From positions 1-41,611 of the forward strand of contig CAJEYI010000008.1 in NCBI GenBank assembly GCA_903994795.1: a stretch of DNA of 41,611 nt. The letters are read 5' to 3'. Of the stretch, positions 1 through 41,611 are shown in pieces. How positions within the stretch are numbered: the first letter of the stretch is position 1; each line of letters starts with the position of its first letter. Source of the DNA: an uncultured bacterium (GTDB taxonomy: Bacteria > Patescibacteriota > Minisyncoccia > Phycocordibacterales > Phycocordibacteraceae). The position numbers and the translations under genes were made by a program. The notes beneath the pieces were generated by a model. The model saw only the letters and a list, made by a program, of their open reading frames with translations. It was not told the origin of the DNA and did no database searches.

Positions 1-785
1 GTTGGCTTCGCAAGAATAGAATAAGTGTCCGGATTGAGTGGATTTGATTGTGCCTGAATGACAGCAACCCAACTCTTGAAGTCACTGTCTGAAACTGACT
101 TCGCTGCAAACGTCATACCAGAAAATCCAGCCCCACTGATATTTCCCGAAGCACCTTTAAAGGTGCCGAGTCTCGTAGCCATGAGATAAAGCTGTGTCGT
201 CATTCCTGGCATCGCCATAATTTGCCCACCAAGACTTGGAATCCAAAAAGTATTTATTGGTGCATCGGATGTAATATCAAAATGCACTGGCGTGTTTACC
301 GGAAATTCCAGCTCATTAACTGTTGCAATTCCCTGCTCTGGATATATAAACAGCCATTTCCAATCGAGCGCGACGACCTGCACAGTGAGTGCGTGGTTCT
401 TTGAGACAATTGGTTTGTATGGGTCGAGTTCATGTGAGCCCTCGTATGCAATAATTGCCAAGATAAACACAATTACAGCAGGAGCAATCCACCACATGAC
501 TTCATTGGTCCACCAGCTATCGTGATCCCATGTAGGAGAATGCTTTCGATCGGCATTCCTACTAGTTGCTCGGAAATTCCATGCAAACGAAAAGAGCATG
601 ATAAACAAAGGGACGACCACAATCATCGCAAGCAGGACAGTTGCAATGATCACCCCACGTTCATGGAGTGCAATTGGTCCTTGTGGATTCATGACGTCTA
701 TCTGAGCGCCATGCAGAAATGCATACCACACCATACCCGCAATAAGCAGTCCGGCTACGATAGTAAGTATGATATTCCACCTCAT
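1..785 (-). CDS. cyoA: Cytochrome bo3 ubiquinol oxidase subunit II (partial, 3' end off the left edge)
   Basis: Manual reverse-strand translation from ATG at 785 is open to position 1: MRWNIILTIVAGLLIAGMVWYAF...WWTNEVMWWIAPAVIVFILAIIAYEGSHELDPYKPI...VVALDWKWLFIYPEQGIATVNELEFPVNTPVHFDITSDAPINTFWIPSLGGQIMAMPGMTTQLYLMA, matching CyoA. Missing from the ORF track because it is open-ended. Confidence 0.93.
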   Translation of the reverse strand, partial: MRWNIILTIVAGLLIAGMVWYAFLHGAQIDVMNPQGPIALHERGVIIATVLLAMIVVVPLFIMLFSFAWNFRATSRNADRKHSPTWDHDSWWTNEVMWWIAPAVIVFILAIIAYEGSHELDPYKPIVSKNHALTVQVVALDWKWLFIYPEQGIATVNELEFPVNTPVHFDITSDAPINTFWIPSLGGQIMAMPGMTTQLYLMATRLGTFKGASGNISGAGFSGMTFAAKSVSDSDFKSWVAVIQAQSNPLNPDTYSILAKP

Positions 786-836
786 TTGCTACAGTATATC
801 ACTGCGAGATACTAGGTTTTATGGTAGGGTTGAGTT

Positions 837-1331
837 ATGAACAAGCAAGAAACACAAAAAAATCTCCACGAACTATTTGAGTTCAGTATTCTAATTAAAG
901 GAATCTCAGCATTTGTAGAGACACTTGGCGGCATACTGCTCTTTTTTGTTACACCTGCATCGATAAATAAATTCATTAGTCTTTTCAGTCTTGATGAACT
1001 TAGTGATGATCCTTCAGACGTATTTGCACAGTTTCTCGTGCATTTTGCACACACGCTCTCAATTGGGAGTACTACATTTGCAGCGCTCTACCTCTTGAGT
1101 CACGGCATCGTAAAGTTGATACTGGTGGTATGTCTTTTCCTCAAAAAGACATGGGCATACCCCGCATCTATTGTTGTATTGCTTATATTTATCGCGTACC
1201 AGGTGTATCAATACATTCTCACACCTTCCCTTCTGCTCGTCGCGCTGACGCTATTTGATTTTGTGGTCATAGCGCTCATATATAACGAGTACCGAAACGT
1301 ACTAAAAACCCTTCCACCGAAGACCATTTGA
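837..1331 (+). CDS. DUF2127-like small multi-pass membrane protein
   Basis: ORF of 164 aa with several hydrophobic segments; FEFSILIKGISAFVETLGGILLFF resembles DUF2127 proteins. Confidence 0.7.
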   Translation: MNKQETQKNLHELFEFSILIKGISAFVETLGGILLFFVTPASINKFISLFSLDELSDDPSDVFAQFLVHFAHTLSIGSTTFAALYLLSHGIVKLILVVCLFLKKTWAYPASIVVLLIFIAYQVYQYILTPSLLLVALTLFDFVVIALIYNEYRNVLKTLPPKTI

Positions 1332-1333
1332 GT

Positions 1334-1732
1334 ATGAAAAACGGAGCGACACGATTCTTGAAATACGGCGCGGTCGGAGTCTCCACATTTCTATTCGACC
1401 TTGCCCTGCTTTATGTGGCTGTGAGTATTTTAAAATTTCCTATATACATTGCGACGCCGGCAACATTTTTGATCGCAGTGAGTTGCAACTATGCAGTTAG
1501 TAGAAAGCTGGTCTTTAAGGGTACCACTCGTGGCTGGACTAATGGATATGTATATTTCGCAATTGTCGCAATCGGAGGTGCATTTGTAACAACTGCACTA
1601 GTTGAAGTCCTCGTGACATATCTCGGCCTCTTCTATATCGTCGCACGAGTCGCCGTTGCTGGTATCGTTGGTGTTTTGAACTACCTTTTCAATCTATACT
1701 TGAACTTCAAGGTTGTTGGACAGCACGCCTAA
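1334..1732 (+). CDS. GtrA family membrane protein
   Basis: RFLKYGAVGVSTFLFDLALLYV...NYAVSRKLVFK...GVLNYLFNLYLNFKVV is typical of GtrA. Confidence 0.88.
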   Translation: MKNGATRFLKYGAVGVSTFLFDLALLYVAVSILKFPIYIATPATFLIAVSCNYAVSRKLVFKGTTRGWTNGYVYFAIVAIGGAFVTTALVEVLVTYLGLFYIVARVAVAGIVGVLNYLFNLYLNFKVVGQHA

Positions 1733-1734
1733 AT

Positions 1735-1786
1735 TCAGAAAAAGTTTAGAACTACTTTAAGATTCCTTCAGGTGCTTTTTGATACC
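1735..1786 (+). promoter_or_regulatory. Repeated upstream motif copy 1 (TCAGAAAAAGTTTAGAAC-N28-GATACC)
   Basis: Aligns with near-identical elements at 39107-39160 and 41103-41156; upstream of the NDK-like gene. Confidence 0.6.
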
Positions 1787-1818
1787 GTACATATGGACGC
1801 ACAACAGAAAGGTCGACC

Positions 1819-2247
1819 ATGTACATCTGTGGAATTATCAAACCCCACGCACTAGACCAGGCAGACGAGATTCAACGAACACTCACGGAGGCGGGTGTTC
1901 GGATTGTTCAGATAAAGAGGACGTGCTTCAGTGTACCAATGATAGAAGTGCTATACGATCACATGTCACCGAATGCACGGACCAGTATCGCTCAGGATCT
2001 GGTAGGAAAAATAGGACTCGCTCTGCTACTTGAAGTCGAGAGTGTTGAAAAACTTCTCAAAATAGTCGGTACTTCGAGCGATCCACGTGCATGTGATCCA
2101 GAAAGCATTCGTGCACGCTTTGGCGTGCACGAAGAGCCGACCTTGGTCGGAAGTGAATTCTGGTACAGAAATGCATTTCATCGACCAATCAATACACGGG
2201 AAGCCATACGCGATCTGATGTACTTCTTTTTCGAGATGGAAAGATAA
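1819..2247 (+). CDS. Nucleoside diphosphate kinase-like protein (atypical)
   Basis: CGIIKPHALDQADEI..., IRARFGVH..., NAFHRPINTREAIRDLMYFF parallel NDK KPDA / RG(D/A)FG / NxxHGSDS / A..EI.YFF motifs; the HGSDS signature reads HRPIN. Confidence 0.75.
   Translation: MYICGIIKPHALDQADEIQRTLTEAGVRIVQIKRTCFSVPMIEVLYDHMSPNARTSIAQDLVGKIGLALLLEVESVEKLLKIVGTSSDPRACDPESIRARFGVHEEPTLVGSEFWYRNAFHRPINTREAIRDLMYFFFEMER
2108..2133. repeat. Perfect 11-bp hairpin TTCGTGCACGC-TTTG-GCGTGCACGAA inside the NDK-like gene
   Basis: Arms are exact reverse complements; a second hairpin CCGACC-TT-GGTCGG follows at 2137-2150. Confidence 0.85.
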
Positions 2248-2262
2248 ACATCAATGCACCTC

Positions 2263-2294
2263 AACACGGGATTCGGCTTGCCGAATCCCGTGTT
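2263..2294 (+). terminator. Strong hairpin terminator after the NDK-like gene
   Basis: AACACGGGATTCGG-CTTG-CCGAATCCCGTGTT perfect 14-bp stem (15 bp if the loop is TT). Confidence 0.8.
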
Positions 2295-2383
2295 TACTTC
2301 TGTAAAAATTGAAGTGTTTTCTCCCAGACATCATTCGCACACTTCTCATCATATGCGCGAACATTCGTATAGTTAAACTCCTT
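2294..2383 (-). pseudogene. C-terminal remnant of a dienelactone hydrolase-like protein
   Basis: Reverse strand reads (stop)KEFNYTNVRAYDEKCANDVWEKTLQFLQK(stop), resembling DLH C-termini; an in-frame TAA lies immediately upstream and no start is available. Confidence 0.5.
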
Positions 2384-2417
2384 TTATCGAAATATTTTTA
2401 TTCATGGTACTAGTATA

Positions 2418-2762
2418 TCAATTTTCTTGAGCAAGTATTTCAGCTCGGATTTTCGTTACCCATTCCCTACCAACATCTCCTCCCCATAGCAACCACGCAA
2501 TATATCCGTTCGATGGACGTATAGAGTTGTAGAAATTCTTTCCTTTCTTGTCGACTTCATGGCGTGCAAAGTATGCATACATGTGGCGAATCTCGTGTGG
2601 CGTGAGCTTATCCCGGCGCGCGAGTACGCGCGCTCGATCAAGTCCAACGGCCGTACCTCCTCGTCGAAACTGCGCACGGAGCTCAAGTCCGCGCATTGCT
2701 TCTTTCGCAACTGCTACTGGCGGTATACAGAATTTTATAGTGTGCACTTTTTGTGGATTCAT
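2418..2762 (-). CDS. Small conserved protein resembling a domain seen in phage proteins (YFARHEVDKKG...PSNGYIAWLLWGGDVGREWV)
   Basis: 114 aa ORF; recognisable GGTAVGLDRARVLARRDKLTPHEIRHMYAYFARHEVDKKG...GYIAWLLWGGD motif. Confidence 0.6.
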   Translation of the reverse strand: MNPQKVHTIKFCIPPVAVAKEAMRGLELRAQFRRGGTAVGLDRARVLARRDKLTPHEIRHMYAYFARHEVDKKGKNFYNSIRPSNGYIAWLLWGGDVGREWVTKIRAEILAQEN

Positions 2763-2786
2763 TTATATCCCAGCATACCCCCAATC

Positions 2787-5498
2787 CTAATGAGATGCTA
2801 TGTACGTACGAGTAATGGAACCGAAATACCCAGATGCAGGCTTAATTCCAGATTGCTTTTGGTATTCAATAAGAGCAGCCTTTGTCATCAATCCAAAGAC
2901 CTTAGTAACTCCGTGGGCCGACAAGGCTTTGCCGGCCAAACCAGCACCTTGTGCAATGAGGAACTTCTGTAAGTTTGCAACATCTGTGCCGGTACTCCCG
3001 ATCGTCAAGTTGCGTGTAAATTGATATTTCACTTTTATTGTTTGTGCTACAGGCGACACTGCTGAAGATGTGGTTACTGACGTGAGTGGATTAAGTATTA
3101 ACAAGATCTGTGCCGGAAGAGAGAGACCAGATTGCTGATAACCGATAAATACTTGTTTGTATGTAGTTACAACTGCAACAAGTTTTGGAATTTGATTTGT
3201 TTGTATGAAGTACAAAGCTTGAGATAACGGTGTAGATCCTGATCCCGTACTTCCTCCGCCACTCACACCACCTACCACACATGCAGACGTGGTAAATGAT
3301 CCGTCTGATCCATATGCAAATCCATCAGAGTTTTCTGCGTATGCTGAGTAATGATAGGTCGTATTACACACAAGGCTGGACAATACATTAGCAAAACCTC
3401 CTGTTGAAAAACCACCACTAACTGAGGTTGTCGTACTTGTGTATGCAGCAGTAAGCCCATACACAAAACCCTCTTGAGTCACAGCACTACCTCCTACTGC
3501 TGTTAAATTAGCATGGAGTTGTGCGCTTGTAAGTGACACATCTGACGCCGGTTGAGTAGCAACAGTTGGTGGCGTCGGAGATGATGCAGTGAAATTAGTG
3601 TAAATAGCGGAATCTCCAAAGGCCACAGCGGCTAATTTTGTTCCATCTGCGGATGATGTAACACCGAGCCATGGCTTCGATCCAGCACTTACTTGGTCAG
3701 TCCATGTAGTCCCGCCGTTATCTGATGTAAATATATCTGCAGAAGAAGAGACTGCAGCTACATGCAAACCATCGTCTGAGGACGAAACTGATGTCCAAAT
3801 TTGCGTGCCCGGAACAAGTTGATCTGCCCAATGCAACCCAGCGTCTGTAGACATATAAATGTAACCACCCGGTGCACCATTATTGCTATCTGCAGCTATC
3901 AGATATGACCCGTCAGCAGAAGAGGCAATTGCGCTCCAATAACGTGGCCCGGCACTTGGTTGATCATTCCACGTTGCACCACTATTAGTTGAAGTATAAA
4001 TATCACCCATGTTGTCATCAGTAACTGCAAGGTACGTGCCATCTGCAGACGAGGCGAGACCCAGCCAACTATACGTGCCTGGGAAAGTCCGATCTGTCCA
4101 ATTAAATCCACTATTTGTAGAAGTATAGATACCACCATTACTTGCAACCGCAACAAGATGCGTGCCATCTGACGATGATTTAATGTTTGACCATGGTTGT
4201 GTACCTGGATCTGTTTGCTTTACCCATGTGACACCACTATCTGCTGAAGTATAAATATATCCTGGACTAGCCTCCACTGCGGCAAGGTGCGAACCATCTG
4301 CAGACGACGTAATGTCTTGCCAAGGATGCGAACCAGAACCTAACTGCTCTGTCCATGTGGCACCACTATCTGCTGAAGTATAAATGTCGCCCGTAATTGT
4401 AATTGCAGCTAAATGTGATGCATCAGAAGACGCTACGATTTTACGCCAATACAAAGGCCCAGGCACACCACGATTTTGCCAAGTTGCTCCTCCGTCAGTT
4501 GATGTAAATACGTCAGAGTTATATGCAACTGCGACGAGACTACTATGTGAAGCAGCTGAAGAAACAGATTTCCAGTCTCGGGCGCCAGCTGTTGTTTGAT
4601 CAGTCCATGCACCTCCTCCATTTGAGGACGTATATATGTCTCCACTGTTTCCACTACCATTTGTGACTCCTTCTACTGCTGTCAGGTACATGCCATCCGC
4701 AGAAGACGTGATGCTTGTCCAGCTGTGTGCTCCTGGATCTACTTGGTCGTGCCACGTTGTGCCGCCGTCAGACGAAGTGAATACATCGCCATTATTCATA
4801 ACAGTAGCAATATGCGAACCATCGGAAGATGCTGCAATTGCTCTCCAATCGTGAGCCCCTGGATCTATTTGATGATCATTCCACGTTGTGCCACCATCAG
4901 GAGACGTGAATATATCTCCGTAGTATTGAATCGAAGCAGCAATATGCGTGCCATCTGCTGAGACTGTAATGCCAGACCACGTGGCAGATCCAGCACCAGC
5001 TTCATCGTGCCACGTTGTGCCGCCGTCAGGAGATGTAAATATATCTCCTCCTCCAACAGTCGCTGCTATAAATGATCCATCTGCCGAGGAAGCAATAGCT
5101 GTCCAACTTGCAGAGCCCGCTATAGATCGATCTTCCCATGTTGCACCGCCGTCAGATGAAGTGAATATATCTCCACCATTTACGGCTGCGGCAATGTGCG
5201 AACCGTCAGATGACTCGGCAATACTGCTCCAGGCATTTGAACCTGCTCCTGTACGAGCTGTCCAGGTAACGCCTCCGTCATTAGACGTATAAATGTATGC
5301 ATTTGCATTAGTAAGATCAACCGCTGAAATTGCTGCCATGTGCAAACCATCTGCAGCAGATGAAACCCCTACCCAATTAGCTTGTCCAAGAACTGTGTGG
5401 GCTGTCCATGAATACGTTTGTGCGTATGTAACCGAAGGCATATGTAAGAAAGCCCCTACCAGCACAAACAAAAACGCAGCTCGGCGTATGTATTTCAT
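2787..5498 (-). CDS. Secreted YCF48/BNR-repeat beta-propeller protein with Fn3-like segment and C-terminal peptidoglycan-binding-like domain
   Basis: Signal peptide; about 14 repeats of (S/T)SADGxxxAA...GDIFTSxDGGxTWxDQ; C-terminus GTDVANLQKFLIAQGAGLAGKALSAHGVTKVFGLMTKAALIEYQKQSGIKPASGYFGSITR. Confidence 0.88.
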   Translation of the reverse strand: MKYIRRAAFLFVLVGAFLHMPSVTYAQTYSWTAHTVLGQANWVGVSSAADGLHMAAISAVDLTNANAYIYTSNDGGVTWTARTGAGSNAWSSIAESSDGSHIAAAVNGGDIFTSSDGGATWEDRSIAGSASWTAIASSADGSFIAATVGGGDIFTSPDGGTTWHDEAGAGSATWSGITVSADGTHIAASIQYYGDIFTSPDGGTTWNDHQIDPGAHDWRAIAASSDGSHIATVMNNGDVFTSSDGGTTWHDQVDPGAHSWTSITSSADGMYLTAVEGVTNGSGNSGDIYTSSNGGGAWTDQTTAGARDWKSVSSAASHSSLVAVAYNSDVFTSTDGGATWQNRGVPGPLYWRKIVASSDASHLAAITITGDIYTSADSGATWTEQLGSGSHPWQDITSSADGSHLAAVEASPGYIYTSADSGVTWVKQTDPGTQPWSNIKSSSDGTHLVAVASNGGIYTSTNSGFNWTDRTFPGTYSWLGLASSADGTYLAVTDDNMGDIYTSTNSGATWNDQPSAGPRYWSAIASSADGSYLIAADSNNGAPGGYIYMSTDAGLHWADQLVPGTQIWTSVSSSDDGLHVAAVSSSADIFTSDNGGTTWTDQVSAGSKPWLGVTSSADGTKLAAVAFGDSAIYTNFTASSPTPPTVATQPASDVSLTSAQLHANLTAVGGSAVTQEGFVYGLTAAYTSTTTSVSGGFSTGGFANVLSSLVCNTTYHYSAYAENSDGFAYGSDGSFTTSACVVGGVSGGGSTGSGSTPLSQALYFIQTNQIPKLVAVVTTYKQVFIGYQQSGLSLPAQILLILNPLTSVTTSSAVSPVAQTIKVKYQFTRNLTIGSTGTDVANLQKFLIAQGAGLAGKALSAHGVTKVFGLMTKAALIEYQKQSGIKPASGYFGSITRTYIASH
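3600..5440 (-). repeat. Tandem coding repeats (about 14 beta-propeller blades, ~43-45 codons each)
   Basis: Recurrent nucleotide pattern encoding GDI(F/Y)TSxDGGxTW about every 130 nt. Confidence 0.85.
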
Positions 5499-5634
5499 GG
5501 ATTTAATGCTAGTAATATACCCCTATTAAAGCACGAAAATCTTAATAAATTTTTAATGTATACGGACTTTGGTATAAAACATTTATTACGGGAACATAGC
5601 GGATGCTGGTAAATCAAAAAGTATGACTTTAAAC

Positions 5635-8600
5635 CTACCACCAAAGCCCATCCAATCCCGCAGCTTTCATCTGTGCACGTGTGAGCGATCCAAAGTATCC
5701 TGTTGCAGGCGTAATACCATAAGCTTTTTGATACTCTATAAGCGCAGCGCGGGTGGCGAGTGAGAAATAGCCAGTCGCACCGAGTTTCGCAAGCTTCTTA
5801 CTTGCAGGCCCGGCATCTTGTGCAATGAGTAGCGTCTGCAGAGCAGCGACATTTGTGCCTTTCATCCGTACAGTGAGATTTAGAGGAGCTGCGAGTCGAG
5901 GATCGGTGCTTTGGCCAAGTACTGCAGCAAGTTTTGCCTTAAGGGTTGCTACCTGCTCCAGGAGCTGACTACGAGAAACACTTGGCGACGAGCTTGCACT
6001 ACGATTATTTTGTATAGTTCCACCACCACTCCCGCTACTGCCTCCCCCGGTACTACGCACCACAGGAACATCTTCAGGTGCATGCGGAGCAGCTCCAAAT
6101 GTTATCGTAACAGGATCACTCCACGCACCATTTCCATACGATGTAACTGCGCGAATGCGAAGATCGTATGAAGAGCCATATGAAAGATAGTAGCTGTTTA
6201 TGATGACATCTGAAGTTGCACTTGAGTCTGTAGTACTGGCAAAAGCACCTTCATCACCAGGATTTAAAGTATCGCCATGAGGCTGGAGATAATACTGATA
6301 TGACTGTATTGAAAATCCTCCAGTATCTGACGGAGCTGTCCAACTAAATGGAATTGAGAGTCCGTCTGTAGTTGCTGCAGTAGCTGTCACAATAGTTGGC
6401 GCAGTTGCAAAACCAACACTTCCTAGTGCCTGGAGTTGTGGATACATTCCGTCGGCAATGCTCCACACTGTACTGAAATCAAAATCTCCAAGTGGTCCGA
6501 TACTTGGATCTGAAGTATTTATATATCGTGAGTTATCTGTTCCATCTATATTCACTGGCGTACAGCCTTCAGGATCTCCAAGCGCAGCTACACAATTACC
6601 ATTACCAGTTGCCGTTACGTCATAGTACACAGAATTAAATTGAGGATTTGTAAGATCCAAATATCCATATATCCCACCAACTGGAGCGTTCGCACTATAA
6701 AGTGTTGCCACAGAGAAGCTCGAGCTAATAATGGTCGATGCGGCTGATGGACCACCATTTTCAGTAGACGCACTCACAAAGCCACCTGCAACTACGTATC
6801 CAAATAGCTGACCAGCTGAATACGTGCGCGTAATGCTGACGCCATCAGTATCACCATTTATATATCCTATGAGTCCACCCGTAGCAAAACCTTCCATGTT
6901 TGCATTTGAAAAACTATCTGAAATCTGTGCCCCGCCATCAACCTCTCCAATAAGTCCTCCCACTACTGTCTCTCCATTAGAACTCGCTGTACCAGTAAAT
7001 GAGCTCTTCTGAATAATTAAATCTTGTACATATCCGAAAAGACCACCCAGAGCATCGAGCTGATTTTGATTTGAGTCGTTAGAATAGACGCTTGCACTCG
7101 ATGAAACACCAACTACCTGAGTATTACCCGCAACACCAGCAATTGATCCGACCGCAAAGTCTCCCGTAATAGAACCTCCATCGAGATGAAGACTATAAAC
7201 CTGACCATCTAAGTAATTAAAGAGGCCGGCAACAGGTTCTGTCGGACGATTGATGGTAAGACTCTGAATACCATGTCCGTGACCATTAAGCACACCACTA
7301 AATTGAACAGGATTGAAACCTCGACCGTCATTCCAGTTCTGGGTATCCGAACAGTCGATGTTATTTTGCAAATCGTATGTAGCCTGTGGTGCAGTGTCCA
7401 TTTGCTGGAGCTGGAGACAACTTGTAACTTGGTATGGATTCTCAGTCGTGCCCGCACCAAATCCTTCAAATGTACTTTGTGACGAATATGTAAAATCAAC
7501 GGACTCCGCGAGTTCCTGATTTGAGCCATCGATACCTTTTATATAAAGCGTATGTGCTCCGCTGGACTCAGGTGCAGGTATGGTTGAAGTACAGCTATCG
7601 AGCTGTGTATAGCTCGCACCATCATATGCATATTCGCAGGTGACAAATGCATTACTAAAAGATACAGATGGATGCCAACCACTCTCGGTAATTGTTGTTT
7701 TTGCAGCAGGACTCGCGATTGTAACTGTCTCACAATCATTTGTGGTGAATGATCGGTCTGCGCCATAGGTAGTACTTACGCCATCAACAATAAATGCTCG
7801 ATAGTGGTACGTCGTGCCACACGTCATCTCATCCGCTTCAACAACATACTGACCAGCTGAGTATGGGCTTACCGTTGATTGCGCTATTGAACCATAGTTT
7901 GTGTCAGTGCCGTACTGAACACCAATTGTTGTAATCGAACTTGCTGAAACACTATTAATCGTGAGTCCGAGCTGTACAATCTCTGACGTCAATCCAGTAC
8001 TAATGTCTGTTGTCGTACCAGTCGTAACACTTGGAGGCAGCACGAAGCCAGCTGAGAATGTTGGGTAGTCACCATCATTTACCTGCCAACCATACACAGA
8101 ATAATCCCACGAACTCATTGGGGGATGCTCCTGATAAAAGAAATACTGATCTGTGCCTAAGGAAAATTCTTCAGTACAACCGTCTGCACTCGCATTTCCG
8201 GCGCAGTACGATTGACCAGTGTTTCCTGCGCTAAAATATCCATTCACTATTGTTCCTGCGCTAACGGTGTTCCCCACAAGCCCACCAACACTACCTCCAG
8301 CATTTTCTGTAACCAACCCAGCTGCAAATACATTAATAAATGATCCTGGCCCACTAATTGCGTGCCCGATCAAGCCACCAGTATTATCTCCGCCTGTTAC
8401 GCTTCCACTTGCGTACGCATCCGTGACAGTTATGGAATTTGCATCACCAATAAGTCCACCCACGAAAGAAGCAGCTGATACAGCTCCTTGTGTATACGCT
8501 TCATAAAGTATGGTACCTGAGGTATACCCAATCAATCCTCCAACCACAACTCCACTTCCGCTCACAGTCGCACTTGAGCTCACGTGGTGTATCGTAGATG

Positions 8601-10638
8601 AAATATCAATTCCACTAAGCCCACCTACGTGACTTACACCTGCAACCGCACCAGTAACGTTTACATTTGAAATAGTTGCATTACTTGTGTATCCAAAAAG
8701 ACCCGCAACACCACTCGACTGACTTATGTTTACCTTAATTGTGTGATTCAATCCATCGAAGTGTCCGGTGAAGGGTGTACTTATAGCCCCCATCATTGCA
8801 GCGTTTCCATCAGCGGAACAATCAAGATCATTCTCGAGAACGTAGCTTTTTGAAACATCTTGATTCACTGCTTCGAGTTGAGCACATGAAGTTATTTGGA
8901 AAGGATTTCCTAGTGATCCATCACCAAGCTCTGGTGCAGGACTTCCCCCGCCACCACTTCCTCCGTCTACTGCATATAGTGCTGCAATTTGTGGATCTGA
9001 AAGTGCACGATTGTATACGCGCACATTATCAATCGTTCCGTTAAAGTTTTCCGAGTTCCCAAGGTAGGTTGCACCGATCGTGATGTTGTCGTCACGAGTT
9101 ACGTTTATTGGAATCGGATTATCAAACGTCACAAGCGTACCATCAATATATATTTGTCGAGCATTCCCATCGTATTCAGTGACAACATGATGCCAAGTCC
9201 CATCATATAAATTTGTGCCGTTATTCGCACAACCGACGACGTCATTCCCCCACCAGTAATTATCGAGCCCATTCCCACCATTACAATCACCATAACTCGC
9301 AAGCCGGAACGCATTCGTTGCACTCTGAGTTCCATAATCTCCCCACCCAATAATGCCTTGGCCATTTGTGCCAGTAGTCTTTATCCATGCACTTAGTGTG
9401 TACGGTGAACTCCCTACAGGGATTAGGCTTGGTGACGCAACAGTCACGTACCCTGTACCATCAAATGTAATGCCTCCACTTGTCTTACCAACTCCCCACG
9501 TACTTCCTCCATTAAGAGTACCTGTGTTTCCGTTACCCGTACTATCTGTCGCTGATGTGCCTGAGCCATCATTAAATTCCCAATCAGCAACGAGCCCACT
9601 TGTAATATCATCACTCGCACAATCACTTGTCATGAACGAACTCTCGTCACTTTGACCATACCCTGAAGCACTGCCTGCCCATGTGCGGTAGTAGTACTTT
9701 GTGCTGCATGTTAGTCCAGAAAGCGTACTACTAAAATTAGTACCCGCACCAAGATCTGCACCTACTCGGTGCTCATAACTATTCTGATCTACTGCAGACG
9801 TCCTACCATACGAAACACCCCAGTCATTCACAACATCTCCACCGTCATTTGTGACAATTCCGTGAAGCACTATACCTGTCTGGGTAATTGAAGTTGGAGT
9901 ATCAAATGTTACGGTTGGTGCAGTTGTTGCTGGCGGACCCCCTCCATTATCTATTGGTGCATCAAGTGTAAATGAAATTGATTGTTCAGTTTGATTCCCA
10001 GCTACATCGGTACCACGCACATAGAGTGTGTGTGAACCAGGTGCAGGTTTTGTCATGTCGATGTCTGGACCACACGTACTACCAGGTGTTTGATAGGGGT
10101 CACTATCAAGATGATACTCACATGTTGATGAGTCTCCCCACGCAATACTTGGATTAGCCCAGTCAGCGTCAGCAATCTCAGAATTGTCCATGGGACTATT
10201 TATGATGATTGGCGGTGGTGTGTTGTCATACGTAAAGCTCACGCTCCAATTGTACTGAAAACCAGTGTAGTCGGGATTATCCCACGCACTTATATATAGG
10301 ACATGAGGTCCATCACCTGATGGAGGTGGAATAGGAATGTTGGTCGTACAATCGATCGTAGTCCATCCTGTGCTATCAGTTCCTCCTTGAGTGTCGTACG
10401 CGTATCCGCATGACTGTGCCGTTTGGCCCCAGTACTCATTCGTGATGTAGCTCGCAGCATTATAGATACCATCCGCTGCTGGAAGATTCACACCATTTGG
10501 TGGACGTGCATGAACTTTTGAAACAAGGACTGGCGCAACTGGCGCAAGAAGTAACAGCAATACAAAAACGGAGACCAGGCTCCGTGCGTTGAAGGTTTGT
10601 GCGAGCGTACAAAATTTCATGTGCGTTCTGTTTATCAT
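5635..10638 (-). CDS. Giant secreted surface protein (LamG/ConA-like, two GLUG-repeat regions, Fn3-like segments, C-terminal peptidoglycan-binding-like domain)
   Basis: Signal peptide FVLLLLLAPVAPVLV; LamG region VADWEFNDGSGTSATDSTGNGNTGTLNGGSTWGVGKTSGGITFDGTGYVTV; GLUG-type GGLIGYTSG.../GGLIGHAISG; C-terminus GTNVAALQTLLIAQDAGPASKKLAKLGATGYFSLATRAALIEYQKAYGITPATGYFGSLTR. Confidence 0.88.
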   Translation of the reverse strand: MINRTHMKFCTLAQTFNARSLVSVFVLLLLLAPVAPVLVSKVHARPPNGVNLPAADGIYNAASYITNEYWGQTAQSCGYAYDTQGGTDSTGWTTIDCTTNIPIPPPSGDGPHVLYISAWDNPDYTGFQYNWSVSFTYDNTPPPIIINSPMDNSEIADADWANPSIAWGDSSTCEYHLDSDPYQTPGSTCGPDIDMTKPAPGSHTLYVRGTDVAGNQTEQSISFTLDAPIDNGGGPPATTAPTVTFDTPTSITQTGIVLHGIVTNDGGDVVNDWGVSYGRTSAVDQNSYEHRVGADLGAGTNFSSTLSGLTCSTKYYYRTWAGSASGYGQSDESSFMTSDCASDDITSGLVADWEFNDGSGTSATDSTGNGNTGTLNGGSTWGVGKTSGGITFDGTGYVTVASPSLIPVGSSPYTLSAWIKTTGTNGQGIIGWGDYGTQSATNAFRLASYGDCNGGNGLDNYWWGNDVVGCANNGTNLYDGTWHHVVTEYDGNARQIYIDGTLVTFDNPIPINVTRDDNITIGATYLGNSENFNGTIDNVRVYNRALSDPQIAALYAVDGGSGGGGSPAPELGDGSLGNPFQITSCAQLEAVNQDVSKSYVLENDLDCSADGNAAMMGAISTPFTGHFDGLNHTIKVNISQSSGVAGLFGYTSNATISNVNVTGAVAGVSHVGGLSGIDISSTIHHVSSSATVSGSGVVVGGLIGYTSGTILYEAYTQGAVSAASFVGGLIGDANSITVTDAYASGSVTGGDNTGGLIGHAISGPGSFINVFAAGLVTENAGGSVGGLVGNTVSAGTIVNGYFSAGNTGQSYCAGNASADGCTEEFSLGTDQYFFYQEHPPMSSWDYSVYGWQVNDGDYPTFSAGFVLPPSVTTGTTTDISTGLTSEIVQLGLTINSVSASSITTIGVQYGTDTNYGSIAQSTVSPYSAGQYVVEADEMTCGTTYHYRAFIVDGVSTTYGADRSFTTNDCETVTIASPAAKTTITESGWHPSVSFSNAFVTCEYAYDGASYTQLDSCTSTIPAPESSGAHTLYIKGIDGSNQELAESVDFTYSSQSTFEGFGAGTTENPYQVTSCLQLQQMDTAPQATYDLQNNIDCSDTQNWNDGRGFNPVQFSGVLNGHGHGIQSLTINRPTEPVAGLFNYLDGQVYSLHLDGGSITGDFAVGSIAGVAGNTQVVGVSSSASVYSNDSNQNQLDALGGLFGYVQDLIIQKSSFTGTASSNGETVVGGLIGEVDGGAQISDSFSNANMEGFATGGLIGYINGDTDGVSITRTYSAGQLFGYVVAGGFVSASTENGGPSAASTIISSSFSVATLYSANAPVGGIYGYLDLTNPQFNSVYYDVTATGNGNCVAALGDPEGCTPVNIDGTDNSRYINTSDPSIGPLGDFDFSTVWSIADGMYPQLQALGSVGFATAPTIVTATAATTDGLSIPFSWTAPSDTGGFSIQSYQYYLQPHGDTLNPGDEGAFASTTDSSATSDVIINSYYLSYGSSYDLRIRAVTSYGNGAWSDPVTITFGAAPHAPEDVPVVRSTGGGSSGSGGGTIQNNRSASSSPSVSRSQLLEQVATLKAKLAAVLGQSTDPRLAAPLNLTVRMKGTNVAALQTLLIAQDAGPASKKLAKLGATGYFSLATRAALIEYQKAYGITPATGYFGSLTRAQMKAAGLDGLWW

Positions 10639-11034
10639 ACGACATGGTTACGTGTGTCTTTTTTGAAAAACACACCTATATAGTAGGAGTGATAATAAAA
10701 AATAAATTCTGATGAAAAGACTACGCATCGCTCTTTAACTTATTTATAAAAAGTATTTGAGTAAATAAATCGAAATCACAATTACTTACATCCGATTTAT
10801 CTATATTTTAAAGTATATTTATGTTTACAAAGAAGTATCTCGAGCACATATATGAAAAGTGCTGTCATTAAGATTCTTTTTTTTAAAAACACCCTTACAT
10901 TACACATGGTTCCTTACTAACAAAAAAACAAAACTGTGGAAAACTTTAAAAAATAAATCTTTCCTAGAACAATTTGGGCACCGGGATGATTGTACTCATC
11001 AATTCCAAAACCTATTATGTAAATTCTTTGCACA

Positions 11035-12282
11035 TTAATCCGTCGGTCCGTATGGGGACTCTAGTGTATTACTTACGTATGAATACCATTCACCATAGGG
11101 GCTCTGCCAGAAAAACAATGAGTGACTACCAGAAGGACCTACAGGTCGAGAAAGTAATTCATATATAGGGTCTCCTTTAGGAGCTGTACCAGTCTGCACT
11201 AAGTTCTTTTTCCATTCTAAGAAAGGTATTGCTGGTGAATACTTTGAGATAACATCTGTACCCCCGTCAACTGAAGATTTAATTGTGTCTTCTGCCACAT
11301 GATACTGCTCACCAGTAGTTGTCGATCCCTTGCTCCACGTGATTACAGGAGAAAAATTGCTTAGAGTAGAAAGCGGCACATCCTGATCTGACTTAAGAAA
11401 ACTCGGAATGATGTGAGCAGCCGTTCTTCCTCCAAACGGAAGCTCAATAAAATACCTATAACTTTGTGGCATGAGATAATAACCGCTACCAGAAGTACGG
11501 GACAGAACATTCAACATATCTATGTACTCATTGCTAGGTGGATTAATATCAGAAACCCGATCGATACTGAATCCATTCGTGGTTGTAGCGATTGTTTCGA
11601 TTATACTTCTGGAGTTATTAGGATTCACACCAATACTTGTATACCCATTTACTAACGTGAACATTCCCCGACCATCTTGAGCCTGTATGTTTGCATTGTA
11701 ACGAAGCTCCTCAGGAAGAACATTTGTGAGGTCTTTATGTGTAGCCGCAGTGAGACCTAATTCCTGACTCGTCGTTGTTGCAGCATCAAGAGGGTACAAT
11801 TGCTCTCCCCCGCCAAAAGCTCCAAGTCCCGACTGAACAAAGTATGTATCGTCCCACACCACAGGAGTGCCCGATGCATCAGAAATGAAGTAGCCGTAAC
11901 CAGCAATGTCTCCCCATGAATTAGAATTTGGAGAGAGCTCCTCGATATATACTGACAGAATTTTTCCTGCGTATGTACCACGTATGAATGTGCCGCCATT
12001 ATATATTTTCCCTAATCCACCCCACGACGTCTTAATGGTTTTTATTGGTGATGTGCCGACAATAGAGTGATAGTTAATGTTTGAAGCATTTTGACTTTCA
12101 ACTGAGGTTGCTACTGTTTTTTGTTCAGTACGATTCGATTGTGCAAACGCATAAACCAAATACGTCCCAGCGCCAATGCAAACTACTATGAGTATTCCAA
12201 TGAGAACCAGCAGACGTTTGTTGTTGTGACGTATTACTTCGTCTGGTTCCTGTACTGGAATTTGAGTGTCAAGTGTATCCAT
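11035..12282 (-). CDS. Membrane-anchored hypothetical protein (single N-terminal TM, large extracytoplasmic domain)
   Basis: 415 aa ORF; LLVLIGILIVVCIGAGTYLVYAF TM segment. Confidence 0.7.
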   Translation of the reverse strand: MDTLDTQIPVQEPDEVIRHNNKRLLVLIGILIVVCIGAGTYLVYAFAQSNRTEQKTVATSVESQNASNINYHSIVGTSPIKTIKTSWGGLGKIYNGGTFIRGTYAGKILSVYIEELSPNSNSWGDIAGYGYFISDASGTPVVWDDTYFVQSGLGAFGGGEQLYPLDAATTTSQELGLTAATHKDLTNVLPEELRYNANIQAQDGRGMFTLVNGYTSIGVNPNNSRSIIETIATTTNGFSIDRVSDINPPSNEYIDMLNVLSRTSGSGYYLMPQSYRYFIELPFGGRTAAHIIPSFLKSDQDVPLSTLSNFSPVITWSKGSTTTGEQYHVAEDTIKSSVDGGTDVISKYSPAIPFLEWKKNLVQTGTAPKGDPIYELLSRPVGPSGSHSLFFWQSPYGEWYSYVSNTLESPYGPTD

Positions 12283-12321
12283 TTTGAGCGAGACTATTAG
12301 TATACTCTAAAGATATTTTTG

Positions 12322-12642
12322 TTGCGGGGGCCGGAATCGAACCGGCGTCTGGAGGTTATGCTTACCACTACAATTTTCATTGCTCGCACTTCGATTTGTG
12401 GTCTGGACTATGCCTTCATCCTGGCAGAATTGCTTCTATCTGGATGCCTACCGTCTAGTCTCTACACCTTCTCTTTCGTGTATTTGTATACACAAGAGAG
12501 CTTGGCTCGGCATTGCCGTTCGTCTACTTGTAACGGTAGACGTTAGGGTTTCACCGAATTTGGCAGGTAATCTTACGCGCAATTGCTCGCGCGCACGCCC
12601 GAATTGTTCAAGCCTCCCGAGGTACCTCTCCTCTACCCCGCT
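12322..12642 (-). tRNA. Initiator-type tRNA-Met(CAU) split by a group I intron (exons 12611-12642 and 12322-12360)
   Basis: Reverse strand: AGCGGGG-TA-GAGG-AGAGGTA-CCTC-G-GGAGG-CT[intron]CATAA-CCTCC-AGAC-GCCGG-TTCGATT-CCGGC-CCCCGCA-A. Unpaired 1:72 (A/A), A11:U24 and a 3' half like E. coli fMet (CCGGCCCCCGCAA) suggest an initiator. CCA not encoded. Confidence 0.85.
12361..12610 (-). ncRNA. Group I self-splicing intron (~250 nt) in the tRNA anticodon loop after U33
   Basis: Reverse strand has P AAATTCGGTGAAACC, Q AATGCCGAGCCAAGC, R GAGACTAGACGG, S AAGGCATAGTCCAGA elements; P1 GCU(U)GAA-CAA-UUCGGGC with U.G at the splice site; terminal omega-G at 12361. Confidence 0.88.
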
Positions 12643-12767
12643 ATGTTCTATCTAGGCATCTACTGTATAAATGCCTACTCCCAAGAGTGTAAGACACATT
12701 TTGATAAAGAGCAATATTAGCTATTGGAACCAGTATATAGTACAATATACCTATACATAGTACTTTT

Positions 12768-13451
12768 ATGAAATCTGATCTCCAACATGCGGCTCAAGTT
12801 TTAAGAAAAGAAGGCAAAAGCGTTAAGGAAATTACCCGACTCCTAGGTGTCAGTCAAAGCTCTGCGAGCAGATGGTGCAAAAACATTGAACTTACTAAGG
12901 AACAAAAAGTAACCTTAGATACACACAGAAAAGAAGCTGGACTAAAAGCCCTATTACCTTGGATAGAAAAGAATAAAAAATATAAGACCAATGACATACG
13001 AATTCAAAAACAAAATGGAGAAAGTGATGTGGGTAAAATGACAGATAGGGATCTTTTTATTCTAGGATTAGGACTATATTGGGGAGAGGGATATAAAAAA
13101 GGTAGCCAAGAACTTGGATTTACAAACAGTGACCCTCAAATTATTTTGATATTTATTGAATGGCTAAGACAAAATTATCAAATTTCCAAAGATCAACTTG
13201 TGGCAAGAGTAACAATTAATGATCGTTATTCCGACAAAGCAGAAGAAATTCAAAATAAGTGGACTATGGCCACAGGTATACCACGTACCCAATTCACAAA
13301 ACCTAGTTTTATAAATACTAAAACTAGTTCCGTAACTCGAGATTCTGATACATACACTGGAACATTACGCATAAAAGTAAGAAACGGAACTTCTCTTCGG
13401 CGTAGAATATTGGCAAGTATTGTTTCTGCATCTACTCAAATAAATAGATAG
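12768..13451 (+). CDS. HTH-domain protein with LAGLIDADG-like region
   Basis: N-terminal HTH (KSVKEITRLLGVSQSSASRWCKNI); LFILGLGLYWGEGYKKGSQELGFTNSDPQIILIFIEWL resembles LAGLIDADG-type folds. Confidence 0.65.
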   Translation: MKSDLQHAAQVLRKEGKSVKEITRLLGVSQSSASRWCKNIELTKEQKVTLDTHRKEAGLKALLPWIEKNKKYKTNDIRIQKQNGESDVGKMTDRDLFILGLGLYWGEGYKKGSQELGFTNSDPQIILIFIEWLRQNYQISKDQLVARVTINDRYSDKAEEIQNKWTMATGIPRTQFTKPSFINTKTSSVTRDSDTYTGTLRIKVRNGTSLRRRILASIVSASTQINR

Positions 13452-13455
13452 TCAC

Positions 13456-14055
13456 TTAGATCACGTGAAACTCTTTAAACACATTCTCGTAGTGATTGAT
13501 GGTACGAAACGCAACATGGTCTGACAATTCAAACTCCGAACCTCTGTGCGCAATTTCGTTTCGAACCTTGTGTGCTTCCCAAGCATCATTGAGTGTATGA
13601 AATTGTGCTGGATTTGCATTCTTTAGCTTGTCCCCAATGCTGCTTCCGAAATACCCGAGCTTCGTAAGTAATTCTTCAAGCATAATGTCTGCTTCAATAA
13701 TTGCCTGACGCCAATCGCTTTGCTGCGTACTCTCAATTAAATTGCGGATGTACGTCCATCGTGAATCTTCGAGCTTTGCATCCGCTTCCTTCTTTGAAAT
13801 GGTTGTGTATTTTTGTGCGTCCTCTGCCTTTACTTGATAATACCGTGCTGAGAGATAGACAAGCACACCTATACAAATGAGTGAGAAAAGATACGCAAAG
13901 AGTGTGAAGAATATCCAAATAGTATTCAGAACATCACTTATGGAATTAAATGAAAGTGCCTGTCCAGAAAATACGAGATTGTATAACAGCTGGAAAAAGT
14001 ATGCGACGTTGAGAAAATGTATGGAGGGACCAACAGGATACACAGAAGGATTCAT
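13456..14055 (-). CDS. Conserved hypothetical membrane protein
   Basis: ORF with TM segments (IWIFFTLFAYLFSLICIGVLVYLSA) and a soluble C-terminus; start placed at MNPSVYP. Confidence 0.65.
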   Translation of the reverse strand: MNPSVYPVGPSIHFLNVAYFFQLLYNLVFSGQALSFNSISDVLNTIWIFFTLFAYLFSLICIGVLVYLSARYYQVKAEDAQKYTTISKKEADAKLEDSRWTYIRNLIESTQQSDWRQAIIEADIMLEELLTKLGYFGSSIGDKLKNANPAQFHTLNDAWEAHKVRNEIAHRGSEFELSDHVAFRTINHYENVFKEFHVI

Positions 14056-14059
14056 TCCT

Positions 14060-15547
14060 TTAGTATACCGTTTCTCCGGTGACTGCTGCACCTATTGTGA
14101 ACAGGAGATCTTCTGCACCTTTTGGTGCAGTGAATTGAATTCCAGCTGGGATATTTTTGTCACCTCGCGCAACGGTACCCATTGGAACAGAGAGTGCAGG
14201 GAGTCCGGTAAGATTTGCTGTCACCGTAAAAATGTCTTCAAGGTACATTGAAACTGGATCGCTCTTCTCGCCAATAACGAATGCTGGTGTCGGCATGGTT
14301 GGAGTTGCGATCACATCTACCTCTGCTAGTGCATTTGTGTATTCTGTAGCGAGCTGACTTCGTGCGGCAAGTGCTTTGCGATAGTAGGCATCAATGTAGC
14401 CTGCGGAAAGTACGAATGTGCCGAGAAGAATTCGACGCTTTGATTCGTCACCAAATCCTTCAGTACGACTCTCGAGATAATCATCGAGAAGTGTCTTCCC
14501 TCTCGCTGCATGCCCATAACGAATACCGTCGAATCGGGAAAGGTTTGTGGAAACTTCTGCAAAGTTAATGATGTAGTACGCAGCGATCGCATATGAACTT
14601 GTAGGAAGTGCAATGTCGATCACTTCGTGACCTTCTGCTTTAAGCGTTTCAAGAGTTGCTTCAAAATTCTTTGCAACATCTGGGTCAAGACCTTTTTCGA
14701 GCAGGTGTCGAGGCACGCCAATCTTTAGTGTTTTCTTTTGTGACTGAATCGCATCTGCTACTGGGTATGTAAAGTCGGCAGGAATTGTTGTAGAGTCGAG
14801 TGGATCATGACCTTTAATAGCATTGAAAAGTATCTTTGCGTCTGCGACTGTCTTTGTGATTGGACCGGCTTGATCAAAAGATGATGCCGCAGCGATGAGT
14901 CCGGATCGTGATACTGCACCGTATGTAGGTTTGAGACCAACAACACCACAATAGCTAGATGGATTTCGAACTGAACCTCCAGTGTCAGTACCGAGAGCTG
15001 CAATGGTAAGGTTCGCAGCGACAGCGGCGGCGGAGCCGCCGCTTGTGCCTCCTGCAACTCTACCAGTATCGTGCGGGTTCTTTGTCACTCCATACGCTGA
15101 ATTTTCTGTAGAGCCACCAAGTGCAAACTCGTCCATGTTGGTTCGACCTATAAAGATCGCGCCTTGTGCTCGTAGCTTTGCGGCCACTGTTGAGTCGTAT
15201 GTTGCTTTATAGTTCTCAAGCATCTTTGCTGAAGCACCTGCGATACGTCCATCAATCAAGATGTTGTCCTTTGTAGCAACTGGAATACCGCACATCAGTG
15301 GAAGTGCTTCGAGTGCAGTTGGTCCTCCCGCAATTGCATCATCAATTTGCTTTTGTGCTGCAGCAATTAAAGCATCGGTTGTTGCGTCAGAAAAAAGTTC
15401 ACGGAATGCATTCAATTCAGTATTTTGTGCAAGCGATGCTGAAGCACAGGCCTCGAAAAGTTCGGGCACAGTACACTCTCGCGCGCGAAGCGCGCGAGCT
15501 GCCTCAGCAATAGTTAGCGTATTAAGTTTGTCCGTTGAAATAGCCAT
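14060..15547 (-). CDS. gatA: Asp-tRNA(Asn)/Glu-tRNA(Gln) amidotransferase subunit A
   Basis: Amidase signature VAGGTSGGSAAAVAANL...GTDTGGSVRNPSSYCGVVGLKPTYG. Confidence 0.96.
   Translation of the reverse strand: MAISTDKLNTLTIAEAARALRARECTVPELFEACASASLAQNTELNAFRELFSDATTDALIAAAQKQIDDAIAGGPTALEALPLMCGIPVATKDNILIDGRIAGASAKMLENYKATYDSTVAAKLRAQGAIFIGRTNMDEFALGGSTENSAYGVTKNPHDTGRVAGGTSGGSAAAVAANLTIAALGTDTGGSVRNPSSYCGVVGLKPTYGAVSRSGLIAAASSFDQAGPITKTVADAKILFNAIKGHDPLDSTTIPADFTYPVADAIQSQKKTLKIGVPRHLLEKGLDPDVAKNFEATLETLKAEGHEVIDIALPTSSYAIAAYYIINFAEVSTNLSRFDGIRYGHAARGKTLLDDYLESRTEGFGDESKRRILLGTFVLSAGYIDAYYRKALAARSQLATEYTNALAEVDVIATPTMPTPAFVIGEKSDPVSMYLEDIFTVTANLTGLPALSVPMGTVARGDKNIPAGIQFTAPKGAEDLLFTIGAAVTGETVY
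15023..15043. repeat. Perfect hairpin AGCGGCGGC-GGA-GCCGCCGCT in gatA
   Basis: 9-bp stem with GNA triloop closed by C-G. Confidence 0.9.
15478..15498. repeat. Perfect hairpin CTCGCGCGC-GAA-GCGCGCGAG in gatA
   Basis: 9-bp stem with GNA triloop closed by C-G. Confidence 0.9.
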
Positions 15548-15550
15548 ACA

Positions 15551-15838
15551 TTAATCGTGAATCAAAATCTGCTTCACTGAAAGCAAGTCGCCTTCTCGTG
15601 CAGGAAATTGCTCCGTGAGTTTTTCGGTATACTTCCCTATCTCGTGTGGATTTTCATCTGCTCGAAACACATTTGTATATGGGAGGAGTGGAGTTGCCTG
15701 TGGGACGACGAGCTCGTCGAGCTTACTCACATACCCAAGAATTGCCTCGAATTCCTCAGCGAATTTCGCCAATTTCTCCTCGGGCACTGTGATGCGGGCT
15801 AGTGCTGCAAGCTTTTTTACATCATCTGTTGTTGCCAT
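15551..15838 (-). CDS. gatC: Amidotransferase subunit C
   Basis: TTDDVKKLAALARITVPEEKLAKFAEEFEAILGYVSKLDEL; upstream of gatA. Confidence 0.92.
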   Translation of the reverse strand: MATTDDVKKLAALARITVPEEKLAKFAEEFEAILGYVSKLDELVVPQATPLLPYTNVFRADENPHEIGKYTEKLTEQFPAREGDLLSVKQILIHD

Positions 15839-15889
15839 ATATCTAACTCTATCATAATCCAAAAATAACTTCGAATCCGTGATATGTAC

Positions 15890-17956
<2,067 letters not shown>

Positions 17957-17968
17957 TTAAGCCATACC

Positions 17969-18454
17969 TTAGTACGATGCCTTTATTCCTCTCTCAACTC
18001 TAAATGGATCATTCGTATTGCAATTATTAAATCCGTTTGAGTAGAAATACGTTGCACCTGTAGGGAGTTTATATACTACCACTTGCGCATTGTATGTTGT
18101 CGCTGTTGCATTACATGTAACATTAAATGTACCCGTTCGAGGGTTCCCTCCGTTTGTTGGATAGAAGTATGTAATATTCTGACCCTCGCATGTAAAGTTC
18201 CCTGAAGTGGCGCCACTAGTGAAATCAAATCGTGGAGTCTGTCCGGACGGTACGAATGAGTCTTGTTCGAGTGCGCACTCAAGCGCGGAGTCAGCATTAT
18301 AAAATGCATACTGGGACTGTTTCGCGGCAGAGGCCAATAGAATTTGCTTATATGATATATCTAGCAGTGCTAATGACACAGCCAAAATTACTGCCGTGAA
18401 AATAATTGCAACTAGGAGTGCAAAACCTCGAGACGATTGTTGAGTGTGCATCAT
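17969..18454 (-). CDS. PilX-like minor pilin assembly protein
   Basis: RGFALLVAIIFTAVILAVSLALLDISYKQILLASAAKQSQYAFYNADSALECAL. Confidence 0.7.
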   Translation of the reverse strand: MMHTQQSSRGFALLVAIIFTAVILAVSLALLDISYKQILLASAAKQSQYAFYNADSALECALEQDSFVPSGQTPRFDFTSGATSGNFTCEGQNITYFYPTNGGNPRTGTFNVTCNATATTYNAQVVVYKLPTGATYFYSNGFNNCNTNDPFRVERGIKASY

Positions 18455-19053
18455 AGCCAGTTTTGTAAATACTCAGTAATGACGCTTGATTGTGGTTTAC
18501 CTTCAGTAGTCCAGCTCATCGTCACAGTGAGTCTTGCTTCATTTGAAAGCGTTGTGGTGCAGGTGTTATCTGATTGCATATAGCAAATTCTAATACTTCT
18601 CGTGAAAATTGATTGAGTCGCTCCACTGGATGTCTGTGTAAAACTGTATGGAGCCGCAGAACTAATGTACAACGGGGTGCATGCGCCTCCTGTACCACTA
18701 CAAATTGCTGCACTATTTGCAATTGGATCTACCGTACAATTATTAGAAATACAATCAACAGTAAATGTACCGTTCGTGGTTCCATCAAGCCCACCAAGGA
18801 AATCAGGAGTTGAAATATTGTTTTTTCGTCTAGACAGATAGTTATTATCACGCTTGCTTCGCACGTACTCTACACCCTCTTGAGCAAGTGAGTTTGCAAT
18901 TAATTGATCGCGAGCAATGAATGCCGCATTTGCTGCATTCTGAAGTGTATCGAATGGACCAAGAATAACGATCATTATAATGGTGATGGCCACCAACGTC
19001 TCGACGAGTGTGAAACTACGAGTTACTTTTTGTGGAAGAAGAAAATATTTCAT
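18451..19053 (-). CDS. Prepilin-like protein (PilV type)
   Basis: RSFTLVETLVAITIIMIVILGPFDTLQNAANAA type III signal; overlaps neighbours. Confidence 0.75.
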   Translation of the reverse strand: MKYFLLPQKVTRSFTLVETLVAITIIMIVILGPFDTLQNAANAAFIARDQLIANSLAQEGVEYVRSKRDNNYLSRRKNNISTPDFLGGLDGTTNGTFTVDCISNNCTVDPIANSAAICSGTGGACTPLYISSAAPYSFTQTSSGATQSIFTRSIRICYMQSDNTCTTTLSNEARLTVTMSWTTEGKPQSSVITEYLQNWL

Positions 19054-19598
19054 ATGTCAATTTGCCTCTGTACAGCACTAGTCTGAATACTAAAAGCGAC
19101 CGGAGATTGTTGAGGGTCCACATTTATCGATCCTTTAATAATGAATGTCACAAACGGTTGAGCAGTGTCTGTATTACCCACACCCTTCACAAAGAAAGTC
19201 AGGCTCGAAATAGTTATGCGTGGATCAGTGATTGGTGTAAAACTGCAACCCGTATCGTAACACTCACGAATTTGTCCACTGTTCAAATCGTACTGTACGG
19301 TTTTCTCTTGATCATCTACAAATGTAAAACTACTCTGTCCAGATGGAGACGGGCAGTTCGGAGCAGAGCTTCCAGGACACTGATATGCGCTCCCAGTACG
19401 TATAGACCGAGCCATCGTATCTACTACGAAGTTCAGATTATTTGAGACATCATTTGTCGCACGAACTCGTCGATCAAGACTAAGCATGTGTATGTAAGCA
19501 GTTGCAACTATGGTCATAACAATAGAAAAAAGCGCAACTGAAACCATGAGCTCAATTAACGTAAGTCCGCTATTCTTTTGTTTCTTTACATAAATCAT
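19050..19598 (-). CDS. Prepilin-like protein (PilW type)
   Basis: KNSGLTLIELMVSVALFSIVMTIVATAYIHML. Confidence 0.75.
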   Translation of the reverse strand: MIYVKKQKNSGLTLIELMVSVALFSIVMTIVATAYIHMLSLDRRVRATNDVSNNLNFVVDTMARSIRTGSAYQCPGSSAPNCPSPSGQSSFTFVDDQEKTVQYDLNSGQIRECYDTGCSFTPITDPRITISSLTFFVKGVGNTDTAQPFVTFIIKGSINVDPQQSPVAFSIQTSAVQRQIDI

Positions 19599-20296
19599 TG
19601 GCAAGTTTGTGGTACATATACTTCCCCTAACTGATTCGCAATTACACAACGCGTGGTAGTGAGGGGCGCAGGGGCTTTTATGTATATTTCTACGGCTTTT
19701 ACAACTATAGTAGCGCTATTTAAAGTTATTACTGCCTGTATATTTGGGCGTTCGTACACTATATCAGCTGTATTTCCTCCCCCTGGCACAAAACAAGAAC
19801 TTTGAAGAAATTGAATTCCATTCGACGATGGGCATATCTTACTAATTGTATAGCCGTTCCTGAGTGTATACGTCTGCACTCGTTCTTGAGCGCCATCATA
19901 GTAACAATTTCCAGGTCTTGCCTCTGGGCCAGCTGACTGTGAGTGACCCGGGCAATTAGTAGTGCTTCCAGGGAGTCCCGGAGACACATCAGCGAATGTA
20001 TCGTAGTACGTAGTACTATCTCCGAAATGCACACCATATCCGGCATTAGAGACAGTGGTTCCGCTTGAAGTAAATCCGCGACTTGAAAGCCCGAAAGATT
20101 GCATTAGTCTGACTGAAAGAGCGACCGTGTAAGCAGTGTCGTTTAAAATATTACTTTTACTAAAGTTCGTTTGATTTACGATAAGTATCGTACTAAGTAC
20201 TCCCATGATGGCTACAACCACCAGCATTTCAGTCAACGTAAATCCGCGTTGCGGCTTACATATGTTGCTGTGTATTTTTAAAGTAGTGGGTTCCAT
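19595..20296 (-). CDS. Prepilin-like protein (GspH/FimT type)
   Basis: QRGFTLTEMLVVVAIMGVLSTILIVN. Confidence 0.75.
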   Translation of the reverse strand: MEPTTLKIHSNICKPQRGFTLTEMLVVVAIMGVLSTILIVNQTNFSKSNILNDTAYTVALSVRLMQSFGLSSRGFTSSGTTVSNAGYGVHFGDSTTYYDTFADVSPGLPGSTTNCPGHSQSAGPEARPGNCYYDGAQERVQTYTLRNGYTISKICPSSNGIQFLQSSCFVPGGGNTADIVYERPNIQAVITLNSATIVVKAVEIYIKAPAPLTTTRCVIANQLGEVYVPQTCQ

Positions 20297-21024
20297 TGGG
20301 TGAAAAAAGCTAACAAGTATCCAATTGCAAGAAATGGTACAAATGGGACTTCAATACCCATTTTAGGTCCTCCACGCCGAAGTACCAATATAAAGATGCC
20401 CACAACTCCTCCAACCCAAAATGAAAATAGCAAACCCGGGACAGCTGCACTTCCCACAAGCATCGACAACGAGAATGCTACCGGCGCATCACCAAGACCC
20501 ATCGCCCTGCCTTTTGATAATGCATATAGCAAAAAGAATGCGATACCGATAATAATTGCGACCAGTGTTGTGTGTCCAAATGAGATCAGGCTTTGTGCTT
20601 GAAGTATCGCAAACAGAATTGATAGCAACCCAAGTATGATTGAACTACTCCACGGTACTATAGTATGTCGCAAATCGTAATAAACTATGAATGTCAGTAC
20701 GAGCAATGTAAGTAGAAATACAAATAAGTGCACGGTTAGCCCTAGGGTGACATACGAGAAAACGAAAAGCGACCCTACTACTGCTTCGAATACCATATAC
20801 ATTGCAGGCACCTTGGACTTACAGGTCCGACATCTTCCTTTATGCAGCAACCATGAAAGAACTGGTACTAGATCAAGAGCGTCCAGAGTTCTTCTGCAAG
20901 AATTACACCTTGATCTTCCTCTCCACCACGACTGACCCGTATACACACGCTCTGAGATGACGCCTGTAAAGCTGGCCAAGACAGCACCCAGAAAGAACAA
21001 AGCTATTTCAAGTAATAAAGGCAT
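20278..21024 (-). CDS. pilD: Prepilin peptidase (type IV leader peptidase)
   Basis: RCNSCRRTLDALDLVPVLSWLLHKGRCRTCKSKVP zinc motif plus GLGDAPVAF aspartate motif. Confidence 0.92.
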   Translation of the reverse strand: MPLLLEIALFFLGAVLASFTGVISERVYTGQSWWRGRSRCNSCRRTLDALDLVPVLSWLLHKGRCRTCKSKVPAMYMVFEAVVGSLFVFSYVTLGLTVHLFVFLLTLLVLTFIVYYDLRHTIVPWSSSIILGLLSILFAILQAQSLISFGHTTLVAIIIGIAFFLLYALSKGRAMGLGDAPVAFSLSMLVGSAAVPGLLFSFWVGGVVGIFILVLRRGGPKMGIEVPFVPFLAIGYLLAFFTQWNPLL

Positions 21025-21073
21025 GTGTATAGTATAACCGATATTTTCACCTAAAATCGCCTCCTAAGGGTCT

Positions 21074-21102
21074 TGACATGTATGTATTATAGGTGTATGT
21101 TT
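21074..21102 (+). promoter_or_regulatory. Putative sigma70-like promoter TTGACA-N17-TATGTT
   Basis: Upstream of the PEP-CTERM gene in the divergent intergenic region. Confidence 0.55.
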
Positions 21103-21157
21103 TATTCATTGCGGCACAGGTTCCGCAGAGATATTCGTCAACTCAGGGAGCAGTTAC

Positions 21158-21721
21158 ATGAAAAGTCTGGTGCGCTGGCTCTGCGGAGCCTTGCTAGTGC
21201 TGGCGTGGACCTCGACGGCCTACGCTTTCACAACCATTCAGGACTTCGGCGGACCCACGTCCGCTGGATACCTGCACATCCAACTCGAAATCCAGACGGC
21301 AGTGAAGCCGTCTACCGCTGGGACGCTGATCACCGGCGTCACCGGATACTACACCCTCGGTCACGTGACCGAGGTCCTGATCGCGACAGGGTCCGAGTTG
21401 GACCCGTCCAACCTTCTCTACCCCCAGCCGAAATTCTTCGACTGGACTGGGGCAACGTTCGTGGCTGCCGATGGAAACTATGTGTTCTTTGCCTCGGGTC
21501 TTTTCAACCCGGGGGAGCACGACGTCGTTTCGAATGATGCCCGACTGGGCATCCCGTTCACCTCCGGCGCCTCGATCGCCGCGGTTCCCGAGCCCGGGAC
21601 CTGGGCGATGATGCTCCTCGGCATCGGCGGCATCGGCGCCGCCTTTCGCCGCCGGCGACACCTCAGTCGCCACCACAGCAGCACCTTCTCCGTCAGGGCT
21701 GGAACACAGTCCAGTCCCTGA
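21158..21721 (+). CDS. PEP-CTERM sorting domain protein (GC-rich, probably foreign)
   Basis: Signal peptide; C-terminus AAVPEPGTWAMMLLGIGGIGAAFRRRR; SD-like AGGGAG upstream of ATG; much more GC-rich than flanks. Confidence 0.9.
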   Translation: MKSLVRWLCGALLVLAWTSTAYAFTTIQDFGGPTSAGYLHIQLEIQTAVKPSTAGTLITGVTGYYTLGHVTEVLIATGSELDPSNLLYPQPKFFDWTGATFVAADGNYVFFASGLFNPGEHDVVSNDARLGIPFTSGASIAAVPEPGTWAMMLLGIGGIGAAFRRRRHLSRHHSSTFSVRAGTQSSP

Positions 21722-21722
21722 C
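21692..21722 (+). terminator. Hairpin overlapping the stop of the PEP-CTERM gene
   Basis: GTCAGGG-CTGGA...TCCAG-t-CCCTGAC; another GC hairpin follows at 21732-21749. Confidence 0.45.
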
Positions 21723-21887
21723 AACCACCACCCCGCGCAAGCGCGCGGGCATGGCCAAGGCCCAGACGATCACTTCGTGGTTGGCTGGGTCTTCGCATTT
21801 ACATACTCAGTACGCACACCTCACACAATTATAGATTTTACACTCTAAGAACGTTATACTTTTAGCACTACTCGTAATTATTTTACT

Positions 21888-22670
21888 GTGATCGATCTTT
21901 TTAAGAATATTGTCACTTACCGAGAATTACTTTTCACTCTCTCGGAGAGCTACATAAAGGCTCGCTACAAACAAACCATACTTGGTGGTACGTGGGCAGT
22001 GGTACCTCCTCTTCTGCTCGTGTTTACAGCTGTCGCATTTATTCCCAACCTCAGCACAAGAAGTCCAGAACTGTTACCTTACTCTCTGTTTGTGTTTGTG
22101 GGATTTTGGTTCTGGGCGTTTTTTGCGAATGCACTATCTTTCGCCATACCAAATGTTGCACAAAATTCTCCTCTGCTTCGGAAAGTCTACTTCCCTCGAG
22201 AGATATTAGTACTTGCTGCAATTGTGCCCAGCATCTTAGATTTTTTGATTGGACTTCCAGTACTCTTATTTATCATGTTTTTGTATCAAGTGCCCTTTCA
22301 TCTCTCCTTACTACTACTCCCTTTTGTATTTATCACTGAACTCTTCCTCGTCTTTGGCTTGAGTTGCGCTGGGGCTATTGCAAACGTAGCATTTCGAGAT
22401 GTCTCAAAGTTTCTACCAATCCTCTTACAAATCCTTCTCTTCTCCTCTCCTGTAATATATGCACTTAGTGATATGAATCCGACATATAGCTTCTTTATTC
22501 GATGGAACCCTCTCACAGGAATCTTCGACACAGCTCGATCATTCATACTTCCTCGATACCCATTCCATATGGATGAATTCTTTGCGGCATTTATTATTAG
22601 CATACTTGTCGCATACCTTGGGTACAGACTCTTTAAGCTTGGTGAGCGAGTTATAGTTGATATCGCATAA
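21888..22670 (+). CDS. Polysaccharide ABC transporter permease (Wzm/TagG type)
   Basis: ESYIKARYKQTILGGTWAVVPPLLLVFTAVAFIPNL; GTG start. Confidence 0.9.
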   Translation: MIDLFKNIVTYRELLFTLSESYIKARYKQTILGGTWAVVPPLLLVFTAVAFIPNLSTRSPELLPYSLFVFVGFWFWAFFANALSFAIPNVAQNSPLLRKVYFPREILVLAAIVPSILDFLIGLPVLLFIMFLYQVPFHLSLLLLPFVFITELFLVFGLSCAGAIANVAFRDVSKFLPILLQILLFSSPVIYALSDMNPTYSFFIRWNPLTGIFDTARSFILPRYPFHMDEFFAAFIISILVAYLGYRLFKLGERVIVDIA

Positions 22671-22671
22671 T

Positions 22672-23415
22672 ATGGAATCTGAACCACAGGTAAAAGTAGA
22701 GAGTATTTCAAAGCTGTTCCGTAGGAACATGACGAGCTTTGCTAGTATATTCGGATTTGTATTAAAAATTCCATCTCAGGATGACTTTTGGGTCCTAGAC
22801 GATGTATCATTCACACTAAAATCCGGGGACTCTTTAGGTATATTAGGTACAAATGGTTCAGGAAAATCCACACTTCTTAAGATTCTTTCACACATAACCA
22901 CTCCAACCAAAGGCACAGTCGAGATTCGTGGAAAGATCGGTGCACTTATCGAGATAGGTGCCGGCTTTAATCCCGACTTAACTGGACGGGAAAACATCTT
23001 CCTCTATGGAGCGATTCTAGGAATGTCAAAAAAGCAGATTCGTGAGAAATTTGAAGATATTGTTGAATTTTCAGGACTCCGACACATGCTTGATACGCCA
23101 GCAAAATTTTATTCTTCTGGCATGTACCTTCGGCTTGGTTTTTCTGTGACAATACACATGGATCCAGATATATTAATTATCGATGAAGCACTCGCTGTGG
23201 GTGACGGCGCATTCCAAGAACAATGTTTCAGAAAGATTGAAGAATTTCAAAAACAAGGGAAGATTACTATCCTCGTGTCTCATGATATGCAAATGATTGA
23301 GAACTACACAACAAAATGTTTAATTTTATCAAAGGGCATTATTACTCAAGAAGGTCCGACACAGCAATCAATAAAAGAATACCTATATCAACTTACGCAC
23401 TTAGATAAAACTTAA
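22672..23415 (+). CDS. Polysaccharide ABC transporter ATP-binding protein (Wzt/TagH type)
   Basis: Walker A GTNGSGKSTLLK, FNPDLTGRENIFLYG, YSSGMYLRLGFSV, Walker B ILIIDEALAVGD. Confidence 0.93.
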   Translation: MESEPQVKVESISKLFRRNMTSFASIFGFVLKIPSQDDFWVLDDVSFTLKSGDSLGILGTNGSGKSTLLKILSHITTPTKGTVEIRGKIGALIEIGAGFNPDLTGRENIFLYGAILGMSKKQIREKFEDIVEFSGLRHMLDTPAKFYSSGMYLRLGFSVTIHMDPDILIIDEALAVGDGAFQEQCFRKIEEFQKQGKITILVSHDMQMIENYTTKCLILSKGIITQEGPTQQSIKEYLYQLTHLDKT

Positions 23416-24359
23416 GAATAAGTATGTGGAAGTTTCATAAACAAGAAATTGTCCCCCCAAGAATCACCACTCTCTGTAGGCACTTTAAAATCACCTACGT
23501 ATGGTAAATACCCACCTTCCATAGTAATTTCATATGGGAAATAGCCCAATTCTAAAAGTAAGGCAATTGCCCGCAAAGTTCTTGGAAATTCTGTTTTTCT
23601 AACTTCGTAAGACCATATTTCCATAATTATGATTACCGAACTTTGTCTTAATGTGTCCCGTCCTCCACGTAACACTAACTCTTCTGCTCCTTCTACATCA
23701 ATTTTAATCACAGTAGGTCGTGTGTGTTCCTTACTATAAATGTCTAATGTGCTAATTTTTACTTCAATTTCATCAGAAAACTCTTCATTTTTGTCTACGA
23801 GACTACTGCCTCCAGAATGATTTCTTTTTTTAAAGAGAGATGCTTTCCCTTCATGATCAGATAGTGCATATTCATTTATATATGGAACCTGCGTTACTTC
23901 CACGCTTTCAACTAGGCACTGAAATGCTTCAGGTAATGGCTCGAATGAGTGTACTTCTTCACAGAACTCTAAAGCTAAATATGTATAAAATCCAAAATTT
24001 GCACCGATATCGTAAAATATATCTGAGTTTTGTAAATGTTTAATAAAAAAAATAGATAGCTTTTTTTCACAAATAGATGGGAGCACTCCAAATATTTTAA
24101 TTCCACTTGCATCACTGTCATTATTTAAAACCGACTTTATTCTAATTTTTTTACCAAAAAATAACACGGCACCATCTTTTCTGAAGAACTTAACTAAAAA
24201 ATAATTAATGACATATTTTGGTTTTGTGCACAAAAAAAATATTTTTTTAAGTTTTGGGTAGTTATGAATTTGAGAAGCTATATAGACATTTTTATATTTA
24301 TCATTTAGTAACTGAAGAAATTTAAACTGCTTAGGGTGTGGGGAGGGCTGCATTTCCAT
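23412..24359 (-). CDS. FkbM-family methyltransferase
   Basis: FYDIGANFGFYTYLAL...EEVHSFEPLPEAF...VIKIDVEGAEELVLRGG. Confidence 0.87.
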   Translation of the reverse strand: MEMQPSPHPKQFKFLQLLNDKYKNVYIASQIHNYPKLKKIFFLCTKPKYVINYFLVKFFRKDGAVLFFGKKIRIKSVLNNDSDASGIKIFGVLPSICEKKLSIFFIKHLQNSDIFYDIGANFGFYTYLALEFCEEVHSFEPLPEAFQCLVESVEVTQVPYINEYALSDHEGKASLFKKRNHSGGSSLVDKNEEFSDEIEVKISTLDIYSKEHTRPTVIKIDVEGAEELVLRGGRDTLRQSSVIIIMEIWSYEVRKTEFPRTLRAIALLLELGYFPYEITMEGGYLPYVGDFKVPTESGDSWGDNFLFMKLPHTYS

Positions 24360-24408
24360 ATATCATTAAGAATACCACGCTCACCTCCTCGTGATACAAT
24401 ATTCACAT

Positions 24409-25167
24409 ATGACTGAACCAGCATCCCTCATGATGGTGACATACAACCGATTACCACTTACACAAAAAACACTAGAGTCGCTATTCGAGACTACTGAATA
24501 CCCTTTCTCATTAGTTATTATCGATAATGCTTCAACTGATGGAACAGTGGAATACTTGCAGTCTTTTTTAGATAAGAAACTTGCAGAAAATCTCCCCTTT
24601 TTCAAATCCTACTCGTTACAAGTTAATAAAAAAAATCTGGGCATTGGTATTGGTAGGAACCAAGCATTGCTTGCCGCTAAGGGTGAGTGGCTGGTAACTC
24701 TCGACAATGACGTTATTCTACCAAGGCACTGGCTCAATGAATGCATTGAGATACTGTCAACAAATGAAGATGTTGGTATGTGTGGTGTAAACTTTGAAAA
24801 AGAGGAGTTCCCAATCGTAACTCGACATGGAAGAATATTTCAATTGAGACCTGTCGGCAATTTAGGTACAGCATGTATTGTGTTTAATAAAAGACTATAT
24901 CAAGAGCTTGGCTTTTTTAATACCGAATATGGTTTATATGGTGAAGAAGATGCAGACTTTGGCTATAGGGCAAGAGTCAAAGGGTACGAGCTAGGTTATC
25001 TCCAAGAAGCAGGAATACACTTAGGAGTGGGTGCCAACGATACTGGGAAATACAAAGAGTTTAAAGAGAATAGGCATAAAAAAAATGTTCTTAGATTTAA
25101 GACTAATTGTTTTCTATATAAAAGAGGTTTGAAAAACATTTACATACACTCACCTGGTTTTAAATAA
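24409..25167 (+). CDS. Glycosyltransferase family 2
   Basis: SLMMVTYNRLPLTQKTLESLFE...VIIDNASTDGTVEYL...LVTLDNDVILP. Confidence 0.9.
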   Translation: MTEPASLMMVTYNRLPLTQKTLESLFETTEYPFSLVIIDNASTDGTVEYLQSFLDKKLAENLPFFKSYSLQVNKKNLGIGIGRNQALLAAKGEWLVTLDNDVILPRHWLNECIEILSTNEDVGMCGVNFEKEEFPIVTRHGRIFQLRPVGNLGTACIVFNKRLYQELGFFNTEYGLYGEEDADFGYRARVKGYELGYLQEAGIHLGVGANDTGKYKEFKENRHKKNVLRFKTNCFLYKRGLKNIYIHSPGFK

Positions 25168-25168
25168 T

Positions 25169-26137
25169 ATGAGCATACGATCACTGAAGTTCAAACTCAA
25201 TAAGCTACGTAGCGCTTCAAAATCTCAATCTTTTTTTTCTTTCATCTGTGTCATAATACTGATCTCATTAGACACAATATCGAAAGGATTTCTTAACCCG
25301 ATAAATACAAAATACGAAGCTATACCTACACCAACAGGACGCTCAAAACATATGCCTCCAGATGAGAGAGTTACTCTTATTATTCCCTTTCGCGACACCT
25401 CAGAATTACTTGAAACCTGCATTAAAAGCATCTTTGAAAAGACAACCTACACAAACTATGAACTTTTATTAATTAATAATCAAAGTGCCGAACAAAAAAC
25501 TTATTCTTATTTAGATAACCTACAAACGGATCCTCGTGTAACAATTATTGAATATGACCAAAAGTTCAATTATGCAGCAATGCATAATTGGGCAATGCAG
25601 TTTGTACAAACCGAATATGTCTTACTCTTAAACAATGACACGGAGGTAATTGAGCCTACATGGTTAACATGCATGATGAGCTGGGCAAAAGAAGATAGAG
25701 TGGGTGTAGTCGGGGCACTTCTTTTATATCCAAACAGAACAGTTCAACATGGGGGTGTAAGTATTTATCCAGGGGCAGCATACCACCTCTATCAAGGGGA
25801 ACTACTTAGTGAGTGCAGGAAAACACTTACATCAGCTGTTCAGTTACTGGCAGTTACTGGAGCATGCTTACTCACGAAGAAATCCTTATATGGAAAAGTT
25901 GACGGCATGGATGATATTAATCTCCAAATCGACTTTAATGACATTGATTATTGTTTAAAAATCCATGAGGCAGGGTATAAAGTTATACTTGAACCAAAAG
26001 CCTTGCTGTATCACCATGAGTCATATACTAGAGCACCAGCATGGTCTAACATATCAAAATATCTTCACCACAAAAAAGAGGTTGCTTCATTTTGGAATAA
26101 ATGGGGAGAGAAAGTTAAGTCTATGCAATTAGATTAA
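25169..26137 (+). CDS. Glycosyltransferase family 2
   Basis: VTLIIPFRDTSELLETCIKSIFEKTTYTNYELLLINNQS...YVLLLNNDTEV. Confidence 0.9.
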   Translation: MSIRSLKFKLNKLRSASKSQSFFSFICVIILISLDTISKGFLNPINTKYEAIPTPTGRSKHMPPDERVTLIIPFRDTSELLETCIKSIFEKTTYTNYELLLINNQSAEQKTYSYLDNLQTDPRVTIIEYDQKFNYAAMHNWAMQFVQTEYVLLLNNDTEVIEPTWLTCMMSWAKEDRVGVVGALLLYPNRTVQHGGVSIYPGAAYHLYQGELLSECRKTLTSAVQLLAVTGACLLTKKSLYGKVDGMDDINLQIDFNDIDYCLKIHEAGYKVILEPKALLYHHESYTRAPAWSNISKYLHHKKEVASFWNKWGEKVKSMQLD

Positions 26138-26144
26138 TTAGGCT

Positions 26145-27332
26145 ATGCAAATCTTATTTATATCACCTTCGTTTCCAAACAGGCTACACCGAATTCGTGC
26201 CTGGCAGCTACTCGAGTCCCTTACGCAAAACCACGAAGTGCACTTAGTCACACTTGCATGGAGAAAGCCACCTCAAGCAGAGCACTCTGAGTTAGCCAAG
26301 AAGTGTGCAAGCATAACTGTTGTGTCTGAGTCCCCTCTCCGAGGCATGTTCCGAGCTTTACTTGGAATACTCACTTCACAACCACTTGAAGTTGCGTATT
26401 GCAATTCATCTCGTATGCATAACGCAGTTCGTGAAATTACTACGGAAAAAACTATTGATCTAATTTACGTAAAGCGCCTACGAAGCGCTCAATTTGCAAT
26501 TGGTAGCACAATTCCTGTACATATCGATGTTACCGATGCAATGAGCAAGTTTTATGATATTGCCTCCGGTCATGCTGGATTTCCTTCGAAGTGGCTATAC
26601 CAAATTGAGGCATCTCGATACAAGAAATACGAAGTATACATAAGCACCATCTTCACCTCGTGGATTACGTGCTCCCAACCTGATGCTGAGTATTTAAAGG
26701 AGAGACTCCCTACTATATCTGTTTCTGTTGTACCAAACGGTGTTGATTTAGAATATTTCTCCTGGTCTAAGAGAAAACCAATCCGTCACACACTCATACT
26801 GAGCGGCCTCTTGAGCAAGTTCGTTAATTTTGAGGCAGCAAAATATTTTGTTAAAGAGATTTTCCCAAAGATTTTAGAGCACATCCCTGATGCACACTTA
26901 ATGCTTGTGGGTCCAAGTAATTGGCGCGTAAAATTACTTGCATCTAAATCCAAGAATATTACAGTCACGGGATTTGTTCCTGACCTGCGTCCGTATATCG
27001 AAAATGCTGAAATTGTATGCTGTCCAATCCTTACCGGTACAGGTACTAGAAATAAAATTCTTCAAGCCTGGGCAATTGGGCGCCCTGTTGTAAGCACAAC
27101 TATTGGAGCTGAAGGACTGCTTATTAAGCCGAATGAAAACATCTTCATCAAAGATACGCCGTCTGATTTCGCAGAGATGGTAGTGGAACTATGTAAAGAC
27201 CCCTTACTCGAAGATACGGCCGTACAGAGTGCCTACGCAACAGTAACGAAATGCTATACTATCCAAGCAATTACACAATCTTTAGAATCAGCCCTAACGA
27301 AATCGTCACATGAAACATCAAGTTTGGTTTAA
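26145..27332 (+). CDS. Glycosyltransferase family 4 (GT-B)
   Basis: VVPNGVDLEYFS...LMLVGPSN...VTGFVPDLRPYIENAEIVCCPILTGTGTRNKILQAWAIGRPVVST. Confidence 0.9.
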   Translation: MQILFISPSFPNRLHRIRAWQLLESLTQNHEVHLVTLAWRKPPQAEHSELAKKCASITVVSESPLRGMFRALLGILTSQPLEVAYCNSSRMHNAVREITTEKTIDLIYVKRLRSAQFAIGSTIPVHIDVTDAMSKFYDIASGHAGFPSKWLYQIEASRYKKYEVYISTIFTSWITCSQPDAEYLKERLPTISVSVVPNGVDLEYFSWSKRKPIRHTLILSGLLSKFVNFEAAKYFVKEIFPKILEHIPDAHLMLVGPSNWRVKLLASKSKNITVTGFVPDLRPYIENAEIVCCPILTGTGTRNKILQAWAIGRPVVSTTIGAEGLLIKPNENIFIKDTPSDFAEMVVELCKDPLLEDTAVQSAYATVTKCYTIQAITQSLESALTKSSHETSSLV

Positions 27333-28377
27333 TGTTATTCTTGATATCTTAATCCTTATCACGGTTTTCGTTATCGCCTACGAAGTACGTTTCCTCTGGG
27401 GTGACCAACTCCAACCTCTCACCTTTTATGTCCCATTACTCATTGCATCCGTGCTTGCTTTTCTATTCTCTACGCTCGTTGTCTCACTCTATAAAGACTC
27501 ACGGCCCCTTTTCTCTCTTGCGTACATTACAGCATTCTTAAACGCCTATGCATTGTGGATATTTTTTCTCGTCGCGTTTCCGTTCTTTAGCAAGATGCAA
27601 TATTCGAGAGCTATTATATTATTCATAATCGTATTTAGCTTTATTGCACTGTATGCAATACGCTTACTTCTACTTAAAATCAGCCCCATCAGCCTCGAAG
27701 AAGATCAAGCCGAGGTACGCGTAGCTACAGGCAACCTCACGCAACTGTTGGCAGTATCAGATGACCCTTTTGCACTACTCTCGCAAATTCGTTCAGTCCA
27801 TACAAGCATAGTCTCTCAAGCCGCAAAACGGGCTGTAGACATAGCTGGTAGTTTGGTTGGAGCAATTCCTGCACTCTTACTAACTCCGTTCATCGTGTGG
27901 GCTATACGGTCAGATACACCTGGTCCTATACTTATTGCTCAGAAGCGAGTAGGTAAAAATGGCAAGCTATTCACCATGTACAAATTCCGTACAATGTTTG
28001 CAGACACAAGCCTGTATTCTATGGCACCACGAAAGGATTCTGACCCTCGAGTGACCAAGGTTGGAAAGGTACTTAGAAAATATAGCCTTGATGAACTCCC
28101 CCAATTATGGAACGTACTTAATGGAACCATGAGCTTGGTCGGACCTCGCCCAGAGATGCCATTTATTGTTGATAAATATGCGCAGTGGCAACGCGCACGA
28201 CTCCGAGTGACCCCTGGTATCACAGGTCTTTGGCAGATATTTGGTAGAAAGGATATTCCTCTAGAAGAGAATCTAGAATATGACCTGTACTATGTAGTGA
28301 ACCAGTCATTCTTCTTCGATTGCGCAATAATTCTCAAGACTATTCCGCACCTCATTAGTTCTAAGGGTGCTTATTGA
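27310..28377 (+). CDS. Polyprenyl-phosphate sugar-1-phosphate transferase (WcaJ/WbaP type)
   Basis: KRAVDIAGSLVGAIPALLLTPFIVWAIRSDTPGPILIAQKRVGKNGKLFTMYKFRTM...SLDELPQLWNVLNGTMSLVGPRPE. Confidence 0.94.
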   Translation: MKHQVWFNVILDILILITVFVIAYEVRFLWGDQLQPLTFYVPLLIASVLAFLFSTLVVSLYKDSRPLFSLAYITAFLNAYALWIFFLVAFPFFSKMQYSRAIILFIIVFSFIALYAIRLLLLKISPISLEEDQAEVRVATGNLTQLLAVSDDPFALLSQIRSVHTSIVSQAAKRAVDIAGSLVGAIPALLLTPFIVWAIRSDTPGPILIAQKRVGKNGKLFTMYKFRTMFADTSLYSMAPRKDSDPRVTKVGKVLRKYSLDELPQLWNVLNGTMSLVGPRPEMPFIVDKYAQWQRARLRVTPGITGLWQIFGRKDIPLEENLEYDLYYVVNQSFFFDCAIILKTIPHLISSKGAY

Positions 28378-30353
28378 GTAGGTGCTGTATAGGCTGCGAT
28401 TCGCGACTTGGCTGACTCTATGAGAATAGGGTTTTTTTCAAGAGTAGCTATTGAGACTTCCACTTCTAGGAGCGAAATCATGTCCTTCTTCCACTGATCT
28501 TTATTCGGATCGCTCCAAATAAATAGACCGAATGTAGATGGAGGAAGCTTAGATGTTGTGGCGTCTATAAATGAAATTGCTTTTGCGTATTCGTGATTTT
28601 CTTCATACAACTTTGCCAATTTCACATGCCAATTAAAGTCATCTGAAGGATTAGCGCGTACCGCCATTTCCAATGCGCCAATCGTATTTACAGGATCTTG
28701 TAATTGCTCATAAATAAACGACTGTCCTTGATATATCTTGGGGCTATTTTTTCGGTATTCTAGTGCTTTATGTATCTCTTGTAGCGATAGGTTCAAAAGT
28801 CGTGTCTTGCGATCCCCTGTACTAGCTAGTGCGAGCGTATAATATGCCTGACCCTCATATAAATACTCGTGATAGTCCCATGGGTCAAATTGCTTAGCAG
28901 TTTCATACGTACTAATTGCACCAATCGTATCTCCTGTATTTAGAATTAAAATTCCTTGCATTGCATATGAATTTGAAATATTTACACAAAGCAAAAAGAT
29001 ATTTATAAGCACAAGAACACCTAGAAGTATCTTCTCCATATATAATACTTGAGACACTGGTAAGGATTCCTCTTGAGTCGTATCGTGCGTGAATCCATAC
29101 AACATCCCCAAAGACACAAGCATTGTAAAAAAGCTTAATGGATACGCAAAATCTACATCCATTCCCGCATGTATCAGAACCGCAATAACACCAATATACA
29201 GACCATACACACAAGCTTTATCAATGTCATGAGCATCTTTAAAAATCCCAACCTTAGTAGAAACTGGGTATTTTCGTAAACTTCGAGTAGCTGGAACCAG
29301 GCAAAGCGTTAACCAGCTAACCAGTAGTAATCCTCCAATGATTCCTGTTTCAGCTGTAAACCGCAAATAAAAGTTATGCGCATCAAACGAAAAATTTTCT
29401 ACCCTATCCCTAGTTCTAATTACTTCAATTTCATACTCACCTAAACCTATACCGAGTGGATTATGCTCAATGATTCGAACAGCATCTTTAAAATAGTACA
29501 ATCGTGCAAGAGTTGACTCCACAGGAACGTTTCTTCCCCCGTACACGCTTAGAGCGGCCTGTGATTTATCTGCTAGGTGTTTTGCGTACAGCATAAATCC
29601 ACCTGAAATAAGAGTAATACCTACGATAATGAGAAGAAATCTCGCAATGAGTTTTTTAGACAAAATATGCGGTATATGCCTATAAAACAGAATCGCACTA
29701 ATCAGTAATGCAAGAAATAGACTCGCAAATGCTCCACGCGATAAGGTGAGTACAAAATCAACGCCAATAAGTATTGACGTTATGGATAGCACGTACCGTG
29801 CATTTCCTTGTGCCTGTAACGCAAGGCACACAGATAAGATCAAGGGCAGTAATAAAAATCCCCCAAACGCATTATGCTCACCCAACATGCTTTCCAGGTG
29901 CAAGTATCCCAGGTTCTGTGTGAAGGATGGCAGGCTCAGCAGACTTAACAGCGCCGATCCCCCAACAAGAACATATGCAAGTGAAACAACAGCAATTTTT
30001 TTTGTCTGCACAATATGCAAGCTCGAATAAAAAATCAGTACTTCGAATAACAATTGTATCCACCTAATAAAACCTGAATGTATGTCACTTGCAAAAAAGA
30101 TTACAGCTCCACCATCCACAAGCAGTGCCGTAATAACAAGTACCATTGAACGACTTATCTTCGCTTGTCTCGTATCACACAAGAACGATAAAAGAAGCAG
30201 TGCACAACATATGCCAATAAGTAAGATGTTCGACATTGATTCCCCTCCAGTGTCAGCTGTTCGAAGACCTGGCACTACATAGTAGAGCAAAAGCCCACCA
30301 AATAATGTAATGCCGATCAGAATTTGATCTCGATATTTAATACACATTTTCAT
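28371..30353 (-). CDS. O-antigen ligase/polymerase-like membrane protein with C-terminal TPR-like region
   Basis: Many TMs; FVLTLSRGAFASLFLALLIS, NPLGIGLGEYEIE...AHNFYLRFTAETGIIGGLLLV; TPR-like C-terminus. Confidence 0.85.
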   Translation of the reverse strand: MKMCIKYRDQILIGITLFGGLLLYYVVPGLRTADTGGESMSNILLIGICCALLLLSFLCDTRQAKISRSMVLVITALLVDGGAVIFFASDIHSGFIRWIQLLFEVLIFYSSLHIVQTKKIAVVSLAYVLVGGSALLSLLSLPSFTQNLGYLHLESMLGEHNAFGGFLLLPLILSVCLALQAQGNARYVLSITSILIGVDFVLTLSRGAFASLFLALLISAILFYRHIPHILSKKLIARFLLIIVGITLISGGFMLYAKHLADKSQAALSVYGGRNVPVESTLARLYYFKDAVRIIEHNPLGIGLGEYEIEVIRTRDRVENFSFDAHNFYLRFTAETGIIGGLLLVSWLTLCLVPATRSLRKYPVSTKVGIFKDAHDIDKACVYGLYIGVIAVLIHAGMDVDFAYPLSFFTMLVSLGMLYGFTHDTTQEESLPVSQVLYMEKILLGVLVLINIFLLCVNISNSYAMQGILILNTGDTIGAISTYETAKQFDPWDYHEYLYEGQAYYTLALASTGDRKTRLLNLSLQEIHKALEYRKNSPKIYQGQSFIYEQLQDPVNTIGALEMAVRANPSDDFNWHVKLAKLYEENHEYAKAISFIDATTSKLPPSTFGLFIWSDPNKDQWKKDMISLLEVEVSIATLEKNPILIESAKSRIAAYTAPTQ

Positions 30354-30389
30354 TTATAGAAATATAACACATAAGCAGTGGCATGCCCT

Positions 30390-30427
30390 ATAACTAAAAA
30401 ACCCTGCAAGCAGGGTTTTTTAGTTAT
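30390..30427. terminator. Bidirectional-type intrinsic terminator
   Basis: ATAACTAAAAAACCCTGC-AA-GCAGGGTTTTTTAGTTAT, perfect 18-bp stem with A/T tracts. Confidence 0.92.
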
Positions 30428-30446
30428 GATCAAAACTAAATCAATA

Positions 30447-30911
30447 CTAAGTACAACCGGTACCACTTGATGCAATAGTAGTTGTGTAAGTTTCTTGAGT
30501 TGACTTACCACTACTATCTACGCACCATGACTTTGTGTTATCGGCCTTAAGCTGTGCATATGCATACCATGCTGTAGCTGATGCATAACAAACTGGCGTG
30601 GACTGAGCATTGAAACCAGCAAATGCTGATATGATATTAGCGTCTGAAAAGACACTATTTGCCAAGTTACAAGTATAGCCTGTAGCTGCCGCGTATGATG
30701 AGTTGTTGGTATCGTAATAAATCGCAGACTGAGTTCGAATAGTATCCAAGTCTGATTTAATAGCAGCATCAGTTCCCTTTGTTCGAGCTGTGTTAAGAGA
30801 CGCGAGAACAACAGCTGACAAGATTCCGATGATGGCGATAACAACGAGGAGCTCGATGAGGGTGAAACCTCGAAGATGACCGCGTCGCATATTTGAAGGT
30901 ACAAGATTCAT
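30447..30911 (-). CDS. Type IV pilin
   Basis: RGFTLIELLVVIAIIGILSAVVLASLNTARTKGTDAAIKSDL. Confidence 0.93.
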   Translation of the reverse strand: MNLVPSNMRRGHLRGFTLIELLVVIAIIGILSAVVLASLNTARTKGTDAAIKSDLDTIRTQSAIYYDTNNSSYAAATGYTCNLANSVFSDANIISAFAGFNAQSTPVCYASATAWYAYAQLKADNTKSWCVDSSGKSTQETYTTTIASSGTGCT

Positions 30912-31038
30912 AATGTGTGAATGTAAATAATAATTAATGCGGTGTTTATAGATAATGTCCGCTTCACTATATTGTACGAGAGAAATGAAGAAAGATGAAA
31001 GTAGTGTGTGGATAAGTTGCTGTATGAATTAAGAAAAA

Positions 31039-32247
31039 TTAATTTATAGCACCTGCAAGATTGTAAATAGGCACGAGCACTGATGCAAGGAGCGATCCAA
31101 CTCCAAGACCAAGAAGCACAATCATCATCGGCTCAATCAAATCGACAAGCGTATCGATAGTTGTAGATACCTCGCGACGATAGAATTTTGCAAGTGTGTC
31201 GAGAATAGTTCCTAGCTCTCCTGTCTCTTCTCCCACACGAATCATGGCAATCATAATTCCAGGAATTTCTTCATGCTTGCTGAGTGAGTCTGAAATTGAA
31301 GACCCAGCCTTAACCTCTTCTCCTGCCTGCTTAAGGATTTCTTCAAATGTTCGACTTCCCACAATTTGACTAGTGGTGTCAATCATCTCAACAACTGCGA
31401 CACCTGACGCGAGCATGGTTGAGAAGTTGTCTGCGATACGTGAAAGATACAACTTCAAATATAGTGCCCCGAGAAATGGAATCTGAAGCTTTATACTGTC
31501 AAAGAAAAGCTGACCCTTCGGTGTTTGCATTGCTCTAAAAAAGGCGAAGCCCGCAATGACCATTGCTACCGCAAAATAGATGCCGTAGTGAATAAGGAAA
31601 TTTGAAAGAGAAATAACTACTTGTGTGTAAATAGGAATTTTTTGCCCTGAGCTTATCAATATAGAGGTGATATTTGGAATCACCATCGTAAGCATGAGAA
31701 TCATCACCACAAAGAAAATACCGATAACGAACGCCGGGTAGATAAAGGCGTTTTGTGCCTTGCTCATCACTTCATAGGTGCGGTCGAGGTAGTCAGCAAG
31801 ATATCCGAATGTTTCTGAGAGTTTTCCTGACTCTTCTCCTGATCGAATCATGTTTACATAAAATGGCGAGAACGCCTTTGGGTGGCGACCCATGGCTTTC
31901 GAAATAGGCATACCTCCCTGCAAGTCATCCGCGACTTCTGTCATCACCTGTGAAAGATATTTGTTTTCAACTTCTGCTGCAAGAAGCCTGAACACACGAA
32001 GCGCTGACACTTGTGCCTGGAAGAGTGTTGCTATCTGCCGCGACAAGATAACGATTTCCTTGTTTGAAACACTCTTGAAGCTACCGAGGTCAATTGAAAG
32101 AATGGATTTCTTTTCTGCTGGTTCAATTGAGGAGACGATCAGATTACGACGTTGCAATGTCGAAACAGCGACATCCATAGAAAGAGCCTCGACAGTTCCC
32201 TCTCGCTCATGTCCGTCTTTATCGAGTGCGTGGTATGTAAAAAGCAT
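31039..32247 (-). CDS. pilC: Type IV pilus inner-membrane platform protein
   Basis: Two T2SF repeats; FYVNMIRSGEESGKLSETFGYLADYLDR and IMIAMIRVGEETGELGTILDTLAKFYRREV. Confidence 0.95.
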   Translation of the reverse strand: MLFTYHALDKDGHEREGTVEALSMDVAVSTLQRRNLIVSSIEPAEKKSILSIDLGSFKSVSNKEIVILSRQIATLFQAQVSALRVFRLLAAEVENKYLSQVMTEVADDLQGGMPISKAMGRHPKAFSPFYVNMIRSGEESGKLSETFGYLADYLDRTYEVMSKAQNAFIYPAFVIGIFFVVMILMLTMVIPNITSILISSGQKIPIYTQVVISLSNFLIHYGIYFAVAMVIAGFAFFRAMQTPKGQLFFDSIKLQIPFLGALYLKLYLSRIADNFSTMLASGVAVVEMIDTTSQIVGSRTFEEILKQAGEEVKAGSSISDSLSKHEEIPGIMIAMIRVGEETGELGTILDTLAKFYRREVSTTIDTLVDLIEPMMIVLLGLGVGSLLASVLVPIYNLAGAIN

Positions 32248-32269
32248 AAGTCTTGTAAGTCATTATACG

Positions 32270-33337
32270 CTACAGATATCTCTCAAAGGTCTTTCTATCA
32301 ACTGCGCGTTCGTATGCGTGCTCAATGGTAACTTCACCTTTACGCACAAGCTCTGCGAGTGATCGGTCCATGTCCACCATACCATCTTGGGAACTTGTCT
32401 GAATGACTGTGGTTATTTCATGCGTGCGTCCTTCTCGAATAAGGTTCGCAATCGCGCTGTTATTTATCAGTAGCTCATATGCCGGCACGAGCCCTCCTGC
32501 AATACGTGGTATAAGTCGTTGTGAAAATATTCCCGCAAGTGAACCAGCGAGTTGCACACGAACCTGTGCTTGCTGTGTCGATGGAAACATATCGATAATA
32601 CGATCGATTGTTTGGGAGGCATTGTTTGTGTGCAAAGTAGAGAACACGAGGTGACCAGTCTCAGCAGCGGTAACTGCAGAAGAAATCGTTTCTTGGTCGC
32701 GCATTTCTCCGACCATAATCACGTTCACGTCTTCACGAAATGCTGACTGAAGCGCTGCTTCAAATGTTGGAGCATCGATATGGACTTCGCGCTGATGTAT
32801 AAGTGATTTCTTTTGTTCGAAAAGATACTCTACGGGGTCCTCAATTGTCACAATGTGCTCGGCGCGAGTTTCATTTATACGCTCAATAATTGCAGCGAGT
32901 GTGGTTGATTTCCCTTGTCCGACGGGACCCACCACAAGGAAGAAGCCCTGCGTACGCTGTGCAAAAACTTCAAGTATCGAAGGAAGATTCAGACTGGCGA
33001 AGGTGTTGATTTGGTGCGGAATCAAACGCATTGCCATAGCAATACCTCCTTGCACCACGAAACCATTTATGCGAAATCGTGCCTGCTGTGTATGTGCGTA
33101 TGAAAAGTCCACTGACTGAGTGACAGAAAAGTTTTCCATGCGCTGTGCTGGTGCAATACTTCGGAGAATCTTCTCACTTTCTTCTGCGGTGAGTATTGGT
33201 TGCTGCACAAGAGGTACAAGTGCCCCTGAGATTCGTACGATTGGATGTGACCCCACTGACAAATGCAGGTCTGACCCACCCTCTCGTATGACGATATCTA
33301 GGAGCTCATTAATTCGTGTCCCTTCACCTTTACTCAT
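32270..33337 (-). CDS. pilT: Pilus retraction ATPase
   Basis: VVGPVGQGKSTTLAAIIERINETRAEHIVTIEDPVEYLF...SAFREDVNVIMVGEMRDQETISSAVTAAETGHLVFSTLHTNNA. Confidence 0.95.
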   Translation of the reverse strand: MSKGEGTRINELLDIVIREGGSDLHLSVGSHPIVRISGALVPLVQQPILTAEESEKILRSIAPAQRMENFSVTQSVDFSYAHTQQARFRINGFVVQGGIAMAMRLIPHQINTFASLNLPSILEVFAQRTQGFFLVVGPVGQGKSTTLAAIIERINETRAEHIVTIEDPVEYLFEQKKSLIHQREVHIDAPTFEAALQSAFREDVNVIMVGEMRDQETISSAVTAAETGHLVFSTLHTNNASQTIDRIIDMFPSTQQAQVRVQLAGSLAGIFSQRLIPRIAGGLVPAYELLINNSAIANLIREGRTHEITTVIQTSSQDGMVDMDRSLAELVRKGEVTIEHAYERAVDRKTFERYL

Positions 33338-33720
33338 GCGTTCTTTTCAATAATCGCAATTGTCTCTGTATATACTTCAGATGGAATTGCTGATGCTTTG
33401 ATAATGTATCCAACTGCACCTAACTGCTTCGCCTTTTCGATGTCACTATCTGCTCCTTGATTTGAAAGAACAATTTTCTTTGTGGTTACAGCTAGATTTT
33501 CATTCTTAATTGCCTCAAGCACATCAAACCCATCGAGCTCAGGCATTACAATATCTACGAGGAGTGCGTCTGGCACTGGCTTTGTGCGAAGCTCATTTAA
33601 AAGCGTGCTTCCGTTTTGGAAAATACTCACATCATGACCACCTGCCTTGAATTTCAAAGCATACATATCAAGCAAAAAACGATCGTCATCAGTTAGATAT
33701 ATCCGGTATGTGTTTGCCAT
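33334..33720 (-). CDS. CheY-like response regulator receiver protein
   Basis: YLTDDDRFLLDMY...ALLVDIVMPELDGFDVLEAI...KKIVLSNQG...GAVGYIIKAS. Confidence 0.93.
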   Translation of the reverse strand: MANTYRIYLTDDDRFLLDMYALKFKAGGHDVSIFQNGSTLLNELRTKPVPDALLVDIVMPELDGFDVLEAIKNENLAVTTKKIVLSNQGADSDIEKAKQLGAVGYIIKASAIPSEVYTETIAIIEKNA

Positions 33721-33740
33721 AAATTAAGTACAGATAAAAA

Positions 33741-35561
33741 TTAAATCGCTGGTACAGCATTTGGGAGAGTCTCAGTTGTGTCCTGTGGCTGGCTTTCCTC
33801 TACAACCTTATCATCAAGTATGTCGGGAATGTCCTGATCAAGTAGTAGCTCGCCACCAAGTGCATTTATTTCTTCAAATGGGATCTCACCAGCTAACGCT
33901 TTCATAATAGCATCCTCACGCATAGTCAGCATGCCTTTTGCACGTGCAGCTTCAAATATCTTTTCTTCGATGGGACTAGTGAGAATGACGTGTTCAATAT
34001 CCTTATCCATCTTTAATATCTCAAAAACCGCCAAACGGCCCCGAGTACCATTTGGGCATTCGGCAGTCGCTGACGCCTCATAGAAATTCTCAAATGCCGG
34101 AAGTCCTTCATGGAACTCTGGTGGCAGATCGGAAAATTCCTTCTCGAGCAAGAGATTAAGGCTTTCTGACACTGGCACTGCCTTCCCTGCCCCTGGGCAC
34201 AACTTCCTTACAAGCCGTTGCCCAATAGCTGCAATAAGTGTTGGCGCAATAAGGTATGGATCAACACCCATGTCGACTAGTCGCGGAATAACGCCTGCGG
34301 CAGTATTGGTGTGAATTGTAGAGAACACTAAGTGACCAGTGAGGGCCGCTTGAATAGCTAGACCAGCAGTTTCTTTGTCACGAATCTCTCCCACCATGAT
34401 TACATCCGGGTCCTGACGGAGAATAGAGCGGAGTCCTGAAGCAAATGTATACCCAATCTCTGGACGTACTTGTGACTGCGATACACCGGAAATCTCATAC
34501 TCAATCGGGTCTTCCACAGACACTACATTTTGTGATTCTCGATCAAGCTCAGAAATCATGGAGAACAGTGTTGTCGACTTTCCAGAACCTGTAGGACCTG
34601 AGATCAGAATGATTCCGTACGGCTTTGTAATAATTTCTTTAATGGTTGCGAGATTTGCAGGCGATAAACCAATAGCATCGAGGGTTGAAATAGACTTTGC
34701 GCTATCCAAAATACGCATTACGATCTTTTCTCCGTACTGTGTCGGGAATGTTGAAACACGGAAATCGATTCGTCGTCCTTCAACAGTTGCAGAGAAGCGT
34801 CCGTCTTGCGGTTTTCGCTTTTCGTCGAGTCGTAGCTGTGCAAGAATTTTAATACGTGCCACAACTGCTGGATGTACTTTCGGTGGCAACTCAAGTGATG
34901 TATGCAGATCTCCATCCATACGGAAACGTACCTGCACTTTTTCAGGGGTTGCTTCTATGTGAATATCCGATGCACCACCCTCAACTGCATAGCGCAAAAT
35001 TGTTGCGACGATTTTCGTAACAGGCGCATCAGCCTTAATTGTTGGCTCTTCGATTGCATTGCCTCTTGAGGTAGTAGACTCTGTCTCATTGAGTGCGGGC
35101 TCAAGCTCTTCGAGTGCTTTATCTACTTCTCCTGAAATATTTCCATATTCTTCAATAACTCTTTCAAAATCTCCCTGTGTAATAAGGAACAATTTGTACG
35201 GCATTCCTACCCTTGTAGATATGAACTGAAGAGCGTCTATTGCTTCAATGTTGTCCGGGTCTACAATCCCCACCTCCAGAACGTCATCCGATACAGCTAT
35301 CGGCACAAATTTATAATGTACTGCTGACTCTTGTGGAATATACTCGAGCGCTTTCTTCTCAGATGGTTCCTTCGCAGATAGACTTCTTGTAGGAATACCG
35401 TACTTCTCGCTTTGAGCCTTCAAGACCACATCACTTGATATGCCATGTTTTAAAAGAATATCCAAAATCGAGACGTTTAACTTTTTCGCCTCTTCAATAT
35501 ATGCGGCTTTATTTTCCGCAGTTATAAGTTGCTTGCTAATGAGTAGGTCAAGAAGATCCAT
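33741..35561 (-). CDS. pilB: Pilus assembly ATPase
   Basis: GPTGSGKSTTLFSMISELDRESQNVVSVEDPIEYEISGVSQSQVRPEIGYTFASGLRSILRQDPDVIMVGEIRDKETA; N-terminal MshEN-like domain. Confidence 0.95.
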   Translation of the reverse strand: MDLLDLLISKQLITAENKAAYIEEAKKLNVSILDILLKHGISSDVVLKAQSEKYGIPTRSLSAKEPSEKKALEYIPQESAVHYKFVPIAVSDDVLEVGIVDPDNIEAIDALQFISTRVGMPYKLFLITQGDFERVIEEYGNISGEVDKALEELEPALNETESTTSRGNAIEEPTIKADAPVTKIVATILRYAVEGGASDIHIEATPEKVQVRFRMDGDLHTSLELPPKVHPAVVARIKILAQLRLDEKRKPQDGRFSATVEGRRIDFRVSTFPTQYGEKIVMRILDSAKSISTLDAIGLSPANLATIKEIITKPYGIILISGPTGSGKSTTLFSMISELDRESQNVVSVEDPIEYEISGVSQSQVRPEIGYTFASGLRSILRQDPDVIMVGEIRDKETAGLAIQAALTGHLVFSTIHTNTAAGVIPRLVDMGVDPYLIAPTLIAAIGQRLVRKLCPGAGKAVPVSESLNLLLEKEFSDLPPEFHEGLPAFENFYEASATAECPNGTRGRLAVFEILKMDKDIEHVILTSPIEEKIFEAARAKGMLTMREDAIMKALAGEIPFEEINALGGELLLDQDIPDILDDKVVEESQPQDTTETLPNAVPAI

Positions 35562-35572
35562 TAAGTGTGTGA

Positions 35573-35905
35573 TTAACCTCCAGGAGTAGCAGCCGTGGTT
35601 GGTGCTCCTGAAATTGGAGCAAAGGGATCCCGTCGACCTACGGGTTCAGGAACTGAAGGAACTTGCGTATTTATGCGACCCGTAAAGCGTGGGTCTTTTA
35701 ATATATCTGTGTTAAATGTTACTGAGCCAGTCTTACTTGCCAAATTCAAGAATATAACCTGCGCCTGATCTGCCTTGGTGGTCACGTCGCTGGCAGTAAT
35801 TCCAATATCTGACGAACTACTTGCGTTGAAAAATAACAGGTACGCTCCCACAAGAAGTGCTCCCGCTACCAATACCGCTATAATGATTTTCATTCGAGTA
35901 GTCAT
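35573..35905 (-). CDS. Small pilus-assembly-associated protein (PilP-like position)
   Basis: N-terminal TM, GRRDPFAPISG motif, between pilO-like and pilB. Confidence 0.55.
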   Translation of the reverse strand: MTTRMKIIIAVLVAGALLVGAYLLFFNASSSSDIGITASDVTTKADQAQVIFLNLASKTGSVTFNTDILKDPRFTGRINTQVPSVPEPVGRRDPFAPISGAPTTAATPGG

Positions 35906-35911
35906 AATGTT

Positions 35912-36520
35912 TTATTTGAGCCAATAGGTACGAAGTGTCATTCCGTATGAATACACGCCTGTATCTGAACCCTTAATTGAAAGTTGCATCACATCTAACA
36001 CCGGTGCGCTTTGCTCTATCGCAAGTAAAAGTGACTGAAAAGCGGGATACGTTCCAACCGCAGTAACTGCAACATCAAGCGAATTTGTTGCACCATCTGC
36101 ATGAGGAGAAAGTCCACTACTCACATCGCCAGTGACAGGTGATGATGTGCTCACCGTTACTGCCCCTCCCGAGGCACCTGAACTCATTGTCGGTGCTGCG
36201 CCAGAAAGTGCAAATCCTGAAAGTGGAACACCGTATGTTGGACCAAGATGGTTCAAGCTGTCTACGAATTGCATTTGATTAATACTGTCAGGCATATACC
36301 AGATCAGTCGCGCCAAATCACTTGGTGAGATAGTCTGGCTTTTGGTAATCAAGCTCTTTTCATTGTCTGTAAACGAATTCGCAGCATCTAGTGCCTTTGT
36401 ATATGTGGTAATTTGCTGCTGAGTCGGCACTATGTGCGTTGTGTAGGTTGGATATATGTAAAAATAACCGATTCCAATCGCTAAGATAATAAGACCCAAT
36501 GGAAGAAGTTTATCGTTCAT
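35912..36520 (-). CDS. PilO-like protein
   Basis: N-terminal TM plus coiled region; gene order PilM-N-O. Confidence 0.65.
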   Translation of the reverse strand: MNDKLLPLGLIILAIGIGYFYIYPTYTTHIVPTQQQITTYTKALDAANSFTDNEKSLITKSQTISPSDLARLIWYMPDSINQMQFVDSLNHLGPTYGVPLSGFALSGAAPTMSSGASGGAVTVSTSSPVTGDVSSGLSPHADGATNSLDVAVTAVGTYPAFQSLLLAIEQSAPVLDVMQLSIKGSDTGVYSYGMTLRTYWLK

Positions 36521-37233
36521 GGTTTTGTTGAGGTGGCGACTTTTGTTGTTGTCGTTGCAGCTAAAGTACTTGTTGCTGTTGTAGAAGTTGCAACAGGAGA
36601 AATATATTTAGCAGACACTGGCCCAAACACAGGAACAATTTGTTGTGACACAGGTGTTTTCTCAGTAATAATTACAGGGTCGAGTGTTGCTGTCGCTGAA
36701 AAAGAAACGGTATTATCTTTATTTAGTTGAAAATCTGAGAAGATGGAATTTTTAATGTATTGCTGTTTCGCGAACACACTAGCTTGTGCTTCAAGTGCAT
36801 TAAAGTTCGCGGCCTGCCCATTTACAGTTATTGTCGCGGTTCGATCATCATTTACCTGAATATCAATTCCGGTGAAATGTACATTTTGTACAGTAGCTGT
36901 TTCCAATAGATTTAGAAATTGACTCAGTGCAATGTGATTATTTGCGACTGATGTTGCTGCATCTAACCTGTTACGAAGTGTAATAAACTGATTTACAGTA
37001 TCTTGATTGACACCTTTTTGCGCGTCTAAGATTTCCTGCGCAGCGACTTCGGCCTTCTTTGTGAGGTAGTTTGCATAAAAGAATTCGCCAGTTGCGCCAC
37101 CCACAGTGAGTAAGAGCAGCATAAAGCTAACAATCATCAAGACATTATTACCCTGTTTCTTAAAGCCCCGCGGTTCACCCGGCAGAGCTTGTTTTGGAAC
37201 AAATGAAGTTGGAATTGAGGGAGAGATAGCCAC
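36517..37233 (-). CDS. PilN-like protein
   Basis: N-terminal TM and position downstream of pilM. Confidence 0.65.
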   Translation of the reverse strand: MAISPSIPTSFVPKQALPGEPRGFKKQGNNVLMIVSFMLLLLTVGGATGEFFYANYLTKKAEVAAQEILDAQKGVNQDTVNQFITLRNRLDAATSVANNHIALSQFLNLLETATVQNVHFTGIDIQVNDDRTATITVNGQAANFNALEAQASVFAKQQYIKNSIFSDFQLNKDNTVSFSATATLDPVIITEKTPVSQQIVPVFGPVSAKYISPVATSTTATSTLAATTTTKVATSTKP

Positions 37234-37293
37234 GTTCTAAGTATACGGTGCGAATTACGAAAGATACACCATTATTTATGCACAACTGTTGAT

Positions 37294-38385
37294 TTACTGC
37301 AGTGTTTCTAACTTCCTGAGTGCTAAACCAACTGCCACCGCAAATTCTGGACCTATCTCTCGAAGTAGTGGTCGCATAAATTCCGGTGCTTGTACTTTTG
37401 CGAACGGATCAGCAAGCTTAACTTCGACAGAAAAGAATTGTCGGGCATAAGTTACTAAATCTTTAGTAACTCCTCCACCTCCGGTAAGAACAATTCCGGA
37501 CACTTGTTTCTCTTTTAAGCCACCTTCGTATTGATCGAGCACTCGCTTCGTTTCTTCAAAAATCTGCGCATATACGAGTTCAATTGTATTTTTGTCGTAC
37601 GTGTCAGGCACGATTTTAAAACCATTTGTCTTCTTTAGTACCTCTGCCTTTGCTATTGGGATACTGTGAGCGCCTGCAATTGTACGAGTTACATCTTGTC
37701 CTCCTTGTGGAATATTATGTGACATCGCAACTACTCCTCGCTCAACTACGTATATTTTAGTGGCCGATGCTCCGATATCTACTACAATGACAGGCTTCAC
37801 AAGCTCATCTACAACAGAACGGATCGTACTAAAGATCTCAATTTCATACGTATCGACTAGCAAGTGCGCTCCTGTTATGACGCTCTGTAGAAGCGACAAC
37901 TCGTCATTTTGCACAGCAACTATGAGAATTTTTACCTTTGGTGGTAAGGCCTTTCCTTGAGGAAGGGGCTCCGGTACCGCGAACCAGTCGAGCTGCACTT
38001 CCGCAACAGGTACAGGAATATACTTTCGAGCTTCCAGTTCGACAATTGTCTTTTGTTCAGCTGGAGTTTTTGCTCGCGGCAATTCAACTAACGTCAGCAA
38101 CGAATGAGAAAATGGAATCGATATTGCGGCGTCGATTGTGGTTACGTCTGCTTCTCGAAGTAAGTCCCTGAGTGTTTCAGCAATTTTATCTGCAGGAAGG
38201 TTGGTGGCCTGTCCCATCTCCCCACCACCATATGGCCCAAGGGAGAGCTCTCCATATGTTTCAAGAACCGCAACGCCTCTTTCCCTCTTCAACTGCACAA
38301 CCTTTATCGAAGATGAACCGACATCCACTCCGATAACACTACTACTCTTACTAGTACCACCAAGGAAATTTGATAAAAAACTCAT
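37294..38385 (-). CDS. pilM: Type IV pilus assembly protein PilM
   Basis: VIGVDVGSSSIKVVQLKRERG...PVIVVDIGASATKIYVVERG...IVLTGGGGVTKDL. Confidence 0.93.
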   Translation of the reverse strand: MSFLSNFLGGTSKSSSVIGVDVGSSSIKVVQLKRERGVAVLETYGELSLGPYGGGEMGQATNLPADKIAETLRDLLREADVTTIDAAISIPFSHSLLTLVELPRAKTPAEQKTIVELEARKYIPVPVAEVQLDWFAVPEPLPQGKALPPKVKILIVAVQNDELSLLQSVITGAHLLVDTYEIEIFSTIRSVVDELVKPVIVVDIGASATKIYVVERGVVAMSHNIPQGGQDVTRTIAGAHSIPIAKAEVLKKTNGFKIVPDTYDKNTIELVYAQIFEETKRVLDQYEGGLKEKQVSGIVLTGGGGVTKDLVTYARQFFSVEVKLADPFAKVQAPEFMRPLLREIGPEFAVAVGLALRKLETLQ

Positions 38386-38407
38386 ATGCATAGTTTATCA
38401 TGTGTGC

Positions 38408-39103
38408 ATGATTTTTTTCACCTTTTTTGAACGAGTTATTCACTTTTTGATCGACATACTCTTCCCTCCTCGCGACACTGCGAAGATTGTAATAGGTACG
38501 GGATTCGAAGTTCTTTCAAAATTATGTGCACCGAAACAATTTAATGCTATTTCGTACTTACTTCCATATAAATCAAAAACCGTGCAAGCATTTATTCTCG
38601 AAGCAAAGTTTCATGAAAATAAAAAAGCACATATGTACCTAGGACAGCTTCTCGCAGAATATTTACTAGATACGTACTCAAATATGAAGCAGTGTGGTAT
38701 CGATGCTGCAAACCTATCTTCAATTACTTTAATTCCGGTCCCGCTCGGGAAAAAACGTCTAAAAGAGCGTGGATACAACCAGGTCGCAGAAATTACTAAA
38801 AGTGCAGTGCTGTTTCTGAAGGAATCAGCATACTCAGACACTTTGGTGCAGGAAATACCAATAGTATTAAAGGGAAACCTATTGTGTCGAGTAAAGGAAA
38901 CGGCTCCCCAAACGACACTTGCCCGAAAAGATCGGCTTCTAAACATGCAAAATGTCTTTTTGGCTCAAGAACGGCCAGATCTAGATACATTATATATAGT
39001 AATAGACGACGTAGTGACTACTGGATCGAGCCTGCTTTCAGCACGCGAGGCTCTCAAAGCCGCCGGAGCTGAACATATACAAATTCTCGCTCTTGCTCAT
39101 TAA
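38408..39103 (+). CDS. ComF-family phosphoribosyltransferase-like protein
   Basis: ITLIPVPLGKKRLKERGYNQVAEI...TLYIVIDDVVTTGSSLLSAREALKAAGAEHIQILALAH. Confidence 0.9.
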   Translation: MIFFTFFERVIHFLIDILFPPRDTAKIVIGTGFEVLSKLCAPKQFNAISYLLPYKSKTVQAFILEAKFHENKKAHMYLGQLLAEYLLDTYSNMKQCGIDAANLSSITLIPVPLGKKRLKERGYNQVAEITKSAVLFLKESAYSDTLVQEIPIVLKGNLLCRVKETAPQTTLARKDRLLNMQNVFLAQERPDLDTLYIVIDDVVTTGSSLLSAREALKAAGAEHIQILALAH

Positions 39104-39106
39104 AAA

Positions 39107-39160
39107 CTCAGAGAAACTTTAGAACTATTTTATAAATATTTCATCTCGTTTCCGTATACT
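39107..39160 (+). promoter_or_regulatory. Repeated upstream motif copy 2 (CTCAGAGAAACTTTAGAAC-N29-TATACT)
   Basis: Aligns with copies at 1735 and 41103. Confidence 0.65.
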
Positions 39161-39166
39161 TTTGTA

Positions 39167-39808
39167 ATGGGGACTAATACACACAAAAATACACAAAGAA
39201 GACAAATACTTAAGCCGATACCCAGTGAAGCACTTGCAGAATTTGTAGGAATTATGATGGGCGATGGCGGAATGAGTAAATATCAAGCGACGATTAGTCT
39301 GAACCACATTACTGATTTAGAATATTCCTCATTTGTTTCTAATCTTATAACCGAATTATTTGAATACACTCCGAGCATTTACCACAAACCAGAGAAATCT
39401 GTTCTGGATATTGTTATGTCTCGAATAGAAATTGTAGACTTCCTACATACACTTGGGTTACCTATCGGTGACAAAATACGGCAACATTTAGATATTCCGG
39501 ACTGGATTAAGCAAAAGTCCACATTTACAATCGCCTGCATTCGAGGACTTATTGATACAGACGGTAGTATTTTTGCTCACACATATATATCCAAAGGAAG
39601 AAACTATAGCTACAAGAAACTTTCTTTTACAAGCGCCTCTGAGTCCCTAGTACATTCTGTATATTCTCTTCTTTCAGAACTAGGTTTTCATCCGAGAATT
39701 AGCCATAACGGTAAAGATGTTCGTCTCGAAAGCGTAGCTGACATGAAAAGGTATTTTGAGGTAATTAGTAGTCATAATCCGAAACATTTGAATAGATACG
39801 CTTCATGA
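39167..39808 (+). CDS. LAGLIDADG homing endonuclease
   Basis: Two motifs: LAEFVGIMMGDGGM and CIRGLIDTDGSIF. Confidence 0.88.
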   Translation: MGTNTHKNTQRRQILKPIPSEALAEFVGIMMGDGGMSKYQATISLNHITDLEYSSFVSNLITELFEYTPSIYHKPEKSVLDIVMSRIEIVDFLHTLGLPIGDKIRQHLDIPDWIKQKSTFTIACIRGLIDTDGSIFAHTYISKGRNYSYKKLSFTSASESLVHSVYSLLSELGFHPRISHNGKDVRLESVADMKRYFEVISSHNPKHLNRYAS

Positions 39809-39826
39809 CATATAGTGCTATGACAC

Positions 39827-39913
39827 GGAGAGGTGGGTGAGTGGCCGAAACCAGCACACTGCTAACGTGCCAGGGGATAAAACCCCTCGAGGGTTCGAAT
39901 CCCTCCCTCTCCG
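39827..39913 (+). tRNA. tRNA-Ser(GCU)
   Basis: GGAGAGG acceptor, D-arm, CTGCTAA anticodon loop, long variable arm CAGGGGATAAAACCCCT, T-arm GAGGGTTCGAATCCCTC, CCTCTCC-G. Confidence 0.93.
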
Positions 39914-39937
39914 CCCGATTGGTAATTGCGATAGTTA

Positions 39938-40111
39938 TTAATCCATCCCTCGCATCTTTGCGAACTTGTATCCGAGATATATTCCAAGAAAGCCACCGAT
40001 AGCTGTGCAAATGACGTTAGAAAATGAGAACGGATTTAGTGTCCAAAGATATGGAATTGTGGCTCCGATCGATGAGCCTATGATCATTCCGCCCATAATC
40101 GTCTTTTTCAT
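39938..40111 (-). CDS. Small membrane protein (57 aa)
   Basis: Reverse strand MKKTIMGGMIIGSSIGATIPYLWTLNPFSFSNVICTAIGGFLGIYLGYKFAKMRGMD; below the ORF-track length cutoff. Confidence 0.6.
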   Translation of the reverse strand: MKKTIMGGMIIGSSIGATIPYLWTLNPFSFSNVICTAIGGFLGIYLGYKFAKMRGMD

Positions 40112-40149
40112 ATACTAAGAATAGCATTTGTGTGTGGCATACTATATAC

Positions 40150-40632
40150 ATGTCTGATATTGCGACAGAAACACACGAGGAAACTCACGACGCCGATCGC
40201 ACCGCAGGTGCGATCGTTATTGGCGATGGCGGAGCCATCGCCATGGTTCGCAGCACAAATAGCGAGTCATGGCTCTTCCCGAAAGGCCATATTGATGAAG
40301 GCGAGACCGATGAAGAAGCTGCAATTCGAGAGATTAAAGAAGAGACTGGACTCACCGGACTCGAATACATAGATGACCTTGGATTTTATACGCGACCAAG
40401 TGTTAAAGGGTCAACCACTAATTTCAATGAGAAATTAATTCACATGTATCTTTTCCTCGCCCCTCCACATACAGTACTTACTCCTTCAATGGAAATACTT
40501 GAAGCTCGCTGGGTTCCCTTCCGCGAAGTCGCTGACGTCCTCGGAACACCCCACACTGAGTGGTTCGTGAAGGACCGCGCATGGTTCGCGAATGTCTTTG
40601 ATCGAGTGCGCCAAGCAATACAGCGCGACTAA
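40150..40632 (+). CDS. NUDIX hydrolase
   Basis: Nudix box GHIDEGETDEEAAIREIKEETGL. Confidence 0.95.
   Translation: MSDIATETHEETHDADRTAGAIVIGDGGAIAMVRSTNSESWLFPKGHIDEGETDEEAAIREIKEETGLTGLEYIDDLGFYTRPSVKGSTTNFNEKLIHMYLFLAPPHTVLTPSMEILEARWVPFREVADVLGTPHTEWFVKDRAWFANVFDRVRQAIQRD
40194..40216. repeat. Perfect hairpin CGATCGCACC-GCA-GGTGCGATCG in the NUDIX gene
   Basis: 10-bp stem with GNA triloop closed by C-G. Confidence 0.9.
40221..40243. repeat. Perfect hairpin TGGCGATGGC-GGA-GCCATCGCCA in the NUDIX gene
   Basis: 10-bp stem with GNA triloop closed by C-G, 4 nt after the previous hairpin. Confidence 0.9.
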
Positions 40633-40854
40633 CTACTTGGATACCCAAGGTGTTGGAACACCATTCTCAATAACCTGAATTTGCACAGGTGAATCACTAA
40701 CCGAGTGGTCTGCCGTAAACGTAATGTTGCCATTTGGTGTACTGAATGAATTCCCTGCAATATATGAAGCTGCTCGTGAAGCATCAGTTGAGTTCGCTAG
40801 AGCACTGGCCATAACTAAGTCAGCTGATAAATACTTTACAGCTGTGTATGTTAT
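40633..40854 (-). CDS. C-terminal fragment, possibly a branched-chain amino-acid-type ABC substrate-binding protein; 5' part cut by adapter
   Basis: LVMASALANSTDASRAASYIAGNSFSTPNGNITFTADHSVSDSPVQIQVIENGVPTPW resembles Peripla_BP_6 C-termini; the MLFRS start in the ORF track is adapter-encoded. Confidence 0.5.
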   Translation of the reverse strand: MTYTAVKYLSADLVMASALANSTDASRAASYIAGNSFSTPNGNITFTADHSVSDSPVQIQVIENGVPTPWVSK

Positions 40855-40920
40855 AGATCGGAAGAGCACACGTCTGAACTCCAGTCACGGAGCGTCATCG
40901 CGTATGCCGTCTTCTGCGTG
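40855..40920 (+). other. Illumina TruSeq adapter with index (sequencing artifact)
   Basis: AGATCGGAAGAGCACACGTCTGAACTCCAGTCAC + GGAGCGTC + ATCgCGTATGCCGTCTTCTGCgTG followed by A7; two mismatches to the canonical adapter. Confidence 0.98.
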
Positions 40921-40926
40921 AAAAAA

Positions 40927-41076
40927 ATGGAGCATGTATGGGATATGGCAAGTGACCCTTTCTCAAACACAATAGAGTGTCATGTACTTAGCCTACGAAA
41001 GAAGATTGGTGATACTTCAAAGAAGTGCTTTATCCAGACTGTGCCAGGTCGTGGATATAAAATTGATACACCATAA
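40927..41076 (+). CDS. C-terminal fragment of an OmpR/PhoB-type winged-helix response regulator (5' part missing)
   Basis: MEHVWDMASDPFSNTIECHVLSLRKKIGDTSKKCFIQTVPGRGYKIDTP(stop). Confidence 0.85.
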   Translation: MEHVWDMASDPFSNTIECHVLSLRKKIGDTSKKCFIQTVPGRGYKIDTP

Positions 41077-41102
41077 AACATATACTTATTAAATGTCAAA
41101 AA

Positions 41103-41156
41103 CTCAGAAATACTTTAGAACGAGTTTAGTTATTTTTTAACTACTTTCCTTATCAT
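41103..41156 (+). promoter_or_regulatory. Repeated upstream motif copy 3 (CTCAGAAATACTTTAGAAC-N29-TATCAT)
   Basis: Aligns with copies at 1735 and 39107. Confidence 0.65.
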
Positions 41157-41212
41157 TGTAAGTGAAGAGTAGTTCATTCTTCACAGAACCCAGACCATGA
41201 AAGGATCGTGCT

Positions 41213-41611
41213 GTGGAAAGTCCAGTTAGTTCTTTAGTTGTTCTTTCGAGGAAAGTACTCCCTCGCGTACCAGAAAGTACCATCGTCTACAGGCTAATTC
41301 CAAAATATACTGATTTGAGTTTCTACTATGAACGGACTGATAGAAATATCGGGTGGATCACTCATGACGAGCAAGATATATTGCGAAGCTCTGTAGTCGG
41401 GATTGCGGGTACTGGTGGAATGGGAGGTCTTCTTGCGTCTACCCTTCTTCGGGCAGGAGTGGGTGAAATTAGGATCGCGGACTGCGAGATGTTTGATGCT
41501 TCGAATATTAATCGTCAATTTGCAGCAACTAGGTCTACGATTGGAAAGTCGAAAGCATTCGAAACAGCCCGGTTCTTACGTGGCATTTCAGATGACACAA
41601 CAATTGCTGTG
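41213..41611 (+). CDS. ThiF/MoeB/HesA-family adenylyltransferase (partial, runs off the right edge)
   Basis: GTG start; VVGIAGTGGMGGLLASTLLRAGVGEIRIADCEMFDASNINRQFAA is an E1-like signature. Open-ended, so absent from the ORF track. Confidence 0.88.
   Translation, partial: MESPVSSLVVLSRKVLPRVPESTIVYRLIPKYTDLSFYYERTDRNIGWITHDEQDILRSSVVGIAGTGGMGGLLASTLLRAGVGEIRIADCEMFDASNINRQFAATRSTIGKSKAFETARFLRGISDDTTIAV

What the first reader, a model, noticed from the sequence alone, without database searches (positions are those of the whole stretch)
40855..40927. Illumina TruSeq adapter embedded in the assembly: chimeric join
A complete index adapter (index GGAGCGTC, two mismatches in the P7 tail) followed by A7 separates two truncated genes. 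Automated ORFs here carry the adapter-derived peptides RKSTRLNSSH and LFRS. Anything inferred from synteny across 40854/40928 is unsafe, and deposited proteins from this locus would be artifacts.
Basis: seen in the sequence. Interest (0 to 1): 0.7.

Follow-up and report, generated by a model that had tools for sequence, protein, structure and literature searches.

The report
Sequencing-adapter scar joining two contigs
A 66-base Illumina library adapter was left in this genome assembly and glues together two stretches of one tiny bacterium's chromosome that are not really neighbours; it is a laboratory and assembly artefact, not biology.

Summary
Confirmed artefact. Window 40855-40920 is an Illumina TruSeq Read-1/i7 adapter: 34/34 fixed bases exact, index GGAGCGTC, P7 tail 22/24, then A7. 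The assembly (a Patescibacteria genome, 902 kb, 66 contigs) holds eight exact adapter cores where 0.027 are expected by chance. Seven sit at contig ends; only this one is internal. All readable indexes form one pair (i7 GGAGCGTC, i5 side CACGGACG): one incompletely trimmed library.

(1) The damage begins at about 40816, not 40855: 40816-40854 is the same gene turned around, a fold-back library chimera, also seen at two other adapter sites of this genome. (2) The true neighbours were found without reads. The left gene (Peripla_BP_6 binding protein) continues on contig C42 (91-bp overlap, 1 mismatch). The right gene (OmpR-type response regulator) begins on C31 (117-bp overlap, 3 mismatches), and a same-genus genome keeps the implied order MltG-regulator-ThiF intact. 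(3) So both flanks are native; only their adjacency is false.

Interest as biology is low. In passing: the misplaced tail carries one of at least 18 copies of a promoter-like element heading dprA, radC, a T2SSE ATPase and toxin genes.

The parts
40633..40815 (-). Native 3' end of a Peripla_BP_6 substrate-binding protein gene; residues 1-343 of the protein are on contig C42
   Evidence: 40725-40815 matches C42 with 1 mismatch in 91; Pfam PF13458 on the C42 part
40816..40854 (+). Fold-back chimera: the same gene's sequence in inverted orientation, directly before the adapter
   Evidence: 40813-40854 is identical (42/42) to C42 3619-3660 on the opposite strand
40855..40888 (+). Illumina TruSeq Read-1 (i7-side) adapter, 34/34
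   Evidence: the same 34-mer at the ends of C3 and C61
40889..40896 (+). i7 index GGAGCGTC
   Evidence: same index on C61, and its first six bases on C3 where the contig ends
40897..40920 (+). P7 tail, 22/24, two T-to-G differences
   Evidence: C61 has the unaltered first nine bases ATCTCGTAT
40921..40927 (+). A7 run, probably read-through past P7; point of the in-silico join
   Evidence: native sequence here is GATAATGG on C31, so only the last two A's fit
40926..41076 (+). Native C-terminal part of an OmpR-type response regulator (Trans_reg_C); the N-terminal part is on contig C31
   Evidence: 40926-41042 matches C31 with 3 mismatches in 117; PF00486
41213..41611 (+). Native start of a ThiF-family gene, cut by the contig end
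   Evidence: PF00899; regulator-ThiF order intact in G018

Best explanation
A short library insert (about 130 bp), itself a fold-back chimera of the binding-protein gene, was read through into the i7 adapter, the P7 tail and probably the poly-T linker of the flow-cell oligo, which gives the A run. The adapter was not trimmed. The assembler kept this tip and joined it in silico at the A run to a tip from the response-regulator gene. Shown here: the adapter's identity, the shared index pair, the concentration at contig ends, the fold-back, and the true partner of each flank. Inferred: the insert length, the origin of the A run, the two T-to-G differences as base-call errors, and the assembler step that made the join.
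For: Adapter 34/34 with index and P7 tail in the right order. Eight exact cores in the genome against 0.027 expected, seven of them at contig ends. One index pair at all sites. Left partner C42 and right partner C31 by overlap; both end in the i5-side adapter at the edge of the overlap. Fold-back at this site and at C6/C61 and C50/C62. G018 keeps MltG-regulator-ThiF on one 193-kb contig. Published class of artefact (PMC11536531; PMC10908179).
Against: No raw reads were available. The overlaps are not perfect (1 in 91 and 3 in 117 mismatches), which may be strain variation or errors. Only two A's are shared at the join, so the assembler step is unexplained.
Confidence: 0.97

Rival explanations
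1. Wet-lab concatemer: a finished library molecule was physically ligated to a second genomic fragment, so the join existed in the tube before sequencing.
For: The adapter is full length, including the P7 end, and the library does make chimeric molecules (fold-backs).
Against: The A run after P7 is expected from reading into the flow-cell oligo, not from a ligated molecule (own knowledge). The other seven sites simply end in adapter at a contig end.
Confidence: 0.03
2. A biological element or a chance resemblance to the adapter.
For: A 13-nt core with up to two mismatches is expected 0.87 times in a window of this size.
Against: The match is exact over 34 nt with index and P7 tail in the right order, and recurs at seven contig ends with one index pair. 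The 34-mer is in only one other of 380 sampled genomes of the phylum, again at a contig end.
Confidence: 0.001
3. The right flank (40928-41611) is contamination from another organism.
For: It has no long near-identical match elsewhere and differs from C31 at 3 of 117 bases.
Against: 97% identity to C31 of the same bin; it carries a repeat found 18 times in this genome and not in 33 same-genus genomes; gene order conserved in same-genus G018.
Confidence: 0.03

Closest known systems
Illumina adapter contamination of microbial genome databases (Moeller et al. 2024, PMC11536531)
   Same: Exact TruSeq core plus Read-1- or Read-2-specific extension, concentrated at contig ends, splitting contigs whose trimmed ends overlap
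   Different: This copy is internal, about 0.7 kb from the contig end, outside the 300-base zone that the published trimming rule checks, and it joins two unrelated loci
Inverted-repeat chimeric reads from library preparation (PDSM model, Chen et al. 2024, PMC10908179)
   Same: A segment lying between imperfect inverted repeats appears reverse-complemented at the end of a read
   Different: Described there as false variants in human DNA; here it is carried into a bacterial assembly next to an adapter. Whether shearing or enzymes made it cannot be told

Membership tests
Untrimmed TruSeq adapter read-through | Adapter core plus read-specific extension, index and P7 tail in order | tested here: met
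   34/34, index, 22/24
Untrimmed TruSeq adapter read-through | Same library index at all sites of the assembly | tested here: met
   GGAGCGTC on the i7 side, CACGGACG on the i5 side
Untrimmed TruSeq adapter read-through | More adapter copies than chance, concentrated at contig ends | tested here: met
   8 against 0.027 expected; 7 of 8 terminal
Untrimmed TruSeq adapter read-through | Contigs carrying adapters overlap once the adapters are set aside | tested here: met
   C8/C42 91 bp, C31/C8 tail 117 bp; C6/C61 and C50/C62 share 41-53 and 46-47 bp; no partner found for C3
Untrimmed TruSeq adapter read-through | Raw reads end in adapter at the site and no read pair spans it | not testable with these tools
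   no reads held
Fold-back (inverted-repeat) chimeric insert | Fragment end is the reverse complement of adjacent native sequence, bounded by inverted repeats | tested here: met
   40813-40854 inverted 42/42 against C42; native arms AACATACACAGCTG and AACTAAGTCAGCTG agree at 10 of 14 (from the sequences)
Fold-back (inverted-repeat) chimeric insert | Recurs at other fragment ends of the library | tested here: met
   C6/C61 and C50/C62, with 14- and 12-nt perfect arms next to the adapter; not seen at C3 and C31

The most novel reading that the evidence does not exclude
Nothing novel is left open for the adapter itself. The most novel reading of its surroundings: the misplaced tail carries one of at least 18 copies of a lineage-specific promoter (TTYAG-like half-sites every 10-11 bp, a -10-like hexamer, and often a start codon just behind it) that coordinates dprA, radC, a T2SSE-family ATPase, a Pif1-like helicase, toxins and other genes, perhaps a competence or stress regulon of a Patescibacterium run by a response regulator.
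Probability: 0.3. Interest if true: 0.6.

Novelty: not a real feature. Interest (0 to 1): 0.1.

Why it matters
It keeps a false gene neighbourhood and false proteins out of comparative work. It shows that an adapter can also be buried inside a contig, beyond the zone that a published end-trimming rule checks, and that the correct neighbours can be recovered from the assembly and one relative without reads.

Tried and rejected
Chance match: rejected. Real insertion: rejected by the shared index pair at eight sites. Foreign right flank: rejected by C31, the genome-specific repeat and G018 synteny. Clean truncation at 40854: rejected, the last 39 bp are inverted. Gene order of the left gene in relatives led nowhere: no close orthologue of the binding protein in 33 same-genus genomes, only roughly 26-33% identical relatives in two. 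A full-text search for the peptide RKSTRLNSSH found no paper.

Full report
What was claimed.

Check of the observation. The sequence matches the Read-1/i7 adapter at all 34 fixed bases, followed by GGAGCGTC, a P7 tail at 22 of 24, and A7. Both tail mismatches read T as G, as weak late base calls on a two-colour instrument could (inference). The named peptides are present: ORF 40724-40921 (+) ends ...YVIDRKSTRLNSSHGASSRMPSSA, and ORF 40633-40869 (-) begins MLFRS.

Not an isolated event. The window is the whole of contig C8 of a 902,262-base genome in 66 contigs. The exact 13-nt adapter core occurs eight times in it against 0.027 expected: at the ends of C3, C6, C31, C42, C50, C61 and C62, and inside C8. 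C3, C8 and C61 carry the i7-side adapter with GGAGCGTC (first six bases on C3, where the contig ends). C6, C31, C42, C50 and C62 carry the i5-side adapter with CACGGACG. One dual-indexed, incompletely trimmed library explains all. Of 380 other genomes sampled from the phylum only one has the 34-mer, also at a contig end.

Left flank. The minus-strand gene at 40633-40815 is the end of a Peripla_BP_6 substrate-binding protein; residues 1-343 are on C42. Window 40725-40815 and C42 differ at one base in 91. From 40816 the two part, and 40813-40854 is identical, 42 of 42, to C42 3619-3660 on the opposite strand. The window therefore turns back on itself just before the adapter. The native bounding sequences, AACATACACAGCTG and the reverse complement of CAGCTGACTTAGTT, form an imperfect inverted repeat. 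Fold-backs of the same kind lie at the C6/C61 and C50/C62 ends, with perfect 14- and 12-nt arms. This fits the inverted-repeat chimeric reads described for library preparation (PMC10908179). The adapter boundary of C42 maps to window 40725, so an insert of 40725-40854 (130 bp) is plausible (inference).

Right flank. Window 40926-41042 matches the end of C31 with 3 differences in 117. C31 supplies the receiver domain and the first part of the DNA-binding domain of an OmpR-type response regulator; the window supplies the rest. Two of the three differences put Cys in the window where C31 has Tyr and Arg, so the window copy may hold errors. In same-genus genome G018 the order MltG-regulator-ThiF runs unbroken on a 193-kb contig; this is the order obtained by placing the window's tail after C31. 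The tail is native and only misplaced.

How the join arose. A run of A's after P7 is the usual sign of reading into the linker of the flow-cell oligo (own knowledge), so the join to the regulator sequence is most likely computational. The native sequence before the regulator segment is GATAATGG, so only two A's are shared. Which assembler step bridged this is not known.

Comparison with what is known. Adapter contamination concentrated at contig ends, breaking contigs that can be merged after trimming, is described for many microbial genomes (PMC11536531). The present case is of that class, with one unusual trait: an internal copy about 0.7 kb from the contig end, beyond the 300-base zone that the study's rule checks.

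Organism. The GatA-like amidase in the window is up to 68% identical to Kaiserbacteria and other Parcubacteria records, so the genome is of the Patescibacteria.

Side observation. Window 41101-41117, behind the regulator gene, is one of 18 copies in this genome of AACTCAGAAANACTTTA with at most one mismatch; the reversed control gives none, and 33 other same-genus genomes give none. G034 (same genus, not in that sample) has six at up to two mismatches, against one for the control. In 19 aligned copies, including one on C10 with two mismatches, TTYAG-like half-sites recur every 10-11 bp, a TANNNT hexamer lies at offset 50 or 51 in 15 of 19, and in about half a start codon follows at offset 58-63. 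Downstream genes, taken mechanically as the longest ORF starting within 400 bp, include DprA, RadC, a T2SSE-family ATPase, a Pif1-like helicase, VanY, two Gp49-family proteins, a PemK-like toxin, two LAGLIDADG proteins, ThiF, HSP70 and a class I tRNA synthetase. The protein that binds the element is not identified, and no control set of promoters was run. One literature search turned up no description, which is weak evidence of novelty.

Noticed in passing
window 41101-41143 and 39105-39150; 16 further places in G000: Dispersed promoter-like element: TTYAG-like half-sites every 10-11 bp, a TANNNT hexamer at a fixed distance in 15 of 19 copies, often a start codon right behind it; heads dprA, radC, a T2SSE ATPase, toxin, LAGLIDADG and other genes. 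Looks like an operator array of an OmpR/PhoB-type regulator or a lineage-specific promoter.
   Followed up: partly
window 12383-12679 (-): Group I intron match in Rfam (RF00028, 71.8 bits); neither its host gene nor its splicing was examined.
   Followed up: no
window 39167-39808 and 39826-39916: LAGLIDADG-domain ORF with a copy of the promoter-like element directly in front, next to a tRNA-Ser(gct) gene.
   Followed up: no
contigs C6/C61 and C50/C62 of G000 (L027/L011 and L025/L026): Two more contig breaks with fold-back plus adapter ends; the contigs of each pair share about 40-50 bp and probably belong together.
   Followed up: partly
L033 5-38 (start of contig C193 of genome G362): Another genome of the phylum with the same 34-nt adapter at a contig end.
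   Followed up: no
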